The position numbers were made by a program, and so were the translations under genes. A DNA stretch of 64,000 bases from Ardenticatena sp. (GTDB taxonomy: Bacteria > Chloroflexota > Anaerolineae > Ardenticatenales > Ardenticatenaceae): NCBI GenBank assembly GCA_015487975.1, contig WFOS01000052.1, positions 1 to 64,000 of the forward strand, written 5' to 3'. Below the pieces are notes generated by a model that had not been told where the DNA came from, made no database searches, and worked only from the letters and a program-made list of their open reading frames with translations. Below are positions 1 through 64,000 of this stretch, in pieces (the first letter of the stretch is position 1; each line of letters begins with the position of its first letter).

Positions 1-540
1 CCACCGACCCCAGCGCTCTGGCACGATTCCCTGCATCTGCAATCGCCTGGGCCGCCGCCAGCGCCTGCTTTGCTGCGTGTTGTGCCGCCTCTATCTCACC
101 GAGTTGCGCAAGGGCCTGCGCCACCGACCCCAGCGCACGGGCGCGAGACCATTCATCCTCGATCGACTGGGCCGCCGCCAGTGCACCCTCCCGATCGCTT
201 GCTTGCGCAAGGGCCTGCGCCACCGACCCCAGCGCTCTGGCACGATTCCCTGCATCTGCAATCGCCTGGGCCGCCGCCAGCGCCTGCTTTGCTGCGTGTT
301 GTGCCGCCTCCATCTCACCGAGTTGCGCAAGGGCCTGCGCCACCGACCCCAGCACTTCGGCGCGAGACCATTCATCCTCGATCGCCTGGGCCGCCGCCAG
401 CGCACCCTCCCGGTCGCCTGCTTGCGCAAGGGCCTGCGCCACCGCCCCCAGCACTTTGGCGCGAGACCATTCATCCCTGATCGCCTGGGCCGCATCCAGC
501 GTCTGGCGTAACGCTTGCCGCGCTGCGTCGGCTTTGCCCC
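1..540 (-). repeat. Coding tandem repeat: alternating 120-bp and 99-bp units (219-bp super-repeat, 40 aa + 33 aa)
   Basis: Motif ccaccgacccc recurs at 1, 121, 220, 340, 439 (spacing 120/99/120/99); both lengths are multiples of 3 and in frame with the minus-strand NTPase. Confidence 0.9.
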
Positions 541-2674
541 GTGTGTGCAATCGCTTGCCAATACGCCGATAGGCCTCAGCGCGCTGCTGAGGGTCGGTGA
601 TGAGGGTGGCGTAGCGCAGGGCGCGGTCGGCGTCGCCGAGCAGCACCAAAGCTTCCAGGGCTTCCACGGGCACGTTGGTGGCCAGGGTACGCACGGTGGC
701 ATGGAGCAGGCTCCAGGCCACGATGTGGGGCAAGTACTTCAAGCGTTTCTCCTTCACCACCAGTGCCTCGGCCATTGCCAGGGCGCGCTCTACGTCGGCA
801 GCAAAGAGGAGACGGGAGGGGTCGTGGGCTTTGCTGGCGGTGTACCAGGCGTGGTTTTCGATGAGTGCGCCCAGGCGGTCGAGGTCGTCCGCCTGGGCGA
901 GGTGGTGGGTCAGATGGCGGAAGGCGTAGCCCCCGTGGGTCGTCCAGCGGGTAGGGTCAGCCAGGTAGGAGTCGGCGATGCGGCGGTGATACGCTGCTCT
1001 GTCCACCTTCTCGGCTACGAAGTCGGCAAAGGATTGATGGATGATGGACCAGCGTTCCTCGCCGCGGCGCTCCCGGCGCAGGAAGCGCTGCCAGGGGAGC
1101 AGCACCCGCTCCAGGATCTCTTCGGCATCCTGGCCAACGAGGTCGGCCAGCCAGGCTACGGTGACCGGCTCGGCGGCTGCAGCCAGCAGGGCCAGGGTGG
1201 GTTTGTAGAGGTCGCGCCAAGCGGCGTAGCCTTCCTGGGTCTTGCTTCGCTCCATCTGATTCCAGAACAGTTCGTAATAGCCTCGCAAGCCCTGGGGCAG
1301 CCCCTCCAACCGCAGCGGGTGGAAGCCTGATTCACGGCGCTCGATGTCTTGGATGACATAGGTCAGGTACATGAAGTTGCCTTCGCTCTTTTGCTTCAGC
1401 GTGCTCACGAAGGCCTCGGTTTCGACCGATGCGGCCTCCAAGATCGGTGCCAGACGGCGAGCCTGCGCTCGCAGGTAGCGTTCGATGTCCACCTGTTGAT
1501 GTGGGTCATCCCAAGTCAGGGTGAAGGTGCGCTCGTAGTGGCCAGGCAGGGGGTACTCCCCAGGCCGGTGGGTAACCATGATATAGGTTCCTTTGGGCAA
1601 AGGCTCGGGGAGAGGAAGCCAGTAGCCGTGGGCAACACCTTCGGCTTCGTCCAGCGCGTCGATGACCAGCACGACAGGTCGGCCGCTCTTCGCGTGGGCT
1701 TTGCGGAGCAGGGTTTTGAGAAAGTTGCCATCCTCTCCGGCGCGGGCAGGCAGGTGGGTGTGTTCCAGCGCATACCGGCCGATGAGTTCGGCACAGAGGT
1801 GCTGCAAACAACGGGCGGGCGAGGTACTGCCTCGCGGACCGAAAAAGAAGATGGGGGCCTTGAAGTAGCGTGCCCACACCGCAGCCACGGCCGATTTCCC
1901 CAGGCCGGCGTCGGCCACCAGCCGGAAGATGCCCCGGTCGTAGGTGCTCATGAAGGCTTCTCCCTCGGCCAGTAAGAACTCTCGACCGACGAAGTGGCGT
2001 GTCAGTTCATCGACGACATCGGAGAAATCGTAGATGTAATCCTCCAGGGCGGGGTAATGGGTGAGAACAGTCTGATAGACCACATTGTGATGGCCGCTGA
2101 CAAGCACACTTCCCAAGACGTTGCCTTCGACAGATATCTTCCCCCCGGCAAAGAGAGTGCGTGCCCCGTCCCAGGCCGTTTGCAGGTTATGTAGGGTCGT
2201 TTCGAGTAAGTCTCGCAACGCCTCGGTATTGGCGGCGATGCGTTCCAGGGCGCGGCTGTCGAAGAGCGGTTGCAGGGCATCCTGCTGGCTCAGTTCGTCT
2301 TCCAGGGCGTGGAGGAAGTCGGCCAGGGCAGCAGTCGCTTGTTCCCGGTGCTGCTCCCCCACATCGGGCAGTTGGGTGGCCCAGGCCGTGGCCAGCCGCG
2401 CAGGGTCGGGCCTGTCGCGGCGGGTGAGGAAGCGGCTCAGTTCGGCGGCCACCTCGTCGCGGGTGAAGAAGGTCTCGTCCAGCAGAGCGGCGGCCCAGTC
2501 GGGGTGGTCGTTGGCAAAGCGTGTGATGGCGCGCAGTAGCGCGGTCTGGAAGGCCAGGCGGGCAGGCTCCCGGCCCAGCCAAGCGCGCAGGCGTGATTCA
2601 CCGGCATCGAGAAGGGCTGTCGCAGTGCGATCGATGACGTTGTTGGCAAGCGTCACGATGAGTGACTCGAGCAT
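1..2674 (-). CDS. STAND/NACHT-like P-loop NTPase with C-terminal TPR-like repeats (partial, continues beyond left edge)
   Basis: Open minus frame from ATG at 2674 to position 1 (not in ORF track because no stop is inside the window). Translation MLESLIVTLANNVIDRTATALLDAGE...; Walker A RLVADAGLGKSAVAAVWARYF near 1880-1930; Walker B-like VVLVIDALDEAEG near 1640-1680; C-terminal repeats AQALAQLGEIEAAQHAAKQALAAAQAIADAGNRARALGSV. Confidence 0.85.
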   Translation of the reverse strand, partial: MLESLIVTLANNVIDRTATALLDAGESRLRAWLGREPARLAFQTALLRAITRFANDHPDWAAALLDETFFTRDEVAAELSRFLTRRDRPDPARLATAWATQLPDVGEQHREQATAALADFLHALEDELSQQDALQPLFDSRALERIAANTEALRDLLETTLHNLQTAWDGARTLFAGGKISVEGNVLGSVLVSGHHNVVYQTVLTHYPALEDYIYDFSDVVDELTRHFVGREFLLAEGEAFMSTYDRGIFRLVADAGLGKSAVAAVWARYFKAPIFFFGPRGSTSPARCLQHLCAELIGRYALEHTHLPARAGEDGNFLKTLLRKAHAKSGRPVVLVIDALDEAEGVAHGYWLPLPEPLPKGTYIMVTHRPGEYPLPGHYERTFTLTWDDPHQQVDIERYLRAQARRLAPILEAASVETEAFVSTLKQKSEGNFMYLTYVIQDIERRESGFHPLRLEGLPQGLRGYYELFWNQMERSKTQEGYAAWRDLYKPTLALLAAAAEPVTVAWLADLVGQDAEEILERVLLPWQRFLRRERRGEERWSIIHQSFADFVAEKVDRAAYHRRIADSYLADPTRWTTHGGYAFRHLTHHLAQADDLDRLGALIENHAWYTASKAHDPSRLLFAADVERALAMAEALVVKEKRLKYLPHIVAWSLLHATVRTLATNVPVEALEALVLLGDADRALRYATLITDPQQRAEAYRRIGKRLHTRGKADAARQALRQTLDAAQAIRDEWSRAKVLGAVAQALAQAGDREGALAAAQAIEDEWSRAEVLGSVAQALAQLGEMEAAQHAAKQALAAAQAIADAGNRARALGSVAQALAQASDREGALAAAQSIEDEWSRARALGSVAQALAQLGEIEAAQHAAKQALAAAQAIADAGNRARALGSV

Positions 2675-2715
2675 CGAGCACCTCGTTTCGTTGCATTGTT
2701 GGGGTGGTATCGTGT

Positions 2716-2744
2716 ATTGTACGTTGATTTTTTGCAGCTGTCGA
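2716..2744 (-). promoter_or_regulatory. Predicted sigma70-type promoter for the STAND NTPase gene
   Basis: Minus strand TCGACA - 17 bp - TACAAT, about 35 nt upstream of ATG 2674 with a GAGG ribosome-binding sequence. Confidence 0.6.
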
Positions 2745-2830
2745 GCTATTTTTGGGCAGAGGCTCGCCCTTTCCGCACCTTCGCCTATAATTCGGTCATT
2801 CCACACCGAATCCGAAATGGAGGAGCACCA

Positions 2831-3877
2831 ATGAGCCTATCCGACACCGAACGACCAGAGCAGGCCGCCGTCGAAGGCCCTGCTGAAGCACCCAGACCGC
2901 TTGATCCTGAGCAGGAACGATTGCTTGTCGAATTCCTAGGGTATACGCCGCAAGCCAGTGCAGATATTCCCGAAGGGTATCGCAGTGGGTTCGTGGCCGT
3001 CGTGGGGCGTACCAATGTGGGAAAGAGCACCTTCATCAACACCGCTCTGCGTCAAAAAGTCTCGATCGTTTCTCCCAAGCCGCAAACCACGCGGCGGCGT
3101 GTTCGCGCTATCGTCACACGCCCGGACGCCCAAATCATCTTCGTGGATACCCCCGGCATCCATACACCCGTCACCAAGTTGAGCGAATTCATGTTGGAAG
3201 AAGCCTATGATGCGCTCGACGACGTGGACGTGATCGTCTTCATGGTCGAAGCGACTACTCCCCCGCGCGAACAAGACCGGGAATTGGCGGCGCGCATTCG
3301 CGCTTCGGGGAAACCCACCATCTTGGTCATCAACAAGGCCGATCAGATCGAGATCTCGCTTGCCGAGGAGCGTGCAGCGCAATATCTGGCGCTGGGTGAA
3401 TTTCAAGAGTGGTTCCTCACTTCGGTCTTGGACCCCGAAAACGTGGACAAGATTTTGGATGCCATCGTGGCGCATTTGCCGCCAGGCCCCCCGCTCTATC
3501 CGGCCGAGCAGGTGACGGACATCACCGAGCGAGAATTGGCCGCCGAGCTGGTGCGCGAAGCCGCCCTGCACATTCTGCGCGAGGAAGTGCCACATTCCAT
3601 CGAGGTACAGGTGGAAGAATTCAGCGAACGGCCCAATGGCGTGGTGTACATTGCCGCAACCATCTTCGTCGAGCGTGATTCGCAGAAGAAAATCGTGATT
3701 GGGCGTGGTGGCGAGATGCTGAAACGTATCGGTTCGGCCGCACGCCGCGAGATCGAAGCGGCGTTGGGAACGCGCGTCTATCTGGATCTGTGGGTGAAAG
3801 TGCGTAAGAAGTGGCGACACGACGAAGCATGGCTCAACCGGTGGGGGTACAAAGTGAAGCGCAAAAAGAAACGCTAA
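2831..3877 (+). CDS. era: GTPase Era
   Basis: GRTNVGKSTFIN, DTPGIHTP, NKAD motifs, C-terminal KH domain (KKIVIGRGGEMLKRIGSAARREIE). Start at MSLSDTERP after aggag. Confidence 0.95.
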   Translation: MSLSDTERPEQAAVEGPAEAPRPLDPEQERLLVEFLGYTPQASADIPEGYRSGFVAVVGRTNVGKSTFINTALRQKVSIVSPKPQTTRRRVRAIVTRPDAQIIFVDTPGIHTPVTKLSEFMLEEAYDALDDVDVIVFMVEATTPPREQDRELAARIRASGKPTILVINKADQIEISLAEERAAQYLALGEFQEWFLTSVLDPENVDKILDAIVAHLPPGPPLYPAEQVTDITERELAAELVREAALHILREEVPHSIEVQVEEFSERPNGVVYIAATIFVERDSQKKIVIGRGGEMLKRIGSAARREIEAALGTRVYLDLWVKVRKKWRHDEAWLNRWGYKVKRKKKR

Positions 3878-3896
3878 ACCAACACGAGGGAGTGAC

Positions 3897-4355
3897 ATGG
3901 CGCACATTTTTCAGCTGAACATGAGCAAAGGGGGCGTTCCCAAGGTGCCCGTGCGAGAGGCCCAAGTCAACTGGCTAGGGGTGGTGGGCGATCTGCAACG
4001 TGATACCGAGCATCATGGCGGCCCCGAACGGGCGCTCTGCCTCTATCCGCTGGAACACATCATTGCCTTGCAAGCCGAAGGGCACCCCGTGTTTCCCGGC
4101 GCATTGGGCGAGAACATTACGACTGTCGATCTCGATTGGGCACGCATCACGCCGGGCACGTGCCTGCGCCTGGGGGAAAACGTCATCATCGAAATCACGC
4201 GCTACACGACGCCGTGCGAAACGATTGCCGCATCGTTCCAGGATGGGCGGTTCGTGCGCGTTTCGCAAAAGGTGCATCCGGGGTGGTCGCGGGTGTACGC
4301 GCGGGTGCTACAACCGGGGTATGTGCGGGTTGGCATGCCAATCGAGATTGTGTGA
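3897..4355 (+). CDS. MOSC domain-containing protein
   Basis: Translation MAHIFQLNMSKGGVPKVPVREAQVNWLGVVGDLQRDTEHHGGPERALCLYP... typical MOSC. Confidence 0.85.
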   Translation: MAHIFQLNMSKGGVPKVPVREAQVNWLGVVGDLQRDTEHHGGPERALCLYPLEHIIALQAEGHPVFPGALGENITTVDLDWARITPGTCLRLGENVIIEITRYTTPCETIAASFQDGRFVRVSQKVHPGWSRVYARVLQPGYVRVGMPIEIV

Positions 4356-4362
4356 GGCGCGT

Positions 4363-5052
4363 ATGGAACCACGCTATCATGCCGAACTGATCCACACTGC
4401 GCTGGGGCCCTACCTGGCGCTTGACGATCGGTGCATCATCATCCGTGCCAACATCATGCAAGATTTCTTCGGGCCAATCGGCCACCCAGAATACCACTTC
4501 GATGGCTCGCGCTTTGCCGAGGGGGTCCTTTACATAAAATCGCAGCGTGAAAAGGCCGTCGCTGCCGTCGTAGAAGAGGGGAACCGCAAAGCCGCCTTGC
4601 AGGCATTCGGGCGGCTTCTGCATGCCTGCCACGATTTCTACGCCCATTCCAACTGGGTACGTTTGTGGGTTGCAGCGCATGGGGGGATAGACGAGTGCGA
4701 CCCCGAAGAGACCCCCATTTGCGAAGACCCCCTCAGCGTGCCCGAATTGCGATCGGGGAAGGGGAGCGTCTTCTGGCACATCGTCTATCGCTTGCCATTC
4801 GTGGGGCGGTCCATCAAGCGCCTCTACCTGCCACCAGACTCCCACGAAGCGATGAATCTCGATCATCCAGGCAGGGGCCCTTTGTTTGCGTATGCGATGG
4901 CCGCGGCGCGCAAGCATACCATCGCCGAGTTTGCCTTGCTGTTGCAGGCCTTGCATGCTGCGGGTGGGGACGAGGCTGTGGCCCGTTTCACAGCGCGTGC
5001 TCCCGAGCGTTTTTACGCGCTTATGCTGAAAAAGCAAGGAGGGTTTGCATGA
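4363..5052 (+). CDS. Conserved hypothetical protein with Het-C-like HDFYAHSNW motif
   Basis: MEPRYHAELIHTALGPYLALDDRCII...; motif LLHACHDFYAHSNWVRLW; ATGA overlap with the next gene. Confidence 0.65.
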   Translation: MEPRYHAELIHTALGPYLALDDRCIIIRANIMQDFFGPIGHPEYHFDGSRFAEGVLYIKSQREKAVAAVVEEGNRKAALQAFGRLLHACHDFYAHSNWVRLWVAAHGGIDECDPEETPICEDPLSVPELRSGKGSVFWHIVYRLPFVGRSIKRLYLPPDSHEAMNLDHPGRGPLFAYAMAAARKHTIAEFALLLQALHAAGGDEAVARFTARAPERFYALMLKKQGGFA

Positions 5053-5687
5053 CCATCTACAACGACGCGCTGAGCGCATACATCACCAACGTCTTTGCTG
5101 CCGAGGACGATATTTTGCGCCAGATCCGTGCCAATATCGAAGCAGCTGGCCTGCCGATGATTACCATCCGCCCCGAAGAAGGGCGCTTCTTACAATTGTT
5201 AGCAAGAATCACGGGTGGGCAGCGCGTGCTCGAAATCGGCACGCTAGGGGGCTATAGCGGTACCTGGTTGGCACGTGGGCTCGCCCCCGATGGACGGTTG
5301 TGGACGCTGGAAAAATCGAGCAAGCATGCCGAGGTGGCGCGTGCCAACTTTGCGCTCGCAGGGGTGAGTGGGCAGGTCGAGGTTGTCGAGGGGGATGCGC
5401 ACCAAGTGCTGCCCAAGATGAGCGTGCATGCGCCGTTCGACTTGGTGTTCATCGATGCCGAGAAAGAGGGATACGCCGATTACTACGCCTGGGCGGTCGA
5501 GCATGTGCGGCAGGGGGGTGTGATTGCAGCGCACAACGCCTTTGCGCAAGGGCGGCTGGCGAGCGACCCAGAGAGCGAGGCCGCGCGAAACATGGATGCA
5601 TTCAATCGCATGGTAGGGGCAGACCCGCGCGTGCAGGCAACGGTTTTCCCCGCAGGCGATGGGACGCTGATCGCCGTGCGCGTCTGA
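5049..5687 (+). CDS. SAM-dependent O-methyltransferase family 3
   Basis: VLEIGTLGGYSGTWLARGLAPDGRLWTLE, DLVFIDAEKEGYADYY motifs. Confidence 0.9.
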   Translation: MTIYNDALSAYITNVFAAEDDILRQIRANIEAAGLPMITIRPEEGRFLQLLARITGGQRVLEIGTLGGYSGTWLARGLAPDGRLWTLEKSSKHAEVARANFALAGVSGQVEVVEGDAHQVLPKMSVHAPFDLVFIDAEKEGYADYYAWAVEHVRQGGVIAAHNAFAQGRLASDPESEAARNMDAFNRMVGADPRVQATVFPAGDGTLIAVRV

Positions 5688-5691
5688 GTAG

Positions 5692-5729
5692 GAGAAGGCG
5701 ACACATAGCACTCGTGTCGCCTTCTTCTT
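5692..5729 (+). terminator. Stem-loop terminator
   Basis: gaGAAGGCGACAC atagcactc GTGTCGCCTTCttc immediately after the methyltransferase stop. Confidence 0.6.
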
Positions 5730-5737
5730 GTGGTCAA

Positions 5738-5773
5738 ATTTATTTAAGATAATCTTTATTATCTAAAATAAAT
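5738..5773. repeat. AT-rich near-perfect palindrome (16-bp arms, 4-nt loop)
   Basis: ATTTATTTAAGATAAT-CTTT-ATTATCTAAAATAAAT, one mismatch. Confidence 0.85.
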
Positions 5774-5925
5774 CGAAACATGGAGAATGGAGGGTGGAGA
5801 CATCGGAGACAAGAGGTTGAGAGAAGCAGAGATTGGAGGTTGTGGATATCGTTGACACAGATGCAAACTTATGGTATCTATCTGCCCCATTCAACAACCA
5901 CGTTCGACAGTGTGCGAGGATATCC

Positions 5926-6276
5926 ATGCCAGAGCGAGCAGCTGAACGACAACGCTTGTTGGAAGAACGCAAAACACTCCTACACGAAATCGAGCGCCTA
6001 GAAGCCTTCTTGCGCTCCGAAGTCGAGTTCGAGCCAGAGGAAGGTGACCCAGACCTGATCGAGCGCGACAAAACCGCTTCCCTGCTGGCGAGCTTGCAAG
6101 AGCGGTTGCAAGAAATCGACGACGCCTTGGCCCATATCGAAGAAGGCACCTACGGCATTTGTGAGCGCTGCAAGCAACCCATTCCGCCCGAGCGCCTGGA
6201 AATCATGCCCGAAGCACGGTATTGCGTCGCCTGTCAGGAAATCATCGAACGCCAACATAGGCGATCTAGTTTGTGA
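5926..6276 (+). CDS. TraR/DksA family zinc-finger protein
   Basis: [26 protein letters not shown]...; [25 protein letters not shown] zinc finger. Confidence 0.85.
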
Positions 6277-6286
6277 AATTCCCAAC

Positions 6287-6320
6287 AGGGGGTTCGCCTT
6301 TCAGGCAACCCCCCTTTTTG
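6287..6320 (+). terminator. Rho-independent terminator
   Basis: aGGGGGTTcGCCTTTCAGGCAACCCCCcTTTTTg. Confidence 0.8.
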
Positions 6321-6355
6321 TGGAGTGTGGACAGCAACCAAAAAGGAGCGAACCC

Positions 6356-7015
6356 ATGCCAAATGTACACGAATCCCAACACCCACTGATCAAGCATAAG
6401 CTGACACGCTTGCGCGACCCCCAAACGCATCCTGTGGAATTCCGCAAGCTGGTCGAAGAAATCGCCACCTTGCTCGCCTACGAAGCCACCCAGGACATTC
6501 GCACCACACCGGTTCGTGTCAAAACCCCACTCGGCGTCGAAGCCGAAGGTGTCGAAGTTGCCGATCGGATTGGCTTGGTACCAATTTTGCGTGCTGGCTT
6601 GGGAATGGTGAGCGCTTTTCTCGACCTCATGCCCATCGCACAGGTCTGGCACCTGGGCCTCTATCGCGATGAAGAAACGCTGGCACCTGTCGCCTACTAC
6701 AACAAACTCCCCCCACGCGCCACAGTGGATGTGGCCATCATCCTCGATCCCATGCTGGCAACAGGGGGCTCAGCGTCGGCGGCGGCTACGGTGCTCAAAG
6801 AATGGGGCGTGGAACGCATCAAGTTCGTGGGGTTGCTGGCGGCTCCCGAAGGCATCGCCCACCTGCATGCAGAGCATCCCGACGTAAGCATCTACGTCGC
6901 CCACATCGACGACCACCTGACGCCCGAACCAGCAACCTCCAACGACCCACCACGGGGCTTCATCGTGCCTGGGCTTGGCGACGCAGGTGATCGTCTCTTT
7001 GGAACAGGCCAATGA
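6356..7015 (+). CDS. upp: Uracil phosphoribosyltransferase
   Basis: [45 protein letters not shown]..., [18 protein letters not shown] loop. Confidence 0.95.
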
Positions 7016-8052
7016 ACGCCTTTTTCATCATCGTGGTAGCGGTCGGCCTACTGGGCAGCGGGCTGACCACCCCCTTCTTCATGCACATGGGGGAACAGTG
7101 GGGGCTCGTGCAGGCACCTCTGCGGAATCGGGATGTTCACATACACCCCGTCCCGCGTATTGGCGGACTGGGCATGCTTGTGGGGTTTCTGGCAGCAGTC
7201 GCCGTTGCACTTTTGCTTCCTGTGCCACGCACCGACCCCAACGAATTCATCCGTCTGCGAGGGCTCGTCGTGGGAGCATTGCTGGCGGCGGCCATAGGCT
7301 TGTACGACGACCGCTACGAGCTCCCACCAGCCCCACAACTTCTGGCACAGGTGGCCCTTGGCATCGTCGCAGCGGCACACCTCATCTTCATCGAAATTTT
7401 TCGCAATCCTTTCACAGGTGAGTTGATAGGACCACTCCCCTGGTGGCTCGTCTGGCCACTCACCATCTTCTGGTTTGTGGGAACACTCAACACCATCAAC
7501 TTTCTGGACGGGCTGGATGGGCTGGCGGCGGGTGTTGCCGCCATTGCCAGCACCGTCTTTGCTATCCACATGGTGCGTCTAGAACAGTACAGCGTCGCGT
7601 TGTTGGCCTTCGCACTCTTGGGAGCAACCGTGGGGTTCCTCCCCTACAACTTCAACCCAGCACGCACCTTCATGGGCACAACCGGTGCCTACTTCCTGGG
7701 CTACACGCTGGCCGCCTTGGGCATTATGGCGGGGGCAAAGGTCGCCACCTTTCTTCTGGTCCTCATCATCCCTATTCTCGACGTAGCGTGGCAAATCGTG
7801 CGGCGCATCCGCCACGGCAAAAGCCCTTTCCATGGCGATCGTGGTCACCTGCACCACCGCCTGTACGACGCAGGGCTCTCGCAACGCCAGGTCGTATTGA
7901 CCTACTGGGGTATTTGCGCCCTTTTTGGCACACTTGCGCTCGTGCTGCCGACGCCTGTCTTCAAACTACTCGCAATTAGCATTGTCAGCTTGGGGGCATT
8001 GGCCTTCTTCTGGCACCTTGCACGCCAACAACCAGACAAGGCGGGGGCATAA
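7012..8052 (+). CDS. Undecaprenyl-phosphate glycosyl-1-phosphate transferase, MraY/WecA family
   Basis: Multi-[31 protein letters not shown] motifs; 4-nt overlap with upp. Confidence 0.9.
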
Positions 8053-8064
8053 CCCCCGCCTTGT
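8036..8064. terminator. GC-rich stem-loop spanning the stop codon of the MraY/WecA-like gene
   Basis: Perfect 12-bp stem ACAAGGCGGGGG-CATAA-CCCCCGCCTTGT between convergent genes; no strong U tract. Confidence 0.6.
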
Positions 8065-8093
8065 GCAACACGCTCCCCTCCACCTACGAGGCA

Positions 8094-9254
8094 TCAGGCT
8101 CCATTCGGTTCGGGTGTTATGTCAACTTTCGTTTCATCGACTACATCGGGGAGAGGCGCATCAAGATGGACCATCTGGCCACTTGTGGCACTGCGGTAGA
8201 CGGCTTCGATGATTTGTACCCCCATCAAACCCTGTTCTGGCGTGACCACCGGCGCCTCACGACCCAAGCAGACATCCACGAAATGCTGCAATTCCAGCAA
8301 ATGCGACGAGGTTTGGCTCTCGGGAATCTCTGGTTCGAGTTCCATACGTGTACCAAACAATTCACCACGTACACTCAACACTTTCTGATTGCGCCCGCTG
8401 TCAGGATTGTGCAATTCGGCAGCACCGCATCGCCCTTCGAGCCGCATGTAAATATCATCCTGCTTGCCTAGCTGCGACACCCACGACACTTCGAGCATGA
8501 GCGCTGTTCCATTCTTGAAACGTACAAGCGCCGTGGCCGCGTCTTCCACAGGGTATGGACTTTCCTGCATGGGGGCCACCAACGCACTCACGTCCTCATC
8601 TTCGGGTTGGGCAATGCCAGTGAAAATCGCCCCCATGACCGATTCGGGTTGTGGAAAATCGAGCATCCACAGCCCCAGATCGAGCATGACGAGCCCAATG
8701 TCCCACAGAGGGCCACCTCCCGCCTGCGCTTTGCTGGTAAACCAACTACTCAACTCCGTCGCGTGTGTGCCGCGCAACCACCCCGTTTTGAGATAGTACA
8801 CATCTCCCAATGCACCTTGCTCGACCATCAGTTTGAGTGCCCGCGTATCGTTGCGAAAACGGTTGTTCATGCCAACGAACAGAATGGCATGGTTCGCCCT
8901 GGCGGCCTCGATCATCTTCTGTGCCCCTTGTGTTGTCAGCGCCATGGGCTTTTCCACCAGCACGTGTACACCGGCTTCCAGGCACCCAATGGCAATGGCT
9001 GCATGCAAGTAGTTCGGGGTACAAATGCTCACCGCATCCAAATCGGCATGCTTGAGCATATCGCGAAAGTGGGTGTACACCTGTGGGATGCCAAACCGAT
9101 CGGCGACATACCGCGCACGCCGACCATTGACATCGCTCAGCGCCACCAGTTCGACATCGGGAATACGCAAGTAATTGGGGATATGGCCATGCACTTCGTG
9201 AGTCGCAATGGCACCGACACCAATGACACCTACACGCAACTTTCGAGAACCCAT
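8094..9254 (-). CDS. Gfo/Idh/MocA family oxidoreductase
   Basis: MGSRKLRVGVIGVGAIATHEVHGHIPNY..., VLVEKPMALT motif. Confidence 0.9.
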   Translation of the reverse strand: MGSRKLRVGVIGVGAIATHEVHGHIPNYLRIPDVELVALSDVNGRRARYVADRFGIPQVYTHFRDMLKHADLDAVSICTPNYLHAAIAIGCLEAGVHVLVEKPMALTTQGAQKMIEAARANHAILFVGMNNRFRNDTRALKLMVEQGALGDVYYLKTGWLRGTHATELSSWFTSKAQAGGGPLWDIGLVMLDLGLWMLDFPQPESVMGAIFTGIAQPEDEDVSALVAPMQESPYPVEDAATALVRFKNGTALMLEVSWVSQLGKQDDIYMRLEGRCGAAELHNPDSGRNQKVLSVRGELFGTRMELEPEIPESQTSSHLLELQHFVDVCLGREAPVVTPEQGLMGVQIIEAVYRSATSGQMVHLDAPLPDVVDETKVDITPEPNGA

Positions 9255-9393
9255 CGTTTCACCTCTCCACTCGAATCGTCTGTGAGAAAGTTGCGCGGTC
9301 GGTCGCCGTTGATCGGCCGCGTTGCATGTTGGTTTCAGTGAACAAAACACTTCGGCCTGGCGAAAGATACGAACCACCTTGTTCGAAAACCAT

Positions 9394-11709
9394 CTATTTT
9401 GGAAGTTTCTCCAATTTGGCAAAGCTCGCCAGCAATTTTTTGATCCCTTCCGCTTCGAAGGCGACAGTCACTTCTTCATCACCACTGCGTGTCCGTGTAC
9501 TTGAAATGACAACCCCGTCACCAAACTTCGGATGCCGTACACGGTCGCCCGCAGCAAACGCAAGGCTGGCTTTTTCGGCGCTCACCGCTTCACGACGTTT
9601 CTGCTTGCGTCGTTGCACACTCGTATCGTGTGTTGAACGTGATGGGTGTGTGCGGCGTGAGGCATGCGATTGCTTGAGGCCAATCCCAAGCGTCCCCTGG
9701 CGCGGCGAGCGTTTTTGCGGACGTGCCAGCAAGCTGGTGGGAATATCGCGCAGAAAACGCGATGGTTGGCGTGTATCGTAGCCACCCCATGTCTGGCGTC
9801 GGAAGGCATAGAGCAGGTAGAGCCGTTCCTTGGCGCGTGTGATGCCAACGTAAAAGAGGCGGCGTTCTTCGTCCAGGGAATCACGTTCGTCAGTGCTGCG
9901 GCTATGCGGAAGCAGATTTTCTTCGACACCTGTGATGAACACCACCTTGTATTCCAACCCCTTGGCGGTGTGCAGCGTGAGCAATGTCACAGCATCACGG
10001 TTCTCATCGATCGTATCGGCATCCGAGACCAACGCGATGTCTTCGAGGAAATCGGAGAGGCTCTGTGCAGGATCCACATACGAAAACTGGTTCGCCACGG
10101 CCAGCAATTCCTGGACGTTGGTCCAACGTTCTTCGGCATCGTCTTCCCCATCGCTCAGTGCCCGCTTGACATACTCGTGATAGTTGATGCGTTCGATCAC
10201 CTCTTGCAGCAAGTCTACAGCGTTCATGCGGTGGCGCACGCGAATCAAATCGCGCAGGAGTGTGTAAAATGCAAGAAGCGCATTGGCCGAACGTGTATCG
10301 AAGGGGGGCGGAATATCGGGCAAGAAGGGGGAAGGGGCTTCCTCGTCCGTGTCGACGCCGCCGCGCGAAGCAGCCAGCACCTGCAAAGCGGTGTAAATGG
10401 GCACGCCCAGCTGGTTGGCCCAGGTGATCAGCGTTTCCCACGTGCGCGCTCCAATACCACGTGGCGGCACGTTGATCACTCGCTCCATGCTGACAGCATC
10501 GAACGGGTTATGTATTAGGCGCATGTACGCCAGCAAATCCTTCACCTCGCGCCGCTCATAGAACCGTGTACCCCCGACCAACACATAGGGCACCCCGCCA
10601 CGCACAAAGGCTTCTTCCAGCGCACGCGATTGCGCATTGGTGCGATACATCACCGCGATGTCGGCATAGCGTGCTTCTCCCTGGCGCACTAGCTTGCGAA
10701 TCTCGCGCACAACGAACTGCGCTTCTTCGACTTCGTCATAGGCTTCATGCACCACAATTGGCTTGCCACGCCCCTTGTCGGTCCAGAGTTCGAGCGGCTT
10801 GCGATGCCGATTGCGCCGAATGACGGCTTGGGCAGCGTCCAGAATGGTTTGGGTCGAGCGGTAGTTTTGTTCCAGCAAAATAGTGCGCCGTTCGGGGAAG
10901 TCTTCTTCGAAGCGCAAGACGTTGCGGTAATCGGCCCCACGCCATGAATAAATCGATTGATCGATATCCCCCACCACGAACACATTCCGGTGGGTTTCCC
11001 CCAACAGGCGCACCAGTTCGTATTGGGGCATGTTGGTATCCTGAAACTCGTCGATATGCAGGAAGTGCCACCGCCGTCGCAAGCGTTCCAGTTCGTTCGG
11101 CTCCTCGCGGAAGAGACGCACCGTCAACAAGAGCAAATCATCGAAGTCGAGGGCGTTGGCCTCTCTGAGCCGCTCCTGATAACGTGCATACACCCGTGCT
11201 GCGACCGTTTCCCAGTAGGATGCAGCTTGCTTTTCCATCTGATCGGGGGAAAGTAATTCGTTCTTGGCGCGTGAAATGGCGGCATGCAGCGCAGTGGGAC
11301 GATAGGTTTTTTCATTGAGATTGAGATCTTGCACCACAATTTGCTTGATCAGACGGCGTTGGTCGTCCGTATCGTAAATGACGAATGCGTTGTCGTATCC
11401 CAGATGATGAATGGAACGGCGCAAAATTCGCGCACAGATGGCGTGGAACGTGCCCAGCGTCAAACCATCTACGCGGTTGCCCAGCAACTGCTCCAAACGC
11501 GACCGCATTTCGCGTGCGGCTTTGTTCGTGAACGTGACAGCCACAATTGCATGCGGGTCAATCCCGGCGACCTTCACCAGGTAGGCGATGCGGTGCGTCA
11601 ACACACGGGTCTTCCCCGATCCTGGCCCTGCCAACACGAGCACAGGCCCTTCGATAGCCGTCACCGCCTCGCGTTGCTGAGGGTTCAATCCATCCAACAA
11701 CTCTGCCAT
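9394..11709 (-). CDS. pcrA: UvrD/PcrA-type superfamily 1 DNA helicase
   Basis: MAELLDGLNPQQREAVTAIEGPVLVLAGPGSGKTRVLTHRIAYL; DFDDLL; TLHTAKGLEYKVVFITGVEE. Confidence 0.93.
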   Translation of the reverse strand: MAELLDGLNPQQREAVTAIEGPVLVLAGPGSGKTRVLTHRIAYLVKVAGIDPHAIVAVTFTNKAAREMRSRLEQLLGNRVDGLTLGTFHAICARILRRSIHHLGYDNAFVIYDTDDQRRLIKQIVVQDLNLNEKTYRPTALHAAISRAKNELLSPDQMEKQAASYWETVAARVYARYQERLREANALDFDDLLLLTVRLFREEPNELERLRRRWHFLHIDEFQDTNMPQYELVRLLGETHRNVFVVGDIDQSIYSWRGADYRNVLRFEEDFPERRTILLEQNYRSTQTILDAAQAVIRRNRHRKPLELWTDKGRGKPIVVHEAYDEVEEAQFVVREIRKLVRQGEARYADIAVMYRTNAQSRALEEAFVRGGVPYVLVGGTRFYERREVKDLLAYMRLIHNPFDAVSMERVINVPPRGIGARTWETLITWANQLGVPIYTALQVLAASRGGVDTDEEAPSPFLPDIPPPFDTRSANALLAFYTLLRDLIRVRHRMNAVDLLQEVIERINYHEYVKRALSDGEDDAEERWTNVQELLAVANQFSYVDPAQSLSDFLEDIALVSDADTIDENRDAVTLLTLHTAKGLEYKVVFITGVEENLLPHSRSTDERDSLDEERRLFYVGITRAKERLYLLYAFRRQTWGGYDTRQPSRFLRDIPTSLLARPQKRSPRQGTLGIGLKQSHASRRTHPSRSTHDTSVQRRKQKRREAVSAEKASLAFAAGDRVRHPKFGDGVVISSTRTRSGDEEVTVAFEAEGIKKLLASFAKLEKLPK

Positions 11710-11767
11710 GCCTGTCGTCCTTTCTTCCCTGACATCCACAACGCCATACTCCTGATATGACTTGGCA

Positions 11768-11810
11768 TAAAAAAAGCGGGGCTCGGCGTAGCGACACATG
11801 CACCCCGCTT
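11768..11810 (-). terminator. Rho-independent terminator (minus strand)
   Basis: Minus strand AAGCGGGGTG...GCCCCGCTTTTTTTATG just after the cNMP-domain gene. Confidence 0.75.
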
Positions 11811-11825
11811 GACGGAATGGTACAC

Positions 11826-13736
11826 TCAGCCCATTGGGCGCACCAGAACCATAACGTACTCCTGCGTATGGCGCATCTCCATGCTTCCACCTTCCAGGCG
11901 TTGCACGACCAACCAGGGCGCCACAACCCCCATCAGCCAGAAGAAGAGAAGCACCACAATTGCCAGGCGAATTTTAGCGCCTGTCGAAAGATATGTAAAC
12001 CAGTCTTGCACTTGGTCCCAGAGAGACGGGCCCTTCAGATCACTGCCTTCACGTTCGAAAACCAGGGCACTGGCGGTCCGTGTGCTCGACTGGCTCTCTG
12101 CCAGCGCGGGGGGGGCCTGTTCCTTCTGCTGCAAACGCTGCAAACGGGCACTAAGGGTGCGACTCAGCGAAAGCGCAATGTGAGGATGCCGTTCCAGCAT
12201 CGCCTCGAAGTCGGGGCGTGGGAGCATGTAGAGCACCACATCGGTAATGGCTTGTGCCGTTTCGGCATGTTCACTTCCCGTGAGCAAAGCGGTTTCTCCC
12301 AAAAATCCCCCCGGGCGAACGATCGAAACCTTGCCACGTGAATTGGTGACACGGACTTCCCCTTCGTACACGAGGTAGAAGGCTTCAGGCCATTCCCCCT
12401 GGTGATAGATCATGCTTCCTGTGGGATAGACCTGGCGTTGCAGTGCCTGCTCAATCGTTTGCAGGGCGTTCTCATCCAGCCCGAAGAAGAGAGGGAACAT
12501 GCGCAAAAACGATTGTTGCTCGGGGCGTTCCACCTTCTCCTCGCTCAGCAGGCTACGAAGCAGAAAACTCACCCGACTGCCCAGCTCGTTATGACGTGCC
12601 ATGAGCCGCTCGAACGCATCTTTGGTGAGACACCATAGCGTAGATGGCTCAGTTGCGAGAAGCGTTTTCGAGAGCGGACGCCCTGTGAGCAGAATATTTT
12701 CACCAATGGTAGAACCTTCTTCGTATTCGGCAACGACTCGCCCTTCTTCGACAACGTGCAAACGCCCACGATGCAGAATGCACAGAGCGTTCAGGGGGGC
12801 ATCGGGCGTGGCCAGCGTTTCCCCTGCTTCGGCATGAGAGACGATGAGGGCACGAATGACATCGTCTAGCACATCGAGCGGCAATTCTTCGAACAGGCTG
12901 GTGCGCTGCAAAGCATCGCGGGCTGCAATGCGGTCAATGGCCTCGGTTTCAGGTTGCTGGCGGCGGAAAATCTCGCGCAGGATGGGATATTGCTCGACGA
13001 GGTCGAGTAGGTCATCGCGGGCAATCTTCCAGAGCTGCACATCACCATCGGCGCGTGCGACCGCGCCATACGTACCGCCGCGCAAAACAGCATCAACCCC
13101 AATCACATCACCTTGCGCAGCATAGCGGAAGGGGTCGGTATCGTTTGGATTGATCGAAACCAACGCCACACGCCCTTCGCCAATGTAGTACGCATTGCGG
13201 GCGGGGGCATTGGCCTGGTAGACCAGTTCACCATGCTGCTTGATTTCGAGTTGCATACGTTCGGCAAGCGCTTCCAACACATGCGCAGGAATATCGGCGA
13301 ACAAAGGTGATTGCTGCAAAAGCGTGGCGACATAGGCGCGGGTATCGCCCACAGGTTGTCCCAGGAAACTGCCAATCTTGATGGCGATAATGGGGTATAC
13401 CTGAATCACTTCGAGCCAGTCTTCGCGAGTGAGTACCCACACATCTAGGTCGGTTGCGGCTTCACCGCGCACTTCATAGGGCAGGCCGAGCATCATGTCG
13501 GTTTCGCCCGCCAGGTTGGCAGGCCCCAGGTTGGCGATGATACGCCCATCTTCTACGTTGATGAGCCGCAACAACCCTGAACGCACGACATACAGAGCCG
13601 TGGCCGGGGCGCCCTGTTCGAACAACACATCGCCCTGGTGAAAACGCTGCAGGTGCATTCGTTCGATCAGGGCTTGCCGCTCCTCATCGCTCAGACGCGA
13701 AAAGAGCGGGGCATTTTGTAAAAACCGTTTCAACAC
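11826..13736 (-). CDS. Protein with four tandem cyclic-nucleotide-binding domains and a C-terminal TM segment
   Basis: Four homologous blocks beginning APLFSRLSDEE, SPLFADIPAHV, TSLFEELPLDV, FPLFFGLDENA with GE(T/N) phosphate-cassette-like sequences; TM IRLAIVVLLFFWLMGVVAPWLVV near C terminus. Confidence 0.85.
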   Translation of the reverse strand: MLKRFLQNAPLFSRLSDEERQALIERMHLQRFHQGDVLFEQGAPATALYVVRSGLLRLINVEDGRIIANLGPANLAGETDMMLGLPYEVRGEAATDLDVWVLTREDWLEVIQVYPIIAIKIGSFLGQPVGDTRAYVATLLQQSPLFADIPAHVLEALAERMQLEIKQHGELVYQANAPARNAYYIGEGRVALVSINPNDTDPFRYAAQGDVIGVDAVLRGGTYGAVARADGDVQLWKIARDDLLDLVEQYPILREIFRRQQPETEAIDRIAARDALQRTSLFEELPLDVLDDVIRALIVSHAEAGETLATPDAPLNALCILHRGRLHVVEEGRVVAEYEEGSTIGENILLTGRPLSKTLLATEPSTLWCLTKDAFERLMARHNELGSRVSFLLRSLLSEEKVERPEQQSFLRMFPLFFGLDENALQTIEQALQRQVYPTGSMIYHQGEWPEAFYLVYEGEVRVTNSRGKVSIVRPGGFLGETALLTGSEHAETAQAITDVVLYMLPRPDFEAMLERHPHIALSLSRTLSARLQRLQQKEQAPPALAESQSSTRTASALVFEREGSDLKGPSLWDQVQDWFTYLSTGAKIRLAIVVLLFFWLMGVVAPWLVVQRLEGGSMEMRHTQEYVMVLVRPMG

Positions 13737-13781
13737 GTTCTCATCTCCCTTTTCTCTTGGGTTCGCCTGTTGGCCAGCGGT

Positions 13782-14624
13782 TCAAGGAGCAGGTACAACT
13801 TGGCGGAAACGCACAACCCACCCACGTCTTGTTGTCGTTGCATCTTCTGGCGAGACTGTGCTGCATTTTGCGCCCTCTAGGGGCATTGTCAAGTCCAAAG
13901 CGACTTCGCTCTGCCCACGATCCACACGCACGGTATAACGCTGTCCTCGCACTTCCAAATCCGCATATCCTGGGTTGTCGGCTTTCAAACCAGTGAAGAA
14001 CCGTTGGGTGTCGTTTTCACTCTGTGCCAGCAGCGGGACACCGCTCATTGGGGTTCCGTCGGCATCCTCGACATAGACGACCAGCAGCGGCACATCACCG
14101 GGCTGCTCGGCACATGTCAGAGGGCGGCGTTCCACCACCACCCATTCATAGCGTCCCTGTTGCGTTTGCGGCGTTGGTGAGAGAGCAGGAACGGGGGAAG
14201 GGCTCGCCAGCGGAACAGGCGTCGCAGTAGGAGATGGTGTCGAAGGAGGGGATGAGGTTGCCACGTGTGCCAGCGCGCGTAAGGCGGGAGTATCGTATTC
14301 CAGGGCGACTGCCAATTGTGCCAGGCGGCGGGCTTCGTCTTCTCGTCCTTCGCGGCGGGCTTCATCCACCAGCAAAGTGAACAGGGGTGTTGGATTGGGA
14401 ACATCAAGTGCGGCAAAGCGTTCACGGGCTTTGCGCAAATCATGCTCGTAAGCGTAGGCGTCGGCAATCAAAAAGAGCATATCGCGGCGTATTTCGGCAC
14501 GCAATGCCGAAGGCGCTTGCGTGCCAGGTTGTGGGGCAAGCGGGCCCCATGCGAGCGCAACCCCCATTCCAAACCCGACGATGAGCAACCAGAACCACCA
14601 GAGCCGTTTGAGCAATTTCACCAT
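13782..14624 (-). CDS. Membrane-anchored hypothetical protein (N-terminal TM, S/P/T-rich linker, C-terminal beta domain)
   Basis: MVKLLKRLWWFWLLIVGFGMGVALAWGPL...; linker SSPPSTPSPTATPVPLASPSPVPALSPTPQ. Confidence 0.7.
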   Translation of the reverse strand: MVKLLKRLWWFWLLIVGFGMGVALAWGPLAPQPGTQAPSALRAEIRRDMLFLIADAYAYEHDLRKARERFAALDVPNPTPLFTLLVDEARREGREDEARRLAQLAVALEYDTPALRALAHVATSSPPSTPSPTATPVPLASPSPVPALSPTPQTQQGRYEWVVVERRPLTCAEQPGDVPLLVVYVEDADGTPMSGVPLLAQSENDTQRFFTGLKADNPGYADLEVRGQRYTVRVDRGQSEVALDLTMPLEGAKCSTVSPEDATTTRRGWVVRFRQVVPAP

Positions 14625-15598
14625 GTGCGCTGAAACTCCACTTCCCACGAGTAGAAGCCCGGGCACAGCTGCCCGCGCTCTTCCTGCAAGCGGCAGTCCG
14701 CCTCGCTCGTGCAATAGCCTGCTGCAATCAGGTCGGCGTAAGCGGGTGTCATGTTGTTGAGTTCGCGCGTCTCTTCGCTGCGATAGGTGCGCCCCGTTTC
14801 GTCGCCGATGACACGTACCCAATAGCCGCCCGACATGACGAATTCAGCGTTGCCGGGTTGCCCCGCTTTCGAACCACTGACCAACACAAAGCGCCCATCT
14901 TCCCAACGCACTTCCACCTGCACCCCATCCAATGGTCGCCCCTGGGCATCACGCACGCGCACATAGAGAATGTTGCGCCCCGGACATCCGCCATTCTCCT
15001 CTTTCGAGAGCAGGCGTGCCGTGCGTACGACGAAATCCAGCGCGGGTGTTGGCGTGGGTGAAGGGGGCGTGCGTGTCGCCACATCGACGCGCGGGCGTGG
15101 TGTCGGTGTCGGCGGGACGGGGAGAGCCGTCGGAGACGGTGTTGCTGTTGGCGTTGGCGTCGTGGTTGGTGTCGGGGTTGCCGTTGGTGTCGCCGTCGGC
15201 GTCGGCGTCATGGTTGGCGTCGCCGTCGGTGTTGGCGTTGGGGTTGGCAGATACGCCGCCATTTCAGGCGGCAATGCCCCAAATGCACGCGCGAGCGCCG
15301 CCAGGGCAGGCGTTGCAGGATCGTTCTGGGCTGCGGTTGCTTGCAGATGCAAACGCAACGCCGCAGGCGCAACCTGTGCCCATATCAGGCGTTGTCGCGC
15401 TTGCTCGACATCGCCGTTCAGCAGAAACGCAATGGCCGTCAGGCGCAAATAGTCGGTGCGATAGGCTGCGGCCAGGTCGGCGGGATAGACGTTTTCGTAG
15501 GTAACGGGGTTGCGCACAAGCCCGTAAAACAGCCCAGCGCTCAATCCCACCATCAACGCCAACAGCCCCAACGCAAGGCGTCGTATCATGCCGGGCAT
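14618..15598 (-). CDS. Membrane-anchored hypothetical protein with long (TPTA)n linker; probable paralogue of the adjacent gene
   Basis: MPGMIRRLALGLLALMVGLSAGLFYGLV...; linker LPTPTPTPTATPTMTPTPTATPTATPTPTTTPTPTA; overlaps the downstream gene by 7 nt. Confidence 0.75.
   Translation of the reverse strand: MPGMIRRLALGLLALMVGLSAGLFYGLVRNPVTYENVYPADLAAAYRTDYLRLTAIAFLLNGDVEQARQRLIWAQVAPAALRLHLQATAAQNDPATPALAALARAFGALPPEMAAYLPTPTPTPTATPTMTPTPTATPTATPTPTTTPTPTATPSPTALPVPPTPTPRPRVDVATRTPPSPTPTPALDFVVRTARLLSKEENGGCPGRNILYVRVRDAQGRPLDGVQVEVRWEDGRFVLVSGSKAGQPGNAEFVMSGGYWVRVIGDETGRTYRSEETRELNNMTPAYADLIAAGYCTSEADCRLQEERGQLCPGFYSWEVEFQRTW
15060..15250 (-). repeat. Low-complexity coding repeat, Thr/Pro linker
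   Basis: Repeated gtcggcgttggcgtcg/gttggtgtcg units encoding (TP)n. Confidence 0.8.
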
Positions 15599-15714
15599 GG
15601 TTCACTCAAGAGGTCGGTTTGGGTGTTCGCCATCTTCACACTTTGCGATACAATGCACGTTGTCTCAGTGATGGCAGAGTATAGAATGAAGACCACGCGC
15701 GTCAAACGAATTCC

Positions 15715-16413
15715 ATGACCCAAGTCTGGCTCTGGCTCCTGCTGGCATACCTGCTCGTCCGGCTGAGCACACACACGACCACACAATCGAGCACCACACC
15801 AGACGACCGCCCACTCGTAGAAGCCGCACAGGCTGGCGACCTGGAAGCCTTCAACCAGCTCGTTGGGCGGTATCAGCGGCTGGCCTACAACGTTGCCTAT
15901 CGCATCATGGGCGATGCCGATGCCGCTGCTGATGCGACGCAAGAGGCGTTCCTGGCAGCATTCCGCAAGCTGGACACCTACAAGCCTGGCACGTCGTTCA
16001 AAGCATGGCTGTTGCGTATTGTGACCAACAAATGCTACGATGCCCTGCGTGCCCAAAAACGCCGCCCCATGGCTTCGTTGGATGCGCTGCTCCTCGATCC
16101 GGACAAGCCCAATCGCCCATTCGAGCAGGTGGCACCCGAACGCCCCGACGAAGCCGTCGAACAAGCCGAGTTGCACGCGCTCTTGCAGGCACTTTTGCTG
16201 AAACTTCCCCCCGACCAGCGTGCCGTGCTTGTGTTGGCCGACGTGCAAGGGTACAAGTACCATGAAATTGCAGAGATTTTGGATATCGAAGTGGGAACCG
16301 TGAAAAGCCGCCTGTTTCGCGCCCGCCGAAAAATGCGCGACATGTTATGCCAGCACGAGGAACATTTACCGCCTGCCTACCGTTTCCAGAGCAGGCACAC
16401 GGAAACAGAGTAG
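15715..16413 (+). CDS. ECF-type RNA polymerase sigma factor with N-terminal hydrophobic segment
   Basis: LVEAAQAGDLEAFNQLVGRYQRLAYNVAYRIMGDADAAADATQEAFLAAFR (region 2) and LPPDQRAVLVLADVQGYKYHEIAEILDIEVGTVKSRLFRARRKMR (region 4); N terminus MTQVWLWLLLAYLLVRLS. Confidence 0.9.
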   Translation: MTQVWLWLLLAYLLVRLSTHTTTQSSTTPDDRPLVEAAQAGDLEAFNQLVGRYQRLAYNVAYRIMGDADAAADATQEAFLAAFRKLDTYKPGTSFKAWLLRIVTNKCYDALRAQKRRPMASLDALLLDPDKPNRPFEQVAPERPDEAVEQAELHALLQALLLKLPPDQRAVLVLADVQGYKYHEIAEILDIEVGTVKSRLFRARRKMRDMLCQHEEHLPPAYRFQSRHTETE

Positions 16414-16422
16414 AAGCGAGCC

Positions 16423-17151
16423 ATGCACATCGAACCTGAGTTGCTTTCAGCCTACCTCGACAACGAACTGAGCGATGAGGAGCGCCGAACGATCGAAGCC
16501 CACGTGCGCACTTGTGCTGAATGTCGCCGCGAACTGGCCGAGTTGCAGTGGACGGCTTCGCTTCTGGCGCAACTTCCCGAAGTGCGTGAGCCGCGCCCCT
16601 TCTACGTGCGCCGCACCGACCTGGAACCAGCACGTCCGCGCTGGCAAACATGGCTGGCCACATGGCGCCCTCTTTTCCGTGTTGCCAGTTATGCGGGCAC
16701 TGTGGTGGTCTTGTTCCTGCTCCTCCTCGACGTGCTGATGACCAACACGCCCTCGATGGATGTTTCCATGCCTACTGCCATGGAAATGGAAACCGAGTCG
16801 GCACCTGTGATGGAAAAAGCTGCTGAACCCGCTGGCGAAATGGCCATGCCTGCCGAGGAAGAGCGTGCCGTTCAGGCCCTTGAAGCCCCCTCCGCGGCCA
16901 AATCCGAAGAAGCCGACATGGCGTCCACTTCGGTACCAACCCACACAGCCGAATCCCAAGTGGCGAGCAGCACCGACCAAACCGCCGACCGAACACCCCC
17001 ACCCCACGCTGTACCTCCCACGAGGGGAGTACCCGGCGAGCAGCAATCGCGCCTGACAGTACCACGCTTGACGTGGCTTGTGTTGCTTCTTACCCTTTTG
17101 ACGACCATCCTCTACCTGTGGAGCAGCCGATGGGAACCACACGACCACTAA
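16423..17151 (+). CDS. Zinc-finger anti-sigma factor
   Basis: LLSAYLDNELSDEERRTIEAHVRTCAECRRELAELQ (ZAS-type HxxxCxxC), TM segments; directly downstream of the sigma factor. Confidence 0.85.
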   Translation: MHIEPELLSAYLDNELSDEERRTIEAHVRTCAECRRELAELQWTASLLAQLPEVREPRPFYVRRTDLEPARPRWQTWLATWRPLFRVASYAGTVVVLFLLLLDVLMTNTPSMDVSMPTAMEMETESAPVMEKAAEPAGEMAMPAEEERAVQALEAPSAAKSEEADMASTSVPTHTAESQVASSTDQTADRTPPPHAVPPTRGVPGEQQSRLTVPRLTWLVLLLTLLTTILYLWSSRWEPHDH

Positions 17152-18878
17152 CCAACCGCGATGTGGTGCGCGTTCTGCGCGATATTGCTGCGTTGCTGCA
17201 AATCAAAGGCGAAAATCGTTATCGCATTCTGGCCTATCAGCGTGCTGCCGATGCGATCGACCATCTGGGACGCGACCTGCACACACTCTGGCAGGAAGGG
17301 TGCCTGGATGAGATCCCTGGTGTTGGAGAAGCCATCGCCGCCAAAATCGACGAGCTCTTTCGTACAGGGCACCTGAAATATCTCGAACGTCTGGAACGCG
17401 AGTACCCCCGCTCACTCATCGAACTGCTGAACGTGCCAGACTTGGGCCCCAAGCGGGTGCGCACGCTCTACAAACAGTTGGGCATCACCACTCTGGACGA
17501 ACTGGAACAAGCCGCACGCGAAGGCAAACTGCGCTCACTGGCAGGATTTGGCGCAAAGACCGAAGCGAAAATGCTCGAAGGGATCCAGCGGCTGCGACAA
17601 CGAAGCAACCGCGTGCTGTTGGGGGTGGCACTCCCCCGTGCGTTGGCGCTTGTACACGCCTTGCGCGAAGCGGTTGGCGATACACTCGTTCACATCGACG
17701 TTGGCGGCAGCCTGCGCCGCCGCAAAGCCACCATCGGCGATATGGATCTGGTGGCTGCTGCGCACGATGCCGAAGCCGTCATGCAAGCGTTCGTCGCACT
17801 TCCACAAGTGGCCGACATTCTCTGGCGTGGCAACACCAAGACGCGAGTGCGCCTGCATACCGGCGACGAAGTCGATCTGCGCGTTGTGGCTCCCGAACGA
17901 TGGGGAACTGCGCTGCAATACTTCACTGGCAGTCAGGCGCACAACGTCCGCCTGCGCGAGCTGGCGCTGGCACAGGGGCTAAGCCTGAGCGAGTATAGCT
18001 TCAAGCGAGAAGATGGCAGCGAGCAACTCTGCACGACGGAAGAAGAGGTCTATGCAACGCTGGGCTTGCCTTGGATTCCGCCAGAATTGCGCGAAGATTG
18101 GGGCGAAATCGAAGCTGCACGCCAGGGGCACCTTCCCACCCTCTTGACCCTCGACGATATCCGCGGCGATTTGCACATGCACACGACTGCCAGTGATGGC
18201 CGCCTGAGCCTGCGCGAGATGGTCGAAGGAGCACGCGCGCGCGGCTATGCGTACATCGCCATCACCGACCACTCGCAGAGCCTCGGCATGGTCAACGGGC
18301 TGACTGTGGAACGCCTGCGTGCACAACAAGAGGACATTCGCGCCCTACAAGCCGAGTACGACGATATGCTCATCTTGCATGGCGCTGAGGTCGAAATCAA
18401 AGCCGACGGCACGCTGGACTACCCCGATGAGGTGCTTGCCGAGCTCGATATCGTCATTGCTTCCCTGCATACTGCCTTGCGCCAGCCGCGCGAACAGGTG
18501 ACGCAACGCCTGCTCAAGGCTATCCGCAACCCACATGTGGACATCATCGGCCACCCAACCGGGCGGCTGCTACTCAAACGTGAAGGCGCCGACCTTGACA
18601 TGGATGTCATTTTGCGAGCCGCTGCCGAGAGCGGCACCGTTCTCGAACTCAACGCCGCCCCCGAACGATTGGACCTGGACCCGGTCTATGTGCGTCAGGC
18701 GATCGAGTACGGATGTCTGATTGCCATTGACACGGACGCCCACCATACCGACGACTTCGATAACCTGCGCTACGGGGTTTGGCAGGCACGCCGTGGCTGG
18801 GCAGAAGCCCGCCACGTGCTCAATACACGTCCGCGTGAAGCATTCGAAGCGTGGCTTGCGCAACGAAACGGACGATAA
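17130..18878 (+). CDS. polX: DNA polymerase/3'-5' exonuclease PolX (X-family with PHP domain)
   Basis: MGTTRPLTNRDVVRVLRDIAALLQIKGENRYRILAYQRAADAI; GGSLRRRKATIGDMDLV; PHP: GDLHMHTTASDGRLSLREMVEGARARGYAYIAITDHS. Confidence 0.93.
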   Translation: MGTTRPLTNRDVVRVLRDIAALLQIKGENRYRILAYQRAADAIDHLGRDLHTLWQEGCLDEIPGVGEAIAAKIDELFRTGHLKYLERLEREYPRSLIELLNVPDLGPKRVRTLYKQLGITTLDELEQAAREGKLRSLAGFGAKTEAKMLEGIQRLRQRSNRVLLGVALPRALALVHALREAVGDTLVHIDVGGSLRRRKATIGDMDLVAAAHDAEAVMQAFVALPQVADILWRGNTKTRVRLHTGDEVDLRVVAPERWGTALQYFTGSQAHNVRLRELALAQGLSLSEYSFKREDGSEQLCTTEEEVYATLGLPWIPPELREDWGEIEAARQGHLPTLLTLDDIRGDLHMHTTASDGRLSLREMVEGARARGYAYIAITDHSQSLGMVNGLTVERLRAQQEDIRALQAEYDDMLILHGAEVEIKADGTLDYPDEVLAELDIVIASLHTALRQPREQVTQRLLKAIRNPHVDIIGHPTGRLLLKREGADLDMDVILRAAAESGTVLELNAAPERLDLDPVYVRQAIEYGCLIAIDTDAHHTDDFDNLRYGVWQARRGWAEARHVLNTRPREAFEAWLAQRNGR

Positions 18879-18881
18879 GCC

Positions 18882-20567
18882 ATGACCACGACGACACGAT
18901 CACTCGATGGAACTGTACGAACGCAGCGAATCGCGTTCACCTGGCCGTCTATGTCCGTGCTGGCGCTCCTGTTTGCCAGTTTGCGTCTGCTCATGGCGGT
19001 CATGTACCGCCCTGGTGGCTACGTACGTCCCTTTCCGGCGATAGGCACACTGGGAGGCAGCGCATTCGACTGGCAGAGCTGGCTGCTGTACGGCGTCTCG
19101 CCACTGGAATGGCTGGTGCGTGCCATCGTGAGCAGTCTCTTTTCATCCGAAGTGGCACGCCAGTTGGCATTCACGACCTTCACCTTTCCATTCGAGATCC
19201 TCACGCTCTCACTGATCTATCTGCTGGTACGCTCCCACATTTCAGAAGTACACGCCCGCCGCAGCGCGTGGGTGTGGGCGGCATTCTGGTTTCCCGCCTG
19301 GATGTGGCTCACCAGTTTGGAAGCCGTTGGCATCGCGCTGGCGCTTGCTACCCTCTGGTTGGTACCACGTCGTCGCGAGATTGCTGTGCTGGTGGGGGGG
19401 CTCGCCATCATCTGGATGCCCTTTGCGTTGCTCGTCTTTGCGCTGGTGTGGGTTTTGCGCCATGCGTCGCACACCAGACGCTGGGCAATCATCACCATCG
19501 TTCTGGCACCGCTCATTTTCGTGCCTCCTCAGGAAGAACACCTGCTGATGCTGCTGGCAAGCATTGCCATTGGAGGAGCATCGGCGTGGCCTACCATCCT
19601 CGCCGCTCTGACCACGCTGCTTTTCGTGCTTCACACCCCCATCGTGCCTTTTCTCTTCTCGGTTGAAAACCGCGCCATCCCGATCCTGGCCGTGGGGGTT
19701 GGCATCGGCATGGGAAGTGTGCAAATCACCATGCTTGGGCGTTTGACACACCGCCACCACCTGAGAGCATGGGGTGGGCGGCTTGGTATTGCTGGCATGT
19801 TGGGCACGCTTTTGCTGGCGGCGGTGTTCGGTGTTGCAGATTGGCGCACGCTTGCACGTGCCCAATCACCATATGCCAGCCTGCTGGATACGCTTGCCGT
19901 GGCGCCCGCGGGGTATGTGCTGGTTGGGTCGCATGAGCTGTACGAATCCATCTATCCTTTCACACCATCGCGACACACGGTGCGCGTCGTAAGCGAGCGC
20001 AATGCTGACATCCTCATCGAGACCATTCGCAACCACCCCGCTCCCATCTGGATGCTGGGACATCCGCTCGAACATACAGCCTGGCGCCAGGTCTTCGAGC
20101 AACTGGCCGCCGACGCATACACCACACCCGGCGCATGGTATGACACCTTGCGCCTGGAAATGCTCACACTGGTACCGCCCGACACAACCCGAACCCCCAG
20201 CACGAATTTTGCCGATGCCGTCACGTTGCACCAAGTGGCGTGGCGGACAACCGCCTCGCCAGGTGATATCGTCGCGGTCGAACTGGTGTGGGATGTGCCC
20301 GAACACCCCATCGAGAGCACCGTCTTTGTGCACGTTCGGGAGCCAGTCGAAGATCGCAATCTGGCGCAATATGATGGGACGCCCGCCTGGACACCAGGTC
20401 GAGTGATCCAGCGAGCTGCCATTGCCATTCCGCCGGATATTCCGGCGGGGACATACGCCCTCATCACCGGGCGCTACATCCCATCCACGGGCGAGCGGGT
20501 CTTGTTGGCGGACGGTACGCACGAATACCAGATTGGCACCATCACGATACAGAGCGCAGACAAATGA
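18882..20567 (+). CDS. Multi-TM membrane protein of unknown function
   Basis: Many hydrophobic helices followed by a soluble C-terminal domain (VAVELVWDVPEHPIESTVFVHV). Confidence 0.7.
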   Translation: MTTTTRSLDGTVRTQRIAFTWPSMSVLALLFASLRLLMAVMYRPGGYVRPFPAIGTLGGSAFDWQSWLLYGVSPLEWLVRAIVSSLFSSEVARQLAFTTFTFPFEILTLSLIYLLVRSHISEVHARRSAWVWAAFWFPAWMWLTSLEAVGIALALATLWLVPRRREIAVLVGGLAIIWMPFALLVFALVWVLRHASHTRRWAIITIVLAPLIFVPPQEEHLLMLLASIAIGGASAWPTILAALTTLLFVLHTPIVPFLFSVENRAIPILAVGVGIGMGSVQITMLGRLTHRHHLRAWGGRLGIAGMLGTLLLAAVFGVADWRTLARAQSPYASLLDTLAVAPAGYVLVGSHELYESIYPFTPSRHTVRVVSERNADILIETIRNHPAPIWMLGHPLEHTAWRQVFEQLAADAYTTPGAWYDTLRLEMLTLVPPDTTRTPSTNFADAVTLHQVAWRTTASPGDIVAVELVWDVPEHPIESTVFVHVREPVEDRNLAQYDGTPAWTPGRVIQRAAIAIPPDIPAGTYALITGRYIPSTGERVLLADGTHEYQIGTITIQSADK

Positions 20568-22679
<2,112 letters not shown>

Positions 22680-22691
22680 GCACCAGCCCCC

Positions 22692-23978
22692 TCACCTTGG
22701 CGACCAGAATGCCACATGCCCGGTGCTGATCCACTCTGGGTCAGCACCTTCTTTTACAGGTTGCACCCAAATACCTGACCGTTGCACCCCTTCGACTTCC
22801 CCCGCAAATACGAATGCGCTTCCATCGGGTGCCCAAAACGTGGACGAACGCGCATACTGGTCGAAAAAACGCAGGTATTCACTCGCGTACACACTCCCAG
22901 GACGAAAACGCAACGGCGTTGGATAGGTGCGCTCGCCATTCCAGATATGCCAGCGAAACCAAATGCCCGACGGTGTTTGCCAAAGAGTGCGTTGCAAACC
23001 TGCTTCGGGTGCAGATGGTTCGTTGTCTCGTCCGAATTCGTAACGCAAGAAAGCCAGTGAGCGTCCGTCCGGCGACCAGAAAAACGCCAGCACGGGCGCG
23101 GCACTCACTTCGCGCAAAACACCTCTCTCGCGATTCAACAACCAAAGCGGCCCCAACGTCGGCATAGCGGAAGAAGGTGGTGTCAGAATGTAGGCCATCT
23201 GCGTATCGTCTGGCGAAAGTGCAAACGCAACGCGCCCATCGACGTCGCTGACCAGTGCAGTCGTATCATTCTCTGGCTCATGAATCACTAGGCGTACTCC
23301 CTGCGCGGATGAGACCGCATACGCCCACATACGCTGCGCCTCGCCCCAATCAGGAGCGGCAAAACGTCCTTCCGTATGCGCTAGCATGGCTTCATGCCCT
23401 TCGGTATCCAGCACAACCAGCCGACGATCGATGTGGGCCAGCAATTCGCGTCCATCGGGCGACCAATCGAAGTAAAAGGGCTGGCCGCGCGAAAGCGTGC
23501 GGCGGTTTCCCGCCCGATCGACAAGCACAAGCGAGAGGCCACTGATATCGTCGGGTAATAAAGCCGCAACGGCCTCGCTGGTTGGTTGCCATGCCAGGTA
23601 GACCGCCGGCGCAGGAAGTGGTACATCTCGACGCGCGCTCCCATCAGCACGGGCCAGGCTCAGCATCACTGCGTACTCACTCTCATTCGGATACTCACTC
23701 ACCCACGCGACCCATTCGCCATCAGGTGACCAGGCTGGTTCCTGACGGAAGATGCCATGCGGGTCGTTCTCCGTGAGTGTCAGCACGTCACCCCCATCGG
23801 GACGCATCGAGCGAATGTGACCGTCGAAATCGAGCACGAGCAGCCGCCCAGGATACGTCTCGTGCCATGCAACCCCGCCTTGCCACCACCAGATCCCAAG
23901 CGCCAAGATCGTCAGAACGATACAGCACATCCAAACCAGCACGCCTGCTCCAAGCAAGCCCACACACGTTCGACGCAT
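22692..23978 (-). CDS. Membrane-anchored beta-propeller (TolB/WD40-like) protein
   Basis: MRRTCVGLLGAGVLVWMCCIVLTILALGIWWW; repeats PAWSPDGEWVAW, FDWSPDGRELLA, FFWSPDGRSLAF, STFWAPDGSAFVF. Confidence 0.8.
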   Translation of the reverse strand: MRRTCVGLLGAGVLVWMCCIVLTILALGIWWWQGGVAWHETYPGRLLVLDFDGHIRSMRPDGGDVLTLTENDPHGIFRQEPAWSPDGEWVAWVSEYPNESEYAVMLSLARADGSARRDVPLPAPAVYLAWQPTSEAVAALLPDDISGLSLVLVDRAGNRRTLSRGQPFYFDWSPDGRELLAHIDRRLVVLDTEGHEAMLAHTEGRFAAPDWGEAQRMWAYAVSSAQGVRLVIHEPENDTTALVSDVDGRVAFALSPDDTQMAYILTPPSSAMPTLGPLWLLNRERGVLREVSAAPVLAFFWSPDGRSLAFLRYEFGRDNEPSAPEAGLQRTLWQTPSGIWFRWHIWNGERTYPTPLRFRPGSVYASEYLRFFDQYARSSTFWAPDGSAFVFAGEVEGVQRSGIWVQPVKEGADPEWISTGHVAFWSPR

Positions 23979-24201
23979 ATGCCCCTCGGTTTCGTCATAC
24001 GTTTTTGGGAAGGTCCCTCTCGACGGTGTTTTCGCACTTTTGTTCGACCACATTTTCCAAAGAAACCATTTATGTAAACTCATCAGTGGAGCACGTATTG
24101 TAGCACACATCGCATAGTGTGCCATGTCGTCGCTTCGCATCAGGCTTCGTTTCTCACTATAATGCCCATAAACCCATCAAGATGTGAAGGGAGGAGCGCC
24201 T

Positions 24202-24519
24202 ATGAGCACCACCACCGTCAGCGTGACGCCATGGGACAGGCAAGAACCAGCAACCGAGGCTGCCATTCGTGCCCGCATGGCACGCGAAGGATTGTCCCCC
24301 TATCGGTGGGGCAACGCGCCGCACGATGTCTATGGCGTGCACAGTCACCCCTACCACAAAGTGATCTACGTTGTACAAGGGAGCATCACATTCCATCTTC
24401 CCGATACGGGCGAAGATGTCACGCTCTATGCCGGCGACCGGCTCGACCTGCCCGCTGGTGTCCGTCATGCGGCGACCGTCGGACCAGATGGTGTTGTCTG
24501 TTTAGAGGCACACCGATGA
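24202..24519 (+). CDS. Cupin domain protein
   Basis: VYGVHSHPYHKVIYVVQGSITFHLPDTGEDVTLYAGDRLDLPAGVRHAATV. Confidence 0.88.
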   Translation: MSTTTVSVTPWDRQEPATEAAIRARMAREGLSPYRWGNAPHDVYGVHSHPYHKVIYVVQGSITFHLPDTGEDVTLYAGDRLDLPAGVRHAATVGPDGVVCLEAHR

Positions 24520-25229
24520 CCCTCTTGCGGCGTTCTGTCATCTTTCTCTCAATTGGTGCGCTTCTTGGTGTAGGCGTGTGGGGCTGGCAAGCCAACATCT
24601 GGCGCAAGATACAGGTGTTGTGGCAATGGCAACGCTCCCCTGACGACTGGCACACCTTTGCGATACAAGCAGGCCAACGGTGCGGTAATGCTCCCATGCG
24701 CATTCCCACCGATGGCCTGATTGTCTTCGGATGGGGGGATAGTTTCCGCCCCGGGCATCGCCATACAGGCTTCGACATTTTCGGCCCCGGCGAGCAAGAA
24801 GGGGTGGTCCCCGTTGTTGCCGCATACGATGGGTATCTGACACGCGAACCCACATGGCGTAGCGCCGTCATTCTTCGCCATGAGAATGTGCCTGGTGCAC
24901 CAGCACCTGTCATCTGGACCTACTATGCGCATATGGCTTCCGCCGACGGAGAAACATCTTTCATCGCCCCCGAATTTCCACCTGGCACATACAACCGCTT
25001 TGTGAAAGCCGGAACCCTGCTGGGCTACCAAGGACGATGGTCAGGGAATCCACGTCAACCCACGGGGCTACATCTTCACTTCTCAGTGGTCGAAAGCACG
25101 CCTGCTGGCGGCTATGCCAACGAAACCGTGCTGGAAAACACCAACGACCCTGCGCCATTTTTGGGCGTAGAAAAACAAAGCGGCATTTGGATTTGCCCGA
25201 CCCAGCAGCGTGAAACCACACAGCCATAG
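24516..25229 (+). CDS. M23-like peptidase (LytM/peptidoglycan endopeptidase-type fold)
   Basis: FRPGHRHTGFDIFGPG...VVAAYDGYLT...TYYAHM...TGLHLHFSVVE metallopeptidase-like motifs; N-terminal TM. Confidence 0.75.
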   Translation: MTLLRRSVIFLSIGALLGVGVWGWQANIWRKIQVLWQWQRSPDDWHTFAIQAGQRCGNAPMRIPTDGLIVFGWGDSFRPGHRHTGFDIFGPGEQEGVVPVVAAYDGYLTREPTWRSAVILRHENVPGAPAPVIWTYYAHMASADGETSFIAPEFPPGTYNRFVKAGTLLGYQGRWSGNPRQPTGLHLHFSVVESTPAGGYANETVLENTNDPAPFLGVEKQSGIWICPTQQRETTQP

Positions 25230-25238
25230 GAGGCATCC

Positions 25239-25841
25239 ATGATTTTTGTCGAGCGCCTCATCGTTTTTCTTGTCATTGGCGCCTTTTCAATTCTCTTTCT
25301 TGTCTGGATTCTCAACCAAATGCAACAAGAAGAGGGCAACACCCAGTTGCTTTCCCCCTCTCAACTGCGTGAACGCTTGCGCCAGGCTATCAACCGTCGC
25401 CATGCAGATGACGTGCGCCACCTTCTGGAAACCACGCTTCCCACCTGGCCCCTTCGTGCAGCACTCATCGAAGCCTGCGACGAGTTGTTGGCATTGATCA
25501 ACGCCACGCACCTGGCCGCCGACGCCGGTGTTCCCACAGCATTGATCGAGCGTGCACAGAGAGAAGCCTACCGTGCCTTGGAGAGTGTCGTCGAACTGGC
25601 AGTGCGAACGCGCACCGTTGCCGCCCAGCATGTGCGGTATACCGACATTCGCGAAACTGCCGAGCAAGAGGCAGCGGAGCTCCGTGAACTGGCACACGCC
25701 GCAGCCACGGCACGTGCTGCCCTGGCACGCCTCACACTGACAGAAGGACGAAGCAATCAAGACACCCTGCGTCAGGCAGAGCAAGAACTGCGTCTGCTCG
25801 AAACCACAGCACGCGCACTGAGTGGCGATTTCGGGGAATGA
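25239..25841 (+). CDS. Small membrane-anchored coiled-coil hypothetical protein
   Basis: N-terminal TM LIVFLVIGAFSILFLVWIL then helical region; good RBS. Confidence 0.6.
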   Translation: MIFVERLIVFLVIGAFSILFLVWILNQMQQEEGNTQLLSPSQLRERLRQAINRRHADDVRHLLETTLPTWPLRAALIEACDELLALINATHLAADAGVPTALIERAQREAYRALESVVELAVRTRTVAAQHVRYTDIRETAEQEAAELRELAHAAATARAALARLTLTEGRSNQDTLRQAEQELRLLETTARALSGDFGE

Positions 25842-25937
25842 GCGTGTTTTGTTAGAGCGAAAATACCCTTCCTCACTATTGGTCTCCTTTGACAAAAAAA
25901 CCATCTAGCGCTATCGTGAAAGCCACAGCTGAATATC

Positions 25938-26092
25938 GCACCTTCGGGGCAGGGTGAGCCCGCACCGCGATGTGCGTGGCAATTCCCGACCGGCGGTATG
26001 TTCGGCACAGACCGACGAGCCTGCGACCCGCGCAAGCGGTGGATCCGGTGAGAGGCCGGAGCCGACGGTATAGTCCGGATGGGAGAAGGTGG
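25938..26092 (+). promoter_or_regulatory. FMN riboswitch (RFN element)
   Basis: Conserved segments in order: CCTTCGGGGCAGGGTGA...AATTCCCGACCGGCGGTA...AGCCTGCGAC...GTGGATCCGGTGAGAGGCCGGAGCCGACGGTATAGTCCGGATGGGAGAAGG. Confidence 0.95.
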
Positions 26093-26173
26093 TCAGAAAG
26101 CAGCCGCGCGGTTGCCATTGGCTTGTATCGTCAGCATAGATTGCTGGCTGTGTTGCGGTGTTGCGTTTGTATG

Positions 26174-26206
26174 CCCGAAGGCCTCGATGGACTTCGGGGT
26201 TTTTGT
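26174..26206 (+). terminator. Terminator-like hairpin 1 downstream of FMN riboswitch (likely expression platform)
   Basis: CCCGAAG-gcctcgatgga-CTTCGGGgTTTTTG. Confidence 0.7.
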
Positions 26207-26244
26207 TGCAATGGGCATGCGCGTGGCTGTTGGTTTTGTCTCCC

Positions 26245-26277
26245 TGCCCGGAGATCGATCTTCGGGCATTTGTTTTT
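26245..26277 (+). terminator. Terminator-like hairpin 2 downstream of FMN riboswitch
   Basis: TGCCCGGAGA-tcga-TCTTCGGGCA followed by TTTGTTTTT. Confidence 0.65.
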
Positions 26278-26301
26278 GGCGGAGCGTGTATCGATGCTTG
26301 A

Positions 26302-26718
26302 ATGGCAACAGGTGCTTACACACCAGACTCGTCACCTTCGAATGACGTAAGCGATTCCATTGACCTGGTTTCAAATGGTCTGATGACCAATGAAATTAGC
26401 GTCGAAACGCGCAGCGACCTTGTCCAAGGGATGGTGCGGGCTTCATTGCGTGGGCTGGCCGATACGCTTGCCAATCCCGATGTGGTGGAAAAATACGTAC
26501 CTGAGGCTAGTGGTGAAACCGCCAAGGTGCAACGCGCTGTACTGGACGAAGCGATCTCCTTCTGGCAATCAGATGCGCTGGGGGCCAGCCGTCCCGAAGC
26601 ATGGCAGGCCAGTGTTGCGTTTATGGCTGACGCTGGCCTGATTGAGACGACGCCGAATGTTGAGACGTTGTTTACCAATCAGTTCGTCGACGTGGCGTCG
26701 GATTCTTTATGGCGATAA
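26302..26718 (+). pseudogene. N-terminally truncated NMT1/ThiY/RibY-like ABC substrate-binding protein remnant
   Basis: Only a C-terminal-looking segment: DSIDLVSNGLMTNEISVETRSDLVQGMVRASLRGLADTLANPDVVEKYVPEASGETAKVQRAVLDEAISFWQSD...PEAWQASVAFMADAGLIETTPNVETLFTNQFVD; in-frame TGA immediately 5' of the ATG; no signal peptide. Confidence 0.65.
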
Positions 26719-26755
26719 CTGCTCGCGACTGGGGGGACGTGAGCAGTTGTCGTAC

Positions 26756-26794
26756 GGGGGTGCGGCTGGGGGGACGCGCCCCCGTTTTGTTTTT
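26756..26794 (+). terminator. Strong rho-independent terminator
   Basis: GGGGGTGCG-gctgggggga-CGCGCCCCC-GTTTTGTTTTT. Confidence 0.85.
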
Positions 26795-26819
26795 GGAGTG
26801 ACTGCAGAGGAGGGAGAAC

Positions 26820-27647
26820 GTGTTCGAGACACTCTATCCGCGTCGCATTGTCAGTCTGGCCGCAGAAGTACCAGCGATTTTGAAAGCAGTGGGGGCATTC
26901 GAGCGACTGGTTGGTGTCAGTGCATTCGCCACCTACCCGGCTGATGTCGAAGCGTTACCGCGTGTTGGTGGGTTTTCAACGCCAAACATCCGACGCATTA
27001 TGGAGTTGCAGCCCGACCTTGTGATAACGACCAGCGACATTCATGCCGATATCACTGCCGAACTGGTACGTATGGGGGTTCAGGTGGTGAGCTTGAACCC
27101 ATCTCGGTTGGAAGATGTGTATCGCAACATGTTACTGATTGGCGGTTTGGTGGGGCGTGTGGAACGTGCAGAATGGCTCGTCGCACGCATGCAAGCCGAG
27201 CTCGCAAACCTCGCGCGTTCACTTTCCTTGCCGGTGCCGGTACGGGTCTATTTTGAAGAGTGGCCGGAACCGATGGTGTGCGGGATTGGCTGGGTGAGTG
27301 ATATCATTCATTTGCTGGGGGGCGAAGATGTTTTCCGGGAGCTCGCGCTTCGTCAAAAAGCCGCACAGCGTGTTGTTACGCCGGAGATGGTGCTTGAACG
27401 TCAACCAGATGTGATCGTTCTTTCATGGTGTGGCAAACCAGCCGATAGAGCGCTCGTCAAACGGCGCCCAGGCTGGCATGCCCTGGCCGCTCTACGCGAA
27501 GACCGTATCTTCGAGATTCCTTCCGACGTTATTTTGCAGGCAGGCCCTCAACTGGTCGAGGGCGCACGCTTGCTTGCCGATGCGCTTCGCATTGTATCCC
27601 AAACCAAGCAGAAACCGATCGAATCAATCGAAGCGGAACGATCATGA
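26820..27647 (+). CDS. Cobalamin/Fe3+-siderophore-type (BtuF-like) binding protein without signal peptide
   Basis: GTG start; RIVSLAAEVPAILKAVGAFERLVGVSAFATYP...LQPDLVITTSDIHADITAELVRMGVQVVSLNPSRLEDVYRNMLLIG. Confidence 0.8.
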   Translation: MFETLYPRRIVSLAAEVPAILKAVGAFERLVGVSAFATYPADVEALPRVGGFSTPNIRRIMELQPDLVITTSDIHADITAELVRMGVQVVSLNPSRLEDVYRNMLLIGGLVGRVERAEWLVARMQAELANLARSLSLPVPVRVYFEEWPEPMVCGIGWVSDIIHLLGGEDVFRELALRQKAAQRVVTPEMVLERQPDVIVLSWCGKPADRALVKRRPGWHALAALREDRIFEIPSDVILQAGPQLVEGARLLADALRIVSQTKQKPIESIEAERS

Positions 27648-28522
27648 TGAAACGCCCCAATTTTTTCATCATCGGTGCGCCAAAATGTGGCACAACATCC
27701 TTGGCCCGCTGGCTGACGGCGCACCCTCGTATCTACTTTTCCCCGATCAAAGAGCCAAACTTTTTCAACAGTGAAGGGCCCAATCATCTGACGACGTTGA
27801 CCGACTATGAAGCCCTTTTTGCCAATGCGAACGAGACACACCTAGCCGTGGGCGAAGCATCCACCCATTATCTGTTCTCACAAACCGCTGTTCCACGTAT
27901 CCTCGACTACATGCCAGAGGCACGTTTCATTGTCTGTATCCGCAACCCAATCGAGATGGCGCCTTCATTGCACGCGGAACGTGTCTGGCAACGTAAAGAA
28001 ACAGTCGGAGACTTTGAGCGTGCCTGGCGTTTACAAGCCGCCCGGCAAGAAGGGCGACACATTCCCCTTACTGCGAAAGAGCATCCTCACGTGTTGCAAT
28101 ATGGCGCATATTGCCGCTTGGGAGCACAGATAGAGCGCCTTTACACGCTCGTGCCACGTGAGCGCGTATGCGTTGTTGTATTGGATGACATGGCACGTCA
28201 TCCACGCGAGGTGTATCAGCGTGTACTGGCCTTCCTGGGTGTTCCAGATGATGGACGCACGTCCTTCCCAGTCCACAATCAGCGGAAACAGGTGCGTTCT
28301 GTCGCCATGAATATGCTCATCCACACGCTTGGCAAGATGAAACGCCAACTTGGTTTTATACCAGATATCGGCCTGGGGCGGCTTTTGGTGCACGTCAACC
28401 GCGCCCCCGCCCCGAAACACCTTTCTCCCGCTCTTCGTGCCGAATTGTGCGACTATTTTCGAGATGATATTTTGCTCTTGCAGAGACTTCTAGACCGTGA
28501 CTTGACTCACTGGCTTTGCTAG
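27644..28522 (+). CDS. Sulfotransferase domain protein
   Basis: FFIIGAPKCGTTSLARWLTAHPRIYFSPIKEPNFF (5'-PSB loop), RFIVCIRNPIEMAPSLH (3'-PB). Confidence 0.9.
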   Translation: MMKRPNFFIIGAPKCGTTSLARWLTAHPRIYFSPIKEPNFFNSEGPNHLTTLTDYEALFANANETHLAVGEASTHYLFSQTAVPRILDYMPEARFIVCIRNPIEMAPSLHAERVWQRKETVGDFERAWRLQAARQEGRHIPLTAKEHPHVLQYGAYCRLGAQIERLYTLVPRERVCVVVLDDMARHPREVYQRVLAFLGVPDDGRTSFPVHNQRKQVRSVAMNMLIHTLGKMKRQLGFIPDIGLGRLLVHVNRAPAPKHLSPALRAELCDYFRDDILLLQRLLDRDLTHWLC

Positions 28523-29583
28523 AGGGAGTGTGTCAGCAGGCGGGCGATTTCCTCACTCACGCGCTGCCAGTTCATCTGCTCCTCGACCCAACGGCGGCCA
28601 GCCTGCCCCATCGCGTGGCGCGTTTCAGGGGATTGCAACAGTTCGATCGCACGTGTTGCAATCGTCTCTGTATCGTGGGGTGGAACGAGCACGCCCGTTT
28701 TCCCATCGCGTATGGCTTCGGGCATCCCCCCACTCTGTGCGGCAATCGTGGGCAGACCGCTGGCCGCGGCTTCCAGCAAAACGATACCAAACCCTTCGAC
28801 GTTGTCTGCCTCTTCACGTGAAAGCAACACGAACACGTCGGCCTCCTGATAGACCTGCGGAATCTGGGCGTCGGGCACATAGCCGCGAAACAGGACATGC
28901 GCCGCCACGCCATGCGCCTCTGCCAAGGCTTCGAGACGGGGGCGGTCGGGCCCGTCACCTACAACCAGGTAGCGTACATCTGGGATCACCTGGCGGATGC
29001 GTGGCAAAGTCGCAATCATGGTGTCCACCCCCTTGTAAGCATGCAAGCGTGTAACCGTGAGAAGCGTTGGCGGGTGTGGCGTTTTTTCACGTGGTGGGTG
29101 GAAGCGGTTGGGGTCTGTGGCGGGGTACACAACATGGATGGGAACATGCACGCCATATTTCCGATAACGTTGGGCAAGCGCACAGGAATTCGCAATGACC
29201 ATGCGGGCACGATTGAGAAGCGCAACAAACAACGGAAAATGCCAGCGTCCACGAGCAGCCAGGAAATCAGCACCATGGATGATGATCGCAAACGGAGAAC
29301 GGCTGAGCCACGCGGGTGTAAGAAGCCGTGGATGTGCATGCCCGAGAAGAAGCACATCCGGCCGTACTGCGCGAATAGCTTGCAGAAAAGCCCACGGGGT
29401 CGTATCTGGCACAACAATGCGTGTGAAAGGTTCATGCGAATTTGTGTCAGCGACGGGGGTAATGACCGAAATCTGAAAATGTGTAGAGAGCCGCTTCGCA
29501 ATTTCGCCCAACCATCGCTGAACGCCACCCGTCGATGGGGGAAAGTCGAATGTGAGAATGGCGACGTGCGGCTTCTTCCTCAT
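28519..29583 (-). CDS. Glycosyltransferase family 4 protein
   Basis: VAILTFDFPPSTGGVQRWLGEIAKRL; VFVLLSREEADNVEGFGIVLLEAAASGLPTIAAQSGGMPEAI. Confidence 0.9.
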   Translation of the reverse strand: MRKKPHVAILTFDFPPSTGGVQRWLGEIAKRLSTHFQISVITPVADTNSHEPFTRIVVPDTTPWAFLQAIRAVRPDVLLLGHAHPRLLTPAWLSRSPFAIIIHGADFLAARGRWHFPLFVALLNRARMVIANSCALAQRYRKYGVHVPIHVVYPATDPNRFHPPREKTPHPPTLLTVTRLHAYKGVDTMIATLPRIRQVIPDVRYLVVGDGPDRPRLEALAEAHGVAAHVLFRGYVPDAQIPQVYQEADVFVLLSREEADNVEGFGIVLLEAAASGLPTIAAQSGGMPEAIRDGKTGVLVPPHDTETIATRAIELLQSPETRHAMGQAGRRWVEEQMNWQRVSEEIARLLTHSL

Positions 29584-31259
29584 CCAAGATACCCCAAATC
29601 TCGAAGTTGTTTTTCGATGTACGCCTGGTCTTCGCTACTAAAAACACGTCCATCTCCTTCGTGCAAGATGGTGGCAGCATGTTCCACAGGACGTTGCCGA
29701 ACAGGGCTTTCGTCAGCAAACAAGTCGAGCAGCACTTGCCCATCCATCTCCTCGGGAACTGGCATGCCCATCATGTGCAAGACCGTAGGCGCAATGTCCA
29801 TCAGCCCTCCACGTGCTTCTCCTTTCCGAATGCCCGGTCCATGTGCAATCAACAGCCCCTCTGGCGTGTGGTTGGCACTGCGTACCGGCGCTAGATCCCA
29901 CATATCAGCCCCCACCTCAGCCATGACATCCGTGCGATAGTGATCGAGCGCAATCAGAAGATCTGGGGCATCGAGCAGGTAAGGTCCTTCATAGACGCTT
30001 TCTTTACGAACGATGTGGGCGTCGAGTGGGCGGTCACTGTCCGGCGGGCAAAGTGCTCGTAACCCAGTTTCGATTTCATCGAGCAAGCGCTGGGCTTCCT
30101 CGCCCGCTTCGACGATGCCTTGAGGATCACGTCCTTCGAGATTGAGGTAGAGTGCCCCTTCGTCGGGGCAGTAGGCGCGCGTGCGCGACCAATCCACAGG
30201 CAGGTGGTTCAGGCGCACCAATCCTTGGGACTTCGTGCGCACATAGGCATGCCGCACGATGTTCGACAGCATGCGCTTTTTGAAGGGAGCTGCAAGACGG
30301 CGAAACGTTTCGGAATGATGATTCAACCAGAAAAGTGGTGCGGCGACACGCCCCAGCAGACGGGTGCGCCAAGAAAGCCGCCCAGCTTGTGGTTTTTCCT
30401 TCAACACCAGGTATCCCTGCTCGATGAGCCATTCATTGAGATAGAACACGCGATGCGTGGGGCCAAAACCGTGGTCGGAAACCACAAAGACCCAATCGTT
30501 GGGCGAAACAAGGTCGAGCAACCGTCCGACTGCCTCATCATGCGCACGGTAGATGTCGTGCAATGCCTCACCCAGGCGGGCCGCTTGTGTGGGATCATGT
30601 TGCGGGTGGGTGGGGTCCATATGCTTCCAAAACTGATGGCTGGCACGGTCCAGCGGACTGAGGACCACCACTGCAACCTGCCATGGTGTCGTGCGCAACA
30701 CGTGCAGGGCAGTTTCGGTGTGCAGGCGCAGGATGCGTTGTCGTTCTTGCCACATCAGCTCGTCGTTGTCGCGGGCGATGGGATGGGGGCTGAGGAACTC
30801 GAACGGCTGCCCAAGCACCGTGTCAATCTCTCGACTCAGGGCGGGTGGATGCGTGTAGATGAGTGAGCCATGGTTGGCTGGTGCAGGCCAACCAGAAACC
30901 ATCACGCCGCGCAGAGGGCGTGGTGGGAATGTGCCCGGCAGGTGCACAATGGCTGTTTCGATGCCGGCATCGTTCAGATACTCCCAAAAGGGGCGCGTGC
31001 GGCAATATGTGAAATTCGCGAATGTGTAATCATACGTGCCGGGCAAGCGCTGGCTGAATCCAAACACGCCTAGTTTGGCCGGATTGGTGCCGGTTGCAAA
31101 GCAATACCAGGCTGGAATAGAGCGGGGTGGTACAACACTATGCAATGTGCCAAATGCCCCACTTTCCATCAATCGGGCGAGATGCGGAAGGTCGTCTCGC
31201 CATCGACGGATGAGATGAGGTGAGGCGCCATCCAGACCAAGGATCAAGATTTTGCTCAT
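29580..31259 (-). CDS. Alkaline phosphatase superfamily (type I phosphodiesterase/nucleotide pyrophosphatase-like) protein A
   Basis: ILILGLDGASPHLIRRW...IPAWYCFATGTNPAKLGVFGF...VFVVSDHGFGPTH; C-term QLRDLGYLG. Confidence 0.88.
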   Translation of the reverse strand: MSKILILGLDGASPHLIRRWRDDLPHLARLMESGAFGTLHSVVPPRSIPAWYCFATGTNPAKLGVFGFSQRLPGTYDYTFANFTYCRTRPFWEYLNDAGIETAIVHLPGTFPPRPLRGVMVSGWPAPANHGSLIYTHPPALSREIDTVLGQPFEFLSPHPIARDNDELMWQERQRILRLHTETALHVLRTTPWQVAVVVLSPLDRASHQFWKHMDPTHPQHDPTQAARLGEALHDIYRAHDEAVGRLLDLVSPNDWVFVVSDHGFGPTHRVFYLNEWLIEQGYLVLKEKPQAGRLSWRTRLLGRVAAPLFWLNHHSETFRRLAAPFKKRMLSNIVRHAYVRTKSQGLVRLNHLPVDWSRTRAYCPDEGALYLNLEGRDPQGIVEAGEEAQRLLDEIETGLRALCPPDSDRPLDAHIVRKESVYEGPYLLDAPDLLIALDHYRTDVMAEVGADMWDLAPVRSANHTPEGLLIAHGPGIRKGEARGGLMDIAPTVLHMMGMPVPEEMDGQVLLDLFADESPVRQRPVEHAATILHEGDGRVFSSEDQAYIEKQLRDLGYLG

Positions 31260-31271
31260 GAGTGCTTCCTC

Positions 31272-32435
31272 TCACGTCATCTCTCGATGCGATTGATCCA
31301 TGATGCTCCGTACGATGTCGAGGAGCCGCCCACCATGTGCTTCCCACGAGAAGGCTAGTGCTCGCTCTCGGGCTGCGATTGCCATCCGTTGACGTTCACC
31401 GGGATTGGCACGCAAGCGTTCGAGGGCATTGGCAATCGCGGCACTATCGCGGATGGGAATGATGAGCCCTTCACGCTCGTGGCGCACGACCGAACCCGCG
31501 TGCTTCGTCGTGATGACTGGCAATCCAGATGCGAGCGCCTCATACGTGACTAAGGCACTGCCTTCTTCAAGCGTGGGGAACACGAACACATCGGCTTGTT
31601 GATAGAAGTGCTCGGGTGTCCGTGTGTGCCCTATCCAACGAATTGTGGGGTGGTTCGCATATCGCTGCAACAGTAGTTTGATCCCAACGACAGGCTTACC
31701 TACAATGAGTAGTTCGGCGTTTCGCCACCCCAAACGATCCCAGGCATCCAAGAGATAGTGGATACCTTTCCGTGTTCCCACTTGTCCTACAAATATCGCG
31801 CGAAAGATACCATCGTTCGGACGCTGTTTGGGCGGGTGAAAACGCCTTGTATCGACACCGTAGGGGTTGAGGCGCAACCGTTCAGCAGGAAACCCATGTT
31901 GCAAAAACGTTTCAGCCACGAACTCCGATGGGACGATAACGCAATCAGCGTGTTTGATTTCGGCCAAAGCACGCATATGATTGCGTTGTGGGGGGTGCAC
32001 ACCAACGCCAGTACGTACATATTCCTCGGAAAAGAGCGTATATCGAAAAAGTGGGTGTGACGATGGCCAATGAACAATTGTGTTCATGCCGTGCTTTGTA
32101 GCCTTCTGGATAGCATGCCGCCCAAAAGTGCCCCAGACCAAAAGGACATCAGCAGGAATGAAATGGCGCGTGGACCAAATATCGTACAGCACGTTATGCA
32201 GATAGGCAAACCGGTGATGTGCATCGAAGGTATCCAGGCGACGCAAGAGGCGCGAGAGCATTCCCCATGCTTTGATATGGTCGGCAGGAATGTCGGTGGG
32301 ACGATAGGAACCACAAAGGAGACGTGTCAACGCCTGGTGTTGGTAGAGCGCACGTACTTCCTGATAGGCAATCGAACCGATACCACCGCCAGCAAATTTG
32401 ACACCAATGGAATACAACACACGCATCTGTTTCAC
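31272..32435 (-). CDS. Glycosyltransferase family 4 protein
   Basis: LRLNPYGVDTRRFHP...AIFVGQVGTRKGIHYLLDAW...VFVFPTLEEGSALVTYEALASGLPVITTKHAGS. Confidence 0.9.
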   Translation of the reverse strand: MKQMRVLYSIGVKFAGGGIGSIAYQEVRALYQHQALTRLLCGSYRPTDIPADHIKAWGMLSRLLRRLDTFDAHHRFAYLHNVLYDIWSTRHFIPADVLLVWGTFGRHAIQKATKHGMNTIVHWPSSHPLFRYTLFSEEYVRTGVGVHPPQRNHMRALAEIKHADCVIVPSEFVAETFLQHGFPAERLRLNPYGVDTRRFHPPKQRPNDGIFRAIFVGQVGTRKGIHYLLDAWDRLGWRNAELLIVGKPVVGIKLLLQRYANHPTIRWIGHTRTPEHFYQQADVFVFPTLEEGSALVTYEALASGLPVITTKHAGSVVRHEREGLIIPIRDSAAIANALERLRANPGERQRMAIAARERALAFSWEAHGGRLLDIVRSIMDQSHREMT

Positions 32436-34042
32436 TCCAAGTATCCCAGGTTGCGCAAGCGCTGCAAAATGGCTTCGTCCGTCGCTGTGTCGCTGCGCAC
32501 GTTTCGTTCTTCTTCTTCAGCTTCCACTGGTAGGGTCGAGATGCGCGGCGCGTCGATGAAAACACGTTGGATGACACGCCCATCCAGCACCGAAGGCAAT
32601 GGAAGGCCACCTGCCGCTAGCACCGTTGGTACGACATCGGTAATCGAAGCATGCCAACGGGTGTCAGAAGCGGCAATGCCTGGCCCAGCAATGGCAAAGA
32701 TGCCATCGGGCGTGTGGGTGCCGTATTCGCGCGTCTCGGGAATGGGGCGCACCGGTGGGTCGGTGGGGAAGCCGGTTATCATGTGGTCCGACCATTTGGC
32801 AGGAATGAGCACGAGGTCGGGCGGCAGGTCCTGTGGGTTGGCGTCGGGGTAGGCATCTTCCCCAAAGAGCACGTCGGCAAACAGGGCGTCGCCATTCTCG
32901 TCGCGCATATCGAGGAGCGCTGCACGCACCTGCGCACGCAACCGGTTGAAATCAGCTGGCGATACGCTCCCTTCTGGTTGACGCCCTTGCAGATTGATGT
33001 AGAGCGGCCCCATGCCTGTAAGCGCATAGACCTGTGTACGCGACCAATCGATCGTCTCGTAGGCTGTGCTCACGCGTGGGTCGTAGCGGATGAGCGGCCA
33101 GGAAAGCAGGCGGCGCACATTCGCCGGCAGCTGCGACCAGAGCCGCGCCAGATGACGCCCCACAAGTGGAAGCCGCCGCCAGAAGCGTGCCGCGACTTCG
33201 GGGCGGAACGTGAGCCAGCCATGTTCTGCCAGGAGCCGATACAGCGCGATATAGCGCCAAGCGGGTGTGGAGCCGTGGTCGGATACGAGGCAGATGATGG
33301 TGTTGGTATCGGTTTCTTGCAGAATACGCTCCAATGCACGGTCGGCGGCTTCGTAGATGCGGGCAATGATGGCGCGGTTGCGTGTGCGGTGATTGATGGA
33401 ATCGGTCGCAGTGAAGACGGTGAAGAGCACGTCAGGCGCTTCTTCACGCCAGAAACGGGCGATGAACTCGCCTTGCTCTTCGGTCAGCGCCACCCATTCT
33501 GCCGCGAATGCTTCCAGATCGCCCCGCGGCTGGTGGGGATTTTGCTGCGCCATGAGCGCGACTTCCCGTTCGAGAATGGTGTATGGTCGCCCTTCGGCAG
33601 CCAGGCGGCGAAGCAAACCACGTGGCCAGGTGGCATCCTCGGCACCAAGCGGCGTATCGAATCCACCAATCAGCCACCCCTCGAATGGGGATGCCGGATA
33701 CGTCATCGGTACGTTGAAGACAGCTGCACGTCGCCCAAAGCGGTTGACCCAGCGCCAAATGGGAAGGCCACGGTAGGTCGCCAAATTGGTTGGACGGCGG
33801 GCATAGGTATGCGGCGCGAGTTTTGCACCGTCGAAAATGCCGGTTCTGGCAGGATGTAAGCCAGTCACGAGCGACGGCCATGCTACGTTGGTGAAGGGTG
33901 GAATGGTAGAGCGGAGTGTTGCTTGTGTACCACGTTTCAACAAGGTAGCCAGGGTGGGAAGGCGGCCTTCATCCAGCAGTGGGTCGATGTAGTCCCAGGT
34001 TGCGCCATCCCAACCGATGATGAGCAAGCGTGGTGCCGTCAT
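32432..34042 (-). CDS. Alkaline phosphatase superfamily protein B
   Basis: LLIIGWDGATWDYIDPLLDEGRLPTLATLLKRGTQATLRSTIPPFTNVAWPSLVTGLHPARTGIF...CLVSDHGSTP; C-term RLRNLGYLE. Confidence 0.88.
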   Translation of the reverse strand: MTAPRLLIIGWDGATWDYIDPLLDEGRLPTLATLLKRGTQATLRSTIPPFTNVAWPSLVTGLHPARTGIFDGAKLAPHTYARRPTNLATYRGLPIWRWVNRFGRRAAVFNVPMTYPASPFEGWLIGGFDTPLGAEDATWPRGLLRRLAAEGRPYTILEREVALMAQQNPHQPRGDLEAFAAEWVALTEEQGEFIARFWREEAPDVLFTVFTATDSINHRTRNRAIIARIYEAADRALERILQETDTNTIICLVSDHGSTPAWRYIALYRLLAEHGWLTFRPEVAARFWRRLPLVGRHLARLWSQLPANVRRLLSWPLIRYDPRVSTAYETIDWSRTQVYALTGMGPLYINLQGRQPEGSVSPADFNRLRAQVRAALLDMRDENGDALFADVLFGEDAYPDANPQDLPPDLVLIPAKWSDHMITGFPTDPPVRPIPETREYGTHTPDGIFAIAGPGIAASDTRWHASITDVVPTVLAAGGLPLPSVLDGRVIQRVFIDAPRISTLPVEAEEEERNVRSDTATDEAILQRLRNLGYLE

Positions 34043-34056
34043 TGTGATGTCCTCTC

Positions 34057-35706
34057 TCAGTCGATATACCCCAACTGGCGGAGTTGCTGTTGAATGTCCT
34101 GCACTTCCTCAGGCGTGAAGTCGGGAGCGGTGGCGATGTCGCCGAATGTCGCTGGTCTCTCACCTTGCTGGATAGGGTTGCGTTCCAGCCATTCGGAGCG
34201 CAGTGCGTCGGTCAACACCTGTCCATCCATATCTGGCGGAATGGGATGCCCCAGCAGGTGCAGCGCCGTAGGGGCAATATCAGCCAGGGTCGCCGATGCC
34301 AGGGTATCAGTTTGCCGGAAGGCTGGGCCGTAGCCAATGAAGATCCCCTGCGGTGTGTGCCCGCCTTCGATGCGACCATTGCGGGCTGTTGGCATTCCCG
34401 TCGGGTCGTAGAAGTTGGTCAATTCGAGCACGATGTCGGGGCCCTGAGCGGCAAAGGCGCCGTGATAGAGCGCGCGCCCTTCGTACACGGCGCGGACGAT
34501 GGGGGTGCCAGTGATGGGATCTCGGTCGGCGAGCAAGAAATCTCGCAAACGAGCGATGGTTTCGGCGGCGGTCGTTTCGTCGAGCATCCCATACCCGAAG
34601 CGATCGCGACGGTTCAGCCAGAGTTGCAGGCCAAATTCAGAGGGCAGGACGGCGCTACGGCGCGGGTCGATGGCGGCGCGGGTTGGGAGCAAGCCACTTG
34701 CAGCGAGCGTTTGCTTGACCATTTTGGCCTGGTTGGGACGCAAGCGTTTCACCACTTCTTTGAAGAAAGGCGTGGACGTGTAGAGCCGCATGGCCCAACG
34801 CATCGCCCACTCGTTCACACCAGCGAGGAATGGCGTGCGTTTGTATCGCACGAAACCTCCGTCGGCGAGCCGACGGAAGATGTACTGGCGCGGATAGACA
34901 CTTCCAAATCCATGGTCGGACATGATGAGCACGTTCGTTTCGGGGCCCACCCAATCGAGGAGGTCACCTAGCAAGGCATCGCATTGTTCGTATGCCTCGA
35001 AGAACGCTTCGCGAAAGCGCGTGCCATCTTCGCTGTGGTAGTTGGGATGGAGTGGGTCGGCGAAGGTCCAGAAAATATGTGCCAGGTTGTCGGTGATGCC
35101 GAAGACGACGAAGAAAAGCGCCCACTCGCGTTCACAGACAAGGTGACGGAGCAAGCGACGGCGCCCTTGCATGATGTCGCGCCATGCTTCGACAATCGCC
35201 ATGCTTCGATCGAAGCGGTGGCGGGGCAGCGCCAGGCGAATCTCGTTGCGAAGATCGGCGGGCACTTCGTCGGCAAGTGTGGGGGGCCAAGTGAAGGTGG
35301 TTCCTTCGGTCCGCGGTGTGCCATAGCCGGTAATCATCAGCCCGTCGAAGGGGCGTGGTGGATACGTGAAGGGAACGTCCAGGATGATGGAAGGTTGGCC
35401 AGCCTCGGTGAGCAGGTCCCACAACCGTTTTTCGCGGTGGCGATCGGCACGCACGGGGAACGTTGCGTACGTCTGCGGGTCGAATGCCTGAAAGTCGAAG
35501 ATGCCATGTTTACCGGGATTCTTGCCGGTGAAAACGGTGGTCCAGGCCGTGGGAGTAATCGGCGGTTGTGCCGATTGCAGGATACCGTGTGTGCCGTGTG
35601 CCAACAACGTCGCCAATGTGGGCAGACGCCCCTCAGCGATCAGTGGCTTGATGATGTCGAAGGTTGCTCCGTCCAATCCAACGACGAGCAAGCGCGATCC
35701 GTTCAT
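34057..35706 (-). CDS. Alkaline phosphatase superfamily protein C
   Basis: MNGSRLLVVGLDGATFDIIKPLIAEGRLPTLATLLAHGTHGILQSAQPPITPTAWTTVFTGKNPGKHGIFDF...IMSDHGFGSVY; C-term QLRQLGYID. Confidence 0.88.
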   Translation of the reverse strand: MNGSRLLVVGLDGATFDIIKPLIAEGRLPTLATLLAHGTHGILQSAQPPITPTAWTTVFTGKNPGKHGIFDFQAFDPQTYATFPVRADRHREKRLWDLLTEAGQPSIILDVPFTYPPRPFDGLMITGYGTPRTEGTTFTWPPTLADEVPADLRNEIRLALPRHRFDRSMAIVEAWRDIMQGRRRLLRHLVCEREWALFFVVFGITDNLAHIFWTFADPLHPNYHSEDGTRFREAFFEAYEQCDALLGDLLDWVGPETNVLIMSDHGFGSVYPRQYIFRRLADGGFVRYKRTPFLAGVNEWAMRWAMRLYTSTPFFKEVVKRLRPNQAKMVKQTLAASGLLPTRAAIDPRRSAVLPSEFGLQLWLNRRDRFGYGMLDETTAAETIARLRDFLLADRDPITGTPIVRAVYEGRALYHGAFAAQGPDIVLELTNFYDPTGMPTARNGRIEGGHTPQGIFIGYGPAFRQTDTLASATLADIAPTALHLLGHPIPPDMDGQVLTDALRSEWLERNPIQQGERPATFGDIATAPDFTPEEVQDIQQQLRQLGYID

Positions 35707-37169
35707 GCGTTCCACCCTCGGCGTTTGATGATGCGCAGTGCTTCCAGCAGTTCGTGGCGCTCGGCAATCCACAAAATCAGGCCGTAGGCGCATGTCCCCA
35801 AAAGCGCTTTCCGAACCAGGCTCATCAGGGGCGGCGCAGCTGGCCACCACGCCCCCGACGTCCAGATGAGGACAGATGCGCCTAATGCGGCGATCGTCGG
35901 CCAGAAGAAGAGCACCCACGGTGAGTAGGCAATGATACGGCGGGTGAAGATGAAAAGCAAAAGCAACCCCACCGCCACCATCACGTCGGCAGCAAGAGCC
36001 ACGCCTTCGATGCCCAACCGACGCCCCAAAAGCAAAACGAGTGGTGCGAAGCAAAGAAACTGCACAAGGCGAACACGGGTCACCAATTCGGGGCGGCCGA
36101 CTGCCAGGAGCAAGCGGTTGCTACCGACGACGAGTGGGTCGAGAATGACGTAGAGGATCATCAATTGGAAGGTTGGGACCATGGGCAGCCAGCGTTCACC
36201 GATGAAGAGGCGCACCAGTTCTTCTGCCCCAAAGACGAAAAGGAGCCCGAACCAGAACCCAAAGCGCACCATCGCGCTGTTCATACGGAAGAAGGCACGT
36301 GCGAGGCGGATGGGGTCGTCTTGTAAGCGGGCGAAGATCGGATAGAAGACGCTCACGATGGGATTGGCAATGAGGCGGCGCGGGTAGCGTGCAAATTCGT
36401 AGGCTTTGCTGTAATACCCAAGCGCGGTTTGACCTAAGAAGGTGCCTGTCCAAAAGTCGTCGAATCGGTCGAGGAGGAAAGTGAGGTTCGATGAGAGCCA
36501 TACAGATCGTGAAAAACGAAAGAACCAACGCACTTTCGCCCCATCCCACCGCAGACGTGGCTGGTACGCACGAAACACCCACCAGACCCCGAGAGCGCGC
36601 ATTGCATGCCCAACGGCGCGTTCGAGGACGAGTGCCCAGATCCCCGCGCCCCACCAGGCAGCAAGGGGCGCGCAAATGGTCATGGCGACCGATGAGATGA
36701 TGTCGAGCAGTGCTAATGTACGGAAGGCAAGGGCACGGTTGAGCATCGTTTCCTGAGCGGCATTGAGTGAACGCACGGCTTCGATGGCGATGAACGCCCA
36801 GAGCACCAGGGGCAGGGTTGGCATGTCGGGGTAGGCACGGCCGATGAGTGGTGTGAGAATGGCGAGAAGAGCGAGCGGAACGAGGTTGGCAAGCACGCGC
36901 AGCGTGAAGTAGATGTCGATCCAGGTGTCGTCGGCGTCCTGACGGTGAATGATCGCACTATCGAGCCCCAATGTGGTGAGCGTGGTGGCAAGGTTGAGAA
37001 AAAAGAGTGCCAAGGTTGCCACACCAAAGTGTTCGGGAAGGAGGAGACGAGCGAGCAAGACAGCACGCAAGAAGCCGAGGCTAATGGTCGCGCCAGAGGC
37101 GATGAGGCTGTAAAACGAGCCGCGGATGGCTTGTTTGCCAATACTTTGGTCGGATTGGTTGGATGGCAT
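35703..37169 (-). CDS. Polysaccharide flippase (Wzx/MATE-like lipopolysaccharide biosynthesis protein)
   Basis: SIGKQAIRGSFYSLIASGATISLGFLRAVLLARLLLPEHFGVATLALFFLNL; multi-TM; 4-nt overlap with the upstream AlkP gene. Confidence 0.88.
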   Translation of the reverse strand: MPSNQSDQSIGKQAIRGSFYSLIASGATISLGFLRAVLLARLLLPEHFGVATLALFFLNLATTLTTLGLDSAIIHRQDADDTWIDIYFTLRVLANLVPLALLAILTPLIGRAYPDMPTLPLVLWAFIAIEAVRSLNAAQETMLNRALAFRTLALLDIISSVAMTICAPLAAWWGAGIWALVLERAVGHAMRALGVWWVFRAYQPRLRWDGAKVRWFFRFSRSVWLSSNLTFLLDRFDDFWTGTFLGQTALGYYSKAYEFARYPRRLIANPIVSVFYPIFARLQDDPIRLARAFFRMNSAMVRFGFWFGLLFVFGAEELVRLFIGERWLPMVPTFQLMILYVILDPLVVGSNRLLLAVGRPELVTRVRLVQFLCFAPLVLLLGRRLGIEGVALAADVMVAVGLLLLFIFTRRIIAYSPWVLFFWPTIAALGASVLIWTSGAWWPAAPPLMSLVRKALLGTCAYGLILWIAERHELLEALRIIKRRGWNA

Positions 37170-37250
37170 CGCGTCTACTGGTTGGGTACAGGTGATCTGG
37201 TAGCCCAGAGGATATGGTAATTCGGGAAGATGCCAAAAAGGGCTCAGGTG

Positions 37251-38168
37251 TCAGCGCACCGCCGACCGAATCGCTTCGGCAACCACTTCCACCACTGCGT
37301 TTCCCAACGTGTTGAAATCCACGGTGGCCGTGCCCGAAGCCAGCACGAACGCCGTATCGCCATCGTGTAGCCCGTGAGCATAGCGGATTGCCAGCGCCAT
37401 GCCATCATGTGCCCGTTGCGCCAGGCGGTAGCAGGCAACCTTGTCGAGCGCAGCATTGGTAGCAACGACAACGAGGGTCGTGTTCGTACCAGGCAAAGGC
37501 GGCACCCGAAACTGCCGCAACGGGTCTTCCTCACCCAACCACCCCCCGTCGGGCGTGCGTGCTCCTGCTAGAATGCGCCCATCCGCATCCACCACATCAC
37601 CCACGGGATTGACAACCGCGGCGGCGCCGACCACACCCTCGCCAAGCCGCATGGACGCCATACCAAACCCACCTGGCATCATTGCCTCGAAGCCCGCCCA
37701 CTTCCCAACACTCACCCCTGTGCCAGCCCCCACACGCCCCTGGGGCACATTGTCCGCTTGTGCAGCCACACACGCTGCATACCCCATCGCCGCATCGGGG
37801 CGACGTGCTCCGCCACTGGCAAAGAGGTCGTACACCACTGCGGCAGGCACAATGGGCACACGCGCCATCGGTGTTGGATAGCCAATCCCCTGCTCTTCCA
37901 GATAACGTACCACACCATCCGCGGCCGCCAGCCCGAACGCACTTCCCCCCGTCAGCAAGACAGCATGCACTTCTTGCATGCTCTTTTCTGGCGACAGAAG
38001 CGCCATTTCGCGCGTGCCAGGTGCCAAGCCGCGCACCTCGGCGCTTCCCACTGTGTTGGGAGGACACAAAACCACCGTACACCCCGTTTGGTGCGTGGCG
38101 TCAGTCGCATGCCCCACCCGAAAACCGGGCACGTCGGTGAGCGATCTGCCAAATTCACGCATCGACAT
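37251..38168 (-). CDS. P1 family peptidase (DmpA/L-aminopeptidase-D-esterase family)
   Basis: SLTDVPGFRVGHATDATHQTGCTVVLCP...EVHAVLLTGGSAFGLAAADGVVRYLEEQGIG...NTTLVVVATNAAL. Confidence 0.9.
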   Translation of the reverse strand: MSMREFGRSLTDVPGFRVGHATDATHQTGCTVVLCPPNTVGSAEVRGLAPGTREMALLSPEKSMQEVHAVLLTGGSAFGLAAADGVVRYLEEQGIGYPTPMARVPIVPAAVVYDLFASGGARRPDAAMGYAACVAAQADNVPQGRVGAGTGVSVGKWAGFEAMMPGGFGMASMRLGEGVVGAAAVVNPVGDVVDADGRILAGARTPDGGWLGEEDPLRQFRVPPLPGTNTTLVVVATNAALDKVACYRLAQRAHDGMALAIRYAHGLHDGDTAFVLASGTATVDFNTLGNAVVEVVAEAIRSAVR

Positions 38169-38796
38169 GGCGCGCCTCCCCCTGTACCGAGATCGAGGCG
38201 GGGCGTTGCATCAGTGCCAGCAATGCCCGCAGGGTTGATTGCCACTCATCGTGGCGGTGCCAGTCGAGGATGGCGCGCATACGCTCCAAGCGTACTCGTT
38301 CGAACCGTGCATGGTCGGCGGGGTCGTCGCTCTCGCGTAGGCGAGCGTACTCGTGCGTCGTTTCCCACGCCCGCACAAACGCATCCGCTTCGTCGGTGCG
38401 TTCCACAAAATGTCCAAGTGGGACGAAATCTGCCGTCCAGACGGTGATGGTGGGAATGCGCGTGATTCCCTCGGCTGCGTATGCTGCACGGAGGTCGCTA
38501 TGTTCCGAACGCACGAAAATACGCCATTCCAACCCTGGCACCGCTTCCACCAGCCGCGCTACAATGGGCAGCGTTGCCACCACGTCGGGGCAAAAATCTT
38601 CTGCCAGTGCGGTCAGGTAAAGCCGACCGCCATGTTGTGCCACGGCGGCTTGCGCCGCGTCGCGCACAGGATCGGGAAGACGGGCTTCCGCATACAACGT
38701 GCGAATGCGCTTTTGGTTCTGCTGCATCCGTTCCACGAACGAATCCCACGTATCGCCTGTGTTGAACCGTGCTGGTGTCATCACCTGCTGAATCAT
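38155..38796 (-). CDS. Thioredoxin family protein
   Basis: LTALAEDFCPDVVATLPIVARLVEAVPGLEWRIFVRSEHSDLRAAYAAEGITRIPTITVW. Confidence 0.75.
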   Translation of the reverse strand: MIQQVMTPARFNTGDTWDSFVERMQQNQKRIRTLYAEARLPDPVRDAAQAAVAQHGGRLYLTALAEDFCPDVVATLPIVARLVEAVPGLEWRIFVRSEHSDLRAAYAAEGITRIPTITVWTADFVPLGHFVERTDEADAFVRAWETTHEYARLRESDDPADHARFERVRLERMRAILDWHRHDEWQSTLRALLALMQRPASISVQGEARHVDA

Positions 38797-38925
38797 CTGG
38801 TTCTCCTTTCACACGTTGCTCTGGTCTCTGGTTTCATTGATCATGAAGGGCGCCTGACAACTTGTCATCACCCCAAAACTGGGATAGCATCTTCATGGTC
38901 GGCAAGATGAAAAGGGAGGCCCCCT

Positions 38926-40125
38926 ATGCAACCGCCCAAATTGCTTGTGCTGACCAGCTACTTCAAAGGCGGCACATTTCTCGAAGCCGCCAAAGAGGCT
39001 GGTGCGTATGTTATTTTCATCACGAACGAAAAATTGGCGAACAAACCCTGGCCGCGCCACGCCATCGACGAGTTTCACATGATGCCCGATATTCACAAAC
39101 AACCCGATATCACCTACGCCGTCGCCTACCTCATGCGCAAGCATCAGATCACACGTATTGTGCCTCTGGACGATTTCGATGTCGAACTGGTAGCCGACTT
39201 GCGCGAACATTTTCGGCTTGATGGGCTTGGATGCAGCCAGGCGCGGTATTTTCGCGACAAACTCGCCGAACGTATGCTCGCCCGCGACAGCGGTTTCTAT
39301 GTGCCGCGCTTTGTTGCCGTTTTCAACGATACAGAGATTCAGGCTTTCATAGATGAAGTGCCCCCACCCTGGATGCTGAAACCCCGTTCGTCAGCCGCTG
39401 CGATTGGCATTCGTAAAATCGAATCACCCGAGCAACTGTGGCTGGCACTTGAAGATCTGGGTGACGAGCGTTCCTTTTTTGTGCTGGAAGAATTTTTGCC
39501 TGGCGATGTCCATCACGTGGACGCCATTACCGTGGACGGCGAAGTGCGTTTTGCCAAAGCCAGTTGCTATGGGCGCCCCCCGTTTGAGGTGGCACACTTC
39601 GGTGGGGTCTCCACCACCACTACCCTGCCCGACGACCATCCTGACGCACAGGCACTGCTGGAATGGAACCGCCGCTGGATTGCTACCACCCGTCTGCAAA
39701 ATGGGGTAACGCACACCGAATTCCTGAAATGCCATCGCGATGGCCACTTCTACTTCATCGAAACCGCCGCGCGTGTCGGTGGCGCCCACATTGTCGAGCT
39801 GCTCGAAGCAGCCACCAATTTCAATCCGTGGCGCGAATGGGCGCGGCTGGAAGTGGCGCTGGCGCGTGGTGAACCCTACACGCTTCCCCCATTGCACCAC
39901 GAACACGCGGCGCTCATCATCTGCCTGGCACGGCAACACCACCCCGACCTCAGTGCCTACAACGCGCCCGAAGTCGTTTGGCAGGCGGATGAAGAGTACC
40001 ACGCTGGCCTGATTGTCGCCTCGCCCGATTACGAGCGTGTTTGCACCTTGCGCGACGCGTATGCAGAGGGGTTTGCCCGCGATTTTCTGGCTGTCGCACC
40101 ACCACCTGACACACCAACAGCATAA
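38926..40125 (+). CDS. ATP-grasp domain protein
   Basis: MLKPRSSAAAIGIRKIESPEQLW...FFVLEEFLPGDVHHVDAITVDGEVRFA...FYFIETAARVGGAHIVELLEAAT. Confidence 0.85.
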   Translation: MQPPKLLVLTSYFKGGTFLEAAKEAGAYVIFITNEKLANKPWPRHAIDEFHMMPDIHKQPDITYAVAYLMRKHQITRIVPLDDFDVELVADLREHFRLDGLGCSQARYFRDKLAERMLARDSGFYVPRFVAVFNDTEIQAFIDEVPPPWMLKPRSSAAAIGIRKIESPEQLWLALEDLGDERSFFVLEEFLPGDVHHVDAITVDGEVRFAKASCYGRPPFEVAHFGGVSTTTTLPDDHPDAQALLEWNRRWIATTRLQNGVTHTEFLKCHRDGHFYFIETAARVGGAHIVELLEAATNFNPWREWARLEVALARGEPYTLPPLHHEHAALIICLARQHHPDLSAYNAPEVVWQADEEYHAGLIVASPDYERVCTLRDAYAEGFARDFLAVAPPPDTPTA

Positions 40126-40153
40126 AACGGACCAACCGACAGGAACAGCACCC

Positions 40154-40945
40154 ATGACGAATATGCACACACCCATCCCCAACGTTTCGTTGCCTGCGGC
40201 CTTGCGCCCCAAAGGTGCGTTTGGGCAATTGCCTCGACCGGTACGCATCCGCGAGATTCATGTAGAAAACTACCGCATTCGCACTTTCATCCTCGACACC
40301 GAGATGCCCCACGCCGAGCCAGGGCAATTCGTCATGGCCTGGTTGCCCGGCTACGAAGAAGCCCCGTTTAGCTTGGCCTTCCATCGTCCGCTCACCTTGA
40401 CGATTGCCGCTGTGGGCCCATTCACCAACACCCTGCACCAGCTGAACGTGGACGACATGCTCTGGGTGCGGGGCCCCTATGGACGCAGCTTCACCCCCGA
40501 AGCCGGTACACGCCCGCTGTTGGTAGGGGGCGGCTATGGCGTTGCGCCGCTGGCCTTTCTGGCAGAAACACTCCTGGCGCATGAGCAACAGCCGCAAGCG
40601 TTCATTGGCGCTCGCACCGCCGAAGACGTGATTGGTGTGGGGCGATTCGAAGCGCTGGGCGTGCCTGTCGTCATCACTACCGAAGACGGCACCCGCGGGC
40701 GGCGGGGGCTGGTGACCGAGGCCGTCGCTGACATCCTCGCCGAAGGGAAGGGCGATGCCATCTACGGCGTTGGGCCGCATGGTATGTTGCAGGCACTGGC
40801 AACGCTGGCACGAACCTGGCACGTGCCCGCTCAACTCTCATGGGAAGCCTACATGGGGTGCGCCATCGGATTATGTGGCATGTGCGAACATGACGGCGCG
40901 CTCCTCTGTGTCGAAGGGCCGGTGCGCCGCATTCCGTCTACCTGA
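40154..40945 (+). CDS. pyrK: Dihydroorotate dehydrogenase electron transfer subunit-like iron-sulfur flavoprotein
   Basis: FMAWLPGYEEAPFSLAF, LLVGGGYGVAPLAFLAE, C-terminal 2Fe-2S pattern MGCAIGLCGMCEHDGALLC. Confidence 0.8.
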   Translation: MTNMHTPIPNVSLPAALRPKGAFGQLPRPVRIREIHVENYRIRTFILDTEMPHAEPGQFVMAWLPGYEEAPFSLAFHRPLTLTIAAVGPFTNTLHQLNVDDMLWVRGPYGRSFTPEAGTRPLLVGGGYGVAPLAFLAETLLAHEQQPQAFIGARTAEDVIGVGRFEALGVPVVITTEDGTRGRRGLVTEAVADILAEGKGDAIYGVGPHGMLQALATLARTWHVPAQLSWEAYMGCAIGLCGMCEHDGALLCVEGPVRRIPST

Positions 40946-40975
40946 GCCAACCAACCATCAGCAAGGAGAAGCACG

Positions 40976-42418
40976 ATGCTCGGCATTGTGGCCGTCAATG
41001 GGTACGTTCCCTACTATCGGCTCGCGCGTGCCGCAATCGGCGATGCCTGGCGACTTGAACAGGCGCACGATATGCTGATTGGTGAACGCGCGGTGGCCTC
41101 GTTCGACGAAGACACGATTACGCTGGCAGTCGAAGCAACCCTGCACACGCTTGAAGATCGTGCTGCCGAGGGCATCGGGGCGCTTTTTTTCGCTTCCACC
41201 ACGCCCGTTTTTCTGGAAAAAAACAACGCCGCGGTCATTGCGGCGGCATGCGACATTCCCGCTCCCCTCACACTCGATCTCACCGGTTCGCTGCGCAGTG
41301 CCACGTCGGCGCTGGCCCTCGCATTCGATGCCGTCCTGGCGGAACGCACCGCACAGGCACTGGTCGTTGCAGCCGACATGCGCCCAGCTGAACCGGGCAC
41401 CCTCGCCGACGCCATCGGTGGCGACGGCGCCGCAGCCATTCTCGTTGGCGACAGCGACGACGTTCTGGCGGAACTGATTGCCGAAGCCCACATAAGCGCC
41501 CCCGTGCTCGACACCTGGCGCCGTTCCCATGACCGCTACCTGCAAACCGACGACGAAGCCTTTGCACTACAAACCGGCTACATCCACTTCATGAACGCTG
41601 TGACCGAGCGCCTGCTGACACAGGGCGACATCACCCCCGACCAACTTGCTGGCGTGGCACTCTACGCCCCGGATGGTCGAGCCCTCATGCGCCTTGCCAG
41701 GCAATCACCGCTTGGCGTGCCGTTGGCACGCATGGGCATGACATCTCCGGCGGCCCTTTTGCTCATGCAGGCAGGCAATCTGGGAGCTGCGTTTGCACCC
41801 GCACAACTGGCGCTTTTGCTCGAAAACGCTCACCCCGGCGACCTTATCGCGTTGGTCGGATATGGTGATGGTGCCGACGCGTACCTCTTCCGCGTTACCG
41901 AAGCGATTGACGCATGGAAACCGCGCCGTTCGCTGCGCCATTGGTTGGAACGCAAAGGAGACCTGACGTACACGCTGGCACACCACTTCCGCGAAAACTG
42001 GCGCGACAAGCCGCTATGGTCGCCCACGGCTGAACCATGGACATCGCTGCCACTGTTGCATCGCGAGCAGGCCGAACTGTTGCGCTTCTACGCTCAGCAG
42101 TGTACCTCGTGTGGTGCCGTCTGGTGGCCGCATCGCCCCAACTGCTACGACTGCGGCGCCCAAAGTGGCTTCGAGATGGTACGGTTGTCGCGACGTGGCA
42201 CAGTGGCGAGTTTCGTGGCTGAATGGGCTGTGCCAACGCCCATGCCGCCGTTGGGCATGGTCACAGTGGATACCCCCGAAGGGGCACGCATCACCACCCA
42301 ATCCACCGATGGCGACCCGCGCATGTTTGCCATTGGCGACGAAGTCGAATTTGCTTTGCGGGTTTTCCACACGGCCAAGAATGTGCCACACTATTCGTGG
42401 AAAGTGCGCAAAGTGTGA
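40976..42418 (+). CDS. HMG-CoA synthase-like thiolase-fold protein fused to C-terminal zinc-ribbon/OB-fold (DUF35) domain
   Basis: MLGIVAVNGYVPYYRLARAAI...CDIPAPLTLDLTGSLRSATSALALAFDAVL; C-terminal CTSCGAVWWPHRPNCYDCGAQSGFEMVRLSRRGTVASFV. Confidence 0.85.
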   Translation: MLGIVAVNGYVPYYRLARAAIGDAWRLEQAHDMLIGERAVASFDEDTITLAVEATLHTLEDRAAEGIGALFFASTTPVFLEKNNAAVIAAACDIPAPLTLDLTGSLRSATSALALAFDAVLAERTAQALVVAADMRPAEPGTLADAIGGDGAAAILVGDSDDVLAELIAEAHISAPVLDTWRRSHDRYLQTDDEAFALQTGYIHFMNAVTERLLTQGDITPDQLAGVALYAPDGRALMRLARQSPLGVPLARMGMTSPAALLLMQAGNLGAAFAPAQLALLLENAHPGDLIALVGYGDGADAYLFRVTEAIDAWKPRRSLRHWLERKGDLTYTLAHHFRENWRDKPLWSPTAEPWTSLPLLHREQAELLRFYAQQCTSCGAVWWPHRPNCYDCGAQSGFEMVRLSRRGTVASFVAEWAVPTPMPPLGMVTVDTPEGARITTQSTDGDPRMFAIGDEVEFALRVFHTAKNVPHYSWKVRKV

Positions 42419-42446
42419 GACCAGCAGTCATTGAAAGGAGCATCGT

Positions 42447-43652
42447 ATGTGTGCCAAAACCAGCGACGCCCTGCGTGACAAGGTGGCGATTATTGGCATG
42501 GGATGTACACGCTTTGGGGTCCTGCAAGAAAAAAGTTTCGCCGAACAGGGGTTGGAAGCCGTCGACGAAGCCCTAGCGGATGCTGGCATCGAAAAAGAAC
42601 GTATCGAAGCCGCCTGGCTGGGTACATTCGACCCCAACATTGGGGGGAGTTTTCCTGGCTACGCCGGAGACTTCGTCGCCGATATTCTGGGCATGCCCGG
42701 CCTGCCCGTCACCCGCGTGACAAACTACTGCGCCACCGGTATGGATGCCATGCGCAACGCCGCATTTGCCGTGGCCGCTGGCATGTACGACGTGGTGTTG
42801 GTGCTGGGCAACGAAAAAATGCGCGACGTGGCCTCACGTGATAGCCTCATTCGGCAGGTGGTCACCACAGGGCATCCCATCGTGCAGAAAGGGCTGACAG
42901 CGCCAGGTTTGTTCGCCCTCATGGCGCGTCGCCACATGGAAGCCTTTGGCACCACACGCGAAGACCTGGCCCTGGTGGCGGTCAAGAATCACTACAACGG
43001 CAACCGCCACCCCAAAGCCATGTTCCATAAAGAAATCACGGTGGACGATGTGCTGAAAGCCCCGATGATTAGTGAGCCGCTGGGACTGTACGACTGTACG
43101 CCCACGAGCGACGGAGCTGCTGCTGCTATTCTTTGCCGCGCTGACCTGGCACCCAAACTGACCGATGAGTATCTCCTCATCGAAGCCCTCGAAATGGCAA
43201 CCATCACAGGCCATCGCTATGGTCGCCGCAACGAGTCGCTCATCGGCTTCGAAGCGACCCAGATTGCTGCACAGCGTGCCTATGAAGTGGCCGGTATTCG
43301 CGACCCTCTGGCGGCTATCGATGTTGCTGAAGTCCATGACTGCTTCACCATCACCGAAATTCTCAACTACGAAGATCTGGGGTTCGTCCCCAAAGGACAG
43401 GGCGCTCACTTCATCCGCGAAGGGCGTTCATCGTTGGAAGGTGATTTGCCCGTCAATCCGAGCGGGGGGCTGAAATGCTTTGGACATCCCATCGGCGCCA
43501 GCGGTGTGCGCATGACATACGTGATATACGAGCAACTGTTGGGGCGTGCTGGCGCAACACAGGTTCCCACCGACCACAACGGGCGCGGCCTGGTGCACAA
43601 CCTGGGTGGTCCTGGTTCAGTTTGCGTGGTGGGGTTGTATCATCGGCCATAA
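42447..43652 (+). CDS. Thiolase family protein (acetyl-CoA acetyltransferase-like)
   Basis: VAIIGMGCTRFGVLQEKSFAEQGLEAVDEALADAGI...VTNYCATGMDAMRNAAFAVAAG...EVHDCFTITEI...NPSGGLKCFGHPIGASGVRM. Confidence 0.92.
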   Translation: MCAKTSDALRDKVAIIGMGCTRFGVLQEKSFAEQGLEAVDEALADAGIEKERIEAAWLGTFDPNIGGSFPGYAGDFVADILGMPGLPVTRVTNYCATGMDAMRNAAFAVAAGMYDVVLVLGNEKMRDVASRDSLIRQVVTTGHPIVQKGLTAPGLFALMARRHMEAFGTTREDLALVAVKNHYNGNRHPKAMFHKEITVDDVLKAPMISEPLGLYDCTPTSDGAAAAILCRADLAPKLTDEYLLIEALEMATITGHRYGRRNESLIGFEATQIAAQRAYEVAGIRDPLAAIDVAEVHDCFTITEILNYEDLGFVPKGQGAHFIREGRSSLEGDLPVNPSGGLKCFGHPIGASGVRMTYVIYEQLLGRAGATQVPTDHNGRGLVHNLGGPGSVCVVGLYHRP

Positions 43653-43673
43653 ACGAAAAAGGGAGCAATGCAC

Positions 43674-44504
43674 ATGACCCGTCTTCTCCAAGACCAGGTT
43701 GCGATCATTACCGGTTCAGGGCGTGGCATTGGCGCTGCGACTGCGCGGCTCTTTGCCCAGCACGGGGCACGTGTCGTCGTCAACGACCTCGAAGCTGAAC
43801 CAGCCGAAGCCGTTGTGGCGGAGATTCGCGCATCCGGGGGTGAGGCGATCGCTGTTCCAGGCGATGTGACCACGCCTGAATTTCCCGACCGCATTGTGCA
43901 AGCGGCTGTGGAAACATTCGGAAAGCTGAACATTCTCGTGAACAATGCTGGCTACACGTGGGACGGTGTCATCCACAAGATGAGCGATGAGCAATGGCAG
44001 GCTATCCTGGATGTGCATGCCACAGCCCCGTTTCGGCTCATTCGTGCAGCCGCCCCCTTCATGCGTGATGCCGCCAAACGCGAACTGGCCGAAGGGCGAA
44101 CGCCAGAACCACGTTGCATCATCAACGTGTCGTCCACATCGGGGTTGCATGGCAATGCCGGGCAAGCCAATTACGCCACCGCCAAAATGGGCATCGTTGG
44201 GTTGACGAAGACCGTTGCCAAAGAGTGGGGATCATTTGGCATTCGCTGTAATGCCATTGCATTCGGGTTCATCGAAACGCGCTTGACCCAACCCAAGGAG
44301 AAGGGCGAAACAGTCGAAGTGCATGGCAAGCGTGTACCGCTCGGCATCCCCGAACACCTGCGCCAGATGGCGACCATGCTCATTCCGCTGGGCCGCCCCG
44401 GCACACCTGAAGAAGCCGCTGGCGGTATTTTGTTGCTCGCCTCACCATTCGCCGCCTATATCACCGGCCATGTGCTCGAAGTGACAGGGGGCTATGGCAT
44501 CTAA
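43674..44504 (+). CDS. SDR-family oxidoreductase (FabG-like)
   Basis: VAIITGSGRGIGAATARLFAQHGARVVVNDLE, NNAGYTWDG, YATAKMG. Confidence 0.92.
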   Translation: MTRLLQDQVAIITGSGRGIGAATARLFAQHGARVVVNDLEAEPAEAVVAEIRASGGEAIAVPGDVTTPEFPDRIVQAAVETFGKLNILVNNAGYTWDGVIHKMSDEQWQAILDVHATAPFRLIRAAAPFMRDAAKRELAEGRTPEPRCIINVSSTSGLHGNAGQANYATAKMGIVGLTKTVAKEWGSFGIRCNAIAFGFIETRLTQPKEKGETVEVHGKRVPLGIPEHLRQMATMLIPLGRPGTPEEAAGGILLLASPFAAYITGHVLEVTGGYGI

Positions 44505-44518
44505 GGGAGCAGACCTCG

Positions 44519-45145
44519 ATGGCAACAGCGCTTCCACTGAGCATCGACAGAGAAATCACTGTGTGGCAACTCCGTGAAGCAACGCCGTCGCGCTTTCGAG
44601 CGGTGCAATCCCCCAAATGGCACAAAGCCACATGGCAGACACGGGCGACGTGGATATTGCTGGTGGTTGTCGCTCTGGCGTGGACGCTCTTCACGTTTGG
44701 TGCGGTCAATTTGTTGGGGGAGACGCTTAGGCGCTTGTTGGTGCTGGGGGGGCATCGGGTGCTGTGGCGTGAAACGCTGGTAGCAGTGGCCGTGCTCATC
44801 CCGTGGTTGGGGACTGTGGTGTGGGTGGCAACACGTCCGTGGATGGTGGACGTTTCACCGCAGCGTGTACGTGTGGGGTGGCGACACATACCGGCTGGCA
44901 GGGTGCGGGCTGTGATGCTGCGTCGCCATGCCTGGCAGACAGAAGGCCACGCCAGCGGCAATCCGTTGACCGACTGGGGGCGTTCGCACGGGAGACGCAG
45001 TCTCATCACCATGCGCCTGGACGATGGTCGCGAGTACCTGTTGCTGTTCACCGACCAACCGCGCCAGCATGGCCGTATGCGCGTCTGGGCGCAACGTATA
45101 GCCGAGGTGCTGAACGTGCCATGTGAAGAACACCCCGCCGACTGA
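44519..45145 (+). CDS. Hypothetical membrane protein
   Basis: Two hydrophobic segments (TWILLVVVALAWTLFTFGAV; ETLVAVAVLIPWLGTVVWVA) and soluble C terminus. Confidence 0.6.
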   Translation: MATALPLSIDREITVWQLREATPSRFRAVQSPKWHKATWQTRATWILLVVVALAWTLFTFGAVNLLGETLRRLLVLGGHRVLWRETLVAVAVLIPWLGTVVWVATRPWMVDVSPQRVRVGWRHIPAGRVRAVMLRRHAWQTEGHASGNPLTDWGRSHGRRSLITMRLDDGREYLLLFTDQPRQHGRMRVWAQRIAEVLNVPCEEHPAD

Positions 45146-45158
45146 GCCGCTTCGCGTG

Positions 45159-46472
45159 CTACGACCTCATTTCATCCTTGGGGGTGGAGGGAACGAAGGG
45201 CGCGTTCAACACGGGCAAGGGGTCTTCGATTTCGAAATGCAGGCGAGCATGGGCTTCGCGCAGGGCGTTTTCAACCGCCTCAGGTGTTTCTCCACGGGCA
45301 AAAATGAAGCCCAAATAACTTTCACCTTCTGGTAGGGGCACAAGTGGGTAGTGCAACCGTGCCGTAATGACGACATCTTCGATAAGCGGCACGTCTCTGG
45401 CGTCATCGACACCAGTATAGCCACGCAGAATACCCGCCCGCGGGATAGGAATCATCATGACCCCGGCTGCTCCTGGCGCCTGTTCGAGCGGTGGAAGAGG
45501 CAAGCCGGCGGCATGGCGCAACACCACTTCTTCCAGGCACACATCGACCCCAAATCGCAAAACATTCGAACAGAGCCCCCCAATCGTTCGCCCAGCGGCT
45601 TCGATCAGCCAGACGTCAGCCTCGTCGATGCGCAATTCAGCATGTACAGGTCCATGCCGCAAACCAAGCGCACGCACCGCATGCTGGGTTGTGGCATGGA
45701 TAGCAGCCTGGGTCTCGGGCGGCAGGCGTGAAGGGGTCACATAGATGGTTTCTTCGAAAAATGGGCCTTCGAGCGGGTCGGGCTTGTCGAAAAGTGCCAG
45801 GATATGCAGCGTGCCGTCAATCAACAGGCCGTCGAGAGCGACTTCCACGCCGGGCAGGTACGTTTCGACAAGAATGTTGCGGTCGCCGGGAAGCGTTTCG
45901 GTGGAGGGAAGCAAGCGACGCAAGCGATCGAATGCTGCCACAAATTCCTCCGGCGTGTTGGCCCGAATGACGCCACGGCTGCCCGACATCAGCAATGGTT
46001 TGACGACCACCGGATAGTCAACATCTTGCGCCAATTGCGCTGGGTCATCGTCTGCATGGACGAGGCGAAACTGAGGCACAGGCACGCCCCCTTCGGCCAA
46101 CAACGTCCGCATGACATACTTGTTGCGTGCTGCGAGTGCCGCTTTGGGGTCGTTGCCCGGCAAGCCAAGACGCGCGTTGGCGTGGGCAGCGACGAGTGTT
46201 CCACTGTCATCCGTGGCGAGCACAGCATCAAGAGGCGTTTTTTCGGCAAAGGCAGCAATCCGTTCGGCCGCGCCTTCGGGGTCGCGAAAATCGAGTGCCA
46301 GTGGTACATGCCACAACTCGGCCAACTGCGGCGGCAAATCGACACCATATACCAGATCGATGCCAAGTTTGCGTGCCGCAGCGGCAAAACTGTTCGCGCG
46401 ATACGTGTGGGGCGTCACCAGCAATAAAATTCTGGGCACTCTGTTCCTCCTTGCGGGCTTTCTCGCATGCAT
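45159..46472 (-). CDS. ATP-grasp domain protein (start may be internal)
   Basis: YPVVVKPLLMSGSRGVIRANTPEEFVAAFDRL...ILVETYLPGVEVALDGLLIDG...LIEAAGRTIGGLCSNVLRFG. Confidence 0.85.
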   Translation of the reverse strand: MHARKPARRNRVPRILLLVTPHTYRANSFAAAARKLGIDLVYGVDLPPQLAELWHVPLALDFRDPEGAAERIAAFAEKTPLDAVLATDDSGTLVAAHANARLGLPGNDPKAALAARNKYVMRTLLAEGGVPVPQFRLVHADDDPAQLAQDVDYPVVVKPLLMSGSRGVIRANTPEEFVAAFDRLRRLLPSTETLPGDRNILVETYLPGVEVALDGLLIDGTLHILALFDKPDPLEGPFFEETIYVTPSRLPPETQAAIHATTQHAVRALGLRHGPVHAELRIDEADVWLIEAAGRTIGGLCSNVLRFGVDVCLEEVVLRHAAGLPLPPLEQAPGAAGVMMIPIPRAGILRGYTGVDDARDVPLIEDVVITARLHYPLVPLPEGESYLGFIFARGETPEAVENALREAHARLHFEIEDPLPVLNAPFVPSTPKDEMRS

Positions 46473-46605
46473 TGTATTCGATTGTGCCGGTGGCGCGAAA
46501 CCTCATCATACGGCCAGGGGCTTTGTCCAGAACAGCGACTTTGTGCTATACTTCACCAGCGCCGACTGACGGCGTATTTTTGTGTGGAACGATGGAGGAA
46601 GCAGC

Positions 46606-47535
46606 GTGATTTTCAAACGCGCCAAAAGTATTCGTGAAAGTCTGGCAAAAACCCGCCAAAGCGTCTTTGGGCAGGTCGCCAGTCTGTTTGGTGCAGGCGA
46701 CATCGATGACCTTTTTTGGGAAGAGCTGGAAGAACTGCTGATTCAGGGCGACGTGGGCGTCAAAACCACGTTGCACCTTGTCGAGTGGCTGCAAGAACAG
46801 GTCGAAGAACGCAATTTGTGGCGCACCGACCAGGTACGCGATTTGCTGCGCCAGCGCATGGTGGAGATTCTGAAAGAAGCCGAACAGCCCTATTTGCCAG
46901 GCCAGCGTATGCTCAATGTCGTGCTGGTCGTTGGTGTCAATGGTTCGGGCAAAACCACCACCATTGGCAAACTAGCCAAATGGCACAAAGATCGTGGCGA
47001 CCGCGTGGTGCTGGCAGCCGCCGACACTTTCCGTGCCGCTGCCATCGACCAGTTGAAAATTTGGGGCGAACGTGTCGGCGCCGACGTGATTGCCCACCAG
47101 CCGGGCAGCGACCCTGGCGCAGTTGTCTTCGACGCCATCAAAACATCGTTCGGGCGGCGTGAAGCCAGTGTGGTCATCATCGATACGGCGGGACGTTTGC
47201 AAACGCAATACAACCTGATGCAGGAACTGGCGAAAATCAAGAACATTTGTGCCAAGCAAGTCCACAAAGCTCCGCACGAAACCTTGCTTGTGCTGGATGC
47301 CAACACAGGGCAGAACGCACTTTCGCAGGCACGGAAGTTCAAAGAGATTGCCGACGTGACCGGTGTTGTGCTCACCAAGCTCGATAGTACGGCCAAAGGT
47401 GGCATGGCACTTGCCATTGCGTACGAACACGGCTTGCCCATCAAGTGGATTGGGACGGGCGAAGCCGTGGAAGATTTGCAGCCGTTCGACGCCGAAGAGT
47501 TTGTGGATGCCCTCTTCGGCGCAAATGGAGCCTAA
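46606..47535 (+). CDS. ftsY: Signal recognition particle receptor FtsY
   Basis: [73 protein letters not shown] start. Confidence 0.95.
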
Positions 47536-47556
47536 GTTTCTGACAAGGAGGGACGC

Positions 47557-48652
47557 ATGAGTGAACTGAACACGCTCCTCGAAGAGACGCAGGCCCGCAT
47601 CTTTGGCATCCTGGAGCGTCTTTGACATCCCAGCCAAAGAAGCGGAACTCGCGCGTCTCGAACAAGAAGCCTCACAGCCTGAATTTTGGGACGACCCTCA
47701 ATCGGCACAAGAGACGATGCGCCGCCTGTCGGCATTGCGCGACCAAGTGACGTTCTGGCGCGAGATGGAACGACGTGCCCGCGATGCCGAAGAGCTGCTT
47801 CTGCTCGCCGAAGAAGATGCATCGCTTGTGGAAGAAGTGCGCCAGGAAATCGAATCACTGGCGGAAGAAGTCGATCGCCAGGAGTTTCAACTGGCGCTGA
47901 GCGGGCCACACGACCGCGGCGACGCCCTGCTTTCGATTCACGCAGGCGCAGGCGGCACGGAAAGCCAGGATTGGGCCGAAATGCTGTTGCGCATGTACAC
48001 GCGCTGGGCGGAGTCGAAAGGCTACACGGTCGAGATTGTCGACATGACCGAAGGGGAAGCCGCGGGCATCAAATCCGTAACGCTGGAAGTGCGCGGCCCG
48101 TATGCGTATGGCTACCTCAAAGCCGAGCGCGGCGTCCATCGGTTGGTGCGTATCTCGCCGTTCGATGCCCAGAAGCGCCGACACACCAGCTTTGCGCTGG
48201 TGGAAGTTATGCCCGTGATCGACGATGATATCGAAATCGAAATCAAGCCCGACGACATTGAAATTCAGGTGTTCCGCGCGGGCGGGGCTGGCGGTCAGCA
48301 TGTGCAGAAGAACAGCACCGCTGTGCGCATCATTCACAAGCCCACGGGCATTGTCGTGCAGTGCCAGAACGAGCGTTCCCAGACACAAAACAAGCAGACG
48401 GCCTTGCGCGTTTTGCGCGGGCGGCTCTATGAGTTGGAACGCAAAAAACGCGAAGAAGAACAGGCGAAACTGAAAGGCGAGCACACCAGTGCCGAATGGG
48501 GGAACCAGATTCGATCGTATGTCTTGCATCCCTATCAGATGGTCAAAGACCATCGTACAGGCGTCGAAGTCGGGAACGCCCAAGGGGTGCTGGATGGCGA
48601 TCTCGATCCCTTCATTCAGGCATGGTTGAAAGAGCAGGTCAACGCGGCATAA
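47557..48652 (+). CDS. prfB: Peptide chain release factor 2 with programmed +1 frameshift at CTT TGA C (47620-47626)
   Basis: ATG AGT GAA CTG...GAG CGT CTT TGA C in frame 0, continuing +1 as [29 protein letters not shown] motif [13 protein letters not shown]. Confidence 0.95.
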
Positions 48653-48734
48653 AGCGGAAACGTGGCTGTTGGGTGAGCACGCTCCCCGATGGCCACGTTC
48701 GTTCTTTTGTGCCAGTCGACATGGGAGCAGCGCA

Positions 48735-49517
48735 ATGCGCTTCGATATCTTTACGCTCTTTCCCGACATGTTCCGCGGCCCGCTTGACGAGAGCATCATC
48801 AAGCGAGCACGTGAAGCGGGAATTGTGGAAATCCACCTGCACAACATTCGGGAATATGCCACCGACAAACACAAAATGACCGATGACACCCCCTACGGTG
48901 GGGGCGGTGGCATGGTCATGAAAGCCGAGCCGATTTTTCGTGCCGTCGAAGCCGTGTTGGGATTGCCCGAAGTACGTGCCGATACCCCGCTCGAGACCCC
49001 ACCCTGCCCAATCATCCTGATGACGCCGCAAGGGCGCCCTTTCACACAGGCAGTGGCGCAGGAATTGGCACAACATGAGCGTGTGGTGCTGATTTGTGGG
49101 CGCTATGAGGGGTTCGATGAGCGCGTGCGCCGCTACCTGGCGACGGATGAGTTGACAATCGGGCCGTATGTGCTGAGCGGGGGGGAATTGCCCGCCATGG
49201 TGGTTGTGGATGCGGTCACACGTTTGCTGCCAGGGGCGTTGGGCGACCCCACAGGGGCGCAGACGGATTCCTACGCGATGGGCTTGCTGGAACATCCACA
49301 CTATACGCGCCCTGCGCAGTTTCGCGGGTGGGAGATTCCCGGCGTGTTGACGAGTGGGCATCATGCGCGGGTGGCGGCATGGCGCCGCCAGGAAGCCTTG
49401 TTGCGAACGCTGGTACGCCGCCCTGAATTGCTCATGCCTGAGACGCTGACCGACGAAGACCGCCACTTGCTTGCCCTCATCCAGCAACGCCTGGAAACAC
49501 TCCTTGCGAATGAGTAA
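48735..49517 (+). CDS. trmD: tRNA (guanine-N1)-methyltransferase TrmD
   Basis: [60 protein letters not shown]. Confidence 0.97.
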
Positions 49518-49545
49518 GCCCCGTTCACACGAACGGGGCTTTTTC
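49518..49545 (+). terminator. Rho-independent terminator
   Basis: GCCCCGTTC-ACAC-GAACGGGGC-TTTTT. Confidence 0.9.
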
Positions 49546-49546
49546 G

Positions 49547-50335
49547 TCAGGTGGTCTGGGTGTTGTCCGCAATGGCATCCCCCATGGTTCGCCAGAACGC
49601 ATCGCGCAGGAAGCCACCCCGTCCACCACGCATGACCGCTACGATTTCTGCCATGATGGCCAGCGCTATTTCTTCTGGTGTTTCGGCCTTCAAATCCAGC
49701 CCAATGGGAGCGTAGACCTCGCGCAGGTCGTCTGTCGAAAGCCCATGTTGTGCCATGCGGCGAAACCGCTCGGCGTGTGTTTTGCGGCTACCGATGGCGC
49801 CGACATAGCCTGCTCCTTTGCCGACCACACTTTTGAGCGCTGGTTCGTCGATTTTGGGGTCGTGGGTGAGGATGACAAAGGCGGTGCTGGGCGTCATTTC
49901 CAGCTGTTCAACTGCCTTGTCGGGCCACAGCGGGATGATGGCATCGGCGTGGGGAAAGCGCTCACGATTGGCGAATTTGGTGCGCGGATCGACGATGGTC
50001 ACGCGATAGCCAAGGGTTTTGGCAAACGTGACGAGTGGAATGGCAATGTGCACCCCGCCAAAGATGACGAGGTGAGGCGGGGATAAGAGTGGTTCGATGA
50101 AGACACGGGCTTGGTGTTCGGGATATTCGCGTGTTTCACGGCGGTTGGCGTTCAGCAGGTCGAGGGCGTCTTGGGTAACGATCTCATCGAGGGCAGGTGC
50201 GCCCAGTGAACCTGTGCGCTCCCCATTCGGCCAGACCAGCATACGTGCGCCTGGGGCGCTTTCATCCACACGCAGTGTGTGCACAACCGCGCGCCCGTTG
50301 GCGACCGCTTCTTCGAGCAGGCGCTGCACGCTCAT
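49547..50335 (-). CDS. XdhC family protein (C-terminal Rossmann-like domain type)
   Basis: LVIFGGVHIAIPLVTFAKTLGYRVTIVDPRTKFANRERFPHAD...YVGAIGSRKTHAERFRRM. Confidence 0.9.
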   Translation of the reverse strand: MSVQRLLEEAVANGRAVVHTLRVDESAPGARMLVWPNGERTGSLGAPALDEIVTQDALDLLNANRRETREYPEHQARVFIEPLLSPPHLVIFGGVHIAIPLVTFAKTLGYRVTIVDPRTKFANRERFPHADAIIPLWPDKAVEQLEMTPSTAFVILTHDPKIDEPALKSVVGKGAGYVGAIGSRKTHAERFRRMAQHGLSTDDLREVYAPIGLDLKAETPEEIALAIMAEIVAVMRGGRGGFLRDAFWRTMGDAIADNTQTT

Positions 50336-50661
50336 GCCAAATCTCCTTCGTCGGGCAAAGGTTCAACCCAGACTTCGATGGCGCCCCCACATGCCAATCC
50401 CACATCCCACACCATGTCGTCGGTGATGGCGTAGCGCAACAGCCGGGGCCGGCCTGTTTCGATGACATCAAGGGCGTTGGTGAGCACATCCCCCTCGACA
50501 CATCCCCCACTGACGCTCCCCACCAGTTCGCCGGTTTCGGAAACAACCAGGCGGGCGCCTTCACGGCGCGGGGCGGACCCTTCCGCCTTGATAACCGTAG
50601 CGACGGCGATTTTCTTCCCTTCGGCCCGCCAACGTTGAATAGCGTCTAACACATCGCGCAT
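50332..50661 (-). CDS. XdhC/CoxI family N-terminal domain protein
   Basis: KIAVATVIKAEGSAPRREGARLVVSETGELVGSVSGGCVEGDVL. Confidence 0.9.
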   Translation of the reverse strand: MRDVLDAIQRWRAEGKKIAVATVIKAEGSAPRREGARLVVSETGELVGSVSGGCVEGDVLTNALDVIETGRPRLLRYAITDDMVWDVGLACGGAIEVWVEPLPDEGDLA

Positions 50662-51923
50662 TCTGTTCCTCCCTGCACGAATTCTCTCGTCTCTTGCTGT
50701 TCTTCTCTGTTTGGAGCCGCTGTTCGCCGCACGTGTTGACGCCGCACAGGGCGCATTTCGCCCACCGACGCCAGCACATCGGCCAGTTGTTCCAGGCTGG
50801 CCAGGTTGTGAACCGGCAAAAAATCGTCCACATAGGGCAACGCCGCAGCCATCCCTCGCTGGATAGGTTCGTACGTTTCCATGCCCAGCAGCGGGTTCAG
50901 CCAGATGAGGCGGTGGGCAGCGCGTTGCAGACGTGCCATTTCGTGCGCCAACGTACCCACATCGCCACGGTCCCATCCATCGCTGATGATGAGCACCACG
51001 GCCCCGCGCCCCAAGACACGCCGTGCCCATTCGTAATTGAACGTTTTGATGGCGTCGCCAATGCGCGTGCCACCTGCCCAATCTTCCACCGTTTTACCAA
51101 TCGCGTCGAGCGATTCGTCCACATCACGATGGCGCAGATGATGCGTGATGCGCGTCAGGCGTGTTCCAAAGACAAAGACTTCGGTTTCGACCTCTTTCAG
51201 CCCGTGGGTGAGGGCATGGGTAAAGTGCAACAACATGCGCGAATAGCGCTCCATCGAACCGCTGATGTCGCAGAGGATGACGAGCGGGCGCGGCACTTCT
51301 CGACGCTGGCGGTATGCCAGTCGCACGGGTTCGCCACCGAACGTCAGATTATCACGCAGAAGACGGCGCAGCGATGGTGTCCCTTTGCGTGCCAGCTGGT
51401 AGCGCCGCGTGCGGCGCATGCCCAGTTTCCAGGCCATTGCAGCAATGGCGTGTTTGGCTTCCTGGATTTCTTCCCACGTCATTTCCGCAAAATCTTTGTG
51501 ACGCAGGCGCTCGGTGGGGCTATACGTGAAGCGACGTTCAATGCGAATGACCTCGTCGCCCTCGTCGCCCTCGTTTTCTTCACCTGCTGGTGGCTCTTCG
51601 GCGGGCAACCGCAAACGTTTGAGGCGTGTTGTGCCTGATGTACTCGGCGTCTCGGATGGGTGCATACGCCAGAACAAGGCAAAGGCTTCGTCGAAAACGG
51701 GCATGTCTTCGCGGCGCGTGATGAGCAGGGCCCGCGCCGTGTAGTAGAAATCGCGGCGATTGGTGATGGGCACATGTTTGAGCGCTTCGACAAGATCGAG
51801 CACCTGGCTCAGGCTGACGCCCACTCCCATACGCCGCAAAAGACGCACAAACCGCAAAACGTGTCCCAGCAGGTACCCACGCGGCGCGTGCTCAGTGATG
51901 GGCATACGTGTTGGCTTCATCAT
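50646..51923 (-). CDS. VWA domain protein, CoxE-like
   Basis: RPLVILCDISGSMERYSRMLLHFTHAL (MIDAS), RRMGVGVSLSQVLDLVEALKHV. Confidence 0.9.
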   Translation of the reverse strand: MMKPTRMPITEHAPRGYLLGHVLRFVRLLRRMGVGVSLSQVLDLVEALKHVPITNRRDFYYTARALLITRREDMPVFDEAFALFWRMHPSETPSTSGTTRLKRLRLPAEEPPAGEENEGDEGDEVIRIERRFTYSPTERLRHKDFAEMTWEEIQEAKHAIAAMAWKLGMRRTRRYQLARKGTPSLRRLLRDNLTFGGEPVRLAYRQRREVPRPLVILCDISGSMERYSRMLLHFTHALTHGLKEVETEVFVFGTRLTRITHHLRHRDVDESLDAIGKTVEDWAGGTRIGDAIKTFNYEWARRVLGRGAVVLIISDGWDRGDVGTLAHEMARLQRAAHRLIWLNPLLGMETYEPIQRGMAAALPYVDDFLPVHNLASLEQLADVLASVGEMRPVRRQHVRRTAAPNREEQQETREFVQGGTECAMC

Positions 51924-52861
51924 GCGTCCTGTTCCGCTTGTCTGGTAGTGGTTTGGCTTTGCGCCTGAATACGCTCCACCAGTTCCGCCAATGGCCCGCG
52001 CTTGACCAATTCGATGTCATCCTGGTATTTGAGCAAAAGCCCCAACGTTTCCTCGACCACGGGAAGGTCGAGCTGTTGGGCGTCCAGTTCGACAAGGGCA
52101 CGCACCCAATCAAGCGTTTCGGCAACGCCAGGCAACTTGTAAAGATCGAGCTGGCGCAATTGCTGCGCAAATTGCACCACCTGTTGCGCCAGCACCACAG
52201 GCGCATCGGGCACTTTCAGCCGCACAATGTCATACTCTTTTTGCGGCGACGGATACTCGATCCAGTGGTAGATGCAGCGCCGTTTGAGCGCGTCGTGAAT
52301 TTCGCGGGTGCGGTTCGAGGTGATGACCACAATGGGCGGCTCTTCGGCGCGAATCGTCCCAATTTCCGGGATGGTGATTTGAAAATCGCTCAACAATTCG
52401 AGCAAAAAGGCTTCGAATTCTTCGTCGGCGCGGTCAAGTTCATCGATGAGTAGGATGGGGGCTTGTCCGTCGTGGCTCAGTTCCAAGGCTTGCAGCAGTG
52501 GGCGCTTGATCAGGTAGGCTTCGCTGAAAATGTCGTGTTCGATTGTGGCGGTATCGGTTTGCCCTGTGGCTTCCAGAGCGCGAATGTGCAGCAACTGGCG
52601 AGTGTAGTTCCACTCGTAGATAGTACTGTTGACATCCAGCCCTTCGTAGCATTGCAAACGAATGAGCGGGCGGTCGAGCAATTCGGCGAGGGTTTTGGCG
52701 ATCTGCGTTTTGCCGACGCCTGCCTCACCTTCCAGCAGGAGCGGCTTACGTAAACGGAGCGTCAAAAAGAGCACGGTTGTCAGCGCGCGGTCAGCAACGT
52801 AACGATGTTGCAGCAAAGCATCTTGTAATTCGTCAATACTGTTGAAGTACCGTGCAGACAT
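51920..52861 (-). CDS. MoxR-family AAA+ ATPase (CoxD-like)
   Basis: PLLLEGEAGVGKTQIAKTLAELLDRPLIRLQCYEGLD; ILLIDELDRADEEFEAFLLELLSDFQITIPEIGTI. Confidence 0.92.
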   Translation of the reverse strand: MSARYFNSIDELQDALLQHRYVADRALTTVLFLTLRLRKPLLLEGEAGVGKTQIAKTLAELLDRPLIRLQCYEGLDVNSTIYEWNYTRQLLHIRALEATGQTDTATIEHDIFSEAYLIKRPLLQALELSHDGQAPILLIDELDRADEEFEAFLLELLSDFQITIPEIGTIRAEEPPIVVITSNRTREIHDALKRRCIYHWIEYPSPQKEYDIVRLKVPDAPVVLAQQVVQFAQQLRQLDLYKLPGVAETLDWVRALVELDAQQLDLPVVEETLGLLLKYQDDIELVKRGPLAELVERIQAQSQTTTRQAEQDA

Positions 52862-52951
52862 AAGGCATCTCTCTCATTGAATTCTTAGGCAAGCGAACAA
52901 TCGTGCGGAAAGTATACCTGCGGTATCACGCATCTTCCAAATGCCCGTGGC

Positions 52952-54136
52952 TTATGCATGCTGGCGGTATTGTTTGAGAATGGCACGTGCCACGACACGT
53001 TTGTGAACTTCGTCGGGGCCATCGTAAATGCGGGCAGCACGTTCATGGCGAAACCAGAAAGCCAGCGGCGTATCGTCCGTCATGCCAAGCGCCCCATGCA
53101 CCTGAATAGCGCGGTCGAGCACGCGTTGCAAAACCCCCGCGACGTAGAACTTGATGGTGGAGATGGCGACACGTGCGCCGTATGAGCCATGCGCTTCGAC
53201 CTTCTCGGCGGCATCGAGCACAAGCATGCGGGCAGCATCGATTTCGGCGCGGCTTTCGGCAATCCACGCCTGCACCATCTGTTGGTCGGCAAGTGTTTCG
53301 TGTGGGGTCAAGCGGCGTTGCACAGCGCGGCGGCACATGAGGTCGAACGTGCGTTCGCAGATGCCAATCCAGCGCATGCAGTGGTGAATACGCCCCGGTC
53401 CCAGGCGTTCCTGTGCCAGCCGAAAGCCTTCGCCCTCAGGGCCAAGCAGGTTTTCGACAGGGACGCGCACATCTTCCAGGCGGATTTCGCCGTGGCTCAT
53501 GTAGTCTTCACCTGCTTCGCCCATGACAGGAATGTTGCGCACCAGCGTGAAGCCTGGTGTATCGGTCGGAACGATGATTTGGCTCGCGCGCTGATACGGG
53601 TTGTCCTCAGCAGGATTGGTTATCGCCATGACGATGGCAAAGGCGGCGCCATCGGCGCTACTAGCGAACCATTTATGCCCATCGATGACATATTCGTTGC
53701 CTGTGCGGATGGCCAGCGTTTCCAACCAGATGGGATTGGAGCCCGGGCAATGGGGCTCTGTCATAGCGAAACAACTGCGAATGTCGCCTCGAATGAGTGG
53801 CCAGAGCCAGCGTTCTTTTTGCGCATCTGTGCCATGGAGCAGCAACAGTTCCATGTTCCCGATGTCTGGCGCCTGGCAATTGAAGACGTAATGTCCCAGT
53901 GGGGTGCGCCCCAGCACCTCGCTGACGCGGGCAAATTCGGGCAGCGAAAGCCCCAGACCGCCATACTCGGGGGGCAGGTGGGGCGTCCAGAGCCCCATTT
54001 CCTGCACGTCGCGCCGTTTGGCCTGCAAATCGGGCAAAATCGCGCGAAAGCCTTCGTGCAAAAAGCGTCGTTCGAGCGGAATGAGCTCACGTTCGACAAA
54101 GTCGCGGATGGTTGCCAGTATGCTGTCGAGATTCAC
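52952..54136 (-). CDS. Acyl-CoA dehydrogenase family protein
   Basis: CFAMTEPHCPGSNPIWLETLAIRTGNEYVIDGHKWFASSA; VHGALGMTDDTPLAFWFRHERAARIYDGPDEVHKR. Confidence 0.93.
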   Translation of the reverse strand: MNLDSILATIRDFVERELIPLERRFLHEGFRAILPDLQAKRRDVQEMGLWTPHLPPEYGGLGLSLPEFARVSEVLGRTPLGHYVFNCQAPDIGNMELLLLHGTDAQKERWLWPLIRGDIRSCFAMTEPHCPGSNPIWLETLAIRTGNEYVIDGHKWFASSADGAAFAIVMAITNPAEDNPYQRASQIIVPTDTPGFTLVRNIPVMGEAGEDYMSHGEIRLEDVRVPVENLLGPEGEGFRLAQERLGPGRIHHCMRWIGICERTFDLMCRRAVQRRLTPHETLADQQMVQAWIAESRAEIDAARMLVLDAAEKVEAHGSYGARVAISTIKFYVAGVLQRVLDRAIQVHGALGMTDDTPLAFWFRHERAARIYDGPDEVHKRVVARAILKQYRQHA

Positions 54137-56682
54137 TCGCCTGCCTCCTCTATGGATTCAGAATGTTCATCGCTCTCTTTTTTGTCTTCATCGTCAGTAT
54201 GTGCGCCCCATTCTTCTTTGTCTTGTTTGTCTTCTTTGTCTTGCTCATCGGACGATTCGCGGAAGCGGTTATCGTACGTGGCACGTTTGCGAGCAAATTC
54301 GGTCAGTTTTTCGACCAACAATGCGTTGAACGTGCCTTGGGGGTAGGTGCCTTGCTCGTCGGGTGTGCCCGCGGGCATGTCGAAAACCAGTTCGATCACA
54401 TCTTCGAGCGTGTCCACAGCGTAGATGTGAAAGCGTCCTTCGGCGACGGCCTGCACCACCTCATCGCTGAGCATGAGGTGGCGCACATTGGCACTGGGGA
54501 TGATGACCCCCTGGTCACCTGTGAGCCCTTTCTTGTTGCAGATGGCGAAGAAGCCTTCGATTTTCTCATTGACAGCGCCAATCGGCTGAATCACGCCAAA
54601 CTGGTCGATCGAGCCTGTGATGGCAAGCGATTGTCGGGCCGGAACGTTCGTAATGGCGGAGAGCAAAACACAGAGTTCGGCGACAGAGGCGGAATCCCCT
54701 TCGACCCCCTCATACGATTGTTCGAAGGTGAGGCTGGCACTGAATGCGAGCGGAATTTCGGTGGCATAGCGCCCATTGAGCAAGCCAACGATGGTGAGCA
54801 AGCCCTTGTTGTGGATGGGACCAGTCATGTTGGTTTCGCGGTCGATGTTGATGACATTGCCATACCCAATCCAGACACGTGCGGTAATGCGCGAAGGGTG
54901 ACCGAAGGCGTAGCCCCCTACACTGCGCACCGACAGGCCATTGATTTGCCCCACAGTCTTGCCATCCAGCTGGATACGGGTCAGCCCTTCCAGAATGTCA
55001 CGCCAGATGGCGTCGCGATAGCGGGCAAGCCGCTCTTCGCGAGCGGCCAGGGCTTGCCTGACATGTTCGTGGCTGATGAAGCGGGCATTCTCCTGGGTGG
55101 CGTAATAGTCGGCTTCTTGCAGCACGTCTTCGACATCACGCAAGCGGGCGGAAAGGCGCTGGGCATCGTTTGCCCAACGCGCACTGGTTTCGATGAGAGA
55201 CAACACGGCGTTGCGCGTCATAGGGCGTAAGCCATTTTTCTGGACAAGCGTCGCGATCAGTTTGGCGTATTGTTGCTCCATTTCGGGGGTGCGGGGCATA
55301 TCGTGCTCGAAATCAGCGACAACCTTGAACAGTTCATCGAAATCGTCGTCCAGGTACGTCAGGTGATAGTACAGGCCACGCTCACCGAGCAAAATGACCT
55401 TCACGTTGAGCGGAATCGGTTCGGGCTCGAGGCTTTTGAGCGCACCACGATCGAGCAGCGCGTCGGGGGCTTCGATATGAATGTGCCCATACCGTAAGGC
55501 TCGCTTCAGTGCTTCCCATGCCAACGGTTCGTGGTAGAGATCGTTGGCTTCAATGATCAGGTATCCTCCGTTGGCTTTGTGAAGCGCCCCTGCGTGAATC
55601 ATCGTGAAATCGCTGACAAGCGTGCCATTTTGCATCACTTGGTCGATACGCCCAACCAGCTGATGGTAGGATGGGAATATGAGTGTGATGATGGGAGCAC
55701 CGTTTTGGTTGCTATTGTCCACCAGCACGTTGACAGCATAGCGCCGCAGGAAGAGTTGCGCCTGCGCGGTCTCGGCGCTTTCAATGACCAGCGTGTCTTG
55801 TGTGCCAATGTGAAGCAGGGTGGGCACGTGATCGAGCATATCGCGTTCGACGGCATCGAGGTAGGCCCGCACATTGGGATGATCGGCATACGTGGCACGC
55901 AGATCGTCGAAAAGTGGAGCGAGTGCATGTGCAGCGACAGTCCGCATGAGCTGGCGTTCACGGCGACGGAACGTGCGCTGCCAAGCGGGAATTTGCACAA
56001 GCAGGGCTTCGAGTTCCGCCTGAATGCGTTCTTGCGCTTTGCGCAGGCGTTCCTGTTCGTGCTGGGGGAGCTGTTGATACTGCTCGGGGCGCATCAATTC
56101 GCCCTCGAAGATGGGGGCAATTTCGAACGATTCGTCGCTTTCGATGATGGCAAGCCCTTCTGCTTCGGCGGCTTGTTGCAACTCGCGGAAAGCACGCTGG
56201 CGTTGGGCGTCCAGTTCCTGTTTCAGCTGCCTGTGCAATTGGCGATATTCGGGGCTTTCGAAGGCTGCCACCAGCGTGGGCAAGGCTTCTTCGAGCAGAT
56301 CGCGCATAGCCTGTGCAAACTTGGTTGCCGCGCCGGGTGGCAGCCGCAGAGCACGGGGGCGCTCAGGGGCTTCGAAGTTGTACACGTAGACCCAATCGTC
56401 GGGAGTGGGAGCATTGCTAGCGCATTGTGTGAGAAACTGTCGCACCAGGCTTTCTTTGCCGCTGCCCCGGGGCCCCATGGCATAGATGTTGAAACCAGGG
56501 CGCTGGATGCCAAGCCCAACTTCAATCGCGCGAATGGCACGCGCCTGCCCGATGAATTCCCGAATGGGGGGAATGTCATCAGTGGTATTGAATGTGAAGT
56601 CAGCAGGGTTGCAAGGTGTACGTAAACGATCGGGTGAAAGCCGATATTGCGAGAGGTCGGGTGTGTCCATGGTGGACTCCAT
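54133..56682 (-). CDS. Lon-like ATP-dependent protease with acidic/charged C-terminal tail
   Basis: GFNIYAMGPRGSGKESLVRQFL; YEGVEGDSASVAELCVLLSAITNVPARQSLAITGSIDQFGVIQPIGAVNEKIEGFFAICNKKGLTGDQGVIIPSANV (Ser-Lys protease domain). Confidence 0.92.
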   Translation of the reverse strand: MESTMDTPDLSQYRLSPDRLRTPCNPADFTFNTTDDIPPIREFIGQARAIRAIEVGLGIQRPGFNIYAMGPRGSGKESLVRQFLTQCASNAPTPDDWVYVYNFEAPERPRALRLPPGAATKFAQAMRDLLEEALPTLVAAFESPEYRQLHRQLKQELDAQRQRAFRELQQAAEAEGLAIIESDESFEIAPIFEGELMRPEQYQQLPQHEQERLRKAQERIQAELEALLVQIPAWQRTFRRRERQLMRTVAAHALAPLFDDLRATYADHPNVRAYLDAVERDMLDHVPTLLHIGTQDTLVIESAETAQAQLFLRRYAVNVLVDNSNQNGAPIITLIFPSYHQLVGRIDQVMQNGTLVSDFTMIHAGALHKANGGYLIIEANDLYHEPLAWEALKRALRYGHIHIEAPDALLDRGALKSLEPEPIPLNVKVILLGERGLYYHLTYLDDDFDELFKVVADFEHDMPRTPEMEQQYAKLIATLVQKNGLRPMTRNAVLSLIETSARWANDAQRLSARLRDVEDVLQEADYYATQENARFISHEHVRQALAAREERLARYRDAIWRDILEGLTRIQLDGKTVGQINGLSVRSVGGYAFGHPSRITARVWIGYGNVINIDRETNMTGPIHNKGLLTIVGLLNGRYATEIPLAFSASLTFEQSYEGVEGDSASVAELCVLLSAITNVPARQSLAITGSIDQFGVIQPIGAVNEKIEGFFAICNKKGLTGDQGVIIPSANVRHLMLSDEVVQAVAEGRFHIYAVDTLEDVIELVFDMPAGTPDEQGTYPQGTFNALLVEKLTEFARKRATYDNRFRESSDEQDKEDKQDKEEWGAHTDDEDKKESDEHSESIEEAGE

Positions 56683-56975
56683 GTGTATGTTGGTTGCTGG
56701 GGAATGATGTTGACATGATACCGTTGCTCAAACGGTGTGGCAAGATGTATGAACGAGTGATTCCCCAGATCTCTGCAAACAAGCAAAAAGGTGCTGCTCC
56801 GAAAGTGGCACAAGCCACGCAGGAAGCGCTGAGCGCATGTTGGCGACCATTCACCCGTCTGTTTCCAGACCGACGGCTCCAGCGCAGCAAGGGATACAAA
56901 CGCCCCCCGCCTGACCTCGAGAGGCAAGCACACCGTATGCGCATTGGTTTTCCTCCCAAGCCGAGACGTTACTTC

Positions 56976-57010
56976 GAGGCGCGACGCACCTGCTAGGTGC
57001 GTCGCGCCTC
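56976..57010. repeat. Perfect 16-bp inverted repeat (3-nt loop)
   Basis: GAGGCGCGACGCACCT-GCT-AGGTGCGTCGCGCCTC. Confidence 0.9.
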
Positions 57011-57076
57011 AGGCCTAGCGGCCCCGCTCTTCTCCTGCCCCCAGCGTGTCGGCGACCGAGGCCCCATCGTGAGCCC

Positions 57077-57255
57077 TCACGCGCAATAAGCGGCCCACAC
57101 CAGCACGGCATAGGCCCAGCGCTCCAATCCCGTTCTCTCCACCTCCAAGGTCACCAGCAACGGCGTGACAGTGTGGCCCCCGAAACGCAGCACCTCGGCC
57201 ACCAACAAGCGCACCAGCCGTTGAAAGACCCGCCCTCTGGGGATTCCCCAGATCT
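57077..57255 (-). pseudogene. Possible transposase N-terminal fragment
   Basis: Minus-frame PRGRVFQRLVRLLVAEVLRFGGHTVTPLLVTLEVERTGLERWAYAVLVWAAYCA*; resembles the start of DDE transposases (RHTVT-like motif), truncated. Confidence 0.3.
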
Positions 57256-57304
57256 ATGAACGATTTGCACGATACCGGTATGGGGAAATAGCCCTGAAAG
57301 GCCA

Positions 57305-57333
57305 TTGTATTTTGGGTGGGAATGCGGTACAAT
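57305..57333 (+). promoter_or_regulatory. Predicted sigma70-type promoter
   Basis: TTGTAT - 17 bp - TACAAT, about 67 nt upstream of the small ORF at 57400. Confidence 0.6.
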
Positions 57334-57399
57334 GAGGGCAACATAGGCCAATCCTGTTGGAATGCCCCGTGTTGTACCCGTGCGAAAAAGGAGCGAGCC

Positions 57400-57525
57400 G
57401 TGAACGTGCAACAATGGCTGGAAAAACTGCGCAAGCTGATTGAACGGGCACTGACGCCGGCACCAAAGCCCGTGCGGGTTCCAGCACCCGTTCGACGTGT
57501 GCGCAAAGGTATGCGCAGGATCTAA
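57400..57525 (+). CDS. Small basic proline-rich protein (41 aa)
   Basis: GTG start with aaaggag RBS; MNVQQWLEKLRKLIERALTPAPKPVRVPAPVRRVRKGMRRI. Confidence 0.55.
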   Translation: MNVQQWLEKLRKLIERALTPAPKPVRVPAPVRRVRKGMRRI

Positions 57526-58493
57526 GCGGGGGGTGTCAGCAGAATTTTGCGCGCCCCGCGTGCGGCTGCATGTGCATACGCCGCTTCACCCTGGTCGAGC
57601 GGGTACGTCGCTTCGATAAGTGGTTGCACACGCACCAGCCCCTGTGCCAGCAGCCGCAAGGCCGTGTCGAATGGCCCGCAGCGTGACCCCACGATGGTGA
57701 TTTCATCGACCACCAGGTCGGCGAGCCAGAGGTCGAGCCGCTCTTTGAAAGTGCTTTTGAGTACAAAGATCCCACGTGGGCGTACCAACGCTCTGGCAGT
57801 TGCAAACCCCGATGGATGTCCAGTCACTTCTACCACCATGTCAGCCCAATGGCGTGGCAGCGGCAGGTTTTCGACATCGTGGACGATATGTGTGTGTACC
57901 CCTGTGCCGTCAAGCAACGCGAGTTTGTGCGCATGATGCCCCAATACGTGGACATTGGCCCCGCTCAGTCGCAAGACCTGCGCGATGAGAAGCCCCAATT
58001 TGCCGTCACCAACAACGGCAATGTTCCATGTCGGTTCGACGTGGATTTGTTCCAGGATTTCGCACGCAGCGGCCACTGGTTCGGTGAAAACAGCCACATC
58101 ATCGGGTACGCTGTCAGGGACAATGTGGAGGTTTTCCAGCGGCAGCGTCAGGTATTCGGCATGCGCACCTGGGTGGTTGACAATACCCAAAACCGTGCGG
58201 TTGGGGCAGTGGCGTTGCAGACTGCGGCGACACCAGTCGCATTCACCACATCCAAGATTGATTTCGCCAACCACTCGCGCCCCCACAAGCGTCTTGTCAG
58301 GGGCTTCGACCACATCGGCAACGAATTCATGCCCTGGGACGCCCTGAAAGCCGTAGTAGCCACGTTGAAGTTGCAAATCGGTGTCGCAGATGCCTGCCAG
58401 CCGCATGCGCAGTAGGGCATGGTGCGGGGGACGTTCAGGACGAGGAAGGTCGCACACCGAAACGGTACCGTTTTCGAGAAAGATGGCTTTCAT
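57522..58493 (-). CDS. Zinc-dependent medium-chain alcohol dehydrogenase family protein
   Basis: MKAIFLENGTVSVCDLPRPERPPHHALLRMRLAGICDTDLQLQRGYYGFQGVPGHEFVADVV; CGECDWCRRSLQRHCPNR. Confidence 0.92.
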   Translation of the reverse strand: MKAIFLENGTVSVCDLPRPERPPHHALLRMRLAGICDTDLQLQRGYYGFQGVPGHEFVADVVEAPDKTLVGARVVGEINLGCGECDWCRRSLQRHCPNRTVLGIVNHPGAHAEYLTLPLENLHIVPDSVPDDVAVFTEPVAAACEILEQIHVEPTWNIAVVGDGKLGLLIAQVLRLSGANVHVLGHHAHKLALLDGTGVHTHIVHDVENLPLPRHWADMVVEVTGHPSGFATARALVRPRGIFVLKSTFKERLDLWLADLVVDEITIVGSRCGPFDTALRLLAQGLVRVQPLIEATYPLDQGEAAYAHAAARGARKILLTPPA

Positions 58494-58580
58494 CGAACCT
58501 GCTCCTTCTTTGGTTGATCGAGACACAAAGCGCCTGGAAAGTGTTTCCAGGCGCCGAGAGATGCGAAGCGTATTGTTTTT

Positions 58581-59513
58581 TTATGAAGCGGTAGCGGTTT
58601 TCCCCTTCGCGCGACCTGGAATGAGCCGCTTCAGTTCACCTTTTTCCCACGCGACCAACAGTGGCGCGGCGATGCAGATCGAGCTGTATGTCCCGCTCAC
58701 GAATCCCACGACCAACCAGAAGATGAACTGGCGAATGGTCACACCACCAAAGAGCAAGAGAGCGGTCAGCGTGAAGAGTGCCGTCAACTGTGTGTTGATA
58801 GAGCGATCGAGCGTCTGGATCACACTGTGATTGACGACGTCTTCGAAAGGTGCAAGACGATATTTGAGACGGTTTTCGCGTACACGGTCGAACACCACAA
58901 TCGTGTCATGGACGGAGAACCCGATGACCGTGAGCACCGCAGTGAGGAAGAGGGCGTCCACTTCCCAACCAAAGAACTTGCCCATGAGAGCAGCAGTACC
59001 AATGACCACCAAAGCGTCGTGCACAAGTGCCACAATTGCTATTGCGCCATAGCGGAAGGGGTTGGGTACGTTGCGGAAGGCAAGTGCCAGGTAGAGCAAG
59101 ATCCCCACCGAGGCCATCGCGACGGCCAGGATCGCACGTTGTGTGACTTCGGTGCCGACGGCAGGCCCGACCGATTCAAAGCGTTGTTCGACAAGCGGGC
59201 CATATTGTGCTTGCAGGGCGTCCAGGATGGGGCGGCGATCCTCGGGTTGCAGTGGAGGCAGGCGCAGGAGCAGACCATTTTCTCCCACTGTCTGGACGAT
59301 AGCGCCCTGGTAGCCCAGAGATTCGAGCAGAACGACCACGTCGCTGGGCTTGATTTCTGTTTCCAGATTGGTGAATTCGACTTCCAATAGCGTGCCGCCT
59401 GTGAAGTCAATGGCCAGGCGGACACCCCACACCAGCATGGCCAAGATGCCCAGCCCTAGCACGACACCTGAAAATGTGAAAAAATACTTGCGTTTACCGA
59501 TGATGTCCCACAC
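58581..59513 (-). CDS. secF: Protein translocase subunit SecF
   Basis: WGVRLAIDFTGGTLLEVEFTN; LTVIGFSVHDTIVVFDRVREN. Confidence 0.95.
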   Translation of the reverse strand: MWDIIGKRKYFFTFSGVVLGLGILAMLVWGVRLAIDFTGGTLLEVEFTNLETEIKPSDVVVLLESLGYQGAIVQTVGENGLLLRLPPLQPEDRRPILDALQAQYGPLVEQRFESVGPAVGTEVTQRAILAVAMASVGILLYLALAFRNVPNPFRYGAIAIVALVHDALVVIGTAALMGKFFGWEVDALFLTAVLTVIGFSVHDTIVVFDRVRENRLKYRLAPFEDVVNHSVIQTLDRSINTQLTALFTLTALLLFGGVTIRQFIFWLVVGFVSGTYSSICIAAPLLVAWEKGELKRLIPGRAKGKTATAS

Positions 59514-59528
59514 GGGTCTCGCTCCTTT

Positions 59529-59933
59529 TTAGCCGATTTCGCCTTCTCCAGGCGAGTAGGTATCGGTATCGTCCTCGCCTTCGTTGGTCTCGTTGTGTGT
59601 ATAACGGTCGAGCAGAATCATCTGGTCGGCCACCAGTTCGATGCGATATTGGCGCTCTCCTTGCGAATCTTCCCAACTACGTGTTTGCAGGCTTCCTTCG
59701 ATATACACTCGTTTTCCCTTGGTCAACAAACGGGCACAAATTTCAGCCAATTCGCGCCAAGCGACCACATTGAACCACTCAGTCGCATGGTGGCGTTCTC
59801 CATCAGGGGTCGTCCATTGTCGTCCAACAGCAACACTGAAATTGACAACTGGCGTCCCATTGGGCGTATACCGCAGTTCGGGTTCACGCCCAACATTGCC
59901 GATAATCATAACCTTGTTCAATCCGCGAGCCAT
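59529..59933 (-). CDS. ssb: Single-stranded DNA-binding protein
   Basis: MARGLNKVMIIGNVGREPELRYTPNGTPVVNFSVAVGRQW. Confidence 0.95.
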   Translation of the reverse strand: MARGLNKVMIIGNVGREPELRYTPNGTPVVNFSVAVGRQWTTPDGERHHATEWFNVVAWRELAEICARLLTKGKRVYIEGSLQTRSWEDSQGERQYRIELVADQMILLDRYTHNETNEGEDDTDTYSPGEGEIG

Positions 59934-59980
59934 ACCTTGAAACTCCTTCCTTCTTTCGTCACGTTCGACCTATGCGTTTT

Positions 59981-61336
59981 TCATACACCGTACCACCACT
60001 CGCGGGTCACACGCCCCAATCCCATCACTGTTTCGAGGAAGATGCGCGTGACGAAAATCGCCGAGAAGAACGAGACGATGACGCCAATGGCCAGCGTGAC
60101 GGCAAAGCCCTTCACAATACTGGCACCAAACGTAGCCCCAAACCAGAACAAGATGGCGCAGGTGATCAGTGTCGAGAAGTTGGAATCGCGAATGCTGGGC
60201 CACGCTCGACGGAAGCCGATGCGAGCCGCAGCGCCAAGTGATTTTCCGCTGCGCAATTCTTCCTTCATGCGTTCGAAGATGAGAATGTTGGCGTCCACTG
60301 CCATCCCAATCGAGAGGATGAAACCAGCAATCCCTGCCAGCGTGAGTGTGACGGGGAGAAGTTTGAAGAGGGAGAGCGAAACGGCGCCATAGATGACAAG
60401 CGCCAGATTGGCGAGCAAGCCAGGCAGGCGGTAGTAGAGCAGCATGAAAATGGCCACGGAGAGAACCCCAATGAGGCCAGCCAGCACACTGCGCTGCACT
60501 GAGTCTTCACCCAATGTAGCCCCAACTGTGCGCACCTGCACGATTTTGAGTGGCACAGGCAAAGCACCGTAGCGCAATTGAATTTCGAGCGCACGAGCAC
60601 TTTCGAGTGTAAAATCGCCTTGGATGATACCCGACCCATTCGGAATTTCATCGCGAATAACAGGAGCACTGATCACGCGCTTGTCGAGCACGATGGCCAT
60701 AACACGGCCTACATTGTCGCGCGTGAATTCGCGCAGTTTTTGGGAGGGCTCGCCATCCTTGAATTTGAACGACACAACAGGCTCATTCGTTTCGGGGTGG
60801 AAGCCGACCGCTGCCGTTTCCAGGTCTGCACCAGTGAGGATGGTGTGATAGACTTTCGTCCCCTCGGGCACATCTGTGGGCGGCTCGGGATAGTCGGTGA
60901 CAACCTCCTGCCCAGGAACAAGTGTATCCGTACCCGCATCGATGAATTCCAGCAACCCCGTTTGCCCAAAAGTGGCAATCACCTGGTCGGGATTCTGGAC
61001 ACCGGGAATATCGACCACGATACGGTTGCTGCCGGCAACCTGAATAATGGGTTCGGTCGTTCCCAGCGCATTGATACGGCGCTCGATAATTTCGCGGGCT
61101 GCTTCCATACGCGCGGTATCGATCTCCGCCCCTTCGGGAACATCGGCTTCGAGGACGACATGAAGGCCGCCGGCCAAGTCCAATCCACGCCGATAACTCA
61201 CATCACGACTGAACAGGACTTCGCCTGTCAGGGGGTTTGTGATCGTAAGTGTCGTTGTGGATGGAAGTGCCAGCCAGACAGCCGCCACACCAATGAGGGC
61301 AATCAACAACAATTCCACCAAACGTTCGCGTGTCAT
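59981..61336 (-). CDS. secD: Protein translocase subunit SecD
   Basis: YRRGLDLAGGLHVVLEADVP; ILSIGMAVDANILIFERMKEELRSGKSL. Confidence 0.95.
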   Translation of the reverse strand: MTRERLVELLLIALIGVAAVWLALPSTTTLTITNPLTGEVLFSRDVSYRRGLDLAGGLHVVLEADVPEGAEIDTARMEAAREIIERRINALGTTEPIIQVAGSNRIVVDIPGVQNPDQVIATFGQTGLLEFIDAGTDTLVPGQEVVTDYPEPPTDVPEGTKVYHTILTGADLETAAVGFHPETNEPVVSFKFKDGEPSQKLREFTRDNVGRVMAIVLDKRVISAPVIRDEIPNGSGIIQGDFTLESARALEIQLRYGALPVPLKIVQVRTVGATLGEDSVQRSVLAGLIGVLSVAIFMLLYYRLPGLLANLALVIYGAVSLSLFKLLPVTLTLAGIAGFILSIGMAVDANILIFERMKEELRSGKSLGAAARIGFRRAWPSIRDSNFSTLITCAILFWFGATFGASIVKGFAVTLAIGVIVSFFSAIFVTRIFLETVMGLGRVTREWWYGV

Positions 61337-61467
61337 ACTGGGCTTCTCTCGCTCCTTGCTTGGGTAGTCTGCAGCGGACGCCACAGCCGCACGCGATTAT
61401 AGAAGGGTGGTGGACTCTGTCAAAGCCTGAAAGACAAAAAGCCTGCTGATCCTTCGATCGTGTGACG

Positions 61468-61485
61468 GATGGGAGCGTTCCCATC
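61468..61485. promoter_or_regulatory. Candidate LacI-family-type operator
   Basis: Inverted repeat GATGGGA-GCGT-TCCCATC with central CG, just upstream of a promoter-like sequence. Confidence 0.45.
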
Positions 61486-61499
61486 GTGACATGTGGCAT

Positions 61500-61529
61500 T
61501 TGACAGTACAGCCAAGCGCCCTGTACACT
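61500..61529 (+). promoter_or_regulatory. Predicted sigma70-type promoter of sugar ABC transporter operon
   Basis: TTGACA - 18 bp - TACACT about 70 nt upstream of the SBP start. Confidence 0.55.
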
Positions 61530-61599
61530 GAGACTTGCCCGCATCGTTGTTCCCCAATGGAAAAGCCGTTCGTGCGATTCATTCACAAAGGAGGAGTGT

Positions 61600-63018
61600 A
61601 TGTACAAGAAGACACATTGGTGGTCCGTTTTGGCCGTTTTGCTGGTAGCCGTGATAGTACTGGCAGCCTGTGGTGGCGGAAGTGGCGAAGAAACCACCGA
61701 AGAAGGCACGACCGAAGCCCCTCCAACTGCAACGACCGCACCAGCCAAGGGTGAGGGCGGTGGTGAAATGGCTGGCGGCGAAGGTTCGTATTATGAACGT
61801 GCGCTGGCCGGTGAATTCAAGGGGACGGTTGTGACGATGACGGGACCGTTCACCGACGAAGACGCCGTCAAGTTCAACGAATCGGTGCGTGAATTTGAAG
61901 ACGCGACAGGCATTGACATTCAATATGAAGGCTCGAAGGAGTTCGAGGCCACGATCTCGATTCGCGTGGAAGCAGGCGACGCACCGGACATTGTGGACTT
62001 TCCACAACCTGGTTTGCTCGGTACGTTCGTGAAGCAGGGGAAAGTTGTGGATGTGCGCGCGTTCCTGAGTGAGGAGTACCTGCGCCAGCAGTACAACCAA
62101 TCCTGGCTGGATATGGCAACGCTCGAAGGACCGGATGGCCCCGTGATGGCGGGTGTGTGGCACCGTTTCAATGCGAAGAGCCTGGTCTGGTACCCGAAGG
62201 ATGACTTCGAAGCGGCAGGGTACGAAATCCCGACAACGTGGGATGAATTGATTGCCTTGTCGGACCAAATCAAGGCGGATGGTGATACGCCGTGGTGCAT
62301 TGGGATTGAGTCGGGTGCCGCAACGGGGTGGCCGGCAACGGACTGGATGGAAGACATCATGTTGCGCACGACCTCGCTGGAAAACTACGACAAGTGGGTC
62401 CGTGGTGAGTTGCCATTCTCGTCGCCGGAAGTGAAACATGCTGCCGAATTGATGGCGCAGATCTGGTTCACGGAAGGATACGTGTATGGGGGGCGTGCAG
62501 CCATTGCGACAACGTTCTTCGGGGATGCGCCGGCGCCGATGTTCGAGGAACCGCCGAAGTGCTGGCTGCACCGCCAGGGGAATTTCATCACATCCTTCTT
62601 CCCCGAAGGTGTGCAAGCAGGGGTAGATTATGACTTCTTCTACTTCCCGCCGATCGATGAGGCATATGGAAAACCGTGGCTGGTGGCTGGCGACATCATG
62701 GCGATGTTCAACGACCGGCCCGAAGTACGTGCAGTGATGGAATACTTCACGCGCGGCGAAGCCCTGAAAGGTTGGCTGGCGGCCGGTGGGGCATTGTCGC
62801 CACATAAGGATGCGCAGATCGACTGGTATGGTGACCCAGTGGAACGCCGGATTGCGGAACTTGTGCAAGATGCAACAGCGTTCCGCTTCGACGGTTCGGA
62901 TCTGATGCCCGGCGAAGTTGGCGCCGGCTCATTCTGGAAAGCAATGACCGACTGGGTCTCCGGTACGGTTGACCTGGATACAGCCTTGGCCGAAATCGAC
63001 CAATCTTGGCCTCGCTAA
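61600..63018 (+). CDS. Carbohydrate ABC transporter substrate-binding lipoprotein
   Basis: Lipobox VIVLAACGGGSGEE; PDIVDFPQPGLLGTFVKQGKVVDVRAFL; typical sugar-binding SBP. Confidence 0.92.
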   Translation: MYKKTHWWSVLAVLLVAVIVLAACGGGSGEETTEEGTTEAPPTATTAPAKGEGGGEMAGGEGSYYERALAGEFKGTVVTMTGPFTDEDAVKFNESVREFEDATGIDIQYEGSKEFEATISIRVEAGDAPDIVDFPQPGLLGTFVKQGKVVDVRAFLSEEYLRQQYNQSWLDMATLEGPDGPVMAGVWHRFNAKSLVWYPKDDFEAAGYEIPTTWDELIALSDQIKADGDTPWCIGIESGAATGWPATDWMEDIMLRTTSLENYDKWVRGELPFSSPEVKHAAELMAQIWFTEGYVYGGRAAIATTFFGDAPAPMFEEPPKCWLHRQGNFITSFFPEGVQAGVDYDFFYFPPIDEAYGKPWLVAGDIMAMFNDRPEVRAVMEYFTRGEALKGWLAAGGALSPHKDAQIDWYGDPVERRIAELVQDATAFRFDGSDLMPGEVGAGSFWKAMTDWVSGTVDLDTALAEIDQSWPR

Positions 63019-63030
63019 TCCATCGATGCG

Positions 63031-63060
63031 ACGGGGCGGCCTCCATGTGGGGCCGCCCCA
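63031..63060 (+). terminator. Intercistronic GC stem-loop without U tract
   Basis: GGGGCGGCC-tccatgtgg-GGCCGCCCC between SBP and permease genes. Confidence 0.6.
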
Positions 63061-63084
63061 TATGCTCATTTTGTGGGGGAGTTC

Positions 63085-64000
63085 ATGAGTGCTCAGAGTA
63101 AAACACGCAAAACACCACTGGATTGGCTAGTGGCGACGTTTGGACGGTTGGCAGTTTCCATTGTGGTGCCTGTGGTGATCTTTGGTGTGATGATTTTGGG
63201 CTTTCAGTGGCTGCGGGCACAAACGCCGTCGTCCAACGCACAGAAGGCGCTTTTGTCGCTGGTTGCGATCGTGTGGGGGGTAGGTGGTGTGGCGTTGCTG
63301 TACGTCGTCATGAATTTTGTGGTGGAGAGTTTGCCGCCACGTCTGATGCGTTTGTTGCAACCCTATGTGTTCGTAGGGCCAGCCATGGCAATTTTGGGTT
63401 GGTACCTCGCGTTGCCGACTCTGCGCACGTTTTGGATCAGTTTGCACGACCGCACAGGTGAGCGTTTTGTGGGATTGGCAAATTATGTGGCCGTTTTTAC
63501 GGAACGCGCCATGTTCGAAGCATTTCGCAACAATCTGTTATGGATTTTGTTCGGGGCCACATTTACCGTCGCGTTTGGGTTGATGATTGCCGTGTTGGCT
63601 GATCGCAGTCGGTTTGAAAACATTGCCAAGTCGCTCATTTTCATGCCGATGGCTATTTCGATGGTTGGAGCAGGCGTCATTTGGAATTTTGTGTACGAAG
63701 TGCGTGATGTGAATAGCCCGCAGATCGGGTTGCTCAACGCCATTGTGGTTGCACTGGGGGGTGAGCCACAGGCCTGGACGGCGCTTGTGCAGCCATGGAA
63801 CAACCTCTTCCTGATTGTCGTGATGATCTGGATGCAAACGGGCTTCGCTATGGTCATTTTTTCCGCGGCTATCAAAGGGATTCCCGATGAATTGTTGGAA
63901 GCCGCACGTGTGGACGGAGCGAACGAATTGCAGGTTTTCTTCCGTATCATGCTCCCTTACATCAGTGGCACCATCATCACGGTGTTGACCACGGTAGTCA
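63085..64000 (+). CDS. Sugar ABC transporter permease (partial, runs off right edge)
   Basis: Open frame MSAQSKTRKTPLDWLVATFGRLAVSIVVPVVIFGVM...; EAA-loop KGIPDELLEAARVDGANELQVFFRIMLPYI. Confidence 0.9.
   Translation, partial: MSAQSKTRKTPLDWLVATFGRLAVSIVVPVVIFGVMILGFQWLRAQTPSSNAQKALLSLVAIVWGVGGVALLYVVMNFVVESLPPRLMRLLQPYVFVGPAMAILGWYLALPTLRTFWISLHDRTGERFVGLANYVAVFTERAMFEAFRNNLLWILFGATFTVAFGLMIAVLADRSRFENIAKSLIFMPMAISMVGAGVIWNFVYEVRDVNSPQIGLLNAIVVALGGEPQAWTALVQPWNNLFLIVVMIWMQTGFAMVIFSAAIKGIPDELLEAARVDGANELQVFFRIMLPYISGTIITVLTTVV

Follow-up and report, generated by a model that had tools for sequence, protein, structure and literature searches.

Tripartite bNACHT proteins are known as bacterial defence proteins (PMC12169576), and conflict systems are described as characterised by the displacement of one effector by another (PMC7159879). 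Among repeat-based sensors, TPRs are known to be hypervariable on their ligand face, at positions 2, 5, 9, 12, 13, 33 and 34 (PMC1261162), and the TPRs of fungal NLRs are likewise variable at ligand-facing sites (PMC4986451). Highly repetitive WD40 proteins have already been described in bacteria (PMC5587647, as cited in PMC12222747). The gene analysed here lies at the left edge of a 64,000-nucleotide stretch of an Ardenticatena sp. contig (C52; hereafter the window). Its product is a bacterial relative of the immune receptors of animals, plants and fungi, a molecular switch with an exchangeable front end and a sensor tail made of repeats, and the gene is a bacterial counterpart of the fungal NLRs of "high internal conservation".

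The window holds a partial CDS for an NNH2-NACHT-TPR STAND protein (1-2674, minus strand). Its frame (2-2674) is uninterrupted for 891 codons from an ATG at 2674 and runs off the contig at position 1; a longer ORF from GTG 2806 is unnecessary because the ATG at 2674 aligns with the start positions of relatives (MLLEPL.., MLESIF..). The earlier note's suspicion that the gene had been missed because it leaves the contig was justified, as the first base of C52 is window base 1. The first 91 bases of the window are found again at 220, so assembly halted within a repeat, and the contig break is caused by two 219-bp super-repeats. Fungal receptors with such repeats break in the same way in short-read assemblies (PMC12222747). 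On the other side, a divergent intergenic region (2675-2830) separates the gene from the era GTPase gene (2831-3877, plus strand), a conserved piece of the chromosome that flanks the insertion and marks its site. Elsewhere, the window contains an FMN riboswitch (RF00050; 25936-26094, plus strand, 92 bits) and a short tandem array of GTTGGC-like 6/30-bp units (15126-15248) that looks like a low-complexity linker.

Within the genome, these repeats recur only at the right end of the 4,072-bp contig C2. Three further full units lie on that contig in the same orientation as the window gene, together with a C-terminal cap and a stop near 3505; the 3' end of the gene was placed there (L003:3505-4071, minus strand). 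The final 52 bases of C2 are identical to window 323-374, and across 196 aa its repeats and cap share 46% identity with the C-terminus of a complete same-genus relative. The two contigs are linked most strongly by synteny with the same-genus genome G001, in which the aldolase of C2 and era of the window (93% and 90% identical) adjoin on one strand, arranged as a C2-C52 join would predict. Collinearity with G001 extends to C2:3436 on the one contig and resumes at position 2763 of C52, and the NACHT gene is absent from the 161-bp aldolase-era interval between these points. Since aldolase and era are neighbours in G001 without the gene, C2 and C52 are neighbours here and join in frame. By this collinearity, the gene is an accessory insertion relative to G001, or was lost there. 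Between C2 and C52 no less than 64 bp of the array must be missing, since a shorter gap would break the 219-bp register or the frame (the register was worked by hand, the frame was checked), and the joined protein has at least about 1,101 aa; further super-units may be missing. There was no early frameshift in the flanking sequence, the 3' part on C2 being open. In another genome, a direct relative persists as a broken remnant (G005:C47, L039:4446-5475) with NNH2 and the linker, followed by the start of the repeat region in another frame, while the NTPase is gone.

The central NACHT-type STAND NTPase (1475-1993, minus strand) has an alpha/beta model, a Walker A motif ADAGLGKS (K260) and a NACHT-like Walker B motif VIDALDEA (D339-A344; DALDEA 339-344), and an alignment of nine family members showed G-x-G-K and DxLDEA to be invariant. 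The domain scored 25.4 bits against Pfam NPHP3_N (cutoff 24.8), and PF05729 NACHT was not reported for the window protein, with subthreshold matches in relatives. A helical lid, a winged helix and the helices after them (residues about 401-640; 755-1474, minus strand) were assigned from a weak TANC1 lid match, the model and the fold match to 6mfv, a solved STAND-TPR protein that the NTPase and repeats together match structurally with E 3.9e-9. Motifs, model and fold match support the earlier note's proposal of a STAND/NACHT-like NTPase with a repeat sensor. Profile searches gave no metabolic family, and NCBIfam returned just a weak, subthreshold type I restriction match that was taken as chance.

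Relatives of the NTPase core occur in Chloroflexota, Cyanobacteria, Proteobacteria, Bacteroidales, Actinomadura, Desulfosarcina and a Phycisphaerae MAG; scanning contigs with the whole protein gave no match, and scanning them with the core alignment gave 11 loci. The nearest full-length relative, in an Anaerolineae MAG (L146), shares 53% identity in the NTPase and has the same TPRs, and it carries a CHAT protease (PF12770, E 2e-25) where NNH2 stands here. The same place is taken by a trypsin-like protease in L038 (1.9e-16) and on a Bradyrhizobium plasmid (4.4e-11), and by a TIR domain in L044 (7e-11), which makes the N-terminal domain a swappable module. A phage or plasmid origin of the gene was rejected: there was no phage match, and plasmid matches covered the NTPase part only, at 43% at most. 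One of these, on the conjugative Rhizobium jaguaris plasmid pRCCGE525a (L133:1780-7584, 43%), is without TPRs of this type; a small protein is encoded upstream of it, and an S8 peptidase with its inhibitor-like gene lies nearby. Another NTPase relative, on Rhizobium johnstonii plasmid pRlX2 (L135:3218-5173), has an N-terminus that looks transglutaminase-like by eye and received no Pfam name.

The exchange of N-termini bears on the possibility that the protein is a non-immune STAND regulator of the MalT/AfsR kind, with the NTPase-TPR part sensing a metabolite or partner and the N-domain signalling to transcription or metabolism. The structure of a maltose-system regulator (8bob) was indeed among the fold matches, and defence genes are not nearby; no defence island adjoins the gene, which has era and ordinary genes to its right and the aldolase to its left. 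However, Pfam finds no DNA-binding output domain, relatives have proteases or TIR at the same place, and presence/absence together with repeat turnover would be unusual for a housekeeping regulator, all of which makes this reading very improbable.

In the window protein, the swappable position is occupied by an all-helical domain (residues about 1-170; 2165-2674, minus strand; model helical, pLDDT 88.8). The suggestion that this domain is undescribed had to be dropped, because on its own it scored 29.6 bits against Pfam NNH2 (PF22734; cutoff 27), with the match covering residues 67-153 (2216-2476). Within the whole 891-aa protein the NNH2 score was 24.5 bits, and it was above cutoff in the genome scan. 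NNH2 was matched by 12 of the 14 members of the domain's family alignment and was found in 14 of 399 genomes of the phylum. The model had no match better than E 0.5 among solved folds (PDB). No catalytic signature was recognised in NNH2, which may therefore be either an adaptor or a non-enzymatic executioner. A genome scan found no second NNH2 gene for homotypic recruitment in this genome. In bacterial amyloid NLR signalosomes (BASS), the receptor shares an N-terminal amyloid motif with a BELL, CHAT or TIR effector encoded next to it, whereas inspection by eye recognised no effector gene among the neighbouring ORFs here. A Gly/Asn-rich beta-type linker, GGKISVEGNVLGSVLVSGHHNVV (residues 177-199; 2078-2146, minus strand), unfolded in the model, sits between domains of a single protein, and a similar Gly/Asn linker precedes the NTPase in relatives with several other N-terminal domains.

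NNH2 is also found on NACHT-TPR proteins, on nSTAND1/AAA proteins (L122, which has a weak EAD10 match as well), on a NACHT-HEAT protein (L127), and on NB-ARC-type proteins with WD40 repeats (L117, NB-ARC-like; L046, NB-ARC by Pfam). In L117 (G218; 3049-7677), NNH2 is followed by the NB-ARC-like NTPase and then by many near-identical WD40 repeats, which places the domain on a second, independently amplified repeat class. In G004 (L037:3691-6696, G004:C78) NNH2 is encoded by its own ORF, overlapping the start of an NTPase-TPR ORF, and that contig likewise ends within repeats.

The C-terminal part consists of TPR-like sensor repeats, helix pairs that begin near residue 680 and continue to the end of the contig (2-637, minus strand), as judged from a weak TPR_12 match, the model and matches to LGN TPRs. 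All on the minus strand, units of 33 aa (residues 738-770, 365-463; residues 811-843, 146-244) alternate with units of 40 aa (residues 771-810, 245-364; residues 844-883, 26-145). At the DNA level they form two super-repeats of 219 bp (1-219 and 220-438, minus strand), 73 aa each and 146 aa together, which are 96% identical (TRF score 842), far beyond chance; they are not one copy assembled twice, as the copies differ at several bases. A recent expansion of the repeats, suspected from the start, is borne out by this identity, and repeats in other genes were far less similar to each other than these super-repeats. The model shows helix-turn-helix repeats (pLDDT about 90), whose best solved fold relatives are 6mfv, the STAND-TPR protein named above, and the LGN TPRs; LGN was also the best sequence match, and a viral fold library returned TPR or ATPase look-alikes only. 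Diversification by a DGR was considered and rejected, since no template was found: the assembly (94% complete) holds no further repeat copy beyond C52 and C2, and there was no C-type lectin match.

To locate the variation, repeats from 18 arrays were aligned by an anchor pattern. Variability peaks at the two residues that directly precede the RA anchor (E-1 and E-2), which are within the top three variable columns in 12/17 and 11/17 arrays, respectively; the third residue in helix A is a further peak. With repeat position counted as TPR position plus one, this third residue corresponds to TPR 2, while the pre-RA residues fall in a loop near TPR 33/34; with units of 33 and not 34 aa, this placement is approximate. 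The ligand-face (concave) positions, taken as the equivalents of TPR 2, 5, 9, 12, 33 and 34, were more variable than exposed convex positions, picked by the analyst from the TPR pattern and not from coordinates, in 15 of the 18 arrays, not all of which are independent as some share a genome (mean entropy 1.23 vs 0.88, Wilcoxon p=0.0012). Anchor columns, conserved by construction, lie outside both sets.

Codon comparisons were more ambiguous. Within the array of the window and C2 (7 units), pN was 0.31 and pS 0.09 at variable sites, against 0.135 and 0.209 at other sites, while pooling the arrays gave 0.376 and 0.387 at variable sites and 0.171 and 0.290 at others, a contrast that is descriptive because the variable sites were picked after the entropies had been seen. 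Constraint at the variable sites is at least relaxed, and the single arrays, and these alone, suggest diversifying selection; the pooled pN/pS of about 1 leaves room for relaxed constraint. This bears on whether the repeats are simply unstable DNA, turned over by slippage and homogenisation without selection on binding, the variable sites being just exposed residues. Such an account would explain the pooled ratio near 1 and the raised pS at the same sites, and helix ends and loops are commonly variable. It nevertheless seems unlikely, because concave exposed residues vary more than convex exposed ones in the comparison above, and because in many arrays the units differ in length by 4 or 7 residues, which is close to one or two turns of a helix and keeps the helical phase. 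Recent repeat copying together with variation at the usual target-contact sites suggests a fast-changing sensor.

I therefore consider the gene probably to encode an accessory NLR-like receptor, with a TPR sensor that diversifies by tandem recombination and an N-terminus that recruits, or is, the effector. Counting against this reading, the gene stands beside no defence island, NNH2 lacks a known catalytic motif or function and a match among solved folds, and the pooled pN/pS at variable sites is about 1. In such a receptor, the groove of the TPR solenoid would hold a ligand, either a protein or a peptide, and binding would release the NACHT/STAND NTPase. By analogy with STAND proteins (PMC12169576), the released NTPase would oligomerise with ATP and cluster the N-terminal NNH2 domains, which would then be effectors themselves, or recruit one, so that the cell is damaged or arrested. 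Intragenic tandem recombination would multiply repeat units, and substitutions at ligand-face positions could then alter specificity. A role in defence or non-self recognition, antiphage or allorecognition, would fit this machinery, with phage defence most likely the leading role and self/non-self recognition second. As a receptor for allorecognition or kin discrimination, the same machine would use its TPR tail to recognise products of own-kind strains instead of phage, as fungal HNWD proteins do. High internal conservation with variable ligand-face sites is the pattern of fungal incompatibility (PMC4986451), and the gene is present or absent between close relatives, but neither cell fusion nor exchange between cells is known for this organism, and I consider this reading improbable.

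Returning to the receptor reading with phage defence as its leading role, a wider extension, tentative and less likely than not, is that NNH2-NACHT-TPR genes form a bacterial repertoire of self-diversifying immune receptors. Intragenic tandem recombination among TPR units, which differ chiefly where they contact ligand, would rewrite specificity within a lineage and need no retroelement, as happens in fungal allorecognition; breaks inside these genes in short-read assemblies would lead to their being undercounted. Such receptor genes stop at contig borders in draft genomes, here and in several relatives, so that defence-gene surveys will miss or truncate them. The empty site and the effector-swapped relatives make the function testable.

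Compared with described systems, the gene class is known and its N-domain is known to Pfam. Kinship with Avs (AVAST) proteins, which the earlier note had raised, was not borne out. Although both have a STAND NTPase with a TPR-like sensor, the PADLOC Avs1b match was weak (32 bits), covered the NTPase/early TPR part (profile 313-756, 444 of 1,924 positions, under a quarter) and came without full-length similarity, and membership was rejected; this protein has no Avs effector, and its repeats are near-identical. With the bNACHT antiphage proteins (PMC12169576) it shares the order of N-terminal effector or adaptor, central NACHT and C-terminal sensor, but those carry SNaCT or NCH1 where this gene has a TPR array, and here NPHP3_N, not Pfam NACHT, is above cutoff. 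The N-domain is shared with the NNH2 family (PF22734), mapped here on several NTPase/repeat classes and as a separate ORF. Conflict systems of multicellular bacteria with effector-associated domains (PMC7159879, PMC8195603) are likewise found in Chloroflexi and surround STAND NTPases with exchangeable effectors of trypsin, TIR and caspase-like type, but they include ternary vWA-MoxR genes, none of which was seen beside this gene. In the literature searched, no paper dealt with the concerted evolution of TPRs in NLR-like proteins of bacteria, although such papers may exist.

The likeness to fungal NLRs of high internal conservation (Podospora HNWD, TPR/ANK NLRs; PMC4986451, PMC12222747) extends to the tripartite layout, here an N-terminal effector or adaptor, a central switch and C-terminal superstructure repeats, to near-identical, recently amplified repeats, to the variable concave TPR face, and to repeats that are spread over two scaffolds in short-read assemblies. 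High internal conservation denotes more than 85% identity over at least 100 aa with intragenic amplification, and the super-repeats, together 146 aa, are 96% identical as DNA. In contrast to the HET/HeLo N-terminus of the fungal proteins, this bacterial gene carries NNH2, and no allelic series or incompatibility phenotype is known for it. Recently amplified TPRs, ligand-face variability and effector exchange are a notable combination in bacteria, and in this locus the fungal pattern, near-identical receptor repeats that vary on the ligand face, has a concrete example from bacteria.
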